Part shown: one piece after another, positions 1 through 64,000 of the stretch
How the letters are laid out: the number at the start of each line of letters is the position of its first letter
Numbering within the stretch: the first letter of the stretch is position 1
NCBI GenBank assembly: GCA_027623555.1
Contig: JAQBSZ010000002.1
Location: 62,001 to 126,000 of the forward strand
DNA: 64,000 bases
From: Pseudomonadota bacterium
GTDB taxonomy: Bacteria; Pseudomonadota; Gammaproteobacteria; Pseudomonadales; Pseudohongiellaceae
Direction of reading: 5' to 3'
Translations under genes and position numbers: made by a program
The notes under the pieces: model-generated
What the model was told of the DNA's origin: nothing
What the model saw: the letters and a program-made list of their open reading frames with translations, nothing else
Database searches by the model: none

Positions 1-608
1 AAACGATCCCGTTGTTTAGGGTCGGCGACGCCAACCGTCCAGGGTTGATTGTCTGGTTGGGCGCCAATCACCGCGAAGTCGCCACCTAGATTTACCAGGC
101 CGTGATTGACTCCCAGGCGCCGCCCCAGTTTGGCTACGGCATCTGCCGCATATTCCTTTACGATGCCGCCAAAATCGATCTCCATTCCAGCAGGCATCAG
201 CAGACGGGAGTTTCGCCAGCTAAGTCGATTAAAACCAATTCGCGGCAAGAGAGCATCGATCTGTGCCTGAGCGGGAACTTGGGCAGTCCTGAAATCCCAG
301 ATTCTACTGAGTGCTCCGGCAGTAATGTCAAACAGACCATTACTCTGCTCGAAGCAGGTCAATGCATGATCAAATAAGGACCTGGTTTCTGAGTCGATCT
401 TAATTCCCAGCTTGTCTCCAGCCGAATAGTTAATTGCGGTAACCAGGCTATTACTTCGGTATCTTGAATATTTCTGTTCCAGTCGCCTTACTTCGGTAGT
501 GAGTTGACGGACGATGCGTTTTGCATTAATTCTGGATTCGTCAAAAATCTGAAATTCGCAATACCCACCCATGGCATTAATCGAGAAGCGTTTTAAAGAT
601 GGATTCAT
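1..608 (-). CDS. apbE: ApbE-family FAD:protein FMN transferase (partial, C-terminus beyond window)
   Basis: This gene is missing from the ORF track because it runs off the left edge without a stop. Translating the minus strand from the ATG at 608 gives about 200 residues starting MNPSLKRFSINAMGG. It contains DITAGALSRIWDFR and IDFGGIVKEYAAD, which match the conserved core of ApbE proteins (usual length about 330 residues). ApbE enzymes transfer FMN from FAD onto Thr/Ser of exported redox proteins. No lipobox or signal peptide is evident at this start. It is the last gene of a minus-strand operon, 17 nt behind the DUF3570 gene. The family call is firm; the protein substrate is not known. Confidence 0.88.
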   Translation of the reverse strand, partial: MNPSLKRFSINAMGGYCEFQIFDESRINAKRIVRQLTTEVRRLEQKYSRYRSNSLVTAINYSAGDKLGIKIDSETRSLFDHALTCFEQSNGLFDITAGALSRIWDFRTAQVPAQAQIDALLPRIGFNRLSWRNSRLLMPAGMEIDFGGIVKEYAADAVAKLGRRLGVNHGLVNLGGDFAVIGAQPDNQPWTVGVADPKQRDR

Positions 609-625
609 GATTCTGTATTGACTGC

Positions 626-1783
626 CTAAAAGGAGTAATCGAAACCCAGAGAAATGCGATTATAGCGCACCAGGGCGGTACTGGGTTGGGAGACTGCGTA
701 AGCAGAGTACGCTTCGTTTGCAACGTAACGCTCGGCGGTCAGTACTGCAGTCCAGGCACCGAGATCTGCAATCAGACTCAGTCCTCCACTGTATGCACCA
801 AAAGCGGCGAGTCGATAGTCACTGGATTGATATTCAGACAACGGCTTAAGAAAGTCGTCCACATTAGTAAAGAAATCGGCAGCAGATTGACTGTAGTAGC
901 GCACAGTTGGAACCAATTGCAGGGAATTGCTCAAATTCTGGAACCAGGCCACATCGAAAGTCTGCGAGCTGATTCCGAAATCATCGTGATAGAAACGGTA
1001 ATTTACATGCAATGATGCATCGGCAGCGACGAAAAAGCGCCGGTACGAATTAGTCAATGCTATTTGGGTTTTATCCTGGGGCCTGACATCACGCAGCTTA
1101 TATGGATCACTAAGAAAACCTGATTGTTCGGTAAGGCTTAAAGCGACTTGAAAAGTAGATACTTGATTTATCACCTGACTGATCGATAGCACCGCCGATG
1201 TGCTGCTCTTGTCTTCGCTCACCACACGATTAAACAGTTCGGCATCAGTCGGGAAGATGTCATCAGATGAATAACTGAAACCTAAAGACACGGTAGTCAT
1301 TTCATCATTAAAATGGCGTTCGCCACTTAGCCCGAAATAAGTCGCACGATAATCATCTTCTTCAGAGTAACCAATATTGCCACCGATGCTGCCGTTTATG
1401 AGGTAGTAGCGTGTACCTACCGAGAGTTCGCTGCGTTTATCGCGTATACCACTGGCACCACTCAGGCTGACGATGGGCTCGCCATCCAGTCCTGTCGAGG
1501 TAAACCACGGTGACGCTCCAGTTAGAGATTCATAATTAGCATCCACCTGAAGTGAGAAGTTTCTGCCAACGGGAGAGATCAGTTGAAACTGGTGAACGTC
1601 AATATCGTAGCGGTCCAGGTCTCCGAAGGGTGCTTCGCGGCGAGACAGGTCATCCTCGGTATAGTTTGAAATCTTATAAGAAACTTTGTTCTGCGTCGGA
1701 GGGGCGTCGGCGTTAGCGATGCCGGGAAGCGCCAGCGCCGTGGTGGAGAGGGCAATCAGGCTGCGAGAATGTTTGGGGTTCAA
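626..1783 (-). CDS. DUF3570 family exported protein, likely outer-membrane beta-barrel
   Basis: The 385-residue product has a signal peptide ending near ALPGIANA. A long series of amphipathic, aromatic-rich strands follows, ending in a terminal Phe (GFDYSF), as expected of an outer-membrane barrel. The overall pattern and the early SLTGASPW segment (around residue 85) match DUF3570, whose function is not established to my knowledge. The segment ESLTGAS resembles the D-x-x-S/T-G-A-S/T site used by ApbE, with Glu in place of Asp. ApbE is encoded immediately downstream, so a flavinylated product is conceivable; that is inference. DUF4266 lies 73 nt upstream. Confidence 0.82.
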   Translation of the reverse strand: MNPKHSRSLIALSTTALALPGIANADAPPTQNKVSYKISNYTEDDLSRREAPFGDLDRYDIDVHQFQLISPVGRNFSLQVDANYESLTGASPWFTSTGLDGEPIVSLSGASGIRDKRSELSVGTRYYLINGSIGGNIGYSEEDDYRATYFGLSGERHFNDEMTTVSLGFSYSSDDIFPTDAELFNRVVSEDKSSTSAVLSISQVINQVSTFQVALSLTEQSGFLSDPYKLRDVRPQDKTQIALTNSYRRFFVAADASLHVNYRFYHDDFGISSQTFDVAWFQNLSNSLQLVPTVRYYSQSAADFFTNVDDFLKPLSEYQSSDYRLAAFGAYSGGLSLIADLGAWTAVLTAERYVANEAYSAYAVSQPSTALVRYNRISLGFDYSF

Positions 1784-1856
1784 TTTACTTGCCTCTGAAC
1801 GATCCGGTTCCAGGGCGCAGTCTGAAGCGGTCGTTTACTACCGCAGCGTGCAGCGC

Positions 1857-2075
1857 TCAATTACACCCGCAGCCGCCGCCGGCCGCACTGTTGCCACCGG
1901 ATGATGCTTCCTTGCTGAAGAAGATGTGATCGTTCAACAGGCTCTCCAGAGGATCTGCTTCCCAGGCCATTTCCTGGCGGGCCAGAATGCCCCGTTCCCA
2001 GGGTCGCACTTGGGTGCAAGCAGTCAGAATAACCGTTGTTAATAACAGCAGTCCGATAGTCCGGGTAGTACGCAT
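1857..2075 (-). CDS. DUF4266 small lipoprotein with C-terminal GGGCGCN tail
   Basis: The 72-residue protein has a lipoprotein signal (ILTAC lipobox, Cys at about residue 20). The mature part carries the DUF4266 pattern: VRPWERGILA, a PLESLLNDHIFFSKEASSGG segment and a Gly-rich C-terminus ending GCGCN. The paired cysteines at the extreme C-terminus are the only Cys in the mature protein besides the lipidated one, so they may bind metal or be a redox or modification site. The gene starts 3 nt after the TlpA-like gene and precedes the DUF3570 gene, so co-transcription is likely. Function unknown. Confidence 0.85.
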   Translation of the reverse strand: MRTTRTIGLLLLTTVILTACTQVRPWERGILARQEMAWEADPLESLLNDHIFFSKEASSGGNSAAGGGCGCN

Positions 2076-2078
2076 AGA

Positions 2079-2588
2079 CTATTCGCCCGCGAGGGCTTTC
2101 TCTATCGCTGCCTCGATAATCTCCATGTCACCGGAGCGGAATCCCGTATGCACCAGTTCTACCTCGCCGGCAGCGTTTATCAGGTAGGAAGTCGGCATGC
2201 CAATTACCTGGAACAATTCCGCCACATCTCCTTCTGGATCTGCAGGAATGAGAAAATCCAATGGAGTATCGAGGAGAAAGTCCAGACCGTCTTCGATTGG
2301 ATTATCTACAGTGATGGCAACCACCTCCAGACCCTGATCCTTGTACTTGTGATACATCTCGTTATAGAGCGGTAAGGAAATCAGGCAGGGGGCACACCAG
2401 GATGCCCAGAAATCTACAAATATTGTCTTGCCAGCGAGCCCTTCGAGTGAGATTGGCGGCTGACCGGCGTAAATAGACGGCAGGTCGAAGTTCGGGGCTG
2501 GGTCACCTTCTTCGACTGCCAGCACGGCGGTACAAAGCGTGGTGAGAGCTATTGCACAGAGAGGTTGTAATCGGTGCTTGAGGGACAT
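2079..2588 (-). CDS. TlpA-like thioredoxin-family disulfide reductase
   Basis: The 169-residue exported thioredoxin-fold protein carries the CxxC active site in FWASWCAPC, a TlpA/ResA-type signature. The ORF track begins at 2672, but the ATG at 2588 has AAAGGA just upstream and starts a clean signal peptide (MSLKHRL to TAVLA), so I use 2588. TlpA-like proteins reduce disulfides of periplasmic clients. Here it heads the operon with DUF4266, DUF3570 and ApbE. A reasonable inference is that it keeps the Cys pair of the DUF4266 lipoprotein reduced; nothing in the sequence proves this. Confidence 0.88.
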   Translation of the reverse strand: MSLKHRLQPLCAIALTTLCTAVLAVEEGDPAPNFDLPSIYAGQPPISLEGLAGKTIFVDFWASWCAPCLISLPLYNEMYHKYKDQGLEVVAITVDNPIEDGLDFLLDTPLDFLIPADPEGDVAELFQVIGMPTSYLINAAGEVELVHTGFRSGDMEIIEAAIEKALAGE

Positions 2589-2734
2589 GTGTTTTCCTTT
2601 ACTTTTTTCTGCACGGTACGATGTTCTGGTTGAAGCGGCAATCCTGACCTGATCTGGCCGATGACACCGCACTCTTTCAGCTATATCGACTATAACGTAC
2701 CAGATTTAGATTCGTCTACATCAGCAGACCTGAA

Positions 2735-3889
2735 TTAAGCGGGAATCATTGCCTGATCGCGCAGGTTTCGAAGCATTTGTTGCCAGCGACGTTTCTGGAA
2801 TTTAAGCTTGTGCTGGATCTCGCGATACCTGTCTCGCAGCTGCAACTGCTCCCACTGCTCCCACTGACTCAGGGTCTCCTGGAACTGTTTTTCCTTTGAC
2901 TCATACCAGGCCTGGCGATGCTCAGTCCAAAGTTGCAGAGTTTTCTGGAATTGCTGGTATTCCTGTTCGAGCCGCAGGCGCCAGTTCTCAGGGATGTTTA
3001 ATGTTTCGCAATTCCTGGTCACGCGGCGGTACTGCATCTCCAACCTGGCGGTTTCTCGCTGTGCCAGGGTACTGCGTTTCAGGTCGCGAGTGAGGCCTAC
3101 AAAGGAGCACAATCTGATCATCCATTTGGTCGGATCGAACTGCCACCAGCGAACCCCATTTCGATAATCCCACTGAAAAGTATGGTGAAAATTATGGTAG
3201 CCCTCGCCGAACGTGATGAGCGCTATTAGTGAGTTGTCCCGAGCGGAGCTTGCATCGCTGTAGGGCTGGCGACCCCACATATGTGCCAGCGAATTAATCA
3301 GGTAAGTCACATGTTGGCTCAGCACCAGTCGCAGCAGGCCACCCAACAAAAGTCCGGCAATGATATCTCCATGGATAAGCCCCAACAGCGCCGGCAGACC
3401 GATGTTCATTACCAAGACCAGGAGTAAATAATTTTTGTGTTGCCAGACGACGATCGGATCCTTCTCCAGGTCTTTGACATTGGAAAAACCGTTATTGCCG
3501 CTGGAGTAATTCCGCAGAATCCAGCCGATGTGGGAAAACCAGAATCCACGCCCTGCCGAATAAGGGTCGCGGGCATTATTGTCGACGAACTGATGGTGTC
3601 GGCGGTGGTCCGAAGCCCAGTGCAATACATCGTTCTGCAAGGCGCAGGCTCCGCCTAGCGCGAACAGTACTCTCAATAGTGGATGCGCTGTGTAAGTCTT
3701 GTGAGACCAGAGTCGGTGGTAGCCTGCGGTGATCGACATACCACAGAATCCCATGAGAAGGATGAACACTAGCCACTCATAGAGATCGTAACCGTAAAAA
3801 AATCCGTAAAGAGGCACGAGCGTAATAGCGGCAGCCGGTGTCATGCTAAACAGTATCATGTTGGTCCAGTTTATCGGGGCTTTTTCCAT
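2735..3889 (-). CDS. Acyl-CoA/acyl-lipid delta-9-type fatty acid desaturase with C-terminal coiled-coil extension
   Basis: This membrane di-iron desaturase has the three histidine boxes in order: HRLWSH (residues 58-63), HRRHH (95-99) and HNFHH (232-236). Hydrophobic segments lie around residues 10-55 and 150-200. It should introduce a double bond into C16/C18 acyl chains at the inner membrane. The catalytic region ends near residue 280. The last 100 or so residues are rich in Q, E, R and W and look helical or coiled-coil, which is longer than I expect for the family. The start at 3889 (MEKAPINWTN) is conventional. A 24-bp tandem repeat lies in the 5' region. Confidence 0.88.
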   Translation of the reverse strand: MEKAPINWTNMILFSMTPAAAITLVPLYGFFYGYDLYEWLVFILLMGFCGMSITAGYHRLWSHKTYTAHPLLRVLFALGGACALQNDVLHWASDHRRHHQFVDNNARDPYSAGRGFWFSHIGWILRNYSSGNNGFSNVKDLEKDPIVVWQHKNYLLLVLVMNIGLPALLGLIHGDIIAGLLLGGLLRLVLSQHVTYLINSLAHMWGRQPYSDASSARDNSLIALITFGEGYHNFHHTFQWDYRNGVRWWQFDPTKWMIRLCSFVGLTRDLKRSTLAQRETARLEMQYRRVTRNCETLNIPENWRLRLEQEYQQFQKTLQLWTEHRQAWYESKEKQFQETLSQWEQWEQLQLRDRYREIQHKLKFQKRRWQQMLRNLRDQAMIPA

Positions 3890-3962
3890 GGGATCGGTTC
3901 CTAAGGTAGTCTGTCAGCTGCTTCGACAGAATTCTGCTGCTTAAGTTCAAGTTTGCTCTTTT

Positions 3963-4082
3963 GTCGCTGACTTCGTCCAGCTGCTGGTCGCTGACTTCGT
4001 CCAGCTGCTGGTCGCTGACTTCGTCCAGCTGCTGGTCGCTGACTTCGTCCAGCTGCTGGTCGCTGACTTCGTCCAGCTGCTG
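3963..4082 (-). repeat. Five perfect tandem copies of a 24-bp unit upstream of the desaturase
   Basis: The unit GTCGCTGACTTCGTCCAGCT plus GCTG is repeated five times without gaps from 3963 to 4082. As the unit is a multiple of three it stays open: the minus strand reads DQQLDEVS x5 in one frame (track ORF 3846-4106) and TKSATSSW x5 in another. The overlapping ORF runs into the desaturase start in a different frame, so it is probably not a real gene. Exact identity of the copies points to recent expansion or a variable locus. Confidence 0.9.
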
Positions 4083-4235
4083 ATCTCGGTGTGTAGTCGA
4101 CCGCATGGCGGCAAACAGGTTTGGATTATAAGTAAGCAGATAAATAGTTTATGAATGCTCGTTTGCCTCAGTGGTAACATCCCATGTAGGCAGCGCTCTT
4201 GGCAAGCGTTGATTGCAAAAATAGATGAGGTGCAG

Positions 4236-4445
4236 ATGGACGAAAAAATAATAGAGCTGGAGACTAAATTCAGCTTTCAGGAAGACTTGTTGCAGACGCT
4301 GAATGAGGCGATTATTCGGCAACAACACCAACTCGATCAGTTGCAACTCGAGCTGACGCGGATGCAGGCACTGCTCCTTGAATTACAGGCAGAGCCAGAA
4401 ATTGATGATCCGACTCAGGCACATGAAAAGCCGCCGCACTATTAA
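4236..4445 (+). CDS. slyX: SlyX family protein
   Basis: The 69-residue product starting MDEKIIELETKFSFQEDLL matches SlyX along its length: IELE...FQED..LN..I..QQ..I..L, a heptad-like coiled coil, and a C-terminus ending PPHY. The track start at 4155 is too early; the ATG at 4236 has GAGGTG upstream and gives the normal SlyX length. SlyX is a small coiled-coil protein of unclear function. It stands alone here, convergent with the cold-shock-domain gene. Confidence 0.9.
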   Translation: MDEKIIELETKFSFQEDLLQTLNEAIIRQQHQLDQLQLELTRMQALLLELQAEPEIDDPTQAHEKPPHY

Positions 4446-4524
4446 TTCCACAGCTTGATTAATTCGCTAGCTTGATCGCGTGGCTACGCCGGCCTGACCT
4501 CAGGTCGTTAGAAGCAATCTGCTC

Positions 4525-4935
4525 TCAGGGAGCGGCGGCGACGTCTTCTGCCTGCAGTCCTTTTTCTCCTTCACAGACGATAAACTCGACACGTTGACCA
4601 TCACGCAGTACACGGTGTCCTTCTCCTCGAATTGAACGGAAATGGACGAACACATCTTCGCCACTGTCTCTGGTAATAAACCCGAATCCTTTGTTGGCGT
4701 TGAACCATTTCACGTTACCGCTCTCCCGTTCACTCTGATCGTAATGTTCGAAATCAGAGTGAGGAAGCGTGGTTCTACTCCAGAATGCGCTGACAAGTAA
4801 CAATACAAAAAGAGACAGGACGATAATTGGCAGATTAGAACTACCAAGTTGAAACTGTTGTGCACTTAGCAAGTACAGGGGAACTCCGGCCAGCACCGTA
4901 AGTACGGCCGCGATGAAAACAGGTTTGTTGGACAT
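4525..4935 (-). CDS. Membrane-anchored cold-shock-domain protein
   Basis: The 136-residue protein has two hydrophobic segments (about residues 5-23 and 34-50) followed by a complete cold-shock domain from about residue 70: [15 protein letters not shown] (RNP1) and DVFVHF (RNP2). The track start at 5175 would add an implausible leader; the ATG at 4935 (MSNKPVF) has AAGAGAAG upstream. Cold-shock domains bind single-stranded nucleic acid. The membrane segments suggest RNA binding at the cytoplasmic face of the inner membrane. Similar TM-CSD proteins occur in other gammaproteobacteria, but their role is not settled. Confidence 0.85.
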
Positions 4936-5318
4936 GGAACTTCTCTTGCGTATTTTTATTGAGTTATTGATCTGTAATTGATCAGGTATTGAGCGGGTTA
5001 TTGCTCTTTTCTGGAAATCTGGGTACTCCCGGAATGCTTGCGTGCTGTTCGCTCGTCTGGCTCGCGTTTGGTAAGGGAATGCCCTGCATAAAAATACACT
5101 ACCCGCCCCGTAAAGAAAACTGCTTCGGAACTCACTGGTTTCATTAGCAAAATCAGGCTTTCCCTTCAGCTTCAATTCAGGTTCCGATTGCTAGATTAGC
5201 AACAATGTAGGGATATTCCCGAATCCGGCAGAAATTGCTGGATCTGAAAGTAATCGGAAGTGTTTCATAGCCCTTTTGATGGACTGGCTTTTTGATGAAC
5301 TATAGAGAGGATCGCAGG
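4936..5318. other. Intergenic region between divergent genes, no gene seen
   Basis: About 380 bases separate the cold-shock-domain gene (minus) from the glycine-zipper gene (plus). It must hold both promoters, but I see no convincing -35/-10 pair, hairpin or small coding sequence. The upstream extension of the track ORF to 5175 has no ribosome-binding site and looks non-coding. Confidence 0.5.
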
Positions 5319-5846
5319 ATGAATAGCAAACCAGCACTGGTCATAGGAGCAGTTCTCGGCCTGGCAGGAGCTTCAGCAACCGCCGAAACCAGCATTGAGT
5401 ATGCCGAAGTTATTGAAGCGCGGCCCATCTACCGGGTTGTGAAAATATCCACTCCCCAGGAGCAGTGCTGGGAGGAAGAACTCGCCATCGATAGCTATTC
5501 GGACCGCAATCGCTCGAATACTCCGGTACTTGTGAGCACGCTTATCGGTGGAGCCATCGGTAACGCTGTAGGCCATAATAAATCGAACAAACGAGTCGGG
5601 GCAGTCCTGGGTGCCCTGTTGGGCCACTCTATTGGACGTGATATTATCCGCCAGGGTGACCAGCCTGAATACCGCGAATATCAGACAGTCCAGCGCTGTG
5701 ACACGGTATATCAACAACACGAAGAAGAGCGACTGGTTGGTTACCAGGTAACTTACCTCTATAACGGCGAAGAGTTCTCAATTCGTACCGAGTCTGATCC
5801 AGGGGAGCAGATTCAACTCAGGGTAAGTGTGCAGCCAGTGCTGTAA
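5319..5846 (+). CDS. Glycine-zipper 2TM-domain exported protein
   Basis: The 175-residue protein has a signal peptide (MNSKPALVIGAVLGLAGASATA). A glycine-zipper segment around residues 80-110 (TLIGGAIGNAVGH and VGAVLGALLGHSIGRD) is typical of the 17-kDa surface antigen / YcfJ-like family of envelope proteins. Two Cys flank the zipper (QEQCWEE and VQRCDTVY) and may form a disulfide. The ATG at 5319 is chosen because GAGAGG sits 8 nt upstream; the track start at 5292 is a TTG without a good site. It precedes a PepSY gene and a PhoP/PhoQ-like pair on the same strand, which hints at envelope-stress control. Confidence 0.82.
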   Translation: MNSKPALVIGAVLGLAGASATAETSIEYAEVIEARPIYRVVKISTPQEQCWEEELAIDSYSDRNRSNTPVLVSTLIGGAIGNAVGHNKSNKRVGAVLGALLGHSIGRDIIRQGDQPEYREYQTVQRCDTVYQQHEEERLVGYQVTYLYNGEEFSIRTESDPGEQIQLRVSVQPVL

Positions 5847-5905
5847 ATCGACCCGGGATGCCTGGACACCAGTCTTTGCCAAACCCAGGTACGCTGAGGT
5901 GTATT

Positions 5906-6241
5906 TTGAAGAAACGGGGCATATTAAGTTTTACCGCATATTTACTGATGGCAGTGGCAGGGATTAGCCATGCACAGCTGATGCCTTTTCAACAGGATCA
6001 GAATCAGCTGAACCGTGCCAACCGCGCTCAACAAATTCGCACCGAACCTCAGGCCAATGCCATGCTCACTGAACTGCAGGCGGTGAACCTGGCGAGGCAG
6101 CGATTTCCAGGTAATATCTTGCGTATTAGTCTGGTTGGTGAGGGTGAAACCCGCCGCTACCAGATTCGCATGGAAAATGAGGGCAAGGTATTCACTGTGT
6201 TTGTGCACGCATTTACCGGCAGGGTATCGGGTGGGACCTGA
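5906..6241 (+). CDS. PepSY-domain exported protein
   Basis: A short secreted protein with a signal peptide (MKKRGILSFTAYLLMAVAGISHA when read from the TTG at 5906) and a PepSY-like C-terminal half: LQAVNLARQRFPGNILRISLVGEGETRRYQIRM, followed by a strand ending FTGRVSGG. The ATG at 5858 is an alternative start, but GAGGTG lies just before the TTG at 5906 and the signal peptide then begins properly. PepSY proteins next to a PhoP/PhoQ-like pair are common and are thought to act in periplasmic sensing or peptidase inhibition. The response regulator follows 37 nt later, so it probably belongs to the same transcript. Confidence 0.82.
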   Translation: MKKRGILSFTAYLLMAVAGISHAQLMPFQQDQNQLNRANRAQQIRTEPQANAMLTELQAVNLARQRFPGNILRISLVGEGETRRYQIRMENEGKVFTVFVHAFTGRVSGGT

Positions 6242-6278
6242 TTTCCTTTAGCTACTGAATTCGCTGAATAGAAGGGGT

Positions 6279-6965
6279 ATGTCAGCTATGCGTTTACTAG
6301 TCGTGGAAGATGAAAGTCTGTTGCGTCAACAGCTCGAGCAGGGGCTTGTCAAGGAAGGATACGTTGTCGATGCCGCTGGCGATGGCAAGACCGGACTGTA
6401 CTATGCAACCGAATACAACTATGACGCAGCCATCATCGACATCGGGCTACCCGAGATAGACGGTATCTCCTTGATTCAGCAAATCCGTTCGGCAGGAAAG
6501 GAATTTCCAGTGTTGATTCTCACAGCACGGGGAGACTGGCAGGATAAGGTGACCGGGCTCGATGCGGGCGCCGATGACTATGTCGTCAAGCCTTTTCAAT
6601 TGGAAGAGATTCTAGCCCGACTCAATGCCTTGCTGCGCAGAGCGGCTGGTTTTGCCAAGTCGCAACTGGAATTTGGCCCCTTAAATCTCGACATATCAGC
6701 CAAGCGGCTCACAGTCAATGATGAAAATGTGGATTTGACGGCTTATGAATACAAGATGCTCGAATATTTGATGCTGCACCCTGGCCAGGTTATCTCCAAA
6801 AGTGAATTAACCGAGCATCTCTATGCGCAGGATTTCGATCGAGATAGTAATGTGCTGGAAGTGTTTGTGCGCAGGATACGACAGAAACTCGATCCTGATC
6901 AGACCTTGAAACCAATCGAAACGGTGCGCGGGCAGGGTTACCGTTTTAATCTCTCCGAAGCCTGA
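6279..6965 (+). CDS. PhoP-like OmpR-family response regulator
   Basis: The N-terminal receiver domain (residues 4-120) has the phospho-acceptor Asp in AIIDIGLPEIDG and the conserved Lys in VVKPF. A C-terminal winged helix follows (GPLNLDISAKRLTVND to VRGQGYRF). The stretch GDWQDKV.GLDAGADDYVVKPF is close to E. coli PhoP. It regulates transcription on phosphorylation by the kinase encoded 22 nt downstream. The ATG at 6279 follows GAAGGGG very closely; the ATG at 6288 (MRLLVVEDE) is an equally good start by homology. I call it PhoP-like because the signal it responds to cannot be read from sequence. Confidence 0.92.
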   Translation: MSAMRLLVVEDESLLRQQLEQGLVKEGYVVDAAGDGKTGLYYATEYNYDAAIIDIGLPEIDGISLIQQIRSAGKEFPVLILTARGDWQDKVTGLDAGADDYVVKPFQLEEILARLNALLRRAAGFAKSQLEFGPLNLDISAKRLTVNDENVDLTAYEYKMLEYLMLHPGQVISKSELTEHLYAQDFDRDSNVLEVFVRRIRQKLDPDQTLKPIETVRGQGYRFNLSEA

Positions 6966-6987
6966 CATTATTCGTCGCAAATCTGGT

Positions 6988-8382
6988 ATGACGCCTGAAT
7001 CTCATCTACCAGATTACTCTCTTCAGTCAAGACTGTTGATTGCATTCAGCGTGCTGCTGTTTGTGTTTCTCGGATTTACCGGCATTGTTCTGGATCGGGC
7101 ATTCAGGAACAGTATCGAGGCGGGAGCGGCGGACCGATTGCAGGATAAAATCTACCTGATACTGGCTGCTGTTGAAGAAGATGCCGGCGAATTCTATTTT
7201 TTGGAAGACTTGCAAGAACCACGCTTCAGTGTGTTGAACTCCGGTTTGTATGGTTTTATCAGTCAATCCAGTTTGGGCGAGCTATGGCGTAGTGAATCGG
7301 CTCGTACATTTGAGCTGCCCGATTCGCAAGTTTTCCGGCAACGGGTTGCAGTGGGAGATTCCCTGTTCAGCCGACTGCCCGGTGAGCTGGGTGAAGAATA
7401 TTTCCAGCTCAGTTATGGCATTCTCTGGGAAGATGGCATCAGTGAATACAGCTTTAGTGTCGTGGAGAATGCGGCTCCTTACTATTCGGAAATCTCAAAT
7501 TTTCGCAACAGCTTGTGGTCATGGCTTGGCGGTGTGGCGTTCCTGTTATTGCTGATTCAGTTCTTCCTGATGCGCTGGGGCTTATCCCCTTTACACAGAA
7601 TGGCTATTGATCTGAAGAAGATCGAATCGGGAAACCAGGACAAGCTGGAAGGTAGCTATCCCAGAGAACTGCGCGGAGTTGCCGACAATCTGAATTTGTT
7701 GATTGAAACGGAGCGAAAGCAACAGAGTCGTTATCGCACCACGTTGGGAGACTTGGCCCATAGTCTCAAGACACCGTTGGCCGTAGTTGCCGGAATTCTT
7801 CCGAAAATAAACTTCAATTCTACGGCTGACGTGAATCAGCAATTGGAGCAGGTGAACAATCAGCTCGAAAGAATGAATCAGATAGTGACCTATCAGTTAC
7901 AGCGGGCCGTGCAATCAACCGATGCCAGTTCTCTGGCGAAACAGGTAAATGTTACCAGGGCTGTCGAGAAGGTAGTCGATGCCCTGACCAAGGTGTATGC
8001 GGACAAATCCATCGAATTGCACAAGGAGCTGGACAAATCGGTAATTTTTAACGGAGATGAGAGAGACCTCATAGAGGTTCTGGGTAATGTGCTGGACAAC
8101 GCTTTCAAGTATGGAAGTAGGCATATTCAACTGCGCGTTGCAAAGATAACCGACAGGAGTCGCGGACTCGAGATTGTGGTTGAGGATGACGGGCCAGGAA
8201 TACCCGATGACAAACAGGAATATGTATTACAGCGAGGTGCCAGGGCTGACACTTTGGTACAGGGCCAGGGAATAGGTCTGGCAGTAGTAACCGATATAGT
8301 AAGTAGCTACTCAGGTGATATCAGCGTCGGGCGAAGCAAGCTCGGGGGTGCGCGCATCAGAATTGCCTTCAAATCGCCCTGA
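6988..8382 (+). CDS. PhoQ-like sensor histidine kinase
   Basis: The 464-residue kinase has TM1 at about residues 15-36, a periplasmic domain of about 140 residues, TM2 near 175-197 and a HAMP-like linker. The H-box LAHSLKTPLAVVAG is nearly the same as that of E. coli PhoQ. The ATPase part has the N-box (GNVLDNAFKYG) and G-boxes (EDDGPGIPDD, GQGIGLAVV). It should phosphorylate the PhoP-like regulator just upstream. The periplasmic domain is acidic (AVEEDAGEFYFLEDL), compatible with divalent-cation sensing as in PhoQ, though that is inference. Confidence 0.92.
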   Translation: MTPESHLPDYSLQSRLLIAFSVLLFVFLGFTGIVLDRAFRNSIEAGAADRLQDKIYLILAAVEEDAGEFYFLEDLQEPRFSVLNSGLYGFISQSSLGELWRSESARTFELPDSQVFRQRVAVGDSLFSRLPGELGEEYFQLSYGILWEDGISEYSFSVVENAAPYYSEISNFRNSLWSWLGGVAFLLLLIQFFLMRWGLSPLHRMAIDLKKIESGNQDKLEGSYPRELRGVADNLNLLIETERKQQSRYRTTLGDLAHSLKTPLAVVAGILPKINFNSTADVNQQLEQVNNQLERMNQIVTYQLQRAVQSTDASSLAKQVNVTRAVEKVVDALTKVYADKSIELHKELDKSVIFNGDERDLIEVLGNVLDNAFKYGSRHIQLRVAKITDRSRGLEIVVEDDGPGIPDDKQEYVLQRGARADTLVQGQGIGLAVVTDIVSSYSGDISVGRSKLGGARIRIAFKSP

Positions 8383-8387
8383 GTTTC

Positions 8388-9146
8388 TCAGAAAAGGAAT
8401 CCGGCAATCACCGCACAGAGCGTCATCAGAAACAGAAACCATTTAAGACTGTTCGGTGCTGCCCGTACGGCAATTTTCACTGCTAAGTGGGCACCCGCCA
8501 TCGACCCTGCGGCTAGAATCAAACCCGGTAGCCACCAGATCTGATCGAAGGCAATAAATACCACCACCGCAACCGAAGTGAACGCGAATGCACAGGTCGT
8601 CTTTAGCGCGTTGGCACGCAGCAGGTCATAGCGAAGTCCTCCTGCCAGAGCGGCCAACAGGATGAACCCGACGCCAGCCATCACGAAGCCACCATAGATG
8701 CCGGCGGCAAACAAGCCCCACCAGGCACCGCGATGTTCGTTTGGCGAGAGGGTTGGTGTGCCTGGCGGCGGAGCGATGATTTCGGGCCTGAGCAGTATTA
8801 CCAGCGACATGCTGAGGATGGTCACCAACAGCACCGGCTTGAGGTAGAGATTTGGCAGCAAAGCCGCCGCTATGGCACCGCAGACCCCGCCAATCAGGGT
8901 TGGGATAAGGATAGGAATTATCGCCGGGCGGTCTAATGATTCATGTTTATCGTATCCGGCAATCCCGACAACTGATTGCAGAAGAATAGCGATCCGGTTG
9001 GTACCGTTGGCAATGTCGGCAGGCAAGCCCAGAATCATCAGGGCAGGTAGAGTCAGGTTAGAACCGCCCCCGGCCACCGTATTGATACCACCGGCCAGGA
9101 ATCCGGTCACGGTGAGGATCAGGATTGAGCTCAGATTTATTTCCAA
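8388..9146 (-). CDS. TauE/SafE family permease
   Basis: A 252-residue integral membrane protein with about eight hydrophobic segments. It begins with the family signature LTVTGFLAGGINTVAGGGSNLTLPALM, and the internal repeat YGGFVMAGVGFILLAAL is also characteristic. The family exports or imports sulfite, sulfonates or other small anions across the inner membrane; the substrate here cannot be told. Translation appears to start at a TTG (9146). It is convergent with the PhoQ-like kinase gene and stands alone. Confidence 0.88.
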   Translation of the reverse strand: MEINLSSILILTVTGFLAGGINTVAGGGSNLTLPALMILGLPADIANGTNRIAILLQSVVGIAGYDKHESLDRPAIIPILIPTLIGGVCGAIAAALLPNLYLKPVLLVTILSMSLVILLRPEIIAPPPGTPTLSPNEHRGAWWGLFAAGIYGGFVMAGVGFILLAALAGGLRYDLLRANALKTTCAFAFTSVAVVVFIAFDQIWWLPGLILAAGSMAGAHLAVKIAVRAAPNSLKWFLFLMTLCAVIAGFLF

Positions 9147-9591
9147 GGGACTTCCGTTGTGAGCACTGTGAATGGCATCGAGGCCACCTGTCTGGGGATT
9201 TCGGCCCGGAAGCGCCTGCCAGCATCTAACCGGCGCAAGCTTAGCAGAATAGGGTGACTAATGACTTTAAATGGGCCTTGCGCACCCACAGCATGCCAAA
9301 TTCAGGAATTGCAGCGGTCACTGCTTATCGGCACGTTGGGAAACTCCAGCCGGATGTGAAATCTGTCACAGTACTCTTAAATAAGTCGCTGAATTTACTG
9401 ATTCTTTTAGCTGATTCACAGTCTTTTCTGGGCCATCGGATAAGGTGAGCAGCACTGGTTTGACCGGTGGCTATTGAATTAACGGCACCGGAACCGACAA
9501 AGTAAGCAGGGATTAGAGATTACGGGCATCAGAGGGGGTCTTGAAGCAAGGATTCAACTCTGTATATAGTATTCAAAACGCTAAGAAGAGT
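9147..9591. other. Intergenic region upstream of the pilus operon
   Basis: About 445 bases between the TauE/SafE gene and fimT. I see no supported gene; the 64-codon ORF at 9254-9448 lacks a ribosome-binding site and family features. Promoters for both flanking genes should be here, but no clear sigma-54 (GG-N10-GC) or sigma-70 pair stands out. An imperfect CCGGTG/CACCGG inverted repeat lies at 9464-9491. Confidence 0.45.
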
Positions 9592-10152
9592 ATGGAAATG
9601 GATCGGGTAGATTCTAAAATAGGCAATAAAATCAAAGGCTTTACCCTGATTGAGCTGCTTATCGTGGTTGCTATCATGGGCATCCTGATCGCCCTGTCCA
9701 TGCCTGGATTTCAGGACACCATTGAATCAGCCAACACCAATTCGCAGGTCAAGGTTATGTTGACTACACTAAACCTGGCCCGCAGCGAGGCAATCAAGCG
9801 CGGTACCAATATTCTCATCTGTGCCAGCGATGACGGTGCGGATTGCAGTGCAGGCACCTGGTCAGACGGTTGGCTGGTATTCGAAGACGTCAATGGCGAT
9901 GCCGATGGCGATGCGGGGTCAGTCGACGTGGGAGATAACCTGATCCGGGTATTCGATTCTGTCGGGGCCACCAGTACCATGACATTTACAGTAGATCTGT
10001 TTTCCTATAACAACCTGGGTTTCAGTGCGACCGGTGGTACCCAGACTTTTTTATTATGCCCAGCCAGCAATAATGCGGCTAACGCGCGCTCGGTAGTGAT
10101 CGGGCCATCTGGCCGTGGGCGCCGCGTTGAGGATGGTCTGGTATGTCCATGA
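9592..10152 (+). CDS. fimT: Type IV pilus minor pilin FimT/GspH-like
   Basis: A type IV pseudopilin with a short leader ending KIKG, cleaved by prepilin peptidase before FTLIELLIVVAIMG, then a GspH/FimT globular domain with one Cys pair (ICASDDGADC). It is the first gene of the minor pilin operon and overlaps pilV by a few bases. The track starts at a TTG at 9541; I prefer the ATG at 9592 preceded by AAGAAGAG, giving a normal leader, and the ATG at 9598 is also possible. Minor pilins prime pilus assembly at the inner-membrane platform. Confidence 0.86.
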   Translation: MEMDRVDSKIGNKIKGFTLIELLIVVAIMGILIALSMPGFQDTIESANTNSQVKVMLTTLNLARSEAIKRGTNILICASDDGADCSAGTWSDGWLVFEDVNGDADGDAGSVDVGDNLIRVFDSVGATSTMTFTVDLFSYNNLGFSATGGTQTFLLCPASNNAANARSVVIGPSGRGRRVEDGLVCP

Positions 10153-10664
10153 TGAGATCAAATAATCGCAAGGGGCTCCACCTGCAATTCGGCTCCTCCC
10201 TCATCGAAGTGCTGGTTTCCCTGCTGATACTCTCGGGTGGCTTGCTCGGAATCGCCGGTGTGCAATCGGTGAGTCTGCGCAACAACCAGGCTGCTTATTA
10301 TCGAACCCAGGCCACCATGTTCAGTGCCGACATGATTGAGCGCATGCGTGGCAACAAGGCCGGGGTAAATCTCGCCGCTTATGACGATGTGGCTGGTGGG
10401 GCCACCGCTGCCTGTTTTACCGTGGCAGGCTGTACTCCGGCGCAAATGGCGGCACAGGATGTGCTTGCCTGGTCAGCCCAGGTTACCGCCGCCTTGCCCG
10501 GTGGCGATTCGGTAGTGTGTATCGATTCGACCGGCAATGACGGTACGGCTCTCGCGCAGGCCTGTGATGGACTCGGCAATATCTATGCGATCAAGATCTG
10601 GTGGGACGACGATCGGGACGGTGTGGCCGAGATGCGCTATGTCACTACCTGGCAACCCCTGTAA
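10143..10664 (+). CDS. pilV: Type IV pilus modification/minor pilin PilV
   Basis: A 173-residue pilin-like protein. The hydrophobic N-terminal helix (GSSLIEVLVSLLILSGGLLGIAGVQ) and the following LRNNQAAYYRTQATMFSADMIERMRGN are the PilV signature. The prepilin cleavage region is FGSSLIEV, lacking the usual Phe at +1, which is common in PilV. The start at 10143 overlaps the fimT stop, with GAGG 10 nt upstream. It acts with PilW, PilX and PilE in the tip or priming complex. Confidence 0.9.
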   Translation: MSMMRSNNRKGLHLQFGSSLIEVLVSLLILSGGLLGIAGVQSVSLRNNQAAYYRTQATMFSADMIERMRGNKAGVNLAAYDDVAGGATAACFTVAGCTPAQMAAQDVLAWSAQVTAALPGGDSVVCIDSTGNDGTALAQACDGLGNIYAIKIWWDDDRDGVAEMRYVTTWQPL

Positions 10665-10677
10665 CGGGCTGGAAGAA

Positions 10678-11847
10678 ATGCGAACTGCAATGAAAACCTT
10701 GAATCCAAAACACAGCGTCGGTCTCAGCCTGATTGAGTTATTGATTGCCATGGTACTCGGCCTGACCCTGGCATCGGGCGTGCTGCAGATTTATGCCAGC
10801 AGTTCGGCGACCGAGCGCAGCCAGGACGCCCGACTGCGCATGCAGGAGGGTGGCCGTTTTGCGCTGAATTTCCTGGGCAACGAGATTCGCATGGCGGGCT
10901 ACCTGGGTTGCCTGGGATCGATGCAGGGCTCGGGTGCCAACAACACTTTAAATGCACCTCCCAACACGCTGCAACCGGGCACCGGCATCCAGGGCTGGGA
11001 AGCGGCCGGGACCAATCCGGGCGTGGTTAACAACAGCGCCAATGATGTGGCCACTGTAGCCTCTACCACGGCAGAGTGGACCACTGGCGGGGTTGGTTTC
11101 AATATTCCAACCGTGCAGGCGGTCCCAAATTCAGACATCCTGCGCCTGTGGGGCGGTGCCGGCGACGCCGGCGCGGTAATTTCCATCGATAACACCGGTG
11201 GCGATCCGATTGTTGCGGCGGAGGCGGCCATCGGTATTGCCGTTAATGATTTCCTCATTATCAGCGATTGCGAACAGGTCGATTTCGTCCAGGCCTGTGC
11301 AGTGGCTCCTACCGGTGGTGGTGCATCGACGGTAGATATCACCCTGTCCACTGCCTGCAATCCAGGTAATCTCGCCACCGCCTTCGTGACTTCGGTGGCC
11401 CCGGCAGGATCGCCGGCTGAGGTAATTCGTCTGGAAGGCGTGCTTTACTATGTCGGTAAGCGCGACGATACCGCCACCAATCCCCCCTCTTTATACCGTG
11501 CAGTTCTGGATACCGACGGCACCCTTGCGGCACCGGAAGAGATTATCGAAGGTGTCGAGAGTATGCAGTTACTCTACGGCGTCAACGTCGATCAGGATGT
11601 GCGGGCAACGGTAGATGCCTATCTGCCGGCCGACCTGGTGACGAACTGGGATGAGGTGATCTCCGTAAGGGTCAGCTTGTTGATGCAGTCCATCGAAGAT
11701 GGCACCACATCCGAGCCCCAGGCCTATACCTTTGATGGAGTAACCTACAGTGCGGCAGGGGGCGGAGGCAGCCTACCGCAGGATCGGCGCGCTCGCCGGA
11801 TCTTTACCAGCACCATCAGTCTGCGTAACCGTGCGTTGGGTACGTGA
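10678..11847 (+). CDS. pilW: Type IV pilus minor pilin PilW
   Basis: About 389 residues. The N-terminal segment SVGLSLIELLIAMVLGLTLASGVLQIYASS followed by RLRMQEGGRFALNFLGNEIRMAGYLGC is diagnostic of PilW, and the C-terminal part contains EGVESMQLLYGVN, also typical. The track start (10537) lies inside pilV; the ATG at 10678 after GGAAGA, or the ATG at 10690, gives the proper leader. It begins 13 nt behind pilV in the same operon. Cys pairs in the globular domain (SDCEQVDFVQAC) probably form disulfides. Confidence 0.9.
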   Translation: MRTAMKTLNPKHSVGLSLIELLIAMVLGLTLASGVLQIYASSSATERSQDARLRMQEGGRFALNFLGNEIRMAGYLGCLGSMQGSGANNTLNAPPNTLQPGTGIQGWEAAGTNPGVVNNSANDVATVASTTAEWTTGGVGFNIPTVQAVPNSDILRLWGGAGDAGAVISIDNTGGDPIVAAEAAIGIAVNDFLIISDCEQVDFVQACAVAPTGGGASTVDITLSTACNPGNLATAFVTSVAPAGSPAEVIRLEGVLYYVGKRDDTATNPPSLYRAVLDTDGTLAAPEEIIEGVESMQLLYGVNVDQDVRATVDAYLPADLVTNWDEVISVRVSLLMQSIEDGTTSEPQAYTFDGVTYSAAGGGGSLPQDRRARRIFTSTISLRNRALGT

Positions 11848-11923
11848 TGGAGTTAACACTGGAGTATAGTGAGATTAGATGCAGGTCACGGAAATAGATG
11901 GGATTAAGAGTAGATTGATCATT

Positions 11924-12496
11924 ATGAACAAATTGAGCGACAGGTCCAGATATACCGGCATGCGGCAGCAACAGGGTGCGGTGCTGGTGTTCTGTCTGGT
12001 TTTTCTGGCAGTGTTGACCATGATGGGGGTTTCCGGCATGGAATCCACCACTCTGGAAGAACGCATGTCCGGCAATATGCGGGATCACGAGTTGGCCTTC
12101 AATGCCGCCGAATCCGCCCTGCAGGTCGGAGAAGCCTGGTTGATTCTGCAGAATACTCTGCCAATTACCAGTACTGATGGCAGTACCGCCGTATGGGCTG
12201 AAAGTGCCATGGACCCGGATGCCGCGGATGGTCTCTACTGGTGGGATCACGCCAATATCAACGCCGCCTGGTGGAACGCCAACGCAGATTCTATCGCTAA
12301 CGTAGCCCAGGTAGCGGCACAACCGGCGTATGTTATCGAACAGTACCGCACCGTGGATACCGGGCAGTCAATTGCACTGGGTGGCGGTGAGACTACGGTG
12401 CCGAGAATTTTTCATCGCATTACCGCCCGCGGAGTCGGTATCAATACCAACGCCAGGGCGGTTGTGCAGGCGACCTTCGTTCAATCCTATGATTAG
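11924..12496 (+). CDS. pilX: Type IV pilus minor pilin PilX
   Basis: The PilX N-terminus is recognisable: RQQQGAVLVFCLVFLAVLTMMGVSGMESTTLEERMSGN followed by AFNAAESALQVGEAWL. Length is about 190 residues. The ATG at 11924 (MNKLSDRS) gives a leader of about 17 residues; the track start at 11879 would add 15 more. PilX sits between PilW and PilY1 in order, as in Pseudomonas. Its stop codon is inside a 9-bp hairpin that precedes pilY1. Confidence 0.88.
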   Translation: MNKLSDRSRYTGMRQQQGAVLVFCLVFLAVLTMMGVSGMESTTLEERMSGNMRDHELAFNAAESALQVGEAWLILQNTLPITSTDGSTAVWAESAMDPDAADGLYWWDHANINAAWWNANADSIANVAQVAAQPAYVIEQYRTVDTGQSIALGGGETTVPRIFHRITARGVGINTNARAVVQATFVQSYD

Positions 12497-12516
12497 GGAA
12501 GCTTTGCGCTTCCCTA
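12494..12516 (+). other. Perfect hairpin between pilX and pilY1
   Basis: TAGGGAAGC (12494-12502), loop TTTGC, then GCTTCCCTA (12508-12516) form a perfect 9-bp inverted repeat. It begins at the pilX stop codon and ends 31 nt before the pilY1 start. No T-run follows, so it is more likely an mRNA-processing or stability element, or a partial attenuator, than a full terminator. Confidence 0.7.
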
Positions 12517-12547
12517 CAATTCCGGTGGTTTAGCCCTGGAGGCAGCG

Positions 12548-15500
12548 ATGAGTTTACGACTACAAATACGTTTCTTTCTATCCTGGCTGGGTTCTGTGTA
12601 CCTGCTGGCACTTGCAACGACCTCACAGGCTGCCGAGATGGCTCTGGCTGATGCTCCGCTGTTCCTGGGTACCCAGATCGATCCCAACGTATTCTTCATG
12701 ATGGACGACTCCGGTTCCATGGACTGGGAAATCCTCACCGTGGACTACCATTACTACAGCGATTACTGGTCTTCGGCCAGCACGGTGGGGGAACTCGACG
12801 ACGGCTACTGGCGCAGTTTTTCCAACACGGGTTCCTGTACGGGGACCCGCAATAATGCTTATCTCTACTCCACCGACACCAACACCGATAATGTCTACAA
12901 CACCTGCTTTTATGCCCAGGTGGATGAACATCCCGAGGCGGTAGAGCGTGACTGGCGGGTGCGCTCGTCTGATATGAACATCATGTATTACAACCCGGCC
13001 GTCATCTATAGTCCCTGGTTCGGATTCTCAGACGCGGTATTTACCACCGCCCGTAGCAATCCCCAGTCGGGCACCAATGGCTATACTATTACTCGCAATC
13101 TCACTGGTTTTACCTATGATGTCTACGTGGATGATCATGGTGCCACGCTTGATGGTGTCGGTGAAGTGGAAGGCCCGAGCACCATCAACGATACCCCGAA
13201 TGGCATGGTGGATTTGTGGGATTCCCATACCACCTACACCGTGAATGCCGCCGATATCTCCGTGGAAGCATTAACTGTGCCCGATGCAGCGACGGTGCAA
13301 GCCTTAGGTGTTAACTGTGATTTGGGCGATGCCCAGGATACACCGCAGTACAACGATTGCTTCGGCACCGCGCGGGTCACCAGCACCATCAGCGGCGCAC
13401 AGCTGGATCCCTGGGGTCGTACCGTCACCCAGGTTAAACAGAATATCGCCAACTGGTATGAGTTCCACCGTCGCCGCTCGTTCGTGTCCAAGAATGCGAT
13501 AACGCTGGTGGTAAATTCCAACGATGATTTTCGTTTCGGCCTCAGCCAGATCAATCGTTATGACCTGGTTTTCGTCGAGGTTCCCGGTGTGCTGATCGAG
13601 GACTACACGGCACACAATGCCGCCCTGTTGCAGGAAATGTATGATTTCGAGTGGGAGAGTAACGGCACTCCGCTGCGTCGCGGTTTGGAACGTGTGGGGC
13701 GGTATTACGATGATTATTACGCGACCTACACCGATCCGATCATTTCCGAATGTCAGCAGAACTACTCTGTGTTGTTTACCGATGGCTATTGGAATGGCAG
13801 CGCGCCGTATACCGCGGCTATCGGGGACGAGGACGGTGATGGCGTCAGCGATACCGTGGCCGATGTGGCGCACTACTTCTATACCGAGGACCTGAGCCCG
13901 CTGGATGACCAGGTGCCGACCACGCCCCTCGATCAGAATGAGAAACAGCACATGGTGTCTTTCACCGTAGCCTTCGGCGTAGAAGGGGACCTGGTTGACA
14001 CTGATGACGACAACTACCCCAATCCGGAGCTGGCCGAAAATGGCGCCTGGACCACTGGTGCGGTCGACCGGAATCCGGAATTTATCGATGACCTGTGGCA
14101 TGCCGCCTTTAATAGCAAGGGTTACTTCATAGCCGCCAATTCGACTTCCGGAGTTGCCCAGGCAATCGGTGAGGCACTGCTGGAGATTGCCGACCGGGTC
14201 GGCTCGGCGGCCTCGGTGGCCACCAATACCGGCTCCCTGAATGCCGGCAGCAAGTTATTCCAGGCCCGTTTCGACAGTTCCGACTGGAAAGGTCAACTGC
14301 TGGCGTTCCAGATTAACCTGGATGGCTCTATCGAAGGCAATCCAGAGTGGGACGCTGGAACGCGGCTGAACATGCAGAACTATAACACGGGTCGAGAGAT
14401 CATAACCTGGAACCCGAACGTGGACGATCCAGCAGGCGGCGTCGTGGAGGGGGCAGGTATCCCATTCCGCTTTCCGGCGGATTACACCAGTCCCAATGCA
14501 CTAACCGAAATGAGTTCGGCCCAGATTGCTTACCTGTTGACCAGTGCACCCTATAGTATCGCTACCGTGGACGCCGGTGAGATCTCTGCGAACCAGACCT
14601 ATGGCCAGGACATTACCAATTATTTTCGCGGTGATGAGACTAACGAGCTCGTGGGCCAGGGATTTCGACTGCGCAATAGCGTGCTGGGCGACATCGTTAA
14701 CTCCGACCCCAAGTTTGTCGACGTGCCTAACTTCCGTTATCCGAACTTGTTGGAACCGAAATCTTACAATGATTTTATTACCGACAACGCCAGCCGCCAG
14801 GGAGTGGTCTATGTCGGCGCGAACGATGGCATGCTGCATGCCTTTAATGATGACACTGGCGATGAGATGCTCGCCTATGTTCCCAATACCGTGTATCAGA
14901 ATTTTGATGAACTGGCAGATGGCGACTATGAGCATCGCTACTTTGTCGATGGTGGAGCCAATATAATCGATGTCTTCCTGCCCAACATGGATGATCCGGC
15001 GAGCGCAGTCGATGGCCTGTGGCGGACCGTAATTTCTGGCGGTCTGGCTGGAGGCGGCCAGGGAGTCTACGCCCTTGATATCACCGACCCGACTGTCTTC
15101 GATGAAGGCAGTGCAGACGATATCATCCTGTGGGAATTCGATGATACTGACGATGCCGACCTCGGCTACACCTACGGCAAGGTACAGATGGCCAAGATGA
15201 ATGATGGCACCTGGGCTGCGGTGTTCGGTAACGGCTATAACAATACCGAGGCCGATGGCAATGCCAGCACGACCGGACATGCAGTACTGTACATAGTGGA
15301 CATCGAAACCGGCAACGTACTGAAGAAACTCGATACTGAAGCGGGATCGGTAGCCACACCCAACGGTTTGGCGACCCCGCTTCTGATTGATGCGGATGGA
15401 AATTTCACCGCCGATTATATCTATGCTGGCGACATGCAGGGCAATATGTGGAAGTTTGATGTGTCCGATCCCAGTTCGGCCAACTGGGACTCTGCCTGGT

Positions 15501-16279
15501 CTTCTGGAGGCTCTCCGGCGCCGCTGTATACAACCACCGCGAATCAACCGATTACCTCTCAACCCCAGGCCTCATTCCATCCGGATAATCGGGCAGGATT
15601 CATGATCTATTTCGGAACCGGGCAGTATCTTGAAATCAACGATAATGTAGGATCTGGACAGACAACTCAGACGTTCTATGGAATCTGGGACAAGGATACC
15701 GCAACGGTGCCGAGTATTTCCAAGGCTTCCTTGCTGCAACAGACTATTGACAACCAATATGATCAGGCCTTCGATACCGATGATGACGGTGTCGATGATG
15801 AGACTTTTACGCTGCGAGATGTTTCCAATAACATTATCAATTGGGACACCCATAATGGTTTCTATCTGGACCTGATACCGGTAGAAATCGAGGGAGCGGG
15901 TAATGGGGACAACTTTGGTGAACGACAGACCAGTAATGCCATTGTGCGTAACGGTCGGATAATCTTCACTACCCTGGTTCCATCAACCGTCGAATGCGAA
16001 TTCGGTGGCACCAGTTTCTTGATGGAACTGGACTTCAGAGACGGTAGCGCGCTCGAATTTCCTGCCTTCGACCTGAATGGTGATGGCGAATATGATGCCG
16101 ACGATACCAGTGCCTCAGGCAGGGCATCCGATGTGGGTATCATGCCGACGGTCAGTATCCTGGCCGATGACGCGCAGGACGTGGCATTCGGTTCTGGTGC
16201 CAGTGGCGACATCGATGTTATCCAACTCAGTGTTGGAGACCAGGCCTATGGAAGGCAGTCATGGCGACAGCTCGAATAG
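12548..16279 (+). CDS. pilY1: Type IV pilus tip-associated adhesin/assembly protein PilY1
   Basis: The 1243-residue exported protein has a signal peptide (to TSQAA). The N-terminal half resembles a von Willebrand A fold, with the metal-site DDSGSM near residue 53 and the strand SVLFTDGYWNG. The C-terminal half is the PilY1 beta-propeller (QGVVYVGANDGMLHAFND, ISGGLAGGGQGVYALDITDP, YAGDMQGNMWKFDV). Acidic loops DTDDDGVDDE and DLNGDGEYDADD look like calcium sites. PilY1 promotes pilus extension and surface sensing at the pilus tip. It is preceded by the minor pilins and followed 29 nt later by a small exported protein. Confidence 0.95.
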   Translation: MSLRLQIRFFLSWLGSVYLLALATTSQAAEMALADAPLFLGTQIDPNVFFMMDDSGSMDWEILTVDYHYYSDYWSSASTVGELDDGYWRSFSNTGSCTGTRNNAYLYSTDTNTDNVYNTCFYAQVDEHPEAVERDWRVRSSDMNIMYYNPAVIYSPWFGFSDAVFTTARSNPQSGTNGYTITRNLTGFTYDVYVDDHGATLDGVGEVEGPSTINDTPNGMVDLWDSHTTYTVNAADISVEALTVPDAATVQALGVNCDLGDAQDTPQYNDCFGTARVTSTISGAQLDPWGRTVTQVKQNIANWYEFHRRRSFVSKNAITLVVNSNDDFRFGLSQINRYDLVFVEVPGVLIEDYTAHNAALLQEMYDFEWESNGTPLRRGLERVGRYYDDYYATYTDPIISECQQNYSVLFTDGYWNGSAPYTAAIGDEDGDGVSDTVADVAHYFYTEDLSPLDDQVPTTPLDQNEKQHMVSFTVAFGVEGDLVDTDDDNYPNPELAENGAWTTGAVDRNPEFIDDLWHAAFNSKGYFIAANSTSGVAQAIGEALLEIADRVGSAASVATNTGSLNAGSKLFQARFDSSDWKGQLLAFQINLDGSIEGNPEWDAGTRLNMQNYNTGREIITWNPNVDDPAGGVVEGAGIPFRFPADYTSPNALTEMSSAQIAYLLTSAPYSIATVDAGEISANQTYGQDITNYFRGDETNELVGQGFRLRNSVLGDIVNSDPKFVDVPNFRYPNLLEPKSYNDFITDNASRQGVVYVGANDGMLHAFNDDTGDEMLAYVPNTVYQNFDELADGDYEHRYFVDGGANIIDVFLPNMDDPASAVDGLWRTVISGGLAGGGQGVYALDITDPTVFDEGSADDIILWEFDDTDDADLGYTYGKVQMAKMNDGTWAAVFGNGYNNTEADGNASTTGHAVLYIVDIETGNVLKKLDTEAGSVATPNGLATPLLIDADGNFTADYIYAGDMQGNMWKFDVSDPSSANWDSAWSSGGSPAPLYTTTANQPITSQPQASFHPDNRAGFMIYFGTGQYLEINDNVGSGQTTQTFYGIWDKDTATVPSISKASLLQQTIDNQYDQAFDTDDDGVDDETFTLRDVSNNIINWDTHNGFYLDLIPVEIEGAGNGDNFGERQTSNAIVRNGRIIFTTLVPSTVECEFGGTSFLMELDFRDGSALEFPAFDLNGDGEYDADDTSASGRASDVGIMPTVSILADDAQDVAFGSGASGDIDVIQLSVGDQAYGRQSWRQLE

Positions 16280-16307
16280 TGGTCAATTTGTCCTCGAGGA
16301 TGCAATT

Positions 16308-16658
16308 ATGAAAATCCGCTTGCTTGTTAAACTAGTCTTGCTGCCTGGTCTGAAATTGTACGTTGCATTGGCCTTGCTGAGCGTACCGCTGGCTGCCAGT
16401 GCCCAGGGCATATTGGCGGCTCCTCAGACTGGAACCGTGCAGGTACTGCGTCAGGATGATGGCTATCTGACTATTTCGGGGCGTGAATTCGCCTTCGATA
16501 ACGAAGTCGCCGAGGTGTACCTTAATGATGAACGGGTTGGTGCCGAAGTGCTCGATGAAGGCATGGTTGTGCGTTTTACTATCAATCGCGCTGGCGCCCT
16601 TGTGCGCCTGGAGATACTCGGTCCCATAGACAAGATTCGGGTTCTGGAGGAGAATTAG
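16308..16658 (+). CDS. Small exported protein in the PilY2 position of the pilus operon
   Basis: A 116-residue protein with a signal peptide (MKIRLLVK to PLAASAQG) and a compact strand-rich domain: GYLTISGREFAFDNEVAEVYLNDERV. The track start at 16077 lies inside pilY1; the ATG at 16308 has CGAGGA upstream. Its place between pilY1 and pilE and its length match PilY2 of Pseudomonas, but I cannot confirm homology by eye. It is probably periplasmic and part of the pilus assembly operon. Confidence 0.75.
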   Translation: MKIRLLVKLVLLPGLKLYVALALLSVPLAASAQGILAAPQTGTVQVLRQDDGYLTISGREFAFDNEVAEVYLNDERVGAEVLDEGMVVRFTINRAGALVRLEILGPIDKIRVLEEN

Positions 16659-16713
16659 GGCGACTCACCGCCAAGTTAATTCAGGGGATAGCCTGGAGCT
16701 ATCCAGCGCAGCA

Positions 16714-17196
16714 ATGGACCGTCTTATGCCAAAAGTGCAAATAGTACAATCAGTGCAAACAAAGCAGACTATGCAAAGTAAACCGACACAGGGATTTACC
16801 CTGATCGAAATCCTTATCGTAGTCGCAATACTTGGGGTCCTGGCCAGTATTGCCTTGCCGGCTTACCAGAATAGCGTGTTGCGCTCGGGGCGGGCCGAAG
16901 CCAAGGGTGAACTATTGATAGTCGCTTCCGACCAGGAGCGGTTCTTCTCCAGCAACAATGCCTATGTTGTCGATGCCACACCCCTGAATACAACAGACGG
17001 CACCACGCGCACTACTGAAACGGGCCTTTACAGTATTACGATCGCCGCCTGCGGTGCTGGTATTGCTACCTGTTTTACTGCCACTGCCACTCCACAGGGC
17101 AATCAGGTGAATGATGCTTGCACGACCCTTACCATTGACAGTATCGGTGTGCGCGGGGCAACTGGTGACACCGTAGATGAGTGCTGGAATCGTTAA
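16714..17196 (+). CDS. pilE: Type IV pilin/minor pilin PilE
   Basis: A prepilin with the leader ending KPTQG and the canonical FTLIEILIVVAILGVLASIALPAYQNSVLRSGRAEAKGEL. The globular part has the PilE_2 pattern (ASDQERFFSSNNAYV...) and several Cys that can form disulfides, including the C-terminal DECWNR. The leader is long from 16714, so the internal ATG at 16726 or 16771 may be the true start. A 7-bp hairpin (16686-16704) lies just before the 16714 ATG. Its stop overlaps the stop of the convergent fimT-like gene. Confidence 0.88.
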   Translation: MDRLMPKVQIVQSVQTKQTMQSKPTQGFTLIEILIVVAILGVLASIALPAYQNSVLRSGRAEAKGELLIVASDQERFFSSNNAYVVDATPLNTTDGTTRTTETGLYSITIAACGAGIATCFTATATPQGNQVNDACTTLTIDSIGVRGATGDTVDECWNR

Positions 17197-17753
17197 CTAC
17201 AGTCGATTCTTCGACCCCGACTGTCTTCCCTGAATCCGTCTCCATCGCTGTCCATAGCGAAGCGCACCCGCGCCGAGCGATTAATGATTAGTTGTCGAGC
17301 GAATTGCAGCTGGTTTGGACTCGGGCAATAGGTAAAATTTCCATTCTGATAGCGGGTAAACCCCTGGCTGGTAATCTGCAGATATTGTCGATTCTGGAAT
17401 GCTCGCCAACGTAGTGTGCCAGGTAGACCAGCAAAGGTAAGATGTCGCAATATCCTGTCTTGATGGTTGATCACTCGATCACCATTGCTATCGGTAAAGA
17501 TCAATATCCCCTCCTGCCAATTACCGCCACACTCAGTCCCATCTGATGAACGGCACAGGGTAACCAGGCTGCCTGTTGTTATGGCGGATACGCGCGCGAA
17601 TTCAATGCCCTGCGCCAAGCGCTTGATGGTGGTGTCGCTACGCTTGTTCTCAAGCATAGCGCTGAAATCAGGCAAGGAAACACTGGCCAACAATGCCATC
17701 ACGAACATTACAATCAACAGTTCGATCAGCGTAAATCCGCGATAGCGATGCAT
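17193..17753 (-). CDS. Second FimT/GspH-like type IV pseudopilin
   Basis: The prepilin peptidase site is RYRG-FTLIELLIVMFVMALLASVSLPDF, followed by a GspH/FimT domain with LCRSSDGTECGGNWQEGILIFTDSNGD. That domain organisation mirrors the first fimT in this window at modest identity. The start at 17753 is preferred over the track start at 17768, because the bases between them (GGAGGTGGAG) form a strong ribosome-binding site for the ATG at 17753. It is encoded opposite to the pil operon, its stop overlapping the pilE stop, and upstream lies the pilR/pilS pair on the same strand. Confidence 0.85.
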   Translation of the reverse strand: MHRYRGFTLIELLIVMFVMALLASVSLPDFSAMLENKRSDTTIKRLAQGIEFARVSAITTGSLVTLCRSSDGTECGGNWQEGILIFTDSNGDRVINHQDRILRHLTFAGLPGTLRWRAFQNRQYLQITSQGFTRYQNGNFTYCPSPNQLQFARQLIINRSARVRFAMDSDGDGFREDSRGRRIDCS

Positions 17754-17931
17754 CTTCTCCACCTCCATGTGGCAAGCAAGAAACTCGAAGGCACCCTGAC
17801 AGCTTAAGTGTAGGCGAATAGCTGGGCGATGGTGAATTCAAGCGGGAAATGAGCTATTCCCGGAGCATCAGAGGGGGAAGTGGAGTGCCCTGGCCAGTTC
17901 AGCGTTGCCAGAGTTTAGCTGTGCCAGTAGG

Positions 17932-19329
17932 TCAATCCAGGCCCAGTTTCTTCAGTCGATAGCGTAATGAGCGGAACGACATACCCAGTTTCTTGGCGGC
18001 AGCAGTCTTGTTCCAGCGCGTCTCTTCGAGGGCTTTTTCAATGGCTTCAATCTCGATCTGTTCGAGGTGTTTCTCCAATGAAAAGTCTTCGGGCGTCTTG
18101 ACTTTAGACTCCCTCTCCTGGGCTACATTCGCAATCGTATGAATGTCCTGACCTGCAACTGTAGGAGCGGAGATGAATTCAAGGTTTGATGCTTCGATCA
18201 AGTCATTTTCGCAGAGGGTAGCTGCGCGTTGCAGAATATTTTCCAATTCGCGCACATTACCTGGGAAGTGATAGTCCTGCAGTGCTGCCAGCGCCGCATC
18301 GCTGAGTGAACATACCGTCGCATTATTCTCGGTGGCAATTTTCCGCAGAAGCGTGGTAGCCAATTCAGGAATGTCATCATGTCGCGTGCGCAAACTGGGA
18401 ACGGCAAGTTCGATAACGTTGATGCGAAAGTAAAGATCCTGACGCAGGTTACCGGCTTCAACTTCCTTGGCGAGATTCTTGTGGGTGGCGCTTAGCAGCC
18501 TGACATCAACCGGCTGTTCTTTCTGTGACCCCACTGGTCGAACGGACTTCTCCTGAATTACGCGCAGTAATTTGACCTGTGTTTGCAGTGGCAGGTCTGC
18601 AACCTCATCGAGAAACAGCGTTCCCCCACTGGCGGCCTGGAACAGACCCTGTTTATTCTGATCGGCTCCCGTGAAACTGCCTTTCAGATGCCCGAAGAGT
18701 TCACTCTCTACCAACTCTGCTGGTATGGCACCACAGTTGATTGCAATAAATGGCCCGGTACTGCGTGAACTCTGCTTATGAATTTCACGAGCCGCCAGTT
18801 CTTTGCCAGTTCCGGATTCACCGCAGATATGGATAGGCGCCTGGCTGCGCGCCAGCTTACTAATCTGTTCACGCAGCTCTCGTATTCGAGGTGACTGCCC
18901 GGTAATTCTCGGTGCTGCATCCTCTCCTTCGCCTGCTTCCTGCGCAGATTCCATCGGCTTCTGCTGTGGCAGGCGCAGAGCAGAATTCACCAGGTCGCGT
19001 AGCTTCTGCAGATCGACTGGCTTGGAGACAAAGTCGAATGCACCGGCCTTTAACGCCTTTATCGCCGTCTCAGTACTGCCGTGTGCGGTGATTACGGCCA
19101 CAGGCATCTTGTCGAAATCGCTCTGAATATACTCGACCAGTTCGATGCCGTCGCCATCGGGTAATCGCATATCAGTCAGGCACAGTTTGAATTCTTCGGT
19201 AGAGAGCAATTTTCGAGCAGACTCCAGATCAGCGGCGCTCGAAGTTTCCAAAGACATGCGTCCCAGAGTTATTTCCAGCAGTTCTCGAATATCTGGTTCA
19301 TCGTCAACGATGAGCACTCTGTCTGTCAT
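17932..19329 (-). CDS. pilR: Sigma-54-dependent response regulator PilR
   Basis: 465 residues in the NtrC arrangement: receiver (residues 4-120, LTDMRLPDGDG, SKPVD), AAA+ domain (Walker A GESGTGKE, the sigma-54 contact loop as GSFTGAD, FLDEVADLPL) and a C-terminal Fis-type HTH (KTAAAKKLGMSFRSLRYRLKKLGL). These features plus the adjacent pilS and pilus genes identify PilR. It activates sigma-54 promoters of major pilin genes; none is evident in this window. The kinase gene lies 44 nt upstream. Confidence 0.93.
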   Translation of the reverse strand: MTDRVLIVDDEPDIRELLEITLGRMSLETSSAADLESARKLLSTEEFKLCLTDMRLPDGDGIELVEYIQSDFDKMPVAVITAHGSTETAIKALKAGAFDFVSKPVDLQKLRDLVNSALRLPQQKPMESAQEAGEGEDAAPRITGQSPRIRELREQISKLARSQAPIHICGESGTGKELAAREIHKQSSRSTGPFIAINCGAIPAELVESELFGHLKGSFTGADQNKQGLFQAASGGTLFLDEVADLPLQTQVKLLRVIQEKSVRPVGSQKEQPVDVRLLSATHKNLAKEVEAGNLRQDLYFRINVIELAVPSLRTRHDDIPELATTLLRKIATENNATVCSLSDAALAALQDYHFPGNVRELENILQRAATLCENDLIEASNLEFISAPTVAGQDIHTIANVAQERESKVKTPEDFSLEKHLEQIEIEAIEKALEETRWNKTAAAKKLGMSFRSLRYRLKKLGLD

Positions 19330-19373
19330 AGGAATTCCAGGAAAGAATACTTATTAGGTAGGCCCTAGATAGG

Positions 19374-20997
19374 TCAGGTTGCGCTGCGATCCGGATGACT
19401 GAAGTAGATACTGAAGCAGCTCTTGCCTTCATCAGTTCGACCATAGACCAATTGCGACTGGTTAGCTTCGCACAGTTCCTTGGAGATATAAAGTCCCAGA
19501 CCGGTGCCGGTAGATTCGGTAGTGTGAAACGGTTCAAACAATTGCGCTTCAGCTTCTTCGGAGATTCCTTTCCCATCGTCAACTATATGAATATAGGGCT
19601 GAATATCGCCATCTCTGCCATCGATTCCAGCATCGACGGTCAGTGTCGCAGCGCCAGTTTCCTTTGCGCTGTAACGCAGGCCGTTTTTCAAACAGGTTGT
19701 TCATCACTTGTTCCAGTTGGCTGGCTATGACATTGACCTCTACATCCTCTGGTTCAATATGCAGAGTAATTCGATCGCACTCATCGTGAGTCGCTTGGTA
19801 GTTTTGAATAAATAGCTCCAGCCAGCCTTTCAACAAAACTTTGGATGCAGCAGTTTCATCTTGACGAGACGCGTCCAGCACATCTTCGATAATCATATTT
19901 ACCCGATTACAGTGATCGAGAATAATTTCAATCATGCGTTTGTCAGCTTCGCTCATGTTATCTGACTCTCTCAGGAGCTGACTGGCGTGGCTGATAGCGC
20001 CAAGCGGGTTTCTGATTTCGTGCGCGATACTGGCGGTCAACCTTCCCAGGGAAGCCAGTTTCATCTGCCGAACGCGCTGCACGATCTGCCTGTTGTCTTC
20101 GAGGAAGATGAGTACATCCGAATCAGCATCGGGATTTAGAAAGGCAAAATTCATTTGTACTTGTTTATTGGAATTGGGAATTACGATGGGTTGCGGTTGA
20201 CGTTTGGGATTGATTTTCCACAAAGACAATTGTTCTTTGAGCGCTTCCGGCAATATCAATTCAAAATCTTCTGTGGTCTCGGCATCCGCAAGGACGGGTG
20301 CCAGCGTCGAACGTGCGGCGCTGTTCATGCTGACAATTCGGTGATCGGGGCTGACCACAACCACACCGGTACGCATGCGCTGGATAATCTCATTGTTAAG
20401 TTTTTCCAGATCGGTGATATCACTGGCTTGTTTATCGGCGAGCAGGGCGGCCTTGTAGATTCGATCAGTCAGTGTCTGAATGTAGAGAGAAGTCGCAAAC
20501 AGAATCGTGCCCAGAATACCCGTCTGGATGAATTGATTCGGTGGATTCTCTAGAGACAGTGCCAGGTAGAGTTCGCTGTAGATAATGGCCAGCGCGGCAA
20601 CGGCGGCCAGAAAAGTGCTGATTCGGCCACGAATCAGGATGCTTCCAGAGGCGATAGTTACGATCAGCAACAGGCCGAGCCCGCTGGCAATTCCTCCGGA
20701 ACTGAAAATCATCAGGGTGATGCTGAGAATATCGACAATCAGCGTGCCGGTCAGGATGTGTGGAATCTGCAGAAATCCACGCCCAGTCGGAGCGAAGAAG
20801 GCGATACCTACCCCGAATATGGCATAGACGGTACAGACCTGAACAAACAGGATGGGGTCGAGACCTCCGAGCTGTACGGCATCTGGATTGGTTATATAAG
20901 TTATCAACAACACCAGAGGCAGAACGATGCGGTAAATGTTGTAGACAACAGAAACGTTGTAAATCTGACCGGAATATTGTGCGGTTATCTCAGCCAT
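19374..20997 (-). pseudogene. pilS: Sensor histidine kinase PilS, split by a one-base frameshift
   Basis: The ORF track gives two pieces (19579-20997 and 19374-19691). The first has several N-terminal TM segments, a PAS-like region (TGVVVVSPDHRIVSMN) and the H-box SIAHEIRNPLGAISHA. It then drifts out of frame inside the N-box. The second resumes with GLRYSAKETG, DDGKGI and TGTGLGLYI. Removing one T from the run of five at 19684-19688 (A5 on the coding strand) restores LEQVMNNLFENGLRYSAK, an ordinary N-box. So either the homopolymer is miscalled or pilS is truly broken here. The intact protein would be about 540 residues and phosphorylate PilR. Confidence 0.88.
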
Positions 20998-21095
20998 GGT
21001 CTTTTTTCTGGTTTCAGCGATAGGGAATTGCTAATACGTTATCGTACAATAGAGCCGCTTTTATAGGCAGATGCAACAGTAATCTGACAGGAAAC

Positions 21096-21465
21096 AGGAT
21101 AACAGCTCCGAGGGCGTACTGGCGCACAGATTTAAAGTGGTAGTAACAGGCAGGAGCAACGGCTTCAACTACGCTATGACATGATTAGGATAGCAGTTAA
21201 GAGGGCGTGTACTGGCGCATAGGATTAATGTAGTAGTAACAGGCAGGAGCAACGGCTTCAGCTACGCTATGACATGATTAGGATAGCAGTTAAGAGGGCG
21301 TGTAATGGCGCATAGGATTAATGTGGTAGTAACAGACAGGAGCAACTGTGACAACTACTCTATGACATGATTAGGATAGCAGTTAAGAGGGCGTGTAATG
21401 GCGCATAGGATTAATGTGGTAGTAACAGACAGGAGCAACTGTGACAACTACTCTATGACATGGTT
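21096..21465 (+). repeat. Four tandem ~93-bp repeats upstream of nadE
   Basis: Units start at AGGATA(A/G)CAG at 21096, 21187, 21280 and 21373 (lengths 91, 93, 93, 93). A fifth, partial copy at 21466 runs into the nadE start. Each unit has GAGGG-like bases followed by (A/C)TGGCGCA(T/C)A, the same as the nadE start region. Units 3 and 4 contain a real ATG and encode 22-24 residue peptides beginning MAHRINVVV, compared with MAHRLKVVL of NadE. The array looks like duplicated and decayed copies of the gene's own 5' end. Confidence 0.9.
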
Positions 21466-21488
21466 AGGATAACAGCTGTGAGGGTGTA

Positions 21489-23138
21489 ATGGCGCATAGA
21501 TTGAAGGTAGTACTGGCGCAATTGAATTTGTTGGTTGGTGATATTGACGGCAATACAGACCGGGTAATCGCCGCTGCCAGGCAGGCAAGCGCTGAATTTT
21601 CAGCCGATTTGATCGCCTTTCCAGAGTTGGCGCTGACAGGCTACCCACCTGAAGATTTGTTGCTGCGTCCAAGTCTGCAGATTCGTGTCGAGAAAGCGCT
21701 CGAAAAAATTCTGCAGGCCAACCTGTCTATCGTTATGGTGGTTGGCTATCCGCAGCAGATTGACGGAAGACTTTATAATGCCTTGGCTATTATCAAGGGA
21801 CTCGAGTGTCTGGCGACCTATCACAAGCAATACCTGCCAAACTATCAGGTGTTCGATGAGCGGCGCTATTTCGAACCAGGAAGCTCACCCTGTGTACTGG
21901 ACATTGCAGGTGCCAGAATTGGCTTCACGATCTGTGAAGACATGTGGCAATCCGATCCCATTGTGCAGGCCAGGGACGCGGGCGCTAAATTACTCATCAA
22001 CATCAACGCCTCTCCTTTTCATATAAACAAGCTGGAAGAACGCAAACAGCTCTTGCAGCAGCGCGCCGCTCAGGGCGAGTTTCCCATCCTCTACGTCAAT
22101 CTTGTCGGAGGTCAGGATGAGTTGGTCTTTGATGGTGGGTCGATGGCAGTAACGGCGAGTGGGAAATGCCATTTCCTCGCACCGAGTTACGTGGAGGGAA
22201 TGTACCCGCTCGAGATTGAAGTTGCCGATGATGACAGCTGTACCGTTCCGGAGCAAGATCTCGCGCCTGAGCTTTCGATGGAGGCGCAAGTGTATAAGGC
22301 GCTGGAACTCGGTGTCAGAGACTATGTGAACAAAAATAAATTCAAGGGAATCGTTCTCGGTCTCTCTGGTGGCATTGATTCAGCACTAACACTAGCTATT
22401 GCTGTGGATGCTCTGGGCAAGGACCGGGTGCACGCAGTGATGATGCCGTTCGAATACACCTCGAAATTGAGTATTGAGTCGGCAGCGCAACAAGCCAATC
22501 ACCTGGGGGTAAATTATCAGGTAATCGCCATTAACGAGATTTATGCGGCAATCATGGAGGCACTGGGCGACGAGTTTGCCGGTACTGAGATTGATGTCAG
22601 TGAACAGAACATCCAGGCACGTGCGCGTGGAGTATTGCTGATGGCGATTTCCAATAAAAAGGGAGTCATGGTACTTACTACAGGTAACAAGAGCGAAATT
22701 GCGGTAGGTTATTCAACGCTCTATGGTGATATGGCTGGTGGCTTTGATCCTCTTAAGGATGTCTCAAAAACCCTGGTCTACAAGCTTGCCAACTATCGAA
22801 ATACTGACCACGCAGCGGAGGCCCAGGAAGTAATACCTCGCCAGGTTATCGATCGACCGCCTACGGCCGAACTGGCACCTGGTCAAGTTGACCAGGACAG
22901 TCTGCCGCCCTACGGCGTTCTGGACAAGATTCTCGAGCTGTACATTGAACGCGATTACAGTGCTGATGCAATCGTGGCTGAGGGGTTTGCTGGCGAAGTT
23001 GTACGCAGGGTGTTGTCCCTGGTGGATCTGAACGAATACAAACGGCGTCAGAGTCCGGTAGGTGTGCGCCTGACCAGGCGTGGCTTCGGGCGCGACCGCC
23101 GCTACCCGATCACCAATGCCTGGCCTATCGGCGAGTAG
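21489..23138 (+). CDS. nadE: Glutamine-dependent NAD(+) synthetase
   Basis: The 549-residue two-domain enzyme has an N-terminal nitrilase-like glutaminase (Glu in FPELALTGYPPEDLL, Lys in YHKQYLPNY, Cys in TICEDMW). The C-terminal NAD synthase domain has the ATP-pyrophosphatase motif LGLSGGIDSAL near residue 290. It amidates nicotinic acid adenine dinucleotide to NAD using glutamine-derived ammonia. The start at 21489 has GAGGG upstream, inside the last copy of the tandem repeat. Length and ending (RRYPITN) are normal for the family. Confidence 0.96.
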   Translation: MAHRLKVVLAQLNLLVGDIDGNTDRVIAAARQASAEFSADLIAFPELALTGYPPEDLLLRPSLQIRVEKALEKILQANLSIVMVVGYPQQIDGRLYNALAIIKGLECLATYHKQYLPNYQVFDERRYFEPGSSPCVLDIAGARIGFTICEDMWQSDPIVQARDAGAKLLININASPFHINKLEERKQLLQQRAAQGEFPILYVNLVGGQDELVFDGGSMAVTASGKCHFLAPSYVEGMYPLEIEVADDDSCTVPEQDLAPELSMEAQVYKALELGVRDYVNKNKFKGIVLGLSGGIDSALTLAIAVDALGKDRVHAVMMPFEYTSKLSIESAAQQANHLGVNYQVIAINEIYAAIMEALGDEFAGTEIDVSEQNIQARARGVLLMAISNKKGVMVLTTGNKSEIAVGYSTLYGDMAGGFDPLKDVSKTLVYKLANYRNTDHAAEAQEVIPRQVIDRPPTAELAPGQVDQDSLPPYGVLDKILELYIERDYSADAIVAEGFAGEVVRRVLSLVDLNEYKRRQSPVGVRLTRRGFGRDRRYPITNAWPIGE

Positions 23139-23189
23139 GTGAACAGCTAAATAGGTGAAGCAGGACTGGAATAGCTTCCAGCGCAGCGC

Positions 23190-23765
23190 CTAGCCCGGCG
23201 GGGGGCGTTGCGGCCGACGCTGGGTTGGCGTTGGTCTGTTCAGCGGCCTGACAGGATTATTCTGTCGCAAAATTTCCTGAACCCGACGCTGTGAGTCGTG
23301 AATATTTTCAGCCGCCTCACGTTGCAAGCGCTGTTCATTCTGCAATTGTTGTGACTGCTCTTCGAAGCGTTCTCGAAGTGCGCGGCGCTGCTGCGGTGTC
23401 AGATTCTGAAATCGCTGCTGAATATTGCGCAGACGCCTCTGCTGATCACCGCTAAGGCCATTAAACTGCTGAAAGCGCTGGTTGATAATCTGCTGCTGTT
23501 GTGGGGAAAGATTCTGAAAGCGTTGCTGCTGGTCTTGTGCCTGGGTTCTTTCTTGCGGGCGCATTCTTTCCCATCGATTGGCCCCCCGGCGCAAGCGTTG
23601 CTGTCGTTCCGCCGGTAATGCGTCCCATTGCGACTCCAATTGTTGGAGTATTTGACGTTCTTCATAGGACAAATCAGTCCATGGAATTTTGTCCTGTGCA
23701 AAAGCAGCCGCGCTGAGTGTGAGTAGCAGGGCGAGAATACTGGCTTGAATTCTTAATGATCGCAT
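23190..23765 (-). CDS. DUF3106 family exported Gln/Arg-rich protein
   Basis: 191 residues with a signal peptide (to AAAFA), then repeated short helices of the form LSPQQQQIINQRFQQF and LTPQQRRALRERF, the DUF3106 pattern, and a Pro/Arg-rich tail (TPTQRRPQRPPPG). Function is unknown; the fold is reminiscent of Spy/CpxP-like helical periplasmic proteins, but that is only a resemblance. It sits downstream of the sigma factor and DUF3619-like genes, an arrangement I recognise from other proteobacteria. Confidence 0.85.
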   Translation of the reverse strand: MRSLRIQASILALLLTLSAAAFAQDKIPWTDLSYEERQILQQLESQWDALPAERQQRLRRGANRWERMRPQERTQAQDQQQRFQNLSPQQQQIINQRFQQFNGLSGDQQRRLRNIQQRFQNLTPQQRRALRERFEEQSQQLQNEQRLQREAAENIHDSQRRVQEILRQNNPVRPLNRPTPTQRRPQRPPPG

Positions 23766-23786
23766 CGTATTGGTGTCAATTATTGG

Positions 23787-24122
23787 CTAGTTACCATTGT
23801 TATTTCCAGAATTTCCATTCGTCGGGCTGGTGTCTGTCGAATTCGTATCAACGGCTTGTGCCGCATTAAAAAGTGTCGAAAATTCCTCTGCCAGTAAACT
23901 CCCGGGGTCTATCCATTCTCCTTCATCAGTTTCGAAAGATCCCAAAAATTCCAGAAACTCCAGGTCAGGCAACTCGGCATTCTCAGACTCATCCAGGGCC
24001 TGTTCAGCACTATAAGCAGGACTGAGCATGGCCAGCAGCCAGAGTCCAATAAAGCCAATTGTCTGCGAAATTCCACTATGTTGCTCAGAGCGTTTGGCAT
24101 CTTTCCTAGTTTGGCAATCCAT
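23787..24122 (-). CDS. Small acidic protein with one membrane segment, unknown function
   Basis: About 111 residues from the ATG at 24122, which follows GGAAGAGA; the track start at 24185 would overlap the upstream gene more deeply. There is a hydrophobic segment (IGFIGLWLLAMLSPAYSA) that could be a signal peptide with a longer N-region. An acidic stretch follows (LPDLEFLEFLGSFETDEGEWIDP), then a low-complexity Thr/Asn/Gly tail. The gene overlaps the end of the DUF3619-like gene, so it is co-expressed with the sigma factor operon. I do not recognise a family. Confidence 0.65.
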   Translation of the reverse strand: MDCQTRKDAKRSEQHSGISQTIGFIGLWLLAMLSPAYSAEQALDESENAELPDLEFLEFLGSFETDEGEWIDPGSLLAEEFSTLFNAAQAVDTNSTDTSPTNGNSGNNNGN

Positions 24123-24639
24123 TCTCTTCCAGCCATAAATAGAAATCCAGATTTTCATATAACTCGATATCTTCGGCTGAGGCAATCAAGCTGATTTCCT
24201 CTTCCAGTGACAGCGTTCCTGCCTGCCTGGATGAGACATAAAAGATTGAGACAACAGTCACCATGACGCAGGCGGTTGCCGCCATGTTCGCCATTGCCAG
24301 GTTTGCCCGATACCAGGACTGAACGAAATCCTGCACCTGGCCAAAAAACGCAAGCTTGTCCCGGGAATCTGCTTTTTGTAATCGAGCCATCGCCTGCCGG
24401 CGAATATTGTCCAGTCTGGCTTCGATAGCTGGCGGCAGGGCTGCATGGTCATCCAGTGTATTCAGTACGCTACCTATGAGCGCTTCATTATCGACTGCTT
24501 CTGTTAATCGGGGGGCAGACAATGCTTGCTGACGCATACTATCGAGTCGGTTAGTAATTACTGAATCGACATCGACCAGACTCTCATCAAGACGCATTCG
24601 AATGGCTTTAATAAAGGAATCTTCGTTCAATTTATTCAT
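24106..24639 (-). CDS. DUF3619-like membrane protein, possible anti-sigma partner
   Basis: 177 residues with a cytoplasmic N-terminal half of amphipathic helices (IRMRLDESL..., LDSMRQQAL...), one TM segment around residues 115-135 (MAATACVMVTVVSIFYVSS) and a short acidic C-terminus ending DIELYENLDFYLWLEENG, a pattern I associate with DUF3619. The ATG overlaps the sigma factor stop (ATGA), indicating translational coupling. A single-TM protein coupled to an ECF-like sigma factor suggests an anti-sigma role; this is inference from context. Confidence 0.72.
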   Translation of the reverse strand: MNKLNEDSFIKAIRMRLDESLVDVDSVITNRLDSMRQQALSAPRLTEAVDNEALIGSVLNTLDDHAALPPAIEARLDNIRRQAMARLQKADSRDKLAFFGQVQDFVQSWYRANLAMANMAATACVMVTVVSIFYVSSRQAGTLSLEEEISLIASAEDIELYENLDFYLWLEENGLPN

Positions 24640-25157
24640 GGCCAGTGTTCACCCAGGGATTCCCGCAAGCTATGAATAGCTCGTGAGTAATGAGTCTTTA
24701 CGCTCCCTTCTGCACAAGACATGGCTGCCGCAGTCTGTCTCACATCCAGACCTTCCCAGGCCCGGAGTAAGAACGCCTGTTGTTGGCGAAGGGGTAATTC
24801 ATTGAGTGCTGCGCTTAATTTTTCCATACTCTCGTCAGATTGCGATTCAGATTCCGGCGTCTGTCCCCGCGGGTCTGGCGCTGTCTGAATCGGGTCTTCA
24901 TTGTCTTCTTCGTTACCGCTCAACCAGCTTCGATGCCGATTGCGAACCTTGTTGCGCCTGAAGTAGTCATTAATACGGCTATTCAGAATTCTATAAAACA
25001 ACGGCGTCCATTCATTTTCCTGGCTATCCGCATATTTCTCAACCAGTTTGAACATCGCATCCTGTACCAGATCCAGCGCATCGTCCGCATTACCAACTGC
25101 AATCTGGGCTATGCGAAAGGCGCGTGACTGCACACTCTGCAAGAATCTATCCAGCAA
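24636..25157 (-). CDS. ECF-type RNA polymerase sigma-70 factor
   Basis: 173 residues with a region 2 (NADDALDLVQDAMFKLVEKY, WTPLFYRILNSRINDYFRR) and a region 4 HTH (LNELPLRQQQAFLLRAWEGLDVRQTAAAMSCAEGSVKTHYSRAIHSLR). An acidic linker of about 40 residues lies between. Translation seems to begin at a TTG (25157), with GGAAAA upstream. It would redirect RNA polymerase to a small regulon, possibly including its own promoter. The next gene overlaps by 4 nt and may encode its anti-sigma factor. Confidence 0.88.
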   Translation of the reverse strand: MLDRFLQSVQSRAFRIAQIAVGNADDALDLVQDAMFKLVEKYADSQENEWTPLFYRILNSRINDYFRRNKVRNRHRSWLSGNEEDNEDPIQTAPDPRGQTPESESQSDESMEKLSAALNELPLRQQQAFLLRAWEGLDVRQTAAAMSCAEGSVKTHYSRAIHSLRESLGEHWP

Positions 25158-25385
25158 TACTGAGTTTTCCAGAATTGAGTCCCCGATATGAATAAGAAAT
25201 TGAAACTTGCCTTAGCGCGCTGAAATTAGCGGCAATCAAGCAATATATCGGCTACTCATACTCCAAAATTACTCTTTCTCACCAATACAAACGCACCCGC
25301 GTTTACTTGGTTGACAGAAATTTTCGAGAAATGTGAAATAGCTCGGGTATTTATATAACTATTTATAAATCAATAGGATGGACTA

Positions 25386-26372
25386 CTAAAATATACCCAG
25401 GGTAAGGATACTTAACCAGGATCGGCCGCTATCTTCCTCTGCTGCAGTCTGGGCATTGATGATTTCCTGGCTTCCCGAGGTGCGTGGACGTTGGGTTGGG
25501 GCCAGGGGAGGGTCGATCGCATTGTCACCAAGCAGGCCGAAGGTGACGGTATAGAGCAGTGAGGGATTGGTAATTTCAGTGCGGATAATGAAGTCTCCGC
25601 TGTTGTTGAGCGATGCATGCTCAGGATAGTTCTCTCTTAACAGGGACAGTGAGGTATCTGCCAACTCATTCAGACCCAGTCTCAGGTAAGCCTCGACCAT
25701 GATTGCCACTCCATCGGCAACCGCGGGTGTGCCCTGAAAATTCTCCACGACATACTGCCCTCTGCGCTGTGCCGCAATGTAGGCACGCCGTTCCAGGTAG
25801 TAATTGGCAACGTGAATTTCGTAGGCGGCCAGGTTATTGCGAAGAAACACCATTCTCGACCGCGCATCTGCAGAGTAGGGACTATCAGGAAATAGTGCTA
25901 ATAGTTGTGAGAAATCATTGAACGATTCCTGGGCACGACCCGGATCGCGCTTGGTTTGATCAATCGGTACGAACCGATTAAAGATTCCACCGCCATCTTC
26001 GAATGAAGACAAGCCCTTCATGTAATAGGCATAGTCGATATTCTCATCTTCAGGATGCAGGCGAATAAATCTGTCTGCCGCGGCGCGCGCTGCTTCCATA
26101 TCGCCATTGCGATAGTAGGCATAGACTATCTCGATCTGCGCCTGGGCCGCGAAACGACCGAACGGAAATCGGGATTCCAGTGCCTGGTAAGTGGTTACCG
26201 CGCCCCTGAAATTCTGGCCATTAAGCTGATCCAGGGCGCGTTGATAGAATTGCTCTTCGGTGGACAAGCCAGAAAACTCGTCTTCATCTTCATCCCCGCC
26301 AAACAGGCTACAGCCCCCCAGCATGAACAGGAGCGTTAACAGGATTGATAATCTGGCAATATTGAATTTCAC
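25386..26372 (-). CDS. bamD: Outer membrane protein assembly factor BamD
   Basis: A lipoprotein (lipobox MLGGC) followed by TPR-like helices: [49 protein letters not shown] and YAYYMKGL. It is part of the BAM complex that inserts beta-barrels into the outer membrane. I use the GTG at 26372 (VKFNIARLS), which yields a standard lipoprotein signal; the track start at 26435 adds an unlikely leader. At 328 residues it is longer than E. coli BamD (245), with an extra C-terminal region of low complexity. It is divergent from rluD, the usual neighbourhood. Confidence 0.93.
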
Positions 26373-26608
26373 TCTTCTTACTTCTCTTCTGTGTTTCCAC
26401 ACCAGGACCGGTAGGCTGGCAATACTGGAATGCATTCTGCGCTCGGTTCTCTTGCGCCTTTTGTGGGCACCTGCGCCAAAAACCGCTATTTAACCACAGA
26501 GACCCATGCAAACCCATACCCGGATTGCGTTTGACCGGTGGGGCTAATCCAGTGAATTCGCAAGTGTCGGCGGTGTGGCTTTAATCAGGATTCAAGTATC
26601 ATGCGCCC

Positions 26609-27571
26609 ATGTCCACCCAGATCTCACTGAAGGCAGCCGTGCCCGAACAACTCGCTGGTAATCGATTAGACCAGATTGCGGCAAAATTGTTTCCCGATTA
26701 CTCGCGCGCCAAGTTGCAGGACTGGATTAAAGCCGGCAGCCTGTTGGTGAATGAAAAGCAGCTCAGACCACGGGATCGTCTGCAAACCGGAGATATGCTG
26801 GTTGTTGAAACGGAGTTGGCCTATTCCGAAGAATGGCAGCCCGAGGCGATGCCTCTGGATATTGTCTTCGAAGATGAACATTTATTGGTCATCAACAAGC
26901 CGCTCAATGTAGTCGTACATCCCGCGGCCGGTAATAGAGAGCATACACTGCTAAATGGCTTGCTCCATTACTGCCCCGATCTGGCGGAATTACCCAGAGC
27001 CGGGATCGTGCACCGGCTCGACAAGGATACAACCGGATTAATGGTGGTAGCCAAGAGCCTGGAGAGCCACACCGATCTGGGGAGGCAACTCCAGGCCCGC
27101 GAGGTAGTGCGTGAATATGAGGCAATAGTGCAGGGTTTCTTGACCGGGGGTGGCACTATAGATGCGCCGTTGGGCAGGCATCCGGTCAGCCGCAAGAAAC
27201 GCGCGGTGGTTCAGTCGGGCCAGCAAGCCGTCACCCATTACCGAGTGATTACCCGGTTTCGTTCCCACACCCATGTGCGGGTAAAACTGGAAACGGGAAG
27301 AACGCATCAAATCCGTGTGCATATGGCACACATCAAGCACCCGATAATCGGTGACCCTGTCTATGGAGGGCGGCTCCAGTTGCCCGCCGCCTGTTCAGAA
27401 GAATTGGCCGAAAGTCTGAAAAATTTTAGACGCCAGGCACTGCATGCCTGTCGATTGCAATTGAGTCATCCGCTGCTGCACACACCCCTGGCCTGGGAAA
27501 GTGTGCGACCTGAAGACATGGAGCAGTTGCTGAAATCTCTATCTGCTGACCAGCATCTGGCAAGGGCATAA
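26609..27571 (+). CDS. rluD: 23S rRNA pseudouridine synthase RluD
   Basis: An N-terminal S4-like domain (residues 15-75, RLDQIAAKLFPDYSRAKLQDWIKAG) and a catalytic domain with HRLDKDTTGLMVVAK carrying the active Asp. Downstream are RVKLETGRTHQIRVHMAHIKHPIIGDPVYGG. It makes the pseudouridines in helix 69 of 23S rRNA (positions 1911, 1915 and 1917 in E. coli). It is followed by pgeF with 2 nt between, and is divergent from bamD; both are the conserved order in gammaproteobacteria. Confidence 0.94.
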   Translation: MSTQISLKAAVPEQLAGNRLDQIAAKLFPDYSRAKLQDWIKAGSLLVNEKQLRPRDRLQTGDMLVVETELAYSEEWQPEAMPLDIVFEDEHLLVINKPLNVVVHPAAGNREHTLLNGLLHYCPDLAELPRAGIVHRLDKDTTGLMVVAKSLESHTDLGRQLQAREVVREYEAIVQGFLTGGGTIDAPLGRHPVSRKKRAVVQSGQQAVTHYRVITRFRSHTHVRVKLETGRTHQIRVHMAHIKHPIIGDPVYGGRLQLPAACSEELAESLKNFRRQALHACRLQLSHPLLHTPLAWESVRPEDMEQLLKSLSADQHLARA

Positions 27572-27573
27572 GT

Positions 27574-28335
27574 ATGCAAACCCCTGAACTGATTCGTCCT
27601 GACTGGGACGTACCGGATTGCATCGAGGCATGGGTCACGACGAGAACGGGGGGTTGCAGCAATCCACCCTATGCAAGTTTCAACATGGCGACTCATGTCG
27701 GTGATTCTTCTGAGTCGCTGCGAAGCAACCGGCTGCAATTGCAGGCCATATTGCCCACTGCACTGCGCTTCCAATGGCTGCGCCAGGTTCATGGGACAGA
27801 CGTTGTGCAAATTCAATGCCCTGAAGAGCAAATTACCGCAGACGGGCTGATTACACGAGTTCCAGGAATTGCTTGCTGTGTGTTAACAGCGGATTGCCTG
27901 CCTGTGTTCCTTGCAAACAAGCAGGGAGACGAGATTGCGATCGCACACGCTGGTTGGCGAGGCATGTTAGCTGGAATTCTGGAGAAGACGATAATGCAAA
28001 TGTCCAGCTCACCCGATGCGTTGGTGGCCTGGTTAGGTCCAGCAATTGGATCCTGTCATTTTGAAGTGGGTGAAGAAGTTAGAGAGCAGTTTCTGAACGC
28101 GCATGGCTCGCTGGATAAGCTATCGAGTTGTTTTGTGCAAACAGAAAATCCTGGCAAGTACCTGGCAGATCTTTATGCAATTGCCAGATGCAAACTGAAT
28201 CACCTGGGGGTCGCGGCCGTTTCCGGTGGTGACTTTTGTACTCACTGTGATCAGGACAGGTTTTTCTCCTATCGCCGCGACGGTACTACGGGTCGCATGG
28301 CGAGCCTGATATATATAGCCGCGCCAATCCAGTAA
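27574..28335 (+). CDS. pgeF: Peptidoglycan editing factor PgeF (YfiH, multicopper-oxidase-like fold)
   Basis: 253 residues with the YfiH signature: MATHVGDSSESLRSNR, LRQVHGTDVV, CCVLTADCLPVF, AIAHAGWRGM and LGPAIGSCHFEVG. The conserved His and Cys form the zinc-type active site. PgeF purges wrongly incorporated amino acids from peptidoglycan precursors. It is directly behind rluD (2 nt apart) and ahead of clpB, the usual order, and probably shares the rluD transcript. Confidence 0.93.
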   Translation: MQTPELIRPDWDVPDCIEAWVTTRTGGCSNPPYASFNMATHVGDSSESLRSNRLQLQAILPTALRFQWLRQVHGTDVVQIQCPEEQITADGLITRVPGIACCVLTADCLPVFLANKQGDEIAIAHAGWRGMLAGILEKTIMQMSSSPDALVAWLGPAIGSCHFEVGEEVREQFLNAHGSLDKLSSCFVQTENPGKYLADLYAIARCKLNHLGVAAVSGGDFCTHCDQDRFFSYRRDGTTGRMASLIYIAAPIQ

Positions 28336-28441
28336 ATCGAGCGTTGGCTAGCTAAAACGGATAATGCAGCCGATTGCTGGTCCTTTCAGCGCTGCCATCT
28401 TCCCTTGCATGCCCTGCCAAACAGCAACTTTCAGCGCATTC

Positions 28442-28455
28442 TTGATCAAAATCAA
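28442..28455. promoter_or_regulatory. Perfect FNR/Anr-type box
   Basis: TTGATCAAAATCAA matches the FNR/Anr consensus TTGAT-N4-ATCAA at all ten fixed positions, and the outer bases extend the dyad (CTTGAT/ATCAAG). It lies 118 nt before the clpB ATG and about 107 nt after the pgeF stop. No -10 element sits at the distance expected for a class II FNR-activated promoter, so its function is open. Confidence 0.6.
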
Positions 28456-28470
28456 GGATCGCAATGCTTG

Positions 28471-28500
28471 TATTGAAAAAGCCACCCGTCGACCCAATAA
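28471..28500 (+). promoter_or_regulatory. Sigma-32-like heat-shock promoter for clpB
   Basis: TATTGAAA (28471-28478) and CCCAATAA (28493-28500) resemble the sigma-32 consensus CTTGAAA and CCCCATNT, with 14 nt between them. The pair lies about 75 nt upstream of the clpB start, where a heat-shock promoter is expected. Identified by eye only. Confidence 0.6.
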
Positions 28501-28572
28501 AGAGCCTCAGAAACCAGCAAACATGAAGCTCAGCGGGTGGGTATCCGCCGGTTGTTTCAACATGGACACATT

Positions 28573-31194
28573 ATGCGAATCGACAAATTAACCAGCAAGC
28601 TCCAGTCTGCCCTGGCGGATGCACAGTCTCTGGCATTGGGCAAAGAACACAATTTAATCGAGCCAGCGCACTTGTTGCTCACACTCATCGACCAGAAGGG
28701 TGGTTCGGTCAGACCGCTGTTATCCCAAACCGGTTTTAACATCACCGAGCTGCGTAGTCAGCTTCAGCAGCTTGTCGATGATTTGCCCCATGTGCCTGAC
28801 AATGAAGGTGAGATAGCTGTTTCACCGGACCTGGGCAAGTTGCTTAATCAGGCCGACAAACTCGCCCAACAGAAGGGTGATGCTTTCATATCCAGCGAAA
28901 CGATTCTGCTGGTCGCGATGAAAGACAAGGGCAGCGTCGGCAAAATATTGAATGCTTTCGGAGTCAGTGCCGAGGCTCTGGAAAATGCCGTAAAGAACTT
29001 GCGCGGTGGCGAGAATGTTTCCGAGGCGGGCGCGGAAGACTCCTGGCAAGCATTGCAGAAATTCTGCATCGATCTGACCGAGCGCGCCGAGAACGGTGAA
29101 TTGGATCCGGTCATCGGACGCGATGCAGAGATCCGACGCACGATTCAAGTGCTGGGGCGTCGCACCAAGAATAATCCCGTGCTCATCGGTGAACCTGGCG
29201 TTGGTAAAACTGCCATCATCGAAGGACTCGCGCAGCGCATTGTGAATGGCGAAGTTCCCGAGGGGTTAAAAGGCAAGAAAATTCTTGCGCTCGACATGGG
29301 CTCACTGATTGCGGGTGCCAAGTTTCGTGGTGAATTCGAAGAGCGTCTCAAGGCCGTCCTCAATGAATTGTCGAAGCAGGAAGGATCGATAATCCTGTTC
29401 ATCGACGAGATGCATACCATGGTCGGTGCAGGCAAGGCCGAGGGGGCTATGGATGCAGGAAATATGCTGAAACCTGCGCTGGCTCGCGGTGAGTTGCATT
29501 GTGTTGGCGCGACCACATTGGATGAATACCGAAAGTACGTTGAGAAAGATGCAGCCCTGGAACGTCGCTTTCAAAAAGTTCTGGTGGAAGAGCCTACTGA
29601 AGAAGACACCATTGCGATTCTGCGGGGACTGAAAGAGCGTTATGAAGTCCATCATGGGGTCGATATTTCCGACTCGGCGATCATCGCTGCTGTGCGCTTG
29701 TCTCAACGCTATATCACTGACCGACAATTACCGGATAAAGCGATCGACCTGGTCGATGAGGCTGCCAGTCTTATTCGCATGGAGATCGATTCCAAGCCCG
29801 AAGAAATGGATAAGCTCGAGCGCAGGCTCATTCAATTGAAGATCGAACGCGAAGCTTTAAAGAAAGATGAAGACCCCGCCTCCCTGAAACGTAAGGAGAA
29901 ACTTGCCGAGGACATACTGGATCTGGAGAAAGAATACGCCGATCTGGAAGAAATCTGGAAAGCAGAGAAGGCTTCTTTGCAAGGTACTCAAACCATTAAA
30001 AGTAGCCTCGAGAAGGCGCGTATCGATATGGAGGCGGCCAGTCGAGCCGGAGATCTGGCACGTATGTCTGAGATTCAATATGGCATCATTCCTTCGCTGG
30101 AGAAAAAGCTCGAAATGGCGGCAGAGGCAGAGGCCGCCGAGAAAAAATTGCTGCGTAATCGGGTTACCGAAGAAGAGATCGCCGATGTTGTATCACGATC
30201 AACTGGCATTCCTGTCAGTAAAATGTTGCAGGGCGACAAACAACGCTTGCTGGATATGGAGGAGGCGCTTCACCGCAGAGTAATCGGCCAGAATGAGGCG
30301 ATCAATGCCGTTGCCAACGCCGTGCGCCGTTCACGGTCCGGCCTGTCGGATCCCAACCGACCCAATGGTTCGTTCCTGTTCCTCGGGCCTACCGGTGTGG
30401 GCAAGACAGAATTGTGCAAGGCCCTGGCGGAATTCCTTTTCGACACGGAAGAGGCGATGGTACGCATCGACATGTCGGAATTCATGGAGCAACATTCCGT
30501 GGCCCGGCTAATCGGTGCGCCGCCCGGTTATGTTGGTTACGAAGAAGGCGGATACCTCACCGAAGCGGTCAGACGCAGGCCCTATTCAGTAATGCTCCTG
30601 GATGAAGTCGAGAAAGCACATTCCGATGTCTTCAACATTCTTCTACAGGTGATGGATGATGGCCGGCTAACAGATGGCCATGGCCGCACTGTCGATTTCA
30701 GAAACACGGTTATCGTGATGACGTCTAACCTGGGATCGGATCGAATCCAGGAGATGATGAATCAAGCCAATTACAATGAGGAGACTTACCAGTCCGTTAA
30801 AAAGGTCGTTCTGGAATCTGTGGTCCGACACTTCTCCCCCGAATTTGTTAACCGGATTGACGAAACGGTGGTGTTCCATCCATTACAACAGTCGCAGATT
30901 CGAGGCATCGCCGAGATACAGATTGGCCTGCTCAACAAGCGTCTGGCGCACGTTGAGCTTGCTCTGCAGATCAGTGAGAGTGTGCTGGATCATATCGCCG
31001 AAATTGGCTACGACCCGGTGTACGGAGCCCGTCCCTTGAAGCGGGCAATTCAGAACTGGATCGAGAATCCCCTGGCCCAGGAAGTGTTGAAAGGATCCTA
31101 CGTAGCCGGTGATACGATCGCCGTCGATTTGAGTACCGATAGGGAGCTCAGGTTCACCAAGCGGGCAACGCCTCCAGATATGGCCGTCGCCTGA
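28573..31194 (+). CDS. clpB: ATP-dependent disaggregase ClpB
   Basis: 873 residues: ClpN repeats (residues 1-145), AAA+ module 1 (Walker [22 protein letters not shown]), the M-domain coiled coil (residues 400-520, [18 protein letters not shown]), and AAA+ module 2 (Walker [19 protein letters not shown]). It resolves protein aggregates together with DnaK. I start at 28573 ([11 protein letters not shown]), the normal ClpB N-terminus, rather than 28537. A sigma-32-like promoter and an FNR-type box lie upstream. Confidence 0.97.
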
Positions 31195-31553
31195 CCGCCA
31201 GAGTCACAGCTATCAGCCATATAGAGCTTGACTTTCCTCACCTAAGTGGCAGAATCCCAGTGCTCGAGCAGGGCGCCATGGATATCCCTAATTCGTTCTG
31301 CCGTAGTCTGAACTCGCCGTAACCAGGCACACACAGACTGCTGTCTAGGTGTCGGACAACATCCAACCAAAACCCCTATCACGTTATCGCGTACGGGGCC
31401 GACATGAAGCAAGAATCTCGTGTTTTTCATGGGATTGGCTGACTGTCAACACTTCATATACAGGTTTAGGATTAACAACTGGCTGGCCCGGTCGGTTGTG
31501 GTATTGGTTTTAGTCGATAGCAGACAGATTGGAAAATAGCAGAGGCTAGAGAA
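31195..31553. other. Intergenic region before ilvI, with a possible Val/Leu-rich leader ORF
   Basis: About 360 bases follow clpB. The only notable element is a plus-strand 36-codon ORF (31429-31539) containing the run VVVLVLV, seven consecutive branched-chain residues, ending 14 nt before the ilvI start. It has no clear ribosome-binding site, and there is no room for a terminator hairpin after it, so classical attenuation is doubtful. The minus ORF 31242-31430 has no supporting features. Confidence 0.4.
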
Positions 31554-33281
31554 GTGGAGCAATTATCTGGTGGGGAGGCGCTGATTCGTGCGCTGCACGA
31601 TGAAGGCGTTGACATTATTTTCGGTTACCCCGGGGGTGCCGTCCTGCACATCTATGACGCCATCTTCCACCAGGATAAGGTCGAACACATTCTCGTGCGT
31701 CATGAGCAGGCTGCCACGCACGCCGCTGATGGCTACGCACGCTCGACAGGCAAGGCGGGTGTGGTTCTGGTTACTTCGGGCCCGGGTGCGACCAACGCCT
31801 TAACCGGGATTGCTACGGCCTATATGGATTCGATTCCCATGGTAGTGATTTCCGGTCAGGTCGAGAGTCGCTTGATCGGTTCGGATGGATTTCAGGAGAC
31901 TGACATGGTCGGGGTATCCCGGCCGATTGTGAAACACAGTTTCATGGTGCAGCGAGCAGCAGACATTCCGCTGATAGTGAAGAAAGCCTTTCATATCGCC
32001 ACAACCGGGCGGCCCGGCCCGGTTGTTATCGATGTGCCGAAAGACATTACTGATCCAAAGATCAAGTTTCCCTATGAATATCCCGCGGAAATCAAGCTGC
32101 GTTCCTATGCGGTGCCAGGCAAGGGACATTCCGGCCAGATCAAGAAGGCGGTCGATGCGCTGCTGTCTGCCAAGCGACCAATGATTTATGCCGGAGGTGG
32201 TGTCATACAGGGCAATGCTGCAGAAATTCTGACCAGGCTTACCCGTAAACTCGGCTTCCCCATCACCAATACTCTGATGGGTCTCGGGGCTTATCCCGCT
32301 TCGGACCAACAGTTTCTGGGTATGTTAGGGATGCATGGCACCTATGAAGCAAATATGGCGATGCATTACTGCGACGTTTTGCTGGGTATCGGCGTGCGGT
32401 TTGATGATCGGGTAACGAACTCCGATATCAGCAAGTTTTGTCCGGATGCGACGATTCTACATGTAGACATCGATCCCGCGTCGATTTCGAAAACTGTGGC
32501 CGCCGATGTGCCAATCGTTGGCGACGTAGTGCCGGTTCTGGAGGAGATGCTGGATCAGGTCAGCAAGTCCAGGAGCAAGGTCGATAAAGAGTCATTAGAG
32601 GTCTGGTGGAAGCAGATTGCCCAGTGGCGCGAAAAAGACAGCCTGGCAGTAACTCCATCCGAAGATGGCACTATCAAGCCACAACAGGTAGTACAGGCGG
32701 TTTTCGAAATCACCAAAGGTGATGCCTTCGTCTCCTCCGATGTTGGTCAACACCAGATGTTTGCTGCGCAATACTATGGGTTCGACAAACCGCGGCGTTG
32801 GCTCAATTCCGGTGGACTCGGCACCATGGGATTCGGATTTCCTGCGGCGATGGGAGCACAGTTTGCACATCCGGATGCGGTGTGTGTGTGCATCACCGGT
32901 GAGGGCAGTATCCAGATGAACCAGCAGGAACTGGCGACCTGCATGCAATATCAACTCCCGATCAAGATCGTGTGCTTGAATAACCAGGCTCTTGGTATGG
33001 TCAAGCAGTGGCAGGACATGCAATACGGTGGGCGCCATTCCCATAGCACCTACGCTGAATCACTGCCGGATTTCACCAAGCTGGTTGAGGCTTACGGGCA
33101 TGTCGGTTTCAAGATTGAGAAATTTGCCGATCTACATGACAAACTGGAGCAGGCTTTCGCATTGAAAGACAAACTGGTGTTTGTCGATGTTATGGTCGAC
33201 CCGGATGAACATGTTTATCCCATGGCCATTAAGGGTGGAGCCATGAAAGACATGGTCTTGAGTAAATCGGAGAGAACCTGA
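31554..33281 (+). CDS. ilvI: Acetolactate synthase, large (catalytic) subunit
   Basis: The 575-residue ThDP enzyme starts at a GTG (MEQLSGGEALIRAL) with AGAGG nine nt upstream. Family motifs include FGYPGGAVLHIYDA, the catalytic Glu in RHEQAATHAADGYAR, and the ThDP motif GEGSIQMNQQEL...NNQALGMVKQW. It follows E. coli IlvI closely throughout. It condenses pyruvate with pyruvate or 2-ketobutyrate, the first common step of Val, Leu and Ile synthesis. The TGATG overlap with ilvH couples the two subunits. Confidence 0.95.
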   Translation: MEQLSGGEALIRALHDEGVDIIFGYPGGAVLHIYDAIFHQDKVEHILVRHEQAATHAADGYARSTGKAGVVLVTSGPGATNALTGIATAYMDSIPMVVISGQVESRLIGSDGFQETDMVGVSRPIVKHSFMVQRAADIPLIVKKAFHIATTGRPGPVVIDVPKDITDPKIKFPYEYPAEIKLRSYAVPGKGHSGQIKKAVDALLSAKRPMIYAGGGVIQGNAAEILTRLTRKLGFPITNTLMGLGAYPASDQQFLGMLGMHGTYEANMAMHYCDVLLGIGVRFDDRVTNSDISKFCPDATILHVDIDPASISKTVAADVPIVGDVVPVLEEMLDQVSKSRSKVDKESLEVWWKQIAQWREKDSLAVTPSEDGTIKPQQVVQAVFEITKGDAFVSSDVGQHQMFAAQYYGFDKPRRWLNSGGLGTMGFGFPAAMGAQFAHPDAVCVCITGEGSIQMNQQELATCMQYQLPIKIVCLNNQALGMVKQWQDMQYGGRHSHSTYAESLPDFTKLVEAYGHVGFKIEKFADLHDKLEQAFALKDKLVFVDVMVDPDEHVYPMAIKGGAMKDMVLSKSERT

Positions 33282-33772
33282 TGCGCCATATAATATCTGT
33301 GTTGATGGAAAACGAGCCAGGTGCACTCTCTCGGGTTGTCGGATTATTCTCGCAACGTAACTACAACATTGATTCGTTAACGGTGGCTCCTACTGAAGAC
33401 CATTCCCTGTCCCGTCTGACACTCACGACCAGTGGGGATGATGCCCGCATCGAGCAGATCACCAAGCACCTGAATAAGATTGTCGATGTGGTGAAGTTGG
33501 TTGATCTCACCGAGGGAGCGCATATTGAGCGCGAACTCATGTTAATCAAGGTAAAAGCGATAGGTGCCCAACGGGCTGAAGTGAAACGCACCGCAGACAT
33601 ATTCAGAGGGCAGATTGTCGATCTCACCAGTAATGTGTTTACTATTCAATTGACAGGTACCGGTGACAAGCTCGATGCCTTTATTACAGCGCTCGGTGAC
33701 AACGTTGTTTTGGAAGTGGCGCGCACCGGTGTGTCTGGTATTTCCCGTGGCGAAAAAGTGTTGGCGCTTTGA
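33281..33772 (+). CDS. ilvH: Acetolactate synthase, small regulatory subunit
   Basis: The 163-residue protein begins MRHIISVLMENEPGALSRVVGLFSQRNYNIDSLTVAPTED, the ACT domain of IlvH/IlvN, which binds valine for feedback inhibition. The C-terminal half (ELMLIKVKA...ADIFRGQIVDL) is the domain that activates the large subunit. Its ATG overlaps the ilvI stop. A strong hairpin follows the stop codon. Confidence 0.95.
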   Translation: MRHIISVLMENEPGALSRVVGLFSQRNYNIDSLTVAPTEDHSLSRLTLTTSGDDARIEQITKHLNKIVDVVKLVDLTEGAHIERELMLIKVKAIGAQRAEVKRTADIFRGQIVDLTSNVFTIQLTGTGDKLDAFITALGDNVVLEVARTGVSGISRGEKVLAL

Positions 33773-33782
33773 TTTACCTGCT

Positions 33783-33816
33783 CCGGTAAAAAATCCATCC
33801 CTGGATTTTTTACCGG
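33783..33816 (+). terminator. Terminator hairpin of ilvIH
   Basis: CCGGTAAAAAATCCA (33783-33797), loop TCCC, then TGGATTTTTTACCGG (33802-33816) is a perfect 15-bp inverted repeat just 11 nt after the ilvH stop. The A/T runs lie within the stem rather than after it, so it might also act as an mRNA stabiliser. Confidence 0.7.
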
Positions 33817-33887
33817 GTCGCCCTAAATCACTGGCGTAAAAGCGTGGTTTTGTTGGTGACTTAATGAACGGAATTATTCCTGTACAC

Positions 33888-33913
33888 AAAAAAGGCTCTT
33901 TCGAGCCTCTTTT
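33888..33913 (-). terminator. Rho-independent terminator of ilvC
   Basis: On the minus strand, an AGGCTC/GAGCCT stem (33893-33898 with 33903-33908) with a four-base loop is followed by a run of six T (the A-run at 33888-33893 on the plus strand). It lies 8 nt after the ilvC stop. The cTTTT on the other side makes it potentially bidirectional. Confidence 0.85.
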
Positions 33914-33920
33914 CATCTCC

Positions 33921-35390
33921 CTAGATTACCTTTTTCATCGCAGTCATGTATTTTCTGAGTTGCTTGCCCACAATCTCGATCGGGTGGCTGCGAATGCTCT
34001 CGTTTACGGCGATGAGTTCAGCATTGTCTACACCAAAATCACTGGTTTGCAGTCCCTTACCGATAACATCGGTGTCTATCTTCTTCATGAAATCCTCCAG
34101 CAGCGGAACGCAGGCATGGGAGAACAGATAGCAGCCGTACTCGGCGGTATCGGAAATAACCTTGTTCATCTCGTAGAGTTTCTTGCGCCCGATAAGGTTG
34201 GCAATCAGAGGAACTTCATGCAGTGACTCGTAGTACGCGGATTCTGCGATGATGCCACTTTCTGTCATGGTTTCAAATGCCAGCTCAACGCCAGACTTGA
34301 TCATGGCAACCATCAAGATGCCGTGGTCGTAATATTCCTGTTCGGAAATGTCCACATCACTTGCGGCGGATTTCTCAAAAGCAGTTTCAGCGGTGGCTTC
34401 ACGCCAGTCCAGAAGTTTCTTGTCATCATTGGCCCAGTCTTCCATCATTCCTGCTGAGAAGTTTCCGGTGATGATGTCATCCATGTGCTTCTGATACAGA
34501 GGCCGCATTAAATCTTTCAGCTCGTCCGCCAGTTCATTGGCGATCAGCTTCGCAGGATTGGAGAGCCGGTCCATCATATTGGTGATACCGCCATGCTTCA
34601 GGCCTTCCGCAATGACTTCCCAGCCATGCTGAACCAGTTTGGACGCATAGCCCGCATCGATCCCTTTCTCGATCATCCTGTCGTAACAGAGCAGGGATCC
34701 GCTCTGCAGCATGCCGCAGAGGATTGTTTGTTCTCCCATAAGGTCCGATTTCACTTCGGCGATGAATGAACTCTCCAACACACCAGCGCGATGGCCACCA
34801 GTAGCTGCTGCATAAGCCTTGGCGATATCCATGCCTTCGCCGTTTGGATCATTTTCGGCGTGCACCGCTATCAGGGTTGGAACACCGAAGCCGCGTTTGT
34901 ATTCTTCGCGCACTTCGGTACCCGGGCATTTCGGTGCGACCATGACAACCGTCAGGTCATCTCGAATCTGCATGCCTTCTTCGACGATATTGAAGCCATG
35001 GGAATAGGCCAGGCAGGCCGCTTTTTTCATTAGTGGCATAACCTGCTCAACCACGGCACTGTGCTGTTTGTCCGGTGTCAGGTTCAGTACCAGGTCGGCA
35101 GATCCTACCAGCTCTTCATAAGTGCCGACATCGAAGCCATTCTCTGTGGCGTTCTTCCAGGAAGCCCGCTGCTCGGATATTGCTGCCGCGCGCAGCGCGA
35201 AGGACACATCGAGACCGCTGTCACGCATGTTCAGGCCCTGGTTCAAGCCCTGTGCTCCGCACCCGATGATGAGTACCTTTTTACCATTGAGTTTGGACAC
35301 GCCGTCGCTGAATTCATGGCGGTCCATAAAGCGACATTTGCCCAATTGCTCCAACTGCAGGCGCAGGGGCAGCGTATTAAAGTAATTCAT
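33921..35390 (-). CDS. ilvC: Ketol-acid reductoisomerase, class II (long form)
   Basis: At 489 residues this is the long E. coli-type enzyme, not the 330-residue class I form. The NADPH-binding region reads [31 protein letters not shown], and metal-binding acidic residues occur in the duplicated C-terminal domain ([24 protein letters not shown]). It converts acetolactate or acetohydroxybutyrate to dihydroxy acids, the next step after IlvIH. It is convergent with ilvIH, separated by two hairpins. GGAG lies 7 nt before the ATG. Confidence 0.96.
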
Positions 35391-35578
35391 GGATTAACTC
35401 CAACGTTGGTTCGGTATTTTTCCGGTTTCCGGTGCCAGGCACCGTTCGCTACTTTATTCGGTGAGGCGCGATCATATAGCATCCCCAATCTTGGGTAAAA
35501 TGCAAAAAATTCTCCAGATGTGCCTGGAATAGCACTGTATAATCGAAAATTCGAGTCATTCCTGAAGAAGAGGTTTGC

Positions 35579-36547
35579 ATGAACCAGGTACACCAGGATA
35601 TGGAATCTGAAAATATCCTGCCCATTGATGAGCACGAGGAGATCGTCTCCGAGGGTGGCAAGGAGGTGCGGCGGCGAGGAATCTATCTACTCCCGAATCT
35701 ATTGACGCTGGGTGCGCTGTTCGCCGGCTTCTACGCTGTTATTGCCGGAATGTCAGGCAATTTTAACGAGGCGGGCTGGGCCATACTCATCGCCGGGATT
35801 TGCGATGGCCTGGATGGCCGCATTGCCCGTCTGACCAATACCCAGAGCGCCTTCGGCGCCCAATTCGACAGTCTTTCCGATATGGTCTCCTTCGGCATGG
35901 CGCCGGCCCTCATCATGTTCAGTTGGGCATTCGCGCCACTGGGGAGGGTAGGCTGGGCAGCCAGCTTCATCTATATGTCCTGCGCTGCGCTGAGACTCGC
36001 TCGTTTCAATGTGCAGCTTGGCACCGTGGATAAACGCTTCTTCCTGGGATTGCAGAGCCCATTGGGGGCGGGTTTAGTCACGTTTGTGCCCTGGGTTGGC
36101 TATAAATATGGACTCGAGGTAACTCCGCTAGTCTCCTACCTGGCGGCAATTCTTACCGTGTTTGCAGGCCTGCTCATGATCTCCAACTACCAGTATTTCA
36201 GCTTCAAGGAATTGAACTTTAAGGGCACGGTTCCTTATATGGTATTTCTCTTCACGGTAGCATTATTGGTGGTTATAGCTCAGAATCCCCATGAAGTGTT
36301 GCTCACCATGTGCGTGATCTATGCGATATCCGGACCTGCAACCTGGTTATACCGGAAGCAATTCAGGAAATCGCGGGCGCTAGCTAAAAAACCGGCAGCA
36401 GCTAAAGCAGCTGCGGCAAAGCCAACAGCGACAAAGTCAGCAGCCGCGAAACCAGCAGTGACAAAATCAGCAGCCGCGAAATCAGAAGAAGCGAAGCCAG
36501 CCGCGGCAAATCCAACCACCAAGAAAACCAGAAAACCTACACAGTAA
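35579..36547 (+). CDS. pssA: CDP-diacylglycerol-serine O-phosphatidyltransferase with Ala/Lys-rich tail
   Basis: Integral membrane CDP-alcohol phosphatidyltransferase with the catalytic motif DGLDGRIARLTNTQSAFGAQFDSLSD and about seven hydrophobic segments. It makes phosphatidylserine, the precursor of phosphatidylethanolamine. The last 55 or so residues are a cytoplasmic low-complexity tail of AAAK/PAVTK-like repeats ending KKTRKPTQ. Such tails can be variable in length. GAGG precedes the ATG. It is divergent from ilvC, an arrangement I recognise near ilv genes in related bacteria. Confidence 0.93.
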   Translation: MNQVHQDMESENILPIDEHEEIVSEGGKEVRRRGIYLLPNLLTLGALFAGFYAVIAGMSGNFNEAGWAILIAGICDGLDGRIARLTNTQSAFGAQFDSLSDMVSFGMAPALIMFSWAFAPLGRVGWAASFIYMSCAALRLARFNVQLGTVDKRFFLGLQSPLGAGLVTFVPWVGYKYGLEVTPLVSYLAAILTVFAGLLMISNYQYFSFKELNFKGTVPYMVFLFTVALLVVIAQNPHEVLLTMCVIYAISGPATWLYRKQFRKSRALAKKPAAAKAAAAKPTATKSAAAKPAVTKSAAAKSEEAKPAAANPTTKKTRKPTQ

Positions 36548-36646
36548 GAGCTCAAGCGAGTATTTGAATTGAATGAGATAAACACTAATCCCTGTCTGTA
36601 AAGTAATGCAATACAGGGCCGGCGCAATCACAGCAGGTACTGAACC

Positions 36647-37690
36647 ATGTTGATCAAGAAACCTTCAGACATTAAACCATCCGAGATAACTCCCGAGAGT
36701 GTTTACAGAAATCGGCGTGAATTCATGGTGGATGGCAGTAAATTACTGTTCGGCGCGATGGCCGGCACAGGACTGCCAGCGCTCGCATCCGCGCAGAATG
36801 GCGATCGCCTGAAGGCAAGAGCACCGGCATCCATGCAAAGACCTGCGCCTGCACCCTGGTGGGTGGACAAATTCAGCAACATCAAGCCGGCACCCGATGC
36901 AGAGCCTTTTTTTACGGGAGAGTCCCTGACTCCTTATCAGGATGTAACCCGTTATAACAACTTCTATGAGTTTGGTATGGACAAGGGTGACCCTTCGGCA
37001 AACTCTGGTGCTTTTAAGCCCGATCCCTGGTCTGTGCAGATTACCGGAGAGGTCGCCAAGCCTGGTACCTACCACCTGGAAGACATCTTGAAGCCGGTTG
37101 ACCTGGAAGAGAGGATTTATCGCCTGCGCTGTGTCGAAGCCTGGTCCATGGTGATTCCCTGGATAGGGTTTCCCCTGGCTGACCTGATCAAGCGGTTTGA
37201 ACCCACCGCAAATGCCCGCTATGTCGAGTTCGAAACCCTGGTAGATCGAAACTCCATGCCTGGTGTTACCTCCCGATTTGCCATCGTCGACTGGCCCTAC
37301 CGCGAAGGATTAAGAATGGATGAAGCCATGAATCCATTGACGATGATGGTGGTAGGTCTGTACGGCAATTATCTCCCGTCGCAGAATGGCGCGCCCATGC
37401 GCCTCATCGTACCCTGGAAGTATGGATTCAAGAGCATCAAATCTATCGTGAAAATAAATTTCAGACAGACCCAACCCAATACCACGTGGAATGATTTGCA
37501 GGCGAACGAATATGGTTTCTTCGCGAATGTGAATCCGGGAGTGCATCATCCACGGTGGCGTCAGGATATGGAACGCCGTCTCCCCCAAACCCTGTTCAGT
37601 CGCCAGCACATTGAAACGAGATTGTTCAATGGCTATGGCGAGCACGTCGCCCACTTGTACGATGGTATGGATCTGGCCAGATACTACTAA
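36647..37690 (+). CDS. msrP: Protein-methionine-sulfoxide reductase catalytic subunit MsrP (YedY)
   Basis: The 347-residue periplasmic molybdopterin enzyme has a twin-arginine signal (NRREFM, about residue 23). The Mo-ligating Cys lies in YRLRCVEAWSMVIPW, and the family pattern EPFFTGESLTPYQDVTRYNNFYEFG is present. With MsrQ it repairs oxidised methionines in envelope proteins using quinol-derived electrons. The msrQ gene begins about 30 nt downstream. The ATG at 36647 is the only reasonable start. Confidence 0.95.
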   Translation: MLIKKPSDIKPSEITPESVYRNRREFMVDGSKLLFGAMAGTGLPALASAQNGDRLKARAPASMQRPAPAPWWVDKFSNIKPAPDAEPFFTGESLTPYQDVTRYNNFYEFGMDKGDPSANSGAFKPDPWSVQITGEVAKPGTYHLEDILKPVDLEERIYRLRCVEAWSMVIPWIGFPLADLIKRFEPTANARYVEFETLVDRNSMPGVTSRFAIVDWPYREGLRMDEAMNPLTMMVVGLYGNYLPSQNGAPMRLIVPWKYGFKSIKSIVKINFRQTQPNTTWNDLQANEYGFFANVNPGVHHPRWRQDMERRLPQTLFSRQHIETRLFNGYGEHVAHLYDGMDLARYY

Positions 37691-37719
37691 CGCCAGCCAG
37701 ATTCCGCATTCTTCGAATC

Positions 37720-38316
37720 ATGGGAAAACTGATAAAACCATCAGTGTTCGGGTTCGCGCTGCTGCCATTCTTTGCCCTGCTGCTGCGCATCTATCAGAAT
37801 GACCTGGGACCGGATCCGGCTCAGGAGCTGTCTATTGAAACTGGCGAATGGACGCTGCGATTTCTGCTGCTCACACTGGCGATGACGCCCTTGAAGCAGA
37901 TCACCAGTCTCGGTGTATTTGTCAGACACAGGAGGATGCTGGGTCTGTTTGCCCTGTTTTATGCGAGTGTACATTTTCTGTCCTGGATGGCCTTCCTGCT
38001 GGGGTTTCGCTGGTTCGCCATCGCCGAAGAACTGGTGGAGCGACCCTACATCACCGTGGGGTTCAGCGCATTTCTTATTCTCATTGCCTTGGGGGTAACA
38101 TCTCCCAAGGCAATGGTGCGTAAACTGGGTAGAAACTGGAAGCGCCTGCATCGACTGGTTTATCTTGCCGCCATTTTGGGAGTGGTCCATCTGTTATGGA
38201 TCTTGCGCACTAATATCGGTGAAGCAGTGCTGTATGGGAGCATCCTTGCCCTGTTACTGGGCTATCGAATTCTGCGCTTTCTGCACACCGGGAAGCGGGT
38301 AAAATCCGCCGCATAG
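37720..38316 (+). CDS. msrQ: Heme-binding membrane subunit MsrQ (YedZ)
   Basis: 198 residues with about six TM helices of the ferric-reductase-like family. Signature parts are TGEWTLRFLLLTLAMTPLKQ, RHRRMLGLFALFYASVHFLSW and WKRLHRLVYLAAILGVVHLLW, where the His residues ligate heme b. It passes electrons from the quinone pool to MsrP. Located just after msrP on the same strand. Confidence 0.94.
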   Translation: MGKLIKPSVFGFALLPFFALLLRIYQNDLGPDPAQELSIETGEWTLRFLLLTLAMTPLKQITSLGVFVRHRRMLGLFALFYASVHFLSWMAFLLGFRWFAIAEELVERPYITVGFSAFLILIALGVTSPKAMVRKLGRNWKRLHRLVYLAAILGVVHLLWILRTNIGEAVLYGSILALLLGYRILRFLHTGKRVKSAA

Positions 38317-38332
38317 ACTAAGCATCCGAGCC

Positions 38333-38360
38333 TTGTCACAGCTTGCTTTACGCGTATAAT
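38333..38360 (+). promoter_or_regulatory. Sigma-70 promoter for tRNA-Ala
   Basis: TTGTCA (38333-38338), a 16-nt spacer and a perfect TATAAT (38355-38360) form a good sigma-70 promoter. It lies 80 nt before the tRNA, and the bases after it (GCCCGCTC) are GC-rich, as in stringent promoters. Confidence 0.75.
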
Positions 38361-38439
38361 ACGCCCGCTCTGTGCCAAAGGGTGCGGACACTTTTTTACA
38401 GTAGTTTGCGATAGACTTGCTACACTGTTGTCGATTTAT

Positions 38440-38515
38440 GGGGCCATAGCTCAGCTGGGAGAGCGTCTGGTTTGCATCCAGAAGGTCTGCGGTTCGATCC
38501 CGCATGGCTCCACCA
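38440..38515 (+). tRNA. tRNA-Ala (anticodon TGC)
   Basis: 76 nt beginning GGGGCCATAGCTCAGCTGGG and ending in an encoded CCA. The acceptor stem GGGGCCA pairs with TGGCTCC, allowing a G-T pair. The anticodon stem CTGG/CCAG encloses the loop TTTGCAT, with anticodon TGC reading GCA. The T-arm GGTTCGATCC is standard. No second tRNA is adjacent. Confidence 0.97.
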
Positions 38516-38668
38516 ATTTTTACGCAGGATTTGCATCAGTGATCCTCAACCGTTACTGGCGGTTGGCTTCACTCAGCTATTGTCATCTCCATGTTATGCA
38601 GGCATTTCAAACATTCTTTCTTCAGCCTGAGATACTGAGGCCTATCTTGCTAACAATCGAACAATTCA

Positions 38669-39820
38669 ATGGTTGAATCTGTCGTGCAAAATCAGTGGGC
38701 ATCGGTCTCAGGACAGATGGTTGCCGACGCTTACTACCGTGAAGCCGACGCTTTTGGTGCGATTGCCGAGCAAGCTATTTTCCAGCGCATGCTGCCGAAT
38801 TTTGCCGACTACCAAGCACATCTGCAGCGTCGCAATCAGGATCCAGCGCAGCAGAAGAAAATTCGCAAGTTGCGGCCAGACGCTGGCACTATCGATACGG
38901 CCGTGCCGAGTCCTGAGCTTGTCGAGATATTTTGCGAGGCTCAGGTAGCGGTCTGCTGCGAGCTATTCAAGGGTACCAGCTGTACACCTGCCCAGATGCA
39001 TCGCGAAGGGATGCGCCTATTGGCGCAACAGGCCGCCAGGCATGTCATCAATACACCGGCGATCGCTGACGATATCTCTCCGGCTGACTACAGTGCGGCG
39101 CAGCAAGTCCTGTTGGAGGCTCTCAATCGTATTGGGAATCTGGATACCATCAGGGTCATGCAGATAGCCAGGTTACTTGGATTGATCGTTGCACGATCCG
39201 ATACAGTGCGGCAGTTGTCGTTGGGAGCTGGCAATGGCTATCGTGATCGGTATGGCATTCATGCCGTACCGAGGATTACTCTTCAACCCCAGTCCGCGGG
39301 GGGGATATGCCGGTTCGATGTGGTCGATAGGGAACCGGTTAATACTGTGCTGATCGATAATGACCCCATGCTTGCCAGACATTATCAGCGGCTCAATACG
39401 GAGCAGGGTGGCCGCATTCTGGCCATGAATTCCGCTGCGGACCAGGCGTTGGAAGAGCTGGGGTTAATTCAGCAGGAGCGGAGCCTGGGCACCCGCAATC
39501 TGGTGGCGGGTCTGCGCATCGATCACCGCATGATTCCCGATGCCACAGACTTTCTGCAGAGAATCGCCGGGGTCATCGACCAGAGTGCTGATTTGCTGCT
39601 GACCATTGGCGCCGGCAATAATCTTGCAGAATTCGAAGGTCGGTTGCTCTGTTTCGATGCGATTAGCCAGTCATTGAAAAACCGCGGCATGCAACCAGTC
39701 CGCATCAAGCTGCACGGGCAGGGCACCCTGCAAGAACAACGCAGGCGGCCAAACTTCGGGAACCTGGAATATGCCAGCTATCAGATTCTCTACTGTAAAC
39801 TGCTGCGCAATAAATTCTGA
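38669..39820 (+). CDS. Uncharacterised protein with Rossmann/methyltransferase-like segments
   Basis: 383 residues, no signal peptide. The N-terminal half is helical. The C-terminal half has glycine-rich and acidic turns resembling SAM-dependent methyltransferase motifs: QLSLGAGNGYRD, then NTVLIDNDPML, later ADLLLTIGAGNNLAE. The pattern SLGAGNG plus D-N-D at the end of a strand is suggestive but not conclusive. I do not recognise a named family. It begins about 150 nt after tRNA-Ala and has no clear operon partner. Confidence 0.78.
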   Translation: MVESVVQNQWASVSGQMVADAYYREADAFGAIAEQAIFQRMLPNFADYQAHLQRRNQDPAQQKKIRKLRPDAGTIDTAVPSPELVEIFCEAQVAVCCELFKGTSCTPAQMHREGMRLLAQQAARHVINTPAIADDISPADYSAAQQVLLEALNRIGNLDTIRVMQIARLLGLIVARSDTVRQLSLGAGNGYRDRYGIHAVPRITLQPQSAGGICRFDVVDREPVNTVLIDNDPMLARHYQRLNTEQGGRILAMNSAADQALEELGLIQQERSLGTRNLVAGLRIDHRMIPDATDFLQRIAGVIDQSADLLLTIGAGNNLAEFEGRLLCFDAISQSLKNRGMQPVRIKLHGQGTLQEQRRRPNFGNLEYASYQILYCKLLRNKF

Positions 39821-40122
39821 AGCGGCTGTATTCCATCCGTCTTCCTGACGGACTCGGGGTAGGGCGCCAGCCTCTTTGGTCCGGAGAATTGTACCCACGT
39901 TGCGGAGATCGGGTCCTGGTGGCAGGCTCGGAAGCGCCAATTCCCGCTAAAAGCACCGGGGCCGACTGGATCACCCAATCCAGACAGCTGGAAATTCACA
40001 TTTTAAGTGTAGACTTCGGCCTGTTGGGCTTTTATCCTCTACCGTTCAGCTGCATAAAGAACAAGAAACCAAATTCTTACCGTCATCGAAGCGTCTGGGG
40101 CGGTACCAGCGAGGAAGAGAGA
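39821..40122. other. Intergenic region without recognisable gene
   Basis: About 300 bases between the orphan methyltransferase-like gene and a small lipoprotein. Several overlapping track ORFs here on both strands lack ribosome-binding sites and family features. I see no terminator or promoter I would defend. Confidence 0.45.
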
Positions 40123-40428
40123 GTGAACAAACTGATTGGGTTGATTGCGCTAGTCACACTACTCACGGGCTGCGAGGGCTTGTATCCAGATGAAGGAATT
40201 CCCCGAATTCGCACCCAGCGCGATGTGGACGCTTATAACGCCACCGTGCTTGCCGCTAATGACAAGTTAGTGTGCGATCGAGAGCAGGTACTTGGCACCA
40301 ATATCAGGCAATTCGTCTGTTTGACGGTGGCACAACGCGAACGCCTGCGGGAGCAGGCTCGGGAAGATGCCACCTTTCTCCAACAAACGCTCAACGATAC
40401 CGGCGGGATCAGCGGGGGCCCTCAATAG
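40123..40428 (+). CDS. Small lipoprotein of unknown function
   Basis: 101 residues beginning at a GTG (40123) with GAGGAAGAGAGA upstream. A lipoprotein signal is clear (LIALVTLLTGCEG). The mature part has two more Cys (VCDREQVLG and FVCLTVAQRERLREQA) that could form a disulfide, and a helical C-terminus. The track start at 39889 has no site and would bury the signal. I do not recognise a family. Confidence 0.75.
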   Translation: MNKLIGLIALVTLLTGCEGLYPDEGIPRIRTQRDVDAYNATVLAANDKLVCDREQVLGTNIRQFVCLTVAQRERLREQAREDATFLQQTLNDTGGISGGPQ

Positions 40429-40595
40429 GCCACCAGCCTTTGCTGCTGGCTAGAGAGTTTCCCATCCGCCGATAGGCTATTTCTGCGCTCCGCCGATAGA
40501 GCTTCTGGTGGATTGCCCTTCCTTCCCAATTACTGTTTCTCAGTGTGGTGGCTTTCCCTTTATAATGAGCGCAATTCTTATTTTGCGAGTGTGCA

Positions 40596-41069
40596 ATGAA
40601 AAATTTCCTGCTGGTAATTTCGCTATTGTATCTAGGCCAGGCGTCTATTGCACAGGATGTCAACCAATCTGAGATCGAAGAGATCATCGTTATTGGTGAG
40701 CTCACCAAGCCGGCGGTGAGGGCACAGATCATTCGTGTCGAGAATGATATTTACAGATTCTATAATGCCCGTAACGGTAATACCGACCTGGATATTGTAT
40801 GTAGTCAAGTGGCTCTCACTGGAACACTCATTCCGCAACGGGTGTGTGAGCCGGTATTCTGGACAAAGGCGCGGCAACGCGAAATACGAGATTTTATCCA
40901 TGATTTTTCGGGTATCGCCGAGCTTGAGAATTTGAGCGAAGAAACTACCCAGGAAACTGAAGAAATGAACCGAGTCTATGCAGAGTTGATTGAGAATTAC
41001 CCGTCTTTTGCGGAGGCGTTGCTGGTTCTGGCAGATCTGAAGGCGCGCCTGGAAGAACTGGGAAACTAA
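40596..41069 (+). CDS. Small exported protein with an EEIIVIGEL N-terminal motif, unknown function
   Basis: 157 residues with a signal peptide (MKNFLLVISLLYLGQASIAQ). The mature N-terminus IEEIIVIGELTKPAVRAQI recalls the EEVIVTG box that starts TonB-dependent receptors, including the one in this window. The middle holds two Cys (DIVCSQVALTGTLIPQRVCEPVFW) and the C-terminus is helical. I recall similar uncharacterised proteins in marine gammaproteobacteria. A TATAAT lies 30 nt before the ATG. Confidence 0.8.
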   Translation: MKNFLLVISLLYLGQASIAQDVNQSEIEEIIVIGELTKPAVRAQIIRVENDIYRFYNARNGNTDLDIVCSQVALTGTLIPQRVCEPVFWTKARQREIRDFIHDFSGIAELENLSEETTQETEEMNRVYAELIENYPSFAEALLVLADLKARLEELGN

Positions 41070-41322
41070 CGTTTCATTTACCAGCAAACTTTAGACACAC
41101 TATTCTCCAATGAGGCGCTCTGTACAGACTCTGGACCTGGGCGTTGCTCGGAACTTGATGGCCGCCGCGGGCATCATCTAGCTGCTTCGAAAGAAAATCA
41201 TGCGAATGCAGGTCTGGAATGGGCTGATGGTGAATAGCCAATGTCCGGTAGCGGCAACTTGCGCAGAGATTACGCAGGGATACCGTACTATTAACAAGAA
41301 TTAGTCATGTTGTAGAGTTCTT

Positions 41323-42141
41323 ATGATTAACAAAAAATTTTCCTGTGTTGGCTTGGCAGCAAGCCTTTATTCTTTCCTGGTCTTTGCCCAGGACGACGTC
41401 TGGAGCGGCCTGGCCAGGTCGCAGTTCGATAGTACGGCAGCCACTCTCAGAGTGCCCTGTGCAATAGTGGAAGATGAAAGTGGCAGCGCCGTGCCAGGTC
41501 TCGCACCAGCCTATGCATTAAATCTTTTCCTGGCCAGTCTCGAGGCAGGCAATGAAAGGTTTCAGTTGGTGGACCCCATTACTGCATATACTGAAGTTCC
41601 TGCTAGCTGCCTCGACACGTTGATTGTTTCCAATGCGGGTACTACGGCCACCTACACGACCAGCTCGACAGAGATCGATATCGATGCCGCCGTATTTGCC
41701 GATCGTTTCTATACGCTTGAGCTGCAGGCGAATCTCTTGACCGATGGCCCGGTTGAGTTCTCGGTGGTCAATGTCACAAGCAGGCTCTACCGCAAACCGT
41801 CATTTGTCGGCGAAACCTTTCTTGCAACTATCGGGCCGCCACCGTTTAACACGCAGTTTATCTATGACGATGGGTTCCTGGGGCAGGCGCTTGTTGCGAT
41901 GAATCAGGGTCTGGTGGTTTTCGAGCCGGGGCGTGTCAGAGTCGACTGCTTCTTCGAAGATCCGAACAGTTTACTGGAGGTGTTTGAGGTGATTGGCAGT
42001 AACGTGCGCCATAAGTTGAAATCGACAGTCACCTCGGCAGACAACAACAAGGAGATTCGCACCAGGTGCACAGTTTTTAATCTCGATATCAATCGCCTGG
42101 ATAGAGACATCCAGATCTATACCTGGTTTATTAATCTCTGA
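41323..42141 (+). CDS. Exported protein of unknown function
   Basis: 272 residues with a signal peptide (MINKKFSCVGLAASLYSFLVFAQ). The rest is strand-rich (QFDSTAATLRVPCAIVEDES, STEIDIDAAVFADRFYTLELQANLL) with a few Cys, suggesting a secreted or periplasmic beta-sandwich. No family is recognised. It is convergent with the TonB-dependent receptor gene. About 250 bases separate it from the preceding exported protein. Confidence 0.75.
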   Translation: MINKKFSCVGLAASLYSFLVFAQDDVWSGLARSQFDSTAATLRVPCAIVEDESGSAVPGLAPAYALNLFLASLEAGNERFQLVDPITAYTEVPASCLDTLIVSNAGTTATYTTSSTEIDIDAAVFADRFYTLELQANLLTDGPVEFSVVNVTSRLYRKPSFVGETFLATIGPPPFNTQFIYDDGFLGQALVAMNQGLVVFEPGRVRVDCFFEDPNSLLEVFEVIGSNVRHKLKSTVTSADNNKEIRTRCTVFNLDINRLDRDIQIYTWFINL

Positions 42142-42267
42142 TTCATCACGCTCTTTCAATACTACAACCCCATACTCGCTGTGAATATTGAAGGCTTCAC
42201 CCGCACCAGGTTTCTGCATCAGGTCAATTTGTATATCGGTGGATATTTCCTTCCCCAATTGACGGCC

Positions 42268-42300
42268 AAAAAAAACGGCCCCTTCTTGCGAAGAGGCCGT
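42268..42300 (-). terminator. Rho-independent terminator of the TonB-dependent receptor gene
   Basis: On the minus strand, ACGGCCTCTTC, a short loop and GAAGGGGCCGT form an 11-bp stem with one mismatch, followed by a run of eight T (A-run at 42268-42275 on the plus strand). It ends the transcript 33 nt beyond the receptor stop. Confidence 0.85.
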
Positions 42301-42332
42301 CTTCTTTTTCGCGAGAATCTAACAGTTAATGC

Positions 42333-45302
42333 TTAGAACTCTACAGTGATCCTTCCATAGAGCAGGCGTCCCCGTGCGTCGTACAGGATCGATTCCATGC
42401 CGGCGAAGTCATTGACTCGCTGTGGCATTCGATCGAATACGTTGCGAGAACCCAATGTGAAGTCCACATTGGTACCGAACAGATCCAGGCCACGGTAGTT
42501 GTAGGCAACGTCCGTGACGGTGGAGGCGCGCAGTGTGTCTCTCACGCTGATATCGAATGGCGTAAAGAACGTGAACGCGTGGAAGAAACCACTGTTCCAG
42601 CTATAGCCGTCGTACTCTACTTCATCGATATAGTGAGCGGTGATGTTGGCACTGTGGTTGCCCATCACCCAACCGATTCGCAGGTTACCCTTCAGCTCTG
42701 GCAGCGGAGGCGCCTCACCGAGGAAGCGGTTACGCTTACCCAGTGGTGAACTGACCGGATCGGTGGCGAACTTCTGGTACTCCCACTTGTCGATCTTGGT
42801 AGCATTGAAATTCGCTGAAATAGTACCAATATCGTTCAGGCCAAACAGACCAGTGATGGCATCGAGCTCAAACTGGTATCTGACCGTGAGGTCATAGGCT
42901 TCCACGTTGTTTGCCGCGGCATTGGACTGACCCACGGTAATCCGCAGAATCTGTGTCGGGTCACCCGCTGCACGAACAATACGTGGATCCTGGCCACCGG
43001 AATTAACCCAGGCGGTCAACTCCGCTACGGTTGGTTCTCTTCCCGAGATGCCGGTGGAATTTGACCAGTTGAAGTAATCCAGGGCCAGCAACTGCTGCGG
43101 GTCGATACTTACAATCCGATCCTGGAATTCAGTCTGGCTCCAGTTCAGGTCGATGCGCAGGTTATCGATAGGCTCGAGGGTAATACCCCAGCTCTGGGTA
43201 TCGGCCGTTTCCGGAGTCAGGCGGGGGTTACCTGCCTGGCAACGACGGGCATAGGCGAAGAACGAGGACAGCGGATCATCCAGGTTGCTCAGGTTGCAGC
43301 GTTCCGGTGCGAACAAGTCGTTGAGCTCTGGCGCAATAAACGCCGTACCCTTGGTGGCACGCAGCGTTAACCACTCGGTCGGGCTGTAAGTGATGCCAAA
43401 CTTCGGATCCTTTGAGCTCTGACCGGTTGAGTAAGTCTCAGCGCGGCTGGCCGCGGTGATTTCCAGGTTATCCAAAACCGGAATAGCCACCTCGACAAAC
43501 CAGGCATCGACATCGCGGCTCTCGTTGGCCGGAATGTCCGCCTGGCCGTTATAGAGGTCGCCACTCTGGTACAGGCCCGCTGGCTGGTAGTCGAAGCCGT
43601 CACCACGACGCTGGGCGCCCACGGCCATGCCAATCGGTCCACCAGGCAGTTCGAAGTCCATCGGCAGCGGCAGCGTGCCATTGAAGACCAGATCCAGTGA
43701 GTACAGCGAGGAATCAGTATTGCCTCTCAGGAACTGGGTGGGGAAGACTGAATCTGCCACCGCCTGGGAGTTCGTGTACGGGTTCAATACATTGGGATTG
43801 ACCGCAAATGGGTTGAAACATTCGTCTTCCGGGCCCAGCGGGTCACAATTCAGACCCTGCGAGATAGCCGAAAAGCTCTGGTTGTTTTCACGCCACATCA
43901 CCACTTCATCGCTGTACATGACTGAGGCCACACCGTCCCAGCCTTCCAGATAGGGCACGGCGAAGTTCGCATCGAAGGCGACGCGGTAGGATCTTTCCCG
44001 GTAGAAACCAGGGAAACTGCCGTTGCTGTTCAGGCCCGCCGGTATAGTCTGGGACTTACCGAAGGGGCGCCAGCCACTGAAGCTAACGTCTTCGTTGAAG
44101 GGAATACCGCCCGGATCCAGTTGTACCACACCGTTGGCATCACGATCGGGAATACCATCGCCATTGCCATCGGCAGCAAACAGCGCGTTACCGGCACTAT
44201 CTACCGCACGGTAGGGGTTACCTGGCAGCTCACCACGGATGGTGGGCAATTCGTCGACGCGGCCACCGGGGTTGGCGGCTGAGTTCTGGCCATCGTAGGT
44301 CAGGTTGTTCCAGTTTAGCTGGGCATTGAAGCTCAGGTCGTCGCTGACTTCATAATTTGCATTGGCATAGAACACACCCTGCTGATTCTTGGGGTTCAGT
44401 TCCCACCACTGGCCGAAGTCCATGTAGCAGCTACCGAAGTGGCTGGTACCGTTAGGGTTAGGTCTGTCTCCCACAGTCGGGTCGGTCCGCTCGGCCATGG
44501 TGCCACAGCCCGGGTCGCCACGTCGGCTGGTAGCGCCGGTGAGCATTCCCGCCGCATCACGCCTTGGTACCGCGAACTGGCCAGGGTTACCAGAAGAAGA
44601 GCTGTTGAAACCGGCGTAGAATAAATCGGGTCGGTCTGACCACAACAGGTTATCGTTATTCCGCCACTGGCCGGCCATAACCATATCGACACCGCCGACA
44701 TCACCGCCCCAGATGAAGCTGTACATCTGTTCCTGGTACGTGTCGCTGGCGTCAGTTTGTTGATTAAAAGCCTCGACCTTGAATCCGTCATAGGACTTGA
44801 TTGGCACGAAGTTAACAACCCCGGCCACCGCCGCGGAACCGTACAGTGCCGCCGCACCGTCCACCACGATATCGAGGCGTTGAATGGCGATCTGGGGCAG
44901 CATCTGATTGACGTTGCCATCGATAACGCGCTTACCGTCCACCAGGTCGAGGGTGGCGCCGGCACCGAGACCGCGGAGATTTATCGCGGTTTCACTCGCA
45001 CCGGAACCCGGCGTGATGTTAGACGAAATCGACGAGCCCTGGTTGAAACTGAGGCCGTGAACAATGTCGCCCATGTTGGGCGTACCTTCGGCAGCGATAT
45101 CCTCAAGGGTAAGCTGCGTCAGGGGAGAGGCGGACCGAAAGCCTTCGGTACGCCGAATGAATGAACCGGTTACGATTACTTCTTCGACCGCATCATCCTG
45201 TGCAAGTGCTGCCCCGGCAAGGGGTAGCAACGACAGCGAAATCGCTGTGCAGAGCATTTTTCTTTGAAAGCCGGGAAGCTTGGCTTTTCGGTTGACGTGC
45301 AT
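42333..45302 (-). CDS. TonB-dependent outer membrane receptor
   Basis: 989 residues: signal peptide (to AALAQ), EEVIVTGSFIRR marking the TonB-box/plug start, a plug domain (residues 45-175: INLRGLGAGATLDLVDGKRVI, DIVVDGAAALYGSAAVAGVVNFV), and a barrel ending in Phe (LLYGRITVEF). The LIVDGxAAxYGS-type plug is common among receptors for sugars, peptides or complex organics rather than siderophores. No substrate-binding or degradative gene is next to it, so the ligand is unknown. No cobalamin-riboswitch-like box is visible upstream. Confidence 0.93.
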   Translation of the reverse strand: MHVNRKAKLPGFQRKMLCTAISLSLLPLAGAALAQDDAVEEVIVTGSFIRRTEGFRSASPLTQLTLEDIAAEGTPNMGDIVHGLSFNQGSSISSNITPGSGASETAINLRGLGAGATLDLVDGKRVIDGNVNQMLPQIAIQRLDIVVDGAAALYGSAAVAGVVNFVPIKSYDGFKVEAFNQQTDASDTYQEQMYSFIWGGDVGGVDMVMAGQWRNNDNLLWSDRPDLFYAGFNSSSSGNPGQFAVPRRDAAGMLTGATSRRGDPGCGTMAERTDPTVGDRPNPNGTSHFGSCYMDFGQWWELNPKNQQGVFYANANYEVSDDLSFNAQLNWNNLTYDGQNSAANPGGRVDELPTIRGELPGNPYRAVDSAGNALFAADGNGDGIPDRDANGVVQLDPGGIPFNEDVSFSGWRPFGKSQTIPAGLNSNGSFPGFYRERSYRVAFDANFAVPYLEGWDGVASVMYSDEVVMWRENNQSFSAISQGLNCDPLGPEDECFNPFAVNPNVLNPYTNSQAVADSVFPTQFLRGNTDSSLYSLDLVFNGTLPLPMDFELPGGPIGMAVGAQRRGDGFDYQPAGLYQSGDLYNGQADIPANESRDVDAWFVEVAIPVLDNLEITAASRAETYSTGQSSKDPKFGITYSPTEWLTLRATKGTAFIAPELNDLFAPERCNLSNLDDPLSSFFAYARRCQAGNPRLTPETADTQSWGITLEPIDNLRIDLNWSQTEFQDRIVSIDPQQLLALDYFNWSNSTGISGREPTVAELTAWVNSGGQDPRIVRAAGDPTQILRITVGQSNAAANNVEAYDLTVRYQFELDAITGLFGLNDIGTISANFNATKIDKWEYQKFATDPVSSPLGKRNRFLGEAPPLPELKGNLRIGWVMGNHSANITAHYIDEVEYDGYSWNSGFFHAFTFFTPFDISVRDTLRASTVTDVAYNYRGLDLFGTNVDFTLGSRNVFDRMPQRVNDFAGMESILYDARGRLLYGRITVEF

Positions 45303-45822
45303 ATAAAACTCCTCTCTCTTGATAAGTTTCTTTTAGTACTTCCTGGTACTTCATTTTCATTCTTTTTGGCATCGATGCTGCAAGATTGGGAATGCAGCTA
45401 GAAGAGTCAGCTGACCGAATTACCCTGGCATTCGAATTTTTACTTACAGGAATCCGAATAGTCAGACTTCAGCGACCAATAAGACTTATCTACGTGAGAT
45501 GGAAACACCAGCGTAGGGCTCAGTCAAGCTCTATTAGACACAAACAGTCACAATTAAATGCCTGCGGTATTTACTGCAGAAAAACGCTACCAAAGGTAAC
45601 TCTTTTCGGGCGTTATATGGCTCTGAAGACTGCGAATTTCGCGGGATTAGCCCGATTTTTGATCAACTCTTTTTATCGAGCGCTTGATCGATATTGTGTA
45701 CCCGATCAAGGTGGCATCAAGCGAAATTCGAATGACAAAAAATTGACGCTGGCAAACTGACTCGATGGCTGTGTTTTTGCAGTTATGAATTGTTAGATTT
45801 TGCTGTTTGGCAATTGAGTAGT
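45303..45822. other. Intergenic region upstream of the TonB-dependent receptor
   Basis: 520 bases with no supported gene; the 124-codon ORF 45386-45760 lacks a site and any family features. The notable element is a perfect inverted repeat CTTGATCG (45683-45690) and CGATCAAG (45703-45710) with 12 nt between, the geometry of a dimeric regulator site. It is about 380 nt from the receptor start. Confidence 0.5.
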
Positions 45823-46419
45823 TTATTTGGAGTAAACTGCAACCCAGCTGGACTCATTGGCAAGAATTTCTTCGAATCCAGCTTGCTCCAGGTCTTCCCT
45901 AACCCAGTGAGATCGGTGGTCTTCGAAAGGATTCGCATCCACATGCTGCTCAACAAAATCTTTGGGTGTGCTGACCAGTGCGTGGCAATTGCAGCGTGCT
46001 TTTATCAATTCAAGAAATCTCAGCCCGTCCTGTTTCTCAAAATGCTCCAGGATATCGATGGCCAGCACCATGTCATAACTGTTAGCCAGTGCAGGTAAAA
46101 GCTGCAGGGCATCCCCTTCGAAGATTTCATTGTAGGCATATTCATGCACCGGGGTTAGATAGCCGGGGTAAGCCTCAATGCCGTCAATAATCACGTTCCA
46201 TTCTGACTTGTCACGCCGGCGTGCTGTTTCTCCGCTAACTTCGTACAAGTTGAAATGTTCAAGGTTGGTGCGGGCCAGAAAGCCGTACTGACCCATGCCC
46301 ACCCCAATATCCAATACGGATGAGGGTTGCTGCATTTCGAGATAGCCGATGATGGCTGAGATTTGTGAGCTGTGACTGAAGGGCATGCGCCATCCTGTGC
46401 CTAATTTTTCGAGCGGCAA
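45823..46419 (-). CDS. Class I SAM-dependent methyltransferase
   Basis: 198 residues with motif I SVLDIGVGMGQYGF (residues 34-47), a strand ending FNLYEVSGE, the motif DMVLAIDILEHFEKQDG, and HALVSTPKDF, all as in Methyltransf-type small-molecule enzymes. Translation probably starts at a TTG (46419) preceded by GGAGAG; the ATG at 46386 is the alternative. The substrate cannot be inferred. It is divergent from the B12-binding radical SAM gene. Confidence 0.85.
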   Translation of the reverse strand: MPLEKLGTGWRMPFSHSSQISAIIGYLEMQQPSSVLDIGVGMGQYGFLARTNLEHFNLYEVSGETARRRDKSEWNVIIDGIEAYPGYLTPVHEYAYNEIFEGDALQLLPALANSYDMVLAIDILEHFEKQDGLRFLELIKARCNCHALVSTPKDFVEQHVDANPFEDHRSHWVREDLEQAGFEEILANESSWVAVYSK

Positions 46420-46773
46420 TTCTCTCCTGATTCCGGAAACAATGACAAGTTGTCGCTATTAATTGTATCCGCAAGCCAGCGGATTTCGGACAGGGGCTTG
46501 ATATAAACATGTAAGCCATTGATAATTAATAGCATTTTTAAAATAATTGCGCTCTCTATTAGTATCACACCACGCCTGTTAAAATTGGCAGCTTGCCAGC
46601 CCTGTCGCTCATGGATAATTGCACTGTTTCCACAGGACAGGACCGTAGTCCGCACTTTAAAGTGTGGCAGCAATCAGAAGATAACTAACACAAGTGCGAG
46701 AATCAGACCCGCTGATTTATCGCCCAGAGCGCCATAGCTAATAACCCTGCAGTGCTTGAGAAGGTAATACCCG
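46420..46773. other. Divergent intergenic region with a palindrome
   Basis: About 350 AT-rich bases between the methyltransferase and radical SAM genes. It includes CCGCACTTTAAAGTGTGG (46650-46667), an 18-nt palindrome with a perfect 12-bp core, possibly an operator. No gene is supported; ORF 46519-46737 has no family features. Confidence 0.5.
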
Positions 46774-48417
46774 ATGAATTCCAAGGCCGAAGTAATCGCC
46801 GTCAGTACCGACAGGCCGCCTTATCCCCAATCCAGGTCCAAATGGTTTGGTAGCAAGAATAGAGACAAGTTTCGCCTGGTATTCAGTTTCTACTCGCCAG
46901 ATGGCTGCGAAATATCGATGCCCATCGCCAGCATGTCAGCCTATCTGAAACAGGAATATCCAGACGTTGAATTGATTCTCGATGCGGTGCTCATTCTCAA
47001 TGATCCTGCCGAATACACACCGGAGAACTTTGCCAGGAGAATTGCAAAACACGATGCCGACTTGATCGCGTTCTCTATCATGAGTCCGCACTGGCCGCCC
47101 ATGGAGCCGTTTTTCGCCGAACTGAAAAAACAGCTACCGGATTTGCCAATTCTCATTGGCGGCTACCAGCCAACGCTTTCTCAGGACGAAACCATTGGTA
47201 ACGAGGATATCGATTACATCTGTGTTGGGGATGGGGAATATGCAGTAGCGAACGTAATCGAGCACTTGCGCGGTACCCGAGAAGGGCCGGCCGATGGTAA
47301 CTGGGAGAAACTCAGCGACGGCACGATCTATGCAACCGAGCCTCACCAGATCGGCGACCTGCAGTCTCTACCATTTCCCGATTACGATATCTTCGAAAAA
47401 GAGGACGGATTCGATAGCGTCAATTCCTCGATATTCGGACCAAAGGGCGTATTTGTACTGCCGGTTATGACCGGTCGCGGTTGCCCCTACAAATGTACCT
47501 ATTGCTGCAATACACCGCTGCTCGAAGGTTGGAAGAGCAAGAAAGAGTTTCTGCGCAAATACGAACCGGAAGCCATGGTGAATGAATTGATACGCCTGCG
47601 CGACAAATACAATGTAGGTTACTTTGAATTCTGGGATGAGCTATTTCTGTCAAATCTTAAGTTTGTCAGGGCGTTCTTCGTAATCTATAAAGAAAAACTG
47701 GGCCTGCCATTCTCCATTAACTCCCGCGTCGAAGTCATGAACGAGGAGTTCTGCAGATCTGCTGCAGAGGCCGGGTGTCACACTATCTGGTTCGGTATCG
47801 AGAGTGGCGATGAAGAATATCGCTCGAAGATGCTGGGCCGGAAGATGAAGAACCAGCAGGTTATCGAGGCGGCTGCAAACTGCAAGAAGGCAGGCATCAA
47901 TCGCCTGACCTTTAATATCGTTGGCATGCCCCTGGAGACTGCAGCCAATATGCGAAAAACCCTGGAGCTCAATCAGTTGATCGCGCCGGAGTTCTTCTTT
48001 TTCTTTCCTTATATCCCGTTGCGGGGCACGCCGCTGTATGAAACCGCCCGCAAGGAAGGTTTGCTGCAGGAGTTGAAGAAGAATATCCATTACCTGTCTT
48101 CCTCAAATTCAAAGGACTTCACATTGAATATGAAGGAACAGCCCGAACTGTTGAGCCAGGCACAATACAGTGCGCTCTGTATTGAGATGCTGGAATTCCA
48201 GAAAGTGAATAATCGCCTGAGCTACACCGATGGTGAGTTTGAAAATGGTGAACCGGCGCATGCGGATGTCAAGGACAAGAGTTTTATACTGACTGAAAAA
48301 CCAGTGCCGACCAGGGACTTGCCCGAGGCAGAGGCAGAGTCTATAGATATCGAACCCGTTCCAGTTGCACAGTCCAGATCGGTAATCTCCAGTCTTGTAA
48401 ATATGTTCAGATCCTGA
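46774..48417 (+). CDS. B12-binding-domain radical SAM protein
   Basis: 547 residues. The N-terminal cobalamin-binding-like domain (residues 40-170: LVFSFYSPDGCEISMPIASMSAYLKQEYPDVELILDAV, PILIGGYQPTLSQDE) is followed by a radical SAM domain with the [4Fe-4S] motif GRGCPYKCTYCC near residue 235 and GIESGDEEYRSKMLGR. A C-terminal extension of about 110 residues is less conserved. Such proteins do B12-dependent methylations or other radical chemistry on lipids or secondary metabolites; the substrate is unknown. GAGAAGG precedes the ATG. Confidence 0.9.
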   Translation: MNSKAEVIAVSTDRPPYPQSRSKWFGSKNRDKFRLVFSFYSPDGCEISMPIASMSAYLKQEYPDVELILDAVLILNDPAEYTPENFARRIAKHDADLIAFSIMSPHWPPMEPFFAELKKQLPDLPILIGGYQPTLSQDETIGNEDIDYICVGDGEYAVANVIEHLRGTREGPADGNWEKLSDGTIYATEPHQIGDLQSLPFPDYDIFEKEDGFDSVNSSIFGPKGVFVLPVMTGRGCPYKCTYCCNTPLLEGWKSKKEFLRKYEPEAMVNELIRLRDKYNVGYFEFWDELFLSNLKFVRAFFVIYKEKLGLPFSINSRVEVMNEEFCRSAAEAGCHTIWFGIESGDEEYRSKMLGRKMKNQQVIEAAANCKKAGINRLTFNIVGMPLETAANMRKTLELNQLIAPEFFFFFPYIPLRGTPLYETARKEGLLQELKKNIHYLSSSNSKDFTLNMKEQPELLSQAQYSALCIEMLEFQKVNNRLSYTDGEFENGEPAHADVKDKSFILTEKPVPTRDLPEAEAESIDIEPVPVAQSRSVISSLVNMFRS

Positions 48418-48619
48418 GCAGAACTTCCTGGTCAGCTGGCTCAGCCCGAGCCAGCCTGTCTCATTGTGCGAATGGATTATATCTAGCGCTGCGCGAGCCG
48501 GCTTCGCCGGGCCTGCCACATCCGTTCCCCCTTTAAAGACTCGCACAACCCAGCCCCCAATTCTCAATAAAAGCGTTACAATGCCTGCTTTCAGCCATTG
48601 CAGTTTTGGAGAGATAGCG

Positions 48620-51106
48620 ATGCCCCATTTCACTTCCCTGCTCAGCCGAGCGCTCATGGCAGCGATTACCGCTGTGTTCGTCGTACACGTGAGCCTGGCA
48701 CAAGTTCCGATTATTCAACCCGGTGCACCAGGACAACCCGGGCGGGTGATCTCTGCCGAAGAGGCCTCTAACCTGGCAGCTATTCAATATTCGGCCGGGG
48801 ATGTCATGTTCTTGCAGGGCATGATCTCCCATCACGCCCAGGCTATGGAAATGTCGGCACTGGTTCAGGGGCGTTCAAACCGTGAAGCCATGGAACTGTT
48901 GGCACAACGCATAGCGCTGTCACAGGAAGATGAGATCTCCATGATGCAGGATTGGTTAAGCGAGCACGGCCTCGATGTTCCAGGCGCCGATGCGCATCAC
49001 GCCGCCGATTTCAAAATGATGCCCGGCATGCTGTCTGCTGAGAAAATGGCTGCCCTGGAGCAGGCGCAGGGTGCCGAGTTCGATACCCTGTTCCTGGAAT
49101 CCATGATCGAGCATCACCTGGGTGCCCTGGAGATGGTGGAGGATCTGTTGGATCAGCAAGGAGCAGCGCAGGACCCGGTACTGTATCGCTTTACCTCCGA
49201 CGTCACTTCCGATCAGTCCAGTGAGATCGAACGCATGGATGCCATGTTGGCAGGATTTTCTCCCGACCCAAGGGTCAATCTTTCAGCAGGATTCCGGGAT
49301 GCTGGCGAAGCCGCCCTTAATATGCGCGTGGTGGCTTCACTACCGAAACCGGCCGGTTTCTTCGATCCGGATAATCCTTCCGGAATACCGGTAAACCGAC
49401 GCGAGGAGCAAACAACACTGCAGCCCGATGCCGAAGCGGCTACTGAGGTGCCTGCCAACAGTGCTCTGGCAGAAACAACCGCTGACGAAGAAGAAGACGA
49501 AGACGAGAACGCCGATCCGCGTCCCTCGCTTTTGAGCTTTTCCAATACGGATCTGTTATTCAGCGGCAACGTATTAGTCGCGGGTAACTACCACGGCTTT
49601 AATGCCTATGACATAAGTAATCCTGGCGCGCCAGAGCACTTGAGCTCGGTTGTCTGTCCGGGAGGCCAGGGAGATGTGTCGCTGGTCGGCAATTTGTTAA
49701 TCATGTCTGTTCAGGAATCTCGCGGTCGCCTTGATTGCGGCCTGCAGGGCGTTCCCGAGCCCACCAGTACGGAACGCGTTCAAGGCATACGTATTTTTGA
49801 TGTCAGTGATTTTAGAATGCCTGTTCAGGTTGGAGCTGTGCAAACCTGCCGTGGTTCTCACACTCACACCCTGGTTGCCAATCCCGATGATGATGACAAT
49901 GTCTATGTTTATGTCTCGGGGACTTCCGGGGTGCGCGATGACGAAGAACTGGCGGGTTGTTCCGATGACTCGCCTTTTGAGAATCCCGAATCGGCTTTGT
50001 TTCGCATCGAAGTCATTCAGATACCCATGGACCGACCGCAGGATGCGCAAATTGTCAGTCGACCCTTTATCTTTTCTGATCCTCAATCGGGCGTACTAGC
50101 CGGGCTCTGGGAAGGCGGAGATCACGGACCGGATACCCAACGCACGAGTGCAACCAATCAATGTCACGATATCACCACCTTCCCGGAAATCGGCCTGGCC
50201 GCTGGTGCCTGCTCAGGTAACGGCATCCTGTTGGATATCTCCGACCCGGCAAATCCGGTGCGACTGGATCAAGTCATCGATCCGGGTTTTGCTTACTGGC
50301 ATTCCGCCACCTTCAATAACTCGGGTACAAAAGTGATTTTTACTGACGAATGGGGTGGGGGTGGCCGTCCGCGTTGCCGCGCGCAGGACCCGCTGGATTG
50401 GGGAGCCGACGCGTTTTATGACATTGTCGATGGTAAACTGCAATTTCGCAGCCACTACAAGCTGACGGCCCCGCAAACAGAAACTGAAAATTGTGTCGCC
50501 CATAACGGTTCCCTGATTCCAGTTCCGGGCCGTGATATCTTCGTGCAGGCCTGGTACCAGGGTGGCGTGTCGGTAGTGGACTTTACCGATTCATCGAATC
50601 CGGTTGAGATCGCTTATTTTGATCGTGGCCCGCTCGATGAGGAAGAACTCATCACCGCTGGCTACTGGTCAACCTATTGGTACGGTGGCCACATTTATGC
50701 AACCGAGATTGCTCGTGGACTGGATGTGTTTACCCTGGAGCCAAGCGACTACCTGACTGCGAACGAAATTGCGGCGGCTTCATTGCAAGCTGCTGACCTG
50801 ACAGTGAACGCCCAGACCCAGCAGCGAGTTACCTGGCCAGCCGAACCGGTCATCGCCCGTGCCTATCTCGATCAATTAGTACGCAGCAAAGTTATCTCCA
50901 GTGCGCAAGCGAGCGCTCTCACTACTGCTCTGGACCAGGCTGATGCGTCGCTTGCCAGGGGAGCGGAAAACAGTTCTGTAGCAGCACAATTGGCTTCCCA
51001 GGCAGCGGCAATTGCCGGCATGGGGGCTGAGAGAAGTGGAGCTACCCGCGCGCGCTATCTGGCGTTGGCCCAGACCGTAGAAGGCATTGCTGTTCGCCTG
51101 CGTTAA
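48620..51106 (+). CDS. DUF305 and LVIVD-repeat exported protein
   Basis: About 828 residues with a signal peptide (to HVSLAQ). The DUF305 part (residues 45-225) has paired HH motifs: MFLQGMISHHAQAMEMS and LFLESMIEHHLGALEMVEDLL, which may bind metal. After an acidic linker (TTADEEEDEDENADP) comes an LVIVD-type propeller (NVLVAGNYHGFNAYDISNPGAPE, GIRIFDVSDFRMPVQVG). The start at 48620 has GGAGAGAT upstream; the track start is too early. The function is probably envelope-associated. It is followed by a membrane protein gene 53 nt later. Confidence 0.85.
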   Translation: MPHFTSLLSRALMAAITAVFVVHVSLAQVPIIQPGAPGQPGRVISAEEASNLAAIQYSAGDVMFLQGMISHHAQAMEMSALVQGRSNREAMELLAQRIALSQEDEISMMQDWLSEHGLDVPGADAHHAADFKMMPGMLSAEKMAALEQAQGAEFDTLFLESMIEHHLGALEMVEDLLDQQGAAQDPVLYRFTSDVTSDQSSEIERMDAMLAGFSPDPRVNLSAGFRDAGEAALNMRVVASLPKPAGFFDPDNPSGIPVNRREEQTTLQPDAEAATEVPANSALAETTADEEEDEDENADPRPSLLSFSNTDLLFSGNVLVAGNYHGFNAYDISNPGAPEHLSSVVCPGGQGDVSLVGNLLIMSVQESRGRLDCGLQGVPEPTSTERVQGIRIFDVSDFRMPVQVGAVQTCRGSHTHTLVANPDDDDNVYVYVSGTSGVRDDEELAGCSDDSPFENPESALFRIEVIQIPMDRPQDAQIVSRPFIFSDPQSGVLAGLWEGGDHGPDTQRTSATNQCHDITTFPEIGLAAGACSGNGILLDISDPANPVRLDQVIDPGFAYWHSATFNNSGTKVIFTDEWGGGGRPRCRAQDPLDWGADAFYDIVDGKLQFRSHYKLTAPQTETENCVAHNGSLIPVPGRDIFVQAWYQGGVSVVDFTDSSNPVEIAYFDRGPLDEEELITAGYWSTYWYGGHIYATEIARGLDVFTLEPSDYLTANEIAAASLQAADLTVNAQTQQRVTWPAEPVIARAYLDQLVRSKVISSAQASALTTALDQADASLARGAENSSVAAQLASQAAAIAGMGAERSGATRARYLALAQTVEGIAVRLR

Positions 51107-51159
51107 TTATTTACCGTTCGCGATCCGCATTAAGAGTTTAATTCGAGGCTAAAGATATA

Positions 51160-51906
51160 ATGAGACACCTGCTGCTTGTGATTGTGCTGCTGAGTTTTGC
51201 GCCGGCTAGTGTGGCGCAGAGCATGACGGATCTGCTTGTGCAGGACCAGCAGGTGCTCGGAGAAGGGTGGTCCGGGTTTACCGATGTCAGGTTCCTGCTT
51301 AATGCCTTATTGACGCTAACGCTCGCTACCGTACTCGGTGCGATAATCGCCTACCACCCGAAACATGTGCAACGCGCGGATACACTCGAAGAGATAGAGG
51401 CGCCCAAGGTCTTCATCACCTACGCCATGATTGGTGCCATTATCGGCATCATGGTCGTAAAGTACGGACTGGTTGTCGGATTTGTGCTATTCGGTATCGG
51501 TGGCCTGATTCGCTTTCGTACGATTCTGCGTTCGGCGACGCTGACCGGTCATGTCATTTTCGTAACGCTTATCGGTTTATCCTGCGGACTCGATCTACCC
51601 CATGTCGCCGTGCTTTCCACGGCATTTGGTTTTGTGTTGATCTTTATCCTCGATGCAAAAACTACCTATCGTATGTATGTCAGAGCCCTGCCACTGGAGC
51701 GGGTGCCGGAGGCGGCAGCGAGCTATCGTGCCTTGTTGGAAGCGCATGGATGTCGGGTGATGAGCGAGAAAAAGGATCCCGAGAGACAGCGGTTTACCTT
51801 GATATTTCGCAGCGCAGAGCATACTGCCGTCAGCGAGCTGCAGGCCCTGGTTGACAAAAATATCGATCCGCAACTCTTCGGGACAATAGACTGGGAGATT
51901 GACTAA
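51160..51906 (+). CDS. Membrane protein, DUF4956/MgtC-like
   Basis: 248 residues with a signal-like first helix (MRHLLLVIVLLSFAPASVAQ) and about four further TM segments. The central IMVVKYGLVVGFVLFGIGGLIRFRTILRS resembles the conserved RFRT segment of DUF4956-type proteins, with a faint MgtC resemblance. The C-terminal 80 residues look like a soluble ferredoxin-like fold (RVMSEKKDPERQRFTLIF). Probably transcribed with the DUF305 gene. Role unknown. Confidence 0.68.
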   Translation: MRHLLLVIVLLSFAPASVAQSMTDLLVQDQQVLGEGWSGFTDVRFLLNALLTLTLATVLGAIIAYHPKHVQRADTLEEIEAPKVFITYAMIGAIIGIMVVKYGLVVGFVLFGIGGLIRFRTILRSATLTGHVIFVTLIGLSCGLDLPHVAVLSTAFGFVLIFILDAKTTYRMYVRALPLERVPEAAASYRALLEAHGCRVMSEKKDPERQRFTLIFRSAEHTAVSELQALVDKNIDPQLFGTIDWEID

Positions 51907-52135
51907 TTACCCTGTTCCAGAGCGGGGTTCGGCAGTTACCCGTACTTTCGATTGAATACTTCTTGGAATATTCGCTCAATTCATCGGCCGACTCTATTGA
52001 GCTAAGGATTGGGAATGACTACTCTTTAGCCTTCGAATGGCAAAGAGCGTTCTGCCGTGCAGGCAGTCTGAATTTAGGTGATTGGTAGAATGCATCCTGC
52101 CAATTCCGATTAGTGAAGACAGGGGAAAGACGACA

Positions 52136-54286
52136 ATGAGAACAAGGTTTCCTGAAAATAGCGTAAATGCCGTGGCGATGGCTTTCACTGTCGTGGTACT
52201 GATTCTAGGTACTGCGGTTTCCAACGCACAACCCACGCTGGGCACCGAGAATGGTGAATGGCGGTATCTCGGTGGCAATATCGGTCATACTCGCTATTCA
52301 CCACTGGATCAGATCAACCGTCGCAACTTTGCAGACCTGGAAGTCGCCTGGATCTGGCGCAGCGATAATTTCGGACCCAACGTCGATTACTTTTCACGCT
52401 CTACCCCAATCTATGTCGACGGTGTCCTGTATACCGTGGCGACCCCGCGGCGCCAGGTGATCGCCATGGATCCGGCCACCGGGGAGATCATCTGGACCTT
52501 TCGTGAGCCTGATACCATCCGCCATCAGCGTTCACCCCGGCAGGCTTATGGCAAGGGTGTCGCCTACGCCGAGGTAAACGGACGCGGCGTGATTTACATT
52601 ACCACGCCCGGGTTTTTCCTCTGGGCACTGGATGCCAAGACGGGCCGCCCGCTGGAGGGTTGGGGTAAGCAATTTCCGGTCGGTGGATTTCCTGAGACGG
52701 GTGTAATCGACCTGATTCCGCAGTTGGTCGGTGATTGGGGACCCTGGCAGGACTATGTGGTCGCCGGCGGAACCTATGATGCGGATTACGGGATTCCCAG
52801 GGAACTGGGCATGGTTACCGCATCAGCCCCGCCCATCGTAGTCAATGGTGTCGTCATTGTCCTGGTCGGGCACCAGCCCAGCTACGGTCAGACCCGGATT
52901 GAGAATGTGCCGGGCGATATCATGGGTTTCGATGCGGCAACCGGTGAGTTCCTGTGGAAGTTTCATGCCATACCCCGGCCGGGTGAGGTAGGTCATGAAA
53001 CCTGGGAGAATGCTGCCTGGCGTTTCTCCGGCGATATCTCCACCTGGGCTCCTGCGTCTGCCGATCCGCAGCTGGGTCTGGTGTATCTGGTGACCAATGC
53101 CTCGACCGTGCAGTCCTACGCCGGGCACCGTCCGGGCGATAATCTGTTCGGTGGCAGCCTGCTGGCATTGGATGTGGCGACTGGTGAACGGCGCTGGCAT
53201 TTCCAGATTCATCGCAGCGACCAGTGGAACTATGACCTGCCGACCCCGCCCATGCTGATGGATCTCAACGTGGGCGGGCAGACGATTCCCGCCGTTATTC
53301 AGAACACCAAACAGGGGCTCATCTTCGCCTTCAATCGTGCGACTGGCGAACCGATCTGGCCGATTGAGGACAGGCCAGTCATTCAGACCGAGGTTCCCGG
53401 CAACTACACAGCGGCGATGCAACCCTTTCCCACCTGGCCCGAACCGGTAGATCGCATCATCCTCGATGGCATAACCGAGGAGTTTGTTATCGATTACACG
53501 CCGGAATTGAAAGAACAGGCCATGACGATACTCAACGGTTACCGGATTGGCGGGCTGTATGTGCCTGCGCTTCCCAATACTTACCAGGGCGAATACGTTA
53601 ACAATGTGGGCTGTCTGGGCGGCGGTAATATTATTCCCCATCCACCGGTTGCCGATCCCACCACCGGCATGATGTATAACTCCCATCGCCGCAACTGTTT
53701 CGCGCCGGGCTTCATGCAACCGACCAATGGCGTCGACCGGGACAACCCGAACTATCCCGAACCCGGTGAAGGGGGTGCCACACCCAATAGCACGCCGACC
53801 ACCGGTGTCACCGTGGCCGCCTGGTTACCCGGTGGTGGTGGGGGATTGCCCACGATCGATGGCCTGTCGGTTTACAAGCGCATGAACAACCAGCTTACTG
53901 CCTACCAGATGAATAGCGGTGAAAAGGTCTGGTCTTTGCCGGTTGGTGAGACACCCGCTGCGATACGCAATCACCCGCTGCTGGCCGGCGTCGATGTACC
54001 GAACAGCGGTGGCGAGGGTTGGTCAATCCAGATGGTGATGGGAGATATTCTGGTGCAGACCCGCGCTCTGTCTGAAGGGATGGCGCAGATGGAACCCGAT
54101 GCACCGCTCACATTGAATGCCCGCGATAAGATGACCGGAGAAGTTCTTGCCAGCGTACCGCTGCCCGCTCCGGGTCAGTACGGAATGATGACGTACCTGC
54201 ATCGCGGTCAGCAGTTCATCGTGGTCCAAGTGGGCAGTTCCCGAACGGATTACCCCGGGGCACTGGTGGCCTACCGGCTACCCTGA
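52136..54286 (+). CDS. PQQ-dependent dehydrogenase, glucose-dehydrogenase-like (periplasmic)
   Basis: 716 residues: a signal peptide (to AVSNA), then an eight-bladed quinoprotein propeller with repeated tryptophan-docking-type motifs. Typical parts are WRYLGGNIGHTRYSPLDQINRRNFADLEVAWIWRS, VIAMDPATGEIIWTF, LLALDVATGERRWHFQIHRSDQWNYDLPTPP and VPALPNTYQGEY. It oxidises an alcohol or sugar and passes electrons to the respiratory chain. No cytochrome c motif (CxxCH) is seen, so a separate acceptor is needed. The start at 52136 follows AGGGGAAAG. The UGSC-pair genes follow 57 nt later. Confidence 0.9.
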   Translation: MRTRFPENSVNAVAMAFTVVVLILGTAVSNAQPTLGTENGEWRYLGGNIGHTRYSPLDQINRRNFADLEVAWIWRSDNFGPNVDYFSRSTPIYVDGVLYTVATPRRQVIAMDPATGEIIWTFREPDTIRHQRSPRQAYGKGVAYAEVNGRGVIYITTPGFFLWALDAKTGRPLEGWGKQFPVGGFPETGVIDLIPQLVGDWGPWQDYVVAGGTYDADYGIPRELGMVTASAPPIVVNGVVIVLVGHQPSYGQTRIENVPGDIMGFDAATGEFLWKFHAIPRPGEVGHETWENAAWRFSGDISTWAPASADPQLGLVYLVTNASTVQSYAGHRPGDNLFGGSLLALDVATGERRWHFQIHRSDQWNYDLPTPPMLMDLNVGGQTIPAVIQNTKQGLIFAFNRATGEPIWPIEDRPVIQTEVPGNYTAAMQPFPTWPEPVDRIILDGITEEFVIDYTPELKEQAMTILNGYRIGGLYVPALPNTYQGEYVNNVGCLGGGNIIPHPPVADPTTGMMYNSHRRNCFAPGFMQPTNGVDRDNPNYPEPGEGGATPNSTPTTGVTVAAWLPGGGGGLPTIDGLSVYKRMNNQLTAYQMNSGEKVWSLPVGETPAAIRNHPLLAGVDVPNSGGEGWSIQMVMGDILVQTRALSEGMAQMEPDAPLTLNARDKMTGEVLASVPLPAPGQYGMMTYLHRGQQFIVVQVGSSRTDYPGALVAYRLP

Positions 54287-54343
54287 GCCGGCCTGGAGCA
54301 ATCCCTGCCAGTTACTGAGCAGGGATTGCTCCTGATTAAAACC

Positions 54344-55384
54344 ATGCATCTCCTTTCGAAATCCTACGAGTTGGCAGACCTGGCCGAATCACAGGAGTTT
54401 TATCACAGTCGTGGCTGGACCGATGGTCTGCCGATCGTGCCACCCACTCCCGAGGCGGTAACCGCCTGCCTCGAATGGGTATTGATGGCACCCGAGCATC
54501 TCATCGGTGTGGAACCGGTGCGAGAAAGACCGATTACTGCCGAAAAATTGGCAATCAATGCCGTCATGGCAGGATGCCTTCCCATGCATTTTCCTGCGGT
54601 CGTGGCGGCCTGGACTGCCCTGCTCCAACCCCAGTTCTTATTGCATGGCGCTACGGCGAGTACTGGTGGTTGCGCCATATTCGTGGTGTTAAACGGTCCG
54701 GTGCGAAAAGAGATCGGTGCACAGAGTGAGTTTGATGTACTTGGTAATAGTGACCGAAGCACCTCGGTTATAGGGCGGGCAATTCGGCTCGGGTTGATCA
54801 ATATTCTTAATGTGAGCCCTGGCGCTATTGACAGGTCGACACTTGGGCATCCTGGCAAGATCAGCTATTGTCTGGCAGAGGATGAAGAGGGTACGGCTTG
54901 GTCGTCACTGGCTAAGGAGCGAGGAATTCCAGATCAGGTCTCTGCAGTTACGGTTCTCGCTGCCGGAGCGCCACGACAGATCATGAATGAATGGACCACT
55001 GTGCCTGAAGAGATTCTGGATACCTATGCAGCAGAAATGCGCGGCAATATGTTGAATTATTCTATCTGGGCAGGTAACTATGCACTGGTGATACCGAAGC
55101 AGCATCGCGATCACCTGGAGGCCGCGGGCTGGAGTAAGGCCGATGTGGCGGAGTATATCCACCTCAAGGCACGGGTACTTCGCGCGGATTGGCGCAACGT
55201 TGGCAAGGCAGCCGTAGTTCGGGAGAAGGGTGAGCAGGAATATACGGCCTTACCTACAGCACAAGACTTGTTAGTCATCGCCGCAGGTGGCCCGGCCGGT
55301 GGTTTTGGCGCGGTTATTCCGCCATGGCTCGGCACCAAGAGCCGGGCCGTCAGCGTAGCGATTGGTGTCTGCGTCGATTGTTGA
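54344..55384 (+). CDS. Companion protein of the UGSC selenoprotein, unknown function
   Basis: 346 residues from the ATG at 54344 (a TTG at 54326 is the track start). It begins SYELADLAESQEFYHSRGWTDGLPIVPPTPE and contains EKLAINAVMAGCLPMHFPAVVAAWTALL, a conserved-looking core I know from proteins encoded beside UGSC genes. Later parts are GRAIRLGLINILNVSPGAIDRSTLGHPGKISYC and the C-terminus GVCVDC, with two Cys at the very end. It has no signal peptide or TM. Its stop is 42 nt before the selenoprotein start, so the two probably act together, perhaps as subunits of a selenium-dependent reductase; that is inference. Confidence 0.8.
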   Translation: MHLLSKSYELADLAESQEFYHSRGWTDGLPIVPPTPEAVTACLEWVLMAPEHLIGVEPVRERPITAEKLAINAVMAGCLPMHFPAVVAAWTALLQPQFLLHGATASTGGCAIFVVLNGPVRKEIGAQSEFDVLGNSDRSTSVIGRAIRLGLINILNVSPGAIDRSTLGHPGKISYCLAEDEEGTAWSSLAKERGIPDQVSAVTVLAAGAPRQIMNEWTTVPEEILDTYAAEMRGNMLNYSIWAGNYALVIPKQHRDHLEAAGWSKADVAEYIHLKARVLRADWRNVGKAAVVREKGEQEYTALPTAQDLLVIAAGGPAGGFGAVIPPWLGTKSRAVSVAIGVCVDC

Positions 55385-55426
55385 AGACAGAGAAAATTCA
55401 AGAAGAAGTCTTGGGGAGTAAATTGT

Positions 55427-55957
55427 TTGATTTATCGAGTCTTAGATCCTACGAGTGAAGAGTCTGGCAAGGTGACCGGGTTGGCGCGGCGGTTGATTAC
55501 ACTGCGGGGAACCAAGGTTGGGTTAATCTCCAATGGCAAGGAAGGGACAAACGATTTCTTCGCAATTGTTGAGCGTCTTCTCTATGAGCGATTTTCAGTC
55601 GCCGAGGTAATATCTCGGGTCAAGGCCAACTACAGTGCACCCGCCGCAGCCTCAATCATCGATGAGGTCAGAAACTGGAATGCGGTCATCACTGGTATCG
55701 GGGACTGAGGCAGCTGTTCGTCGTGCAGTTTGCATGACGCGATTATAGCGGAACGCCTGGGAATTCCGGCGCTGGCTGTGATGACTACGAAGTTTGTCAC
55801 TGCCGCTGATCTGATGGCAAAGGTGTTGGGACTATCCGGCTACAAATATTGCACCATTGCTCACCCGATCAGCAGTGCTACTACCGATGAGCTTCGTCAG
55901 CGAGCAGAAACCGTTATCGATATTCTTCCGCAGCTGATAGTCGAGCAAGGTGTGTAG
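55427..55957 (+). CDS. UGSC-family selenoprotein (in-frame UGA decoded as selenocysteine)
   Basis: The ORF track splits this gene into 55427-55708 and 55730-55957. Both are in one frame and separated by a single TGA (55706-55708). Reading through gives ...VITGIGD-U-GSCSSCSLHDAIIAERLGIPALAVMTTKFV..., with U-G-S-C at residue 94. That motif defines the UGSC selenoprotein family, which is often seen in marine metagenomes. The product is 176 residues and starts at a TTG with GGGGAG 7 nt upstream; the fold appears Rossmann-like. A SECIS-like hairpin follows the UGA. The Sec-Gly-Ser-Cys motif suggests a redox active site; the substrate is unknown. It is not a pseudogene. Confidence 0.9.
55719..55739 (+). 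promoter_or_regulatory. Bacterial SECIS element for selenocysteine insertion
   Basis: CGTCGTGCA (55719-55727), loop GTT, then TGCATGACG (55731-55739) pair over 9 bp with one G-U wobble. The stem starts 10 nt after the TGA (ends 55708), and the loop begins with GU about 20 nt after it, matching the geometry known for bacterial SECIS hairpins bound by SelB. The element is inside the coding sequence. Confidence 0.85.
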
Positions 55958-55994
55958 TCAGGAAACCAGAGGCTCCCTGGAACCAATCGCTGCC

Positions 55995-56729
55995 ATGACT
56001 AAACCGATTCTAATCATCCAGCTCCGCCCGGAAGACGCAACGTCGGATGACGAATTCGAGTCCATCAAGTTCTATGCTGGTCTGCAAGATTCAGATGTCA
56101 TGCGGATTCGGGCTGAACAAGCGGGATTGCCAGAACTGGACCTGGACGCGTGTGCCGCCATCATCGTCGGAGGCTCACCGTTCAACGTCAGCGAACCAGA
56201 AGATCAGAAGAGCACTATCCAGAAACAGCTTGAAGCGGACTTCTTTGCATTGTTTGACGCCATAGTCGCACGCGATTTCCCCTTCCTGGGATGTTGTTCC
56301 GGAAACGGCCTGTTGGGCCGCTACTGTGGTGCAGTTATTTCCCGAAAATATGGCGAGCCTGTTGGTGGCGCAGACATCAAGCTAACCGAGGCAGGCAGAA
56401 AAGACCCGCTATTAAAAGGACTGCCGGCATCGTTCCGGGTGCTGCTTGGTCACAAAGAGGCCTGCGATAGCTTGCCCCCGGGATGCGTGTTGCTGGCCTC
56501 AAACGATTCCTGCCCGATACAGATGTTCCGCCTGAAGAACAACATCTATGCAACCCAGTTTCATCCAGAGGGAGATGCCGAAGGATTTATCGTCCGAATT
56601 CATACCTACAAACATTACGGGTATTTTCCATCTGAGTCTGCCCAGCGACTCATCGAGGCGGTTGAGCATGAAAAGGTGCCGGAAGCGCAATCAATCCTGA
56701 AGCGGTTTGCCGATCGCTATCGATCTTGA
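55995..56729 (+). CDS. Class I glutamine amidotransferase (GuaA-like)
   Basis: 244 residues from the ATG at 55995 (track start 55950 overlaps the selenoprotein end). The triad is visible: Cys in FLGCCSGNGLLG (the nucleophile elbow, here with a double Cys) and His-Glu in ATQFHPEGD. It resembles stand-alone GMP-synthase-like GATases of the YfeJ type, which use glutamine or glutamyl substrates. It lies 37 nt after the selenoprotein gene on the same strand, so they may be co-transcribed. Substrate unknown. Confidence 0.87.
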   Translation: MTKPILIIQLRPEDATSDDEFESIKFYAGLQDSDVMRIRAEQAGLPELDLDACAAIIVGGSPFNVSEPEDQKSTIQKQLEADFFALFDAIVARDFPFLGCCSGNGLLGRYCGAVISRKYGEPVGGADIKLTEAGRKDPLLKGLPASFRVLLGHKEACDSLPPGCVLLASNDSCPIQMFRLKNNIYATQFHPEGDAEGFIVRIHTYKHYGYFPSESAQRLIEAVEHEKVPEAQSILKRFADRYRS

Positions 56730-56791
56730 CTGCCAATTAGCTTGGGCGAATTGACGATCTCTCGGAGAGGTTCCCTGGTCGAGTGCGAGCG

Positions 56792-57397
56792 CTAAGTAGA
56801 ACGCTGGATCGCGATGAGATCAGCGAGAGATTTTGCGTCAAGTTTGTTCATCAAATTGGAGCGATGAAACTCAACAGTACTCACTACGATTGAGAGTTCA
56901 TTGGAAATCATTTTGTTCGTATACCCCAGCGCCAGTAAATCAAGCACCTGTTTCTCTCTGGCAGTCAAGTCATCCAGTTTTTTGTTGCGCTGCATTTTTT
57001 GCTGCTGGGCATCTGCAAGAATTTTGTTCTCTGCGATGGCGGCTTTAATGCATTCATACAACTCCGCGGCATTGAAAGGTTTTTGCAGAAATTCGTGTGC
57101 ACCGGACTTGATGGCTTTGACAATATGTCTGAATTCACTGTCACCGCTCATGAATACAATGGGAATTAGTTTATTGAGATTCGATAATTTTTCCTGCACA
57201 TCTAATCCGGACATGCCGCCTGGCATGTGATTGTCCAACAGCACGCAGGCAGATTCAGGATAGTCATCTACCGAGAGGAACTGTTCACCAGATTCGAAGA
57301 TTTCAGTATCGAATCCTTCGCGCACGAGTAGCTTGGTAGTTACTTCGGCTTGTTCGAGATTGTCGTCTATTATGTAGACTAGAGGTCTTGTATCCAT
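56792..57397 (-). CDS. LuxR/FixJ-family response regulator (orphan)
   Basis: 201 residues: receiver domain (residues 5-120) with the phospho-acceptor in CVLLDNHMPGGMSG and LQKPF, and a LuxR-type HTH (LTAREKQVLDLLALGYTNKMISNELSIVVSTVEFHRSNLMNKL). The FixJ/TtrR-like arrangement suggests control by a histidine kinase, but none is encoded nearby. It is convergent with the GATase gene and divergent from the second PQQ dehydrogenase gene, so it may regulate the latter. Confidence 0.9.
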   Translation of the reverse strand: MDTRPLVYIIDDNLEQAEVTTKLLVREGFDTEIFESGEQFLSVDDYPESACVLLDNHMPGGMSGLDVQEKLSNLNKLIPIVFMSGDSEFRHIVKAIKSGAHEFLQKPFNAAELYECIKAAIAENKILADAQQQKMQRNKKLDDLTAREKQVLDLLALGYTNKMISNELSIVVSTVEFHRSNLMNKLDAKSLADLIAIQRST

Positions 57398-57695
57398 AGC
57401 TATGTAATAGCTTGCAAGGGTATTCTTGAGTCATCGGAAATAAGATAAATAAATATAGCAGATCCGCATATTTATATCGCCGCAATTTCGGCTAACTTCG
57501 AAAGAACTTTGCTAGCTTGTTGATTAGAAATATTCTTTCGATTAGCCGGTCTGGAATTCGTGCTCGCCTCATAAGAACCAAGTGTTGTAGTGCTGTTTGC
57601 AGGCTAGCTTGACATGATTATTCCGCTAAAATTAGTTGTGGACTCCCGGACAATCTGCCTTTAGATTGCTCTCATGTCCAATTAAGGGGATTAAC
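57398..57695. other. Divergent intergenic region between the LuxR regulator and the PQQ dehydrogenase gene
   Basis: About 300 AT-rich bases, containing no supported gene. TTGACA occurs near 57609, but no matching -10 is at 16-18 nt. This is the obvious place for an operator of the adjacent regulator; none is recognised by eye. Confidence 0.45.
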
Positions 57696-59459
57696 ATGAG
57701 AAGAATTGAAATCATGAATCTAAAAGTATTACCTTTCAGTGCGCTACTGATCCTTCTTGCGTTATCCACAACTGCTCATTCTCAAACTGGTGATTCAAAT
57801 TTGTTAGCGTCGCTTAGCCCAGTGAGCGATGAGATGCTGCGTAATCCCCCGGCCAGAGATTGGTTGCTATGGCGCCAGAACTATTCGAGTAGCGGATACA
57901 GTCCGCTCAATCAGATTACTCGTGACAACGTCCAGAATCTCGATCTGGCCTGGGAAGTAGACCTGGAGACAGGGCCGAATAACCCGACTCCTCTGGTGCA
58001 TGATGGCGTACTTTTTTTGTTGAGCACTCGAGACACGCTGTTGGCAATGGACGCCACTTCTGGCGCCTTGCTTTGGAGCTATACGCATGAATCTTCCAGT
58101 GCTGCCAGTGCCAGGATTGGTATTGCGCTGCATGGAAATAAGGTCATCATGCCCACCGCGGACCTGCACGTCGTGGCACTGGATAACAAGACTGGCAGCA
58201 AACTGTGGGACACAGCCATTTCCACCACCCAGTCAGGACCGCTTCCCTATGCCCTGCGGGGAGCGCCGGTAGTTGCCGAAGGCATGGTGTTGCAGGGAGT
58301 AACCGCGACCATGGTGCCGGGTGGGGGATTTATCGTCGGACTCAATCTGGAGACTGGCGTGGAAACCTGGCGCTTCAATACGGTCGCCCATCCAGGCGAA
58401 CCCGGCAGTGAAACCTGGAACGATATTCCTCTTGAGCAGCGCAGTGGCGGCTCTGTGTGGGTTCCGGGCAGCTACTCTCCAGAGCTCGGCCTGGTCTATT
58501 ACGGCTTGGCGCCAACCTACAATACGGCGCCGCTGTTGCGTGCAGTGAATATTCCAGGCGTTAACAACGATGCGCTCTATACGAATTCTACCGTCGCCCT
58601 GCGACCGGCCACCGGTGAACTGGTGTGGTACTACCAGCATGTGGCGAATGATCAATGGGACCTGGATTGGGTTTACGAACGGCATATTATCGACCTGGCC
58701 GTCGCGGGAGAGATGAGAAAAGTAATTCTCACTGCGGGAAAAATGGCGCTGTATGACGCACTCGATGCGGCCACCGGAGACTACCTGTTCTCAATGGACA
58801 TGGGGCTGCAGAATATAATCACGGCAATCGACCCGGTTACAGGGGCGAAGACCATTTCTGAGAATGCGATTCCGAATGCAGAACAATCCCAATTACTCTG
58901 CCCGTTCGCGAATGGCGGCAGAAACTGGCAATCCGCTTCCTATAATCCGGAAAGCAAACTGCTGTTTTTGCCGATTGCAGAAATCTGCATGAACGGTGGA
59001 CCTACCGGACGTGGCGGTATCATGAGCACCGGTGTGGGTATGCAACCGGCACCGAGTCCGCTGGCAGGCAGTGATGGCAGATTCGGCCGCTGGCAGGCGG
59101 TCAATGTTCAGACGCGCGAATTGGTGTGGGACCATCGCGAAGTCGTGCCGCCCACCAGCGCGGCATTGGCAACGGCCGGGGGGCTGGTGTTTATTGGTTC
59201 ATTGGATGAGACATTCAAGGCGCTCGATGACCGGAGCGGCGCAGTGCTGTGGGAGACCGATCTTGGCGACATCCCAACCTCCTTTCCAATTACCTACAGC
59301 GTCAATGACCGGCAATATATTGCCGTGGCTATAGGTACACCGACAATTCACGCCAACATCTGGATAGGCACAGTGAATGGATTTCTGGGAGGAGGCGACA
59401 ATGCGGCTTCCCAACTACAGAGAAACGGTCCAGCCTTAAAAGTGTTCGCACTGGATTAG
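57696..59459 (+). CDS. PQQ-dependent dehydrogenase, methanol/alcohol-dehydrogenase-like
   Basis: 587 residues with a signal peptide (to TTAHSQ), then a quinoprotein propeller: RDWLLWRQNYSSSGYSPLNQITRDNVQNLDLAWEVDL, LAMDATSGALLWSY, LRPATGELVWYYQHVANDQWDLDWVYER and FKALDDRSGAVLWETDLG. The start at 57696 follows AAGGGG. It is close in layout to alcohol dehydrogenases. I do not see the adjacent Cys-Cys pair typical of MxaF/ExaA, so the subfamily is uncertain. It probably oxidises an alcohol in the periplasm, using a separate electron acceptor. Confidence 0.9.
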   Translation: MRRIEIMNLKVLPFSALLILLALSTTAHSQTGDSNLLASLSPVSDEMLRNPPARDWLLWRQNYSSSGYSPLNQITRDNVQNLDLAWEVDLETGPNNPTPLVHDGVLFLLSTRDTLLAMDATSGALLWSYTHESSSAASARIGIALHGNKVIMPTADLHVVALDNKTGSKLWDTAISTTQSGPLPYALRGAPVVAEGMVLQGVTATMVPGGGFIVGLNLETGVETWRFNTVAHPGEPGSETWNDIPLEQRSGGSVWVPGSYSPELGLVYYGLAPTYNTAPLLRAVNIPGVNNDALYTNSTVALRPATGELVWYYQHVANDQWDLDWVYERHIIDLAVAGEMRKVILTAGKMALYDALDAATGDYLFSMDMGLQNIITAIDPVTGAKTISENAIPNAEQSQLLCPFANGGRNWQSASYNPESKLLFLPIAEICMNGGPTGRGGIMSTGVGMQPAPSPLAGSDGRFGRWQAVNVQTRELVWDHREVVPPTSAALATAGGLVFIGSLDETFKALDDRSGAVLWETDLGDIPTSFPITYSVNDRQYIAVAIGTPTIHANIWIGTVNGFLGGGDNAASQLQRNGPALKVFALD

Positions 59460-59499
59460 CCGCGATTCTTCTTCAGTAAAAGATTTTTCTTCACTAAAA

Positions 59500-59528
59500 A
59501 AGGCGAACTGGCCAGGCCGGTTCGCCTT
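59500..59528. terminator. Bidirectional terminator hairpin
   Basis: GGCGAACTGG (59502-59511), loop CCAGG, then CCGGTTCGCC (59517-59526) form a 10-bp stem with one wobble. It lies between two convergent genes and is flanked by an A-run before and TTCTTCGTTT after, so it can serve both directions. Confidence 0.8.
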
Positions 59529-59552
59529 CTTCGTTTCTGAGGTCCTTTCTGG

Positions 59553-60686
59553 TTAGCGGGGAACGTATTGCGGTCGCAGCAGATGATCAGGGTTAGCATC
59601 GGAGCGTGGCACCAGTTTCTGGGGTCGGCCCGCCTGGTTGTCGGTGCCATAGAGGTTGCCATCCTCATCAATGGACAAGGAATGCATCTCGATCCAGAAA
59701 TCTGGCCCCTCGGTAGGTAAGGGCCAGGTGTATTCGCGAGAACCATCGAGATTGAACTGCACGATCTTCGGGGGATTGAGATCGGTTACCCAGGCGCTTT
59801 GCTCGCTCACGGTTATATCCAGTGGCATGCCCAGATCACCCCAAGTGGTGACATACTCGTAGTGTGGATAGGCATCAGAACTGGAGTTTGCGGTCTGGCG
59901 AAACACCTTGATGTTGCGGTGATCCCTGTCCAGTGCGTAGAGATGGTCATCCGGGCCCATCGCCAGACTATGGACGCTGGCAAATTGATGGGCGGCATCG
60001 CCGGCTTCACCGAACTCAGAGCGGTAAGATCCATCGGCATTGCGTACTACTATACGTTTGTTATCCCCCAGGCCATCGGCGATCAGAAATGTTCCATCCG
60101 GCAGAAAGGCGACATCCTGTGGTAAATGGTAGTGTGTCTCGTCCCGACCACTAATATTTTTCTCGCCGAGAGTCATCAGTAGTCTCTCTCCGTCATTGGA
60201 GAATACATAGATGATGTGTCCGGTTTCATCGACTACCCAGACGCGTTTCTCCGGGTCATAAGGATTCTGCCGAATGCGGTGCGGTCCAGGCCCATCAGTT
60301 CCCATGAACAGGTGATCCCATTGATCCCATACTTCCAGAACATTGCCATCGCTGTCGATCACATAGATGCAATTGCGCCATACCCGACCGCGGCCACGCA
60401 GCACATTCCAGCCCAGAGAGCCGGCGAAGTTTGTATATTCGGGGGGAAGAGGCTCGGGCAACTCGGTTTCGCCGCGTTGCAGGACAAAGATGCGGTCTTG
60501 CGATTCCACCTGCACACCTGAATTGCCTCCCCAGGTGAATCCTTCCCCGGCAAAGGGTTGCATCCAGGACTGGGTGATAAATTCATAGGGGCTGGGTCCG
60601 ATTACACCGGTATCCTGTGCAAATACCGGGTTGGTAATAAGACCAGCACACAGCACGGCGGCGCTTGATTTCAATCTGCACAACAT
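59553..60686 (-). CDS. Six-bladed NHL-repeat propeller exported protein
   Basis: 377 residues, signal peptide (to PVFAQ), then NHL-like blades: RVWVVDETGHIIYVFSNDGERLLMTLG, LPQDVAFLPDGTFLIADG and LYALDRDHRNIKVFRQ. The layout resembles the peptidyl-alpha-hydroxyglycine alpha-amidating-lyase-like family, often annotated only as 6-bladed propellers. No enzymatic function is claimed. It lies next to another exported propeller protein on the same strand. Confidence 0.85.
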   Translation of the reverse strand: MLCRLKSSAAVLCAGLITNPVFAQDTGVIGPSPYEFITQSWMQPFAGEGFTWGGNSGVQVESQDRIFVLQRGETELPEPLPPEYTNFAGSLGWNVLRGRGRVWRNCIYVIDSDGNVLEVWDQWDHLFMGTDGPGPHRIRQNPYDPEKRVWVVDETGHIIYVFSNDGERLLMTLGEKNISGRDETHYHLPQDVAFLPDGTFLIADGLGDNKRIVVRNADGSYRSEFGEAGDAAHQFASVHSLAMGPDDHLYALDRDHRNIKVFRQTANSSSDAYPHYEYVTTWGDLGMPLDITVSEQSAWVTDLNPPKIVQFNLDGSREYTWPLPTEGPDFWIEMHSLSIDEDGNLYGTDNQAGRPQKLVPRSDANPDHLLRPQYVPR

Positions 60687-60782
60687 AAGTACTCTTCCTG
60701 TTTAACTACTGGTTCGGCAGGGCAATCCTGCACATCCTCTGCGCTTATTGCAACTAAGAACCCGCTTCTATGCAAAGTACTC

Positions 60783-62210
60783 CTACTGGGGCAAGGGCAT
60801 TTCATCACTTTCTTGCAAACGAGCGCGTTGAAAAGCGGGAACCGGGTTGGGTGTTCTGACCTGTTCCAGCCAGAATACCCCATCGAAGGGTGCGCTATTG
60901 CCGCGCGTGCCGATAAAATCCATGTCGCCGTCTCCATCCACATCACGGGCGATAAACTTGTCAAACATGCCGCGTTTGCGCCGCGAGATATCATGTCGCA
61001 CCCAGTTAGCACTGGCCTGACCGGGATTCTCGAACCAACCCAGGCGGCCCAGGGCATCGTTGTAGTCTACTTCTCCATCACCGGTACGAGGACCGCGGCT
61101 ATAACTGCCAGCCAGCACATCGATATCTCCGTCTCCGTCGATATCAGCGATCTCGAATCCAGTCATACTGTCCGGGCGAAATGAGCCAATGATATTGGCA
61201 TTCCAGGCATCGTCTATTCTGGCGGGCTGTTCAATCCAGGCCAGGTTCGGCCCTGCCGCGCCGATGATGTCCAACCTGCCGTCGCCGTTCAGATCAACAT
61301 ACTCCAGGTTAAATCCGGCGAGCCGCGCTCCATTTATTCCTATGGCATGTTCAATAAAGCCAAGAGAGCCATTGCCGGGATTCTCGAAGAAAACCAGCCG
61401 CTCCTCACCCCGGGTGCCAACTACGATATCCAGGTCGCCATCACTATCAAGATCTACTGGCTCGGCATTCTGTGGGATGCTGTAGTGCCCCAGCTCTATG
61501 CGTTGCCAGGCTTCTGGCGAGAGCGGATCTCCCCGCAGCTGATAGAGCTCCACCGCGGTTGAGCGCGCGTAATCAGGTGGGCCCGGGCTCTGTGCTCCCT
61601 TGTTGGGTGCGGTAATTTCGTCGATGCCATCGCCATTGAAATCGCCGGCGAAGACGCGAATATAAGATCCGCGCCCCTGGGTCATCGGCAAGATTAATCT
61701 TGGCCAGGGTTCTTCCCGTGCGTTTGCGCCCGGATTCTGCAGATAGATCAAGTGGGATAATTCGGCTGCCACCACCACATCCGGGTAGCCATCGCGATTC
61801 AGATCAGTTATTACCGCATCTTCTGGAGCAGGCGCATCGGTTGCTTCGGCAATGGTGATGTTGACCCAGTTGTCCGGGTCAGCCGTACCGAAGGCGATAC
61901 GCACATGACCAGCCGGTGGAGGAATGAATCCGGGGTTGTATTCCGCCGAGTCGTATTCCGCGTCCGACTCATGTACCGATACGATGTCTTCAAAACCATC
62001 CCGGTCCAGATCAGCCATTACCAGCCCGTCACTGCCACTGAAGGGGACGCCCGCAAGTGTCGGGTCATCGATGAGGTGTTCTTTCCAGCTTATGAATGCG
62101 CCATCGCGAGCTTGAGCGCGTGTCAATGCATCACCCACCAGAGACTGAGAAACAGCCGGGTTGGGTGAGAGTAAACTCAGTAGTGCGAGCAGGCAGTATT
62201 TCTTGTTCAT
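60783..62210 (-). CDS. FG-GAP/VCBS-repeat exported protein
   Basis: 475 residues, signal peptide (to NPAVSQ), then repeats with calcium-loop motifs such as DLDRDGFEDIV, DLNRDGYPDVV, DLDSDGDLDIV, DLNGDGRLDII, DIDGDGDIDVL and DVDGDGDMDF. These form an integrin-like seven-bladed propeller. The mature N-terminus (AFISWKEHLIDDPTLAGVPFSG) is like many secreted proteins of this type. Probably surface or periplasmic, with calcium bound. It is followed by the NHL protein, with about 100 nt between. Confidence 0.9.
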   Translation of the reverse strand: MNKKYCLLALLSLLSPNPAVSQSLVGDALTRAQARDGAFISWKEHLIDDPTLAGVPFSGSDGLVMADLDRDGFEDIVSVHESDAEYDSAEYNPGFIPPPAGHVRIAFGTADPDNWVNITIAEATDAPAPEDAVITDLNRDGYPDVVVAAELSHLIYLQNPGANAREEPWPRLILPMTQGRGSYIRVFAGDFNGDGIDEITAPNKGAQSPGPPDYARSTAVELYQLRGDPLSPEAWQRIELGHYSIPQNAEPVDLDSDGDLDIVVGTRGEERLVFFENPGNGSLGFIEHAIGINGARLAGFNLEYVDLNGDGRLDIIGAAGPNLAWIEQPARIDDAWNANIIGSFRPDSMTGFEIADIDGDGDIDVLAGSYSRGPRTGDGEVDYNDALGRLGWFENPGQASANWVRHDISRRKRGMFDKFIARDVDGDGDMDFIGTRGNSAPFDGVFWLEQVRTPNPVPAFQRARLQESDEMPLPQ

Positions 62211-62375
62211 CTTGGTCTCTGTGGGGTCAGGGGCGAGCCTAATACTAACAGGCCAGAGCTTGGGCCTGAAGCCGCGTCAGATCGACGCTGCTGCTTTCCA
62301 GCGGTATGCTGGGGGCGCTGGTCGACATGCAGGCGGCAAGAAGATAGCATTCGATTTCCCGAAGAAGGATGCATT

Positions 62376-63482
62376 ATGAAATATCTATTACTCACTGTTT
62401 TGCTGTTAGTCTCGCTGGGCTTAAATGCGCAATCTCAACTGCCGCGGACGGACAGCCTGGATGCTGGATGGAATGCTATCGCCACGGATGGGGTTTGTTC
62501 AATGGGAACTCCCTTTCAGTTCTATGCCAAGCCATCGAATCAGAGCAATGCTGTATTGGTATTTTTTAATGGGGGCGGCGCCTGTTGGTTTGGTGAAGCC
62601 TGTGATCTATCCAGCCAGCCGAATATTCACTCACCCTTTGCTGATATGGATCAGAACAATCCTGCCTTGTCTCGGGGTATTTTCGATTTTGAGAACAATG
62701 AGAATCCGTTCGCCGACTACTCCGTAGTATTTCTGCCCTACTGCACGGGAGATGTGCACATTGGTGCCGGGGATACCCAATACACCTATACCAATCAGCA
62801 GGGGGAAGAAGTCACCCTGACCACCCATCATCACGGCAAAGCCAATAGCACGACCGTGCTAGATTGGATTTACGAGAATTATCCAGCACCTGACCAGGTT
62901 GTCCTGGCAGGAAGCAGTGCAGGGGCGATTGGTGCCTCATTTTATGCCGGGTTGGTTGCCGAGCACTATGCGCCGACATCGGTAATCCTGATTGCCGATG
63001 CGGCGGGAGGCTATGGCTCACCCTTTCTTTCCAATACTCACAAGGCCTGGAATACCGAAGCCGTACTGCCAGATTGGCAGGAGTACGAAGGTGAGACAAA
63101 CACTTCGATAACGTTCGAGGATTTTTATATAGCGAGCGTTAATCACAATCCGAATCTAACCATTGCACAATACAACGCTGCCGAAGACGCTGTGCAGATC
63201 AGGTTCACGCAAATTATTGGAGATCCACCGGGCAGCTTCAGTCTCCCGCAACGATTACTGAATAATTACGTGGAGATAGAGAGTGCGGTTGCAGAGTTCC
63301 ATAGCTACACTGCTGGCGGAAATGTACATATGATCTTGCAAGCGCCGATATTCTACGAATACGCGGTGGAGGGAGTCCGCTTTGTTGACTGGGTGACTGA
63401 TCTGGTAAACAACCGATCGGTTCCAGACATAAGCTGCGTTAATGAAGCACGCGGTTGCACGATGGCACCAGGTCAAGAATGA
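62376..63482 (+). CDS. Pectinacetylesterase-family secreted hydrolase
   Basis: 368 residues with a signal peptide (to LGLNAQ), then a Ser-hydrolase of the pectinacetylesterase/NOTUM type: LVFFNGGGACWFG (oxyanion region), VVFLPYCTGDVHIG and the nucleophile in VVLAGSSAGAIGASF. The C-terminus has two Cys (ISCVNEARGCTM). It may deacetylate polysaccharide or act on another ester. It is divergent from the FG-GAP gene. Confidence 0.88.
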   Translation: MKYLLLTVLLLVSLGLNAQSQLPRTDSLDAGWNAIATDGVCSMGTPFQFYAKPSNQSNAVLVFFNGGGACWFGEACDLSSQPNIHSPFADMDQNNPALSRGIFDFENNENPFADYSVVFLPYCTGDVHIGAGDTQYTYTNQQGEEVTLTTHHHGKANSTTVLDWIYENYPAPDQVVLAGSSAGAIGASFYAGLVAEHYAPTSVILIADAAGGYGSPFLSNTHKAWNTEAVLPDWQEYEGETNTSITFEDFYIASVNHNPNLTIAQYNAAEDAVQIRFTQIIGDPPGSFSLPQRLLNNYVEIESAVAEFHSYTAGGNVHMILQAPIFYEYAVEGVRFVDWVTDLVNNRSVPDISCVNEARGCTMAPGQE

Positions 63483-63527
63483 AGCGTGTTACAGGTAAAG
63501 AGAATCAAGCCGTGATTGGTCAAAACA

Positions 63528-64000
63528 GTGAGTGACGAAGCCAATAAATTAGTGACGCGTGTGCAACACGAGATGGCAAAGGTATTGTCAGGTCTCGTGA
63601 TGTCTGGCCTGGAGGAAGCCGTGCAGGCACTGAATAACGTGGTCAGTACCTCGGCCGATGGTCAGCTTCTGCACAAGGAGAAGCAAGCAGTTGTACGGCG
63701 CTTCTCGGCACTCGCTGCTGATAATTTCAACACCCTGATGGGAACCACTGAGAAGAAATCCGAAGTGATCGGTTATGGCAGCATGAGCCTGCTGGGAGAA
63801 GAGGACCTGGAAGCCTTGATTGCGATGGAGGGTATGATTGCCCATTCCCGCAATACCGATATACAGGAATACCTGAGTTTCTCAACGCGGCTGGATACCT
63901 TGTTCTACGGAACTCGCATCGATGAATCCAACAATCCGATGGATCCAGAGCAGATTGGAGATGCGTTCAAGAGCGCCGTGCGACCTGTTGGGCTTAAAGC
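63528..64000 (+). CDS. DUF1631 family protein (partial, C-terminus beyond window)
   Basis: Not in the ORF track because it is cut by the right edge. From the GTG at 63528 the frame is open to the end (about 157 residues): MSDEANKLVTRVQHEMAKV..., SADGQLLHKEKQAVVRRFSALAADNFNTLMG, MSLLGEEDLEALIAMEGMIAHSRNTD and NPMDPEQIGDAFKSAVRP. That matches the N-terminal part of DUF1631, large proteins of unknown function in proteobacteria. The start is uncertain; a TTG at 63516 or the ATG at 63573 is possible. Confidence 0.75.
   Translation, partial: MSDEANKLVTRVQHEMAKVLSGLVMSGLEEAVQALNNVVSTSADGQLLHKEKQAVVRRFSALAADNFNTLMGTTEKKSEVIGYGSMSLLGEEDLEALIAMEGMIAHSRNTDIQEYLSFSTRLDTLFYGTRIDESNNPMDPEQIGDAFKSAVRPVGLK

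Follow-up and report, generated by a model that had tools for sequence, protein, structure and literature searches.

Two adjacent genes in a 64,000-nucleotide stretch of bacterial DNA (the window) encode a protein of an undescribed family, here called the companion, and a UGSC selenoprotein, and it was found that the two form a genuine evolutionary unit, kept across bacteria and, as cysteine forms, in salt-loving archaea. Since the pairing is near-obligate, selenocysteine (Sec) is decoded, the active-site half of the UGSC protein is homologous to the Sec domain of the D-proline reductase subunit PrdB and relatives are coupled to thioredoxin (Trx), the two gene products probably constitute the subunits of one dithiol-driven selenium-dependent reductase, whose partner subunit is unrelated to that of proline and glycine reductase.

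The pair belongs to a cluster of three same-strand genes at positions 54344-56729, separated by gaps of 42 and 37 nt and preceded at 57 nt by a PQQ dehydrogenase-like quinoprotein gene (52136..54286, + strand); these values agree exactly with a preliminary description of the region. The companion gene (ATG 54344 to the stop at 55384, +) codes for 346 amino acids with the C-terminus GVCVDC, of which residues 343-346 (55370..55381, +) make up a C-terminal CVDC dithiol tail; CxDC is present in 98-99% of the window-type homologues. The UGSC gene, running from TTG 55427 to TAG 55957 (+), encodes 176 residues, and its in-frame UGA codon at 55706-55708 (+) corresponds to Sec94 in the context GIGDUGSCSSC, while the codon of Cys97, the putative resolving residue of the UxxC motif, stands at 55715-55717 (+). 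The third gene (ATG 55995..56729, +) encodes a stand-alone class I glutamine amidotransferase (GATase) of the PRK07567 type with 244 residues. A LuxR-type response regulator gene at 56792-57397 (-) converges on the GATase gene and is kept beside the cluster in the locus L009.

It was confirmed that the middle gene encodes a genuine UGSC selenoprotein, the UGA being decoded as Sec. The protein is a member of PF24696 (E=1.1e-47, 162.8 bits against a cut-off of 25) and scores above the curated cut-off of NF041046 (129.9, cut-off 125). The same UGA is present in all UGSC genes adjoining close companion homologues, and in 40 aligned UGSC sequences the U/C position, G95, S96 and C97 are invariant. 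About 19 nt past the UGA a SECIS-like hairpin with a GU-type loop was detected in 109 of 111 Sec-containing UGSC genes versus 6 of 14 Cys homologues; in the window it lies within the gene at 55719..55739 (+) and has 9 bp and a GUU loop. The stem cells of this element were paired in 95.5%, a value which fell to 4-54% if the stem was slid by 1-3 nt, and compensatory changes from C-G to G-C were found in 8 sequences. The genome encodes tRNA-Sec (anticodon TCA), selB and selA, and so the in-frame UGA, the SECIS element and the Sec machinery which characterize the family occur together here. The call of a UGSC selenoprotein in the preliminary description was thus borne out by the in-frame UGA, the conserved SECIS and the presence of selA, selB and tRNA-Sec. 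The reading of the UGA as a true stop in a decayed gene was ruled out by the homologues, the SECIS and the Sec machinery.

Two further observations concern the annotation and the coding constraints of these genes. In UGSC genes with an SSWS motif (e.g. in L112, L160 and L163) the motif Cys is replaced by Trp through a change of UGC to UGG, accompanied by a compensatory change on the opposite side of the SECIS stem; RNA and protein constraints coincide on the same codons in these genes. On a plasmid of Paracoccus ferrooxidans (L128) the annotation splits a UGSC gene with UGA into two hypothetical ORFs; the gene is located about 4 kb from selB of the same plasmid.

UGSC proteins rank with the most frequent selenoproteins of aquatic metagenomes, and the family, with which the protein of the window agrees in the UGSC motif, the SECIS and the length, has been described in metagenome surveys (PMC2398784, PMC9312934); in the literature consulted neither a function nor an obligate partner was found described. 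What is added here is the partner of the UGSC protein, the haloarchaeal Cys forms, the coupling to thioredoxin and the relation to PrdB.

Among 80 companion relatives with 67-80% identity, a UGSC gene was found in the retrieved locus or just past the end of the match in 77, nearly always directly downstream of the companion and mostly at a distance of 13-180 nt. When all loci were taken together, 143 of 152 companion domains had a UGSC gene within 1.5 kb on the same strand, and in the same genus (36 loci with a window-type companion, the window excluded) UGSC was the next gene in 31, and 34 had it at a distance of up to 4 kb. In an even sample of 399 genomes of the phylum the companion and UGSC shared exactly the same 6 genomes, where they were always adjacent; with the window's own genome left out, the chance of 5 identical picks of 398 would be about 1e-11 if the two were independent, a figure that ignores shared ancestry. 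The companion came first in 112 and UGSC first in 22 of 134 simple pairs, therefore the linkage survives rearrangement. The pairwise distances of the two proteins correlate as well (rho 0.87 overall and 0.73 in distant pairs). Variovorax boronicumulans carries a UGSC-companion fusion in one ORF with a CGSC motif, a similar fusion, interrupted in the record, is present in Neorhizobium galegae, and haloarchaea possess the pair as Cys forms. The genome of the window itself contains a second UGSC selenoprotein (G000:C66:30783-32342; L092, L093), located downstream of a companion fused to a thioredoxin-like domain and followed by a thiolase gene. The loci of the 80 relatives, the identical genome sets, the fusions and the parallel divergence very strongly uphold the earlier proposal that the first gene encodes a partner of UGSC selenoproteins. 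A domain fused to UGSC and named 'Unknown_1' in PMC2398784 may be the companion.

Some loci (L112, L159-L168) show another architecture, where UGSC is followed by two tandem, diverged companions, often together with a thioredoxin reductase (TrxR)-like CAxC flavoprotein; this is possibly a heteromeric version of the pair.

Sequence and fold searches of the companion against Pfam, NCBIfam and PDB returned nothing significant, the best fold match being fumarate hydratase with a TM of 0.2. Its close homologues have conserved cysteines at C42, C78, C110, C176, C343 and C346, of which C78 (96%) and C176 (86%) persist across distant homologues; the CVDC tail was modelled with low pLDDT. N72, C78, R145, C176 and E179 are conserved in the companion, and the resemblance of R145, E179, N72 and C78 to an active site is one of the points which might speak for the companion being the real, non-redox enzyme (e.g. 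a lyase, racemase or isomerase), with UGSC mainly as a binding or regulatory subunit in which Sec is needed in only some members. The same idea could be supported by fused UGSC-like/companion proteins of Sporomusa (L120:5320-7041) and Vibrio (L129:4386-6068), which keep the companion core and have a UGSC-like domain that has lost the U/C of the motif (LGDMGTS and LADMGTS, respectively). Nevertheless Sec or Cys and the UxxC motif are retained in nearly all other members, at the cost of the Sec machinery, and thioredoxin partners recur, so we regard a purely non-redox companion enzyme as quite improbable. As the UGSC-like domain of the two fusions lacks U/C, not every member of the superfamily carries out a redox reaction. 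Both fusions are encoded near aconitase X and DUF126 genes, and in Vibrio an enolase-like gene follows directly.

The third gene and the upstream quinoprotein gene behave differently from the pair. The GATase is a clear member of its family (NF005743/PRK07567 above the cut-off, E=3.1e-93) and of class I, with a match to PF00117 and the Cys and His-Glu elements in LGCCSGNG and QFHPEG; the quinoprotein matches the full profile of PF01011 (1-595) and has a signal-peptide-like N-terminus. The preliminary description had suggested that the UGSC protein, the companion, the GATase and the PQQ dehydrogenase form one pathway with a common substrate, and the tight same-strand spacing is in accordance with this, as is the joint presence of the GATase and PQQ genes on the flanks of the pair in the window, L009, L016 and L017. 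Nevertheless, within the genus only 4 of 37 genomes show the pair flanked by both genes; the GATase and the immediately upstream quinoprotein occur in the same 3 of the 36 other same-genus loci and in 3 of the 80 relatives, and beside the pair outside that genus neither was found in the more distant loci examined. The genome (4.5 Mb) gave 97 PF01011 matches corresponding to about 60 distinct PQQ dehydrogenase-type genes, an unusually large set for its size, therefore a quinoprotein gene is expected nearby fairly often. Moreover, a strong inverted repeat (54295..54332, +) in the gap between the PQQ gene and the companion gene folds into a hairpin of -29.9 kcal/mol (z -5.75) which is unique in the window and might mark a transcript end, with no clear T-run; in L016 the same place is occupied by a hairpin of different sequence, with TTATTTT after it. 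The matches of promoter and terminator scans were below the number expected by chance. The signal-peptide-like N-terminus of the quinoprotein would place its substrate probably in the periplasm, whereas the thioredoxin-linked Sec enzyme, having none, is probably cytoplasmic. In the 80 close loci the neighbours flanking the pair were found on either strand about equally often.

Because of the rare flanking, the many PQQ genes and the hairpin, a shared four-gene pathway is not supported, and we consider it very unlikely. The operon proposed earlier is consequently to be divided: the companion-UGSC unit stands, and the GATase and the PQQ gene do not belong to it beyond the local context. A survey of UGSC neighbourhoods, suggested in the preliminary description, showed the companion to recur beside UGSC and the GATase not to, the latter being the outcome which that description had itself named as speaking against its model. 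On present evidence both the GATase and the quinoprotein count as local additions, which are not required to share a substrate with the pair, and the PRK07567 family, although the third gene is a clear member of it, is not a conserved partner of UGSC.

The nature of the UGSC protein was approached through its predicted structure and through profile comparison. In the AF2 model (pLDDT 90) beta strands and alpha helices alternate in a Rossmann/flavodoxin-like order, and the UxxC motif opens the helix that follows the third strand. Foldseek searches with this model retrieved only generic flavodoxin-like/Rossmann, REC and GTPase folds with TM of about 0.5 or less; neither the strand and helix order of the predicted structure nor these matches correspond to a Trx fold. 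The predicted fold thus differs from the Trx-like one suggested for UGSC in 2008 (PMC2398784).

By profile alignment (hhalign), 138 UGSC domains matched eleven PrdB/GrdB-like proteins, namely PrdB of Terrisporobacter, Ligilactobacillus, Enterococcus and Acetoanaerobium together with Cys forms from Pseudomonadota, with a probability of 89.9% (P 1.7e-6) and with the UxxC motifs in register. The E-x-x-G-I-P segment after UxxC and the final 'P-[IM]-[SG]' segment were aligned as well. While the score was 48.4, none of 60 alignments with shuffled columns exceeded 17.8, reversed controls also being run, and four single PrdB sequences scored 35.6-42.1, versus at most 23.3 among 106 unrelated neighbour proteins. 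The relation becomes clear only with the deep alignment, since an alignment restricted to close UGSC homologues matched PrdB weakly (probability 16%), and it is limited to the active-site half. PF07355 was not among the families listed when 40 UGSC members were scanned with hmmscan at E<=10, and it had no match in the window's own genome; we do not assign UGSC to PF07355, the protein being below the gathering threshold. Judging from these profiles, homology links the active-site half of UGSC with the Sec domain of PrdB, the D-proline reductase protein of the GrdB family. The companion was rejected as a relative of PrdA (probability 0.1%, with a PrdA template of three sequences only); no pyruvoyl-forming Cys of the kind that marks a PrdA/GrdE-type proprotein was identified in it.

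These results bear on the view, assumed by earlier surveys, that UGSC would be a common thiol oxidoreductase or peroxidase of thioredoxin-like type, serving antioxidant defence, with the companion as its dedicated substrate protein. UxxC is indeed the usual redox motif, and the pair is accompanied by Trx genes and domains. Against this stand the Rossmann/flavodoxin-like order of the confidently modelled structure with its low Foldseek scores, the fact that PrdB was the sole profile similarity found, and the separate Trx domain of many pairs, which suggests that UGSC is a client and not itself a thioredoxin; we therefore hold the thioredoxin-like explanation to be unlikely.

The recurrent partner of the pair is the thioredoxin system, and three arrangements were recognized. 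In the first, to which the window belongs, the companion ends in CxDC, and a trx gene was found in the flanks of none of 79 loci. In the second, which makes up one clade, the companion lacks the tail and is fused to a Trx domain, whose CxxC is intact in 19 of 19 cases. In the third a thioredoxin reductase or TrxR-like CAxC protein adjoins the pair, as in the trxB-trxA-companion-UGSC operon of Arthrobacter and the companion-UGSC-trxB order of Roseovarius; in Variovorax trxB is near the pair. The dithiol tail and a dedicated Trx module are almost mutually exclusive (Fisher p 9e-16 on raw counts), but this complementarity is phylogenetically clustered and amounts to 3-4 independent comparisons, therefore it is only a hint. 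The driving system of glycine reductase consists of NADPH, TrxR and Trx, and for PrdC a reset of PrdB via its C-terminal CxxU has been proposed (PMC3091704); cleavage of a Se-C adduct is thought to be common to proline and glycine reductase (PMC10298544). For a dithiol-driven reductive C-N cleavage the Trx linkage in the relatives is no more than suggestive.

On the basis of these comparisons a catalytic scheme can be proposed for the two-subunit reductase. The companion and the UGSC protein would touch each other, and the companion might hold the substrate beside Sec94, for which N72, C78, R145, C176 and E179 are candidate residues. The selenolate of Sec94 could then attack the substrate, which might be a small organic acid with a C-X bond to be broken, after the example of proline and glycine reductase, or another electrophile, and Cys97 of UxxC would resolve the adduct to a selenenylsulfide. 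In the window type this selenenylsulfide might be reset by the CxDC tail, comparable to the CxxU of PrdC, and in the other types by the fused Trx domain or by separate thioredoxin/TrxR-like proteins.

Gene neighbourhoods did not indicate the substrate through any single dominating family, the neighbours varying by clade. An enoyl-CoA hydratase is encoded near 13 window-type loci, and a gamma-glutamyltransferase/gamma-glutamyltranspeptidase gene is located upstream of the pair on the opposite strand in 11 (L027, L047, L057, L062, L069 and six others). ComA-like and DUF6282 proteins are encoded near other pairs; the phosphosulfolactate synthase (ComA)-like genes are those of L117 and L118, a haloarchaeon and an actinobacterium. 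CoA transferases, enoyl-CoA hydratases, TRAP/TTT transporters and LysR regulators are found among the neighbours of relatives. These are hints at organic-acid catabolism which name no compound.

A more far-reaching reading, which we put forward tentatively and consider possible rather than probable, is that companion-UGSC pairs constitute a widespread class of selenoenzymes beyond the Stickland anaerobes, which would cleave a small organic acid reductively in the manner of proline/glycine reductase, using a partner subunit of a new kind and any of three interchangeable sources of electrons (CxDC tail, fused thioredoxin or separate thioredoxin system). Should the relation to PrdB extend to function, reductive cleavage based on selenium would not be restricted to anaerobes that ferment amino acids. 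The function of UGSC becomes testable, since the protein has a constant partner, is related to a selenoenzyme whose mechanism has been studied, and has a predicted source of electrons.

Compared with the PrdB/GrdB proteins (PF07355), the pair is alike in its Sec-bearing UxxC subdomain, which aligns in register, in the presence of a second subunit and in the proposed reset by a dithiol chain. It differs in that UGSC scores under the threshold of PF07355 and the companion shows no relation to PrdA, nor was a pyruvoyl partner identified; furthermore, companion-UGSC pairs are found mostly in genomes of Pseudomonadota and not only in Stickland anaerobes. PrdC has a C-terminal two-residue redox tail that could reset a selenenylsulfide of the PrdB type, as the CxDC tail of the companion might also do; however, PrdC is an NADH/FMN/Fe-S protein, whereas the companion matches no such family.
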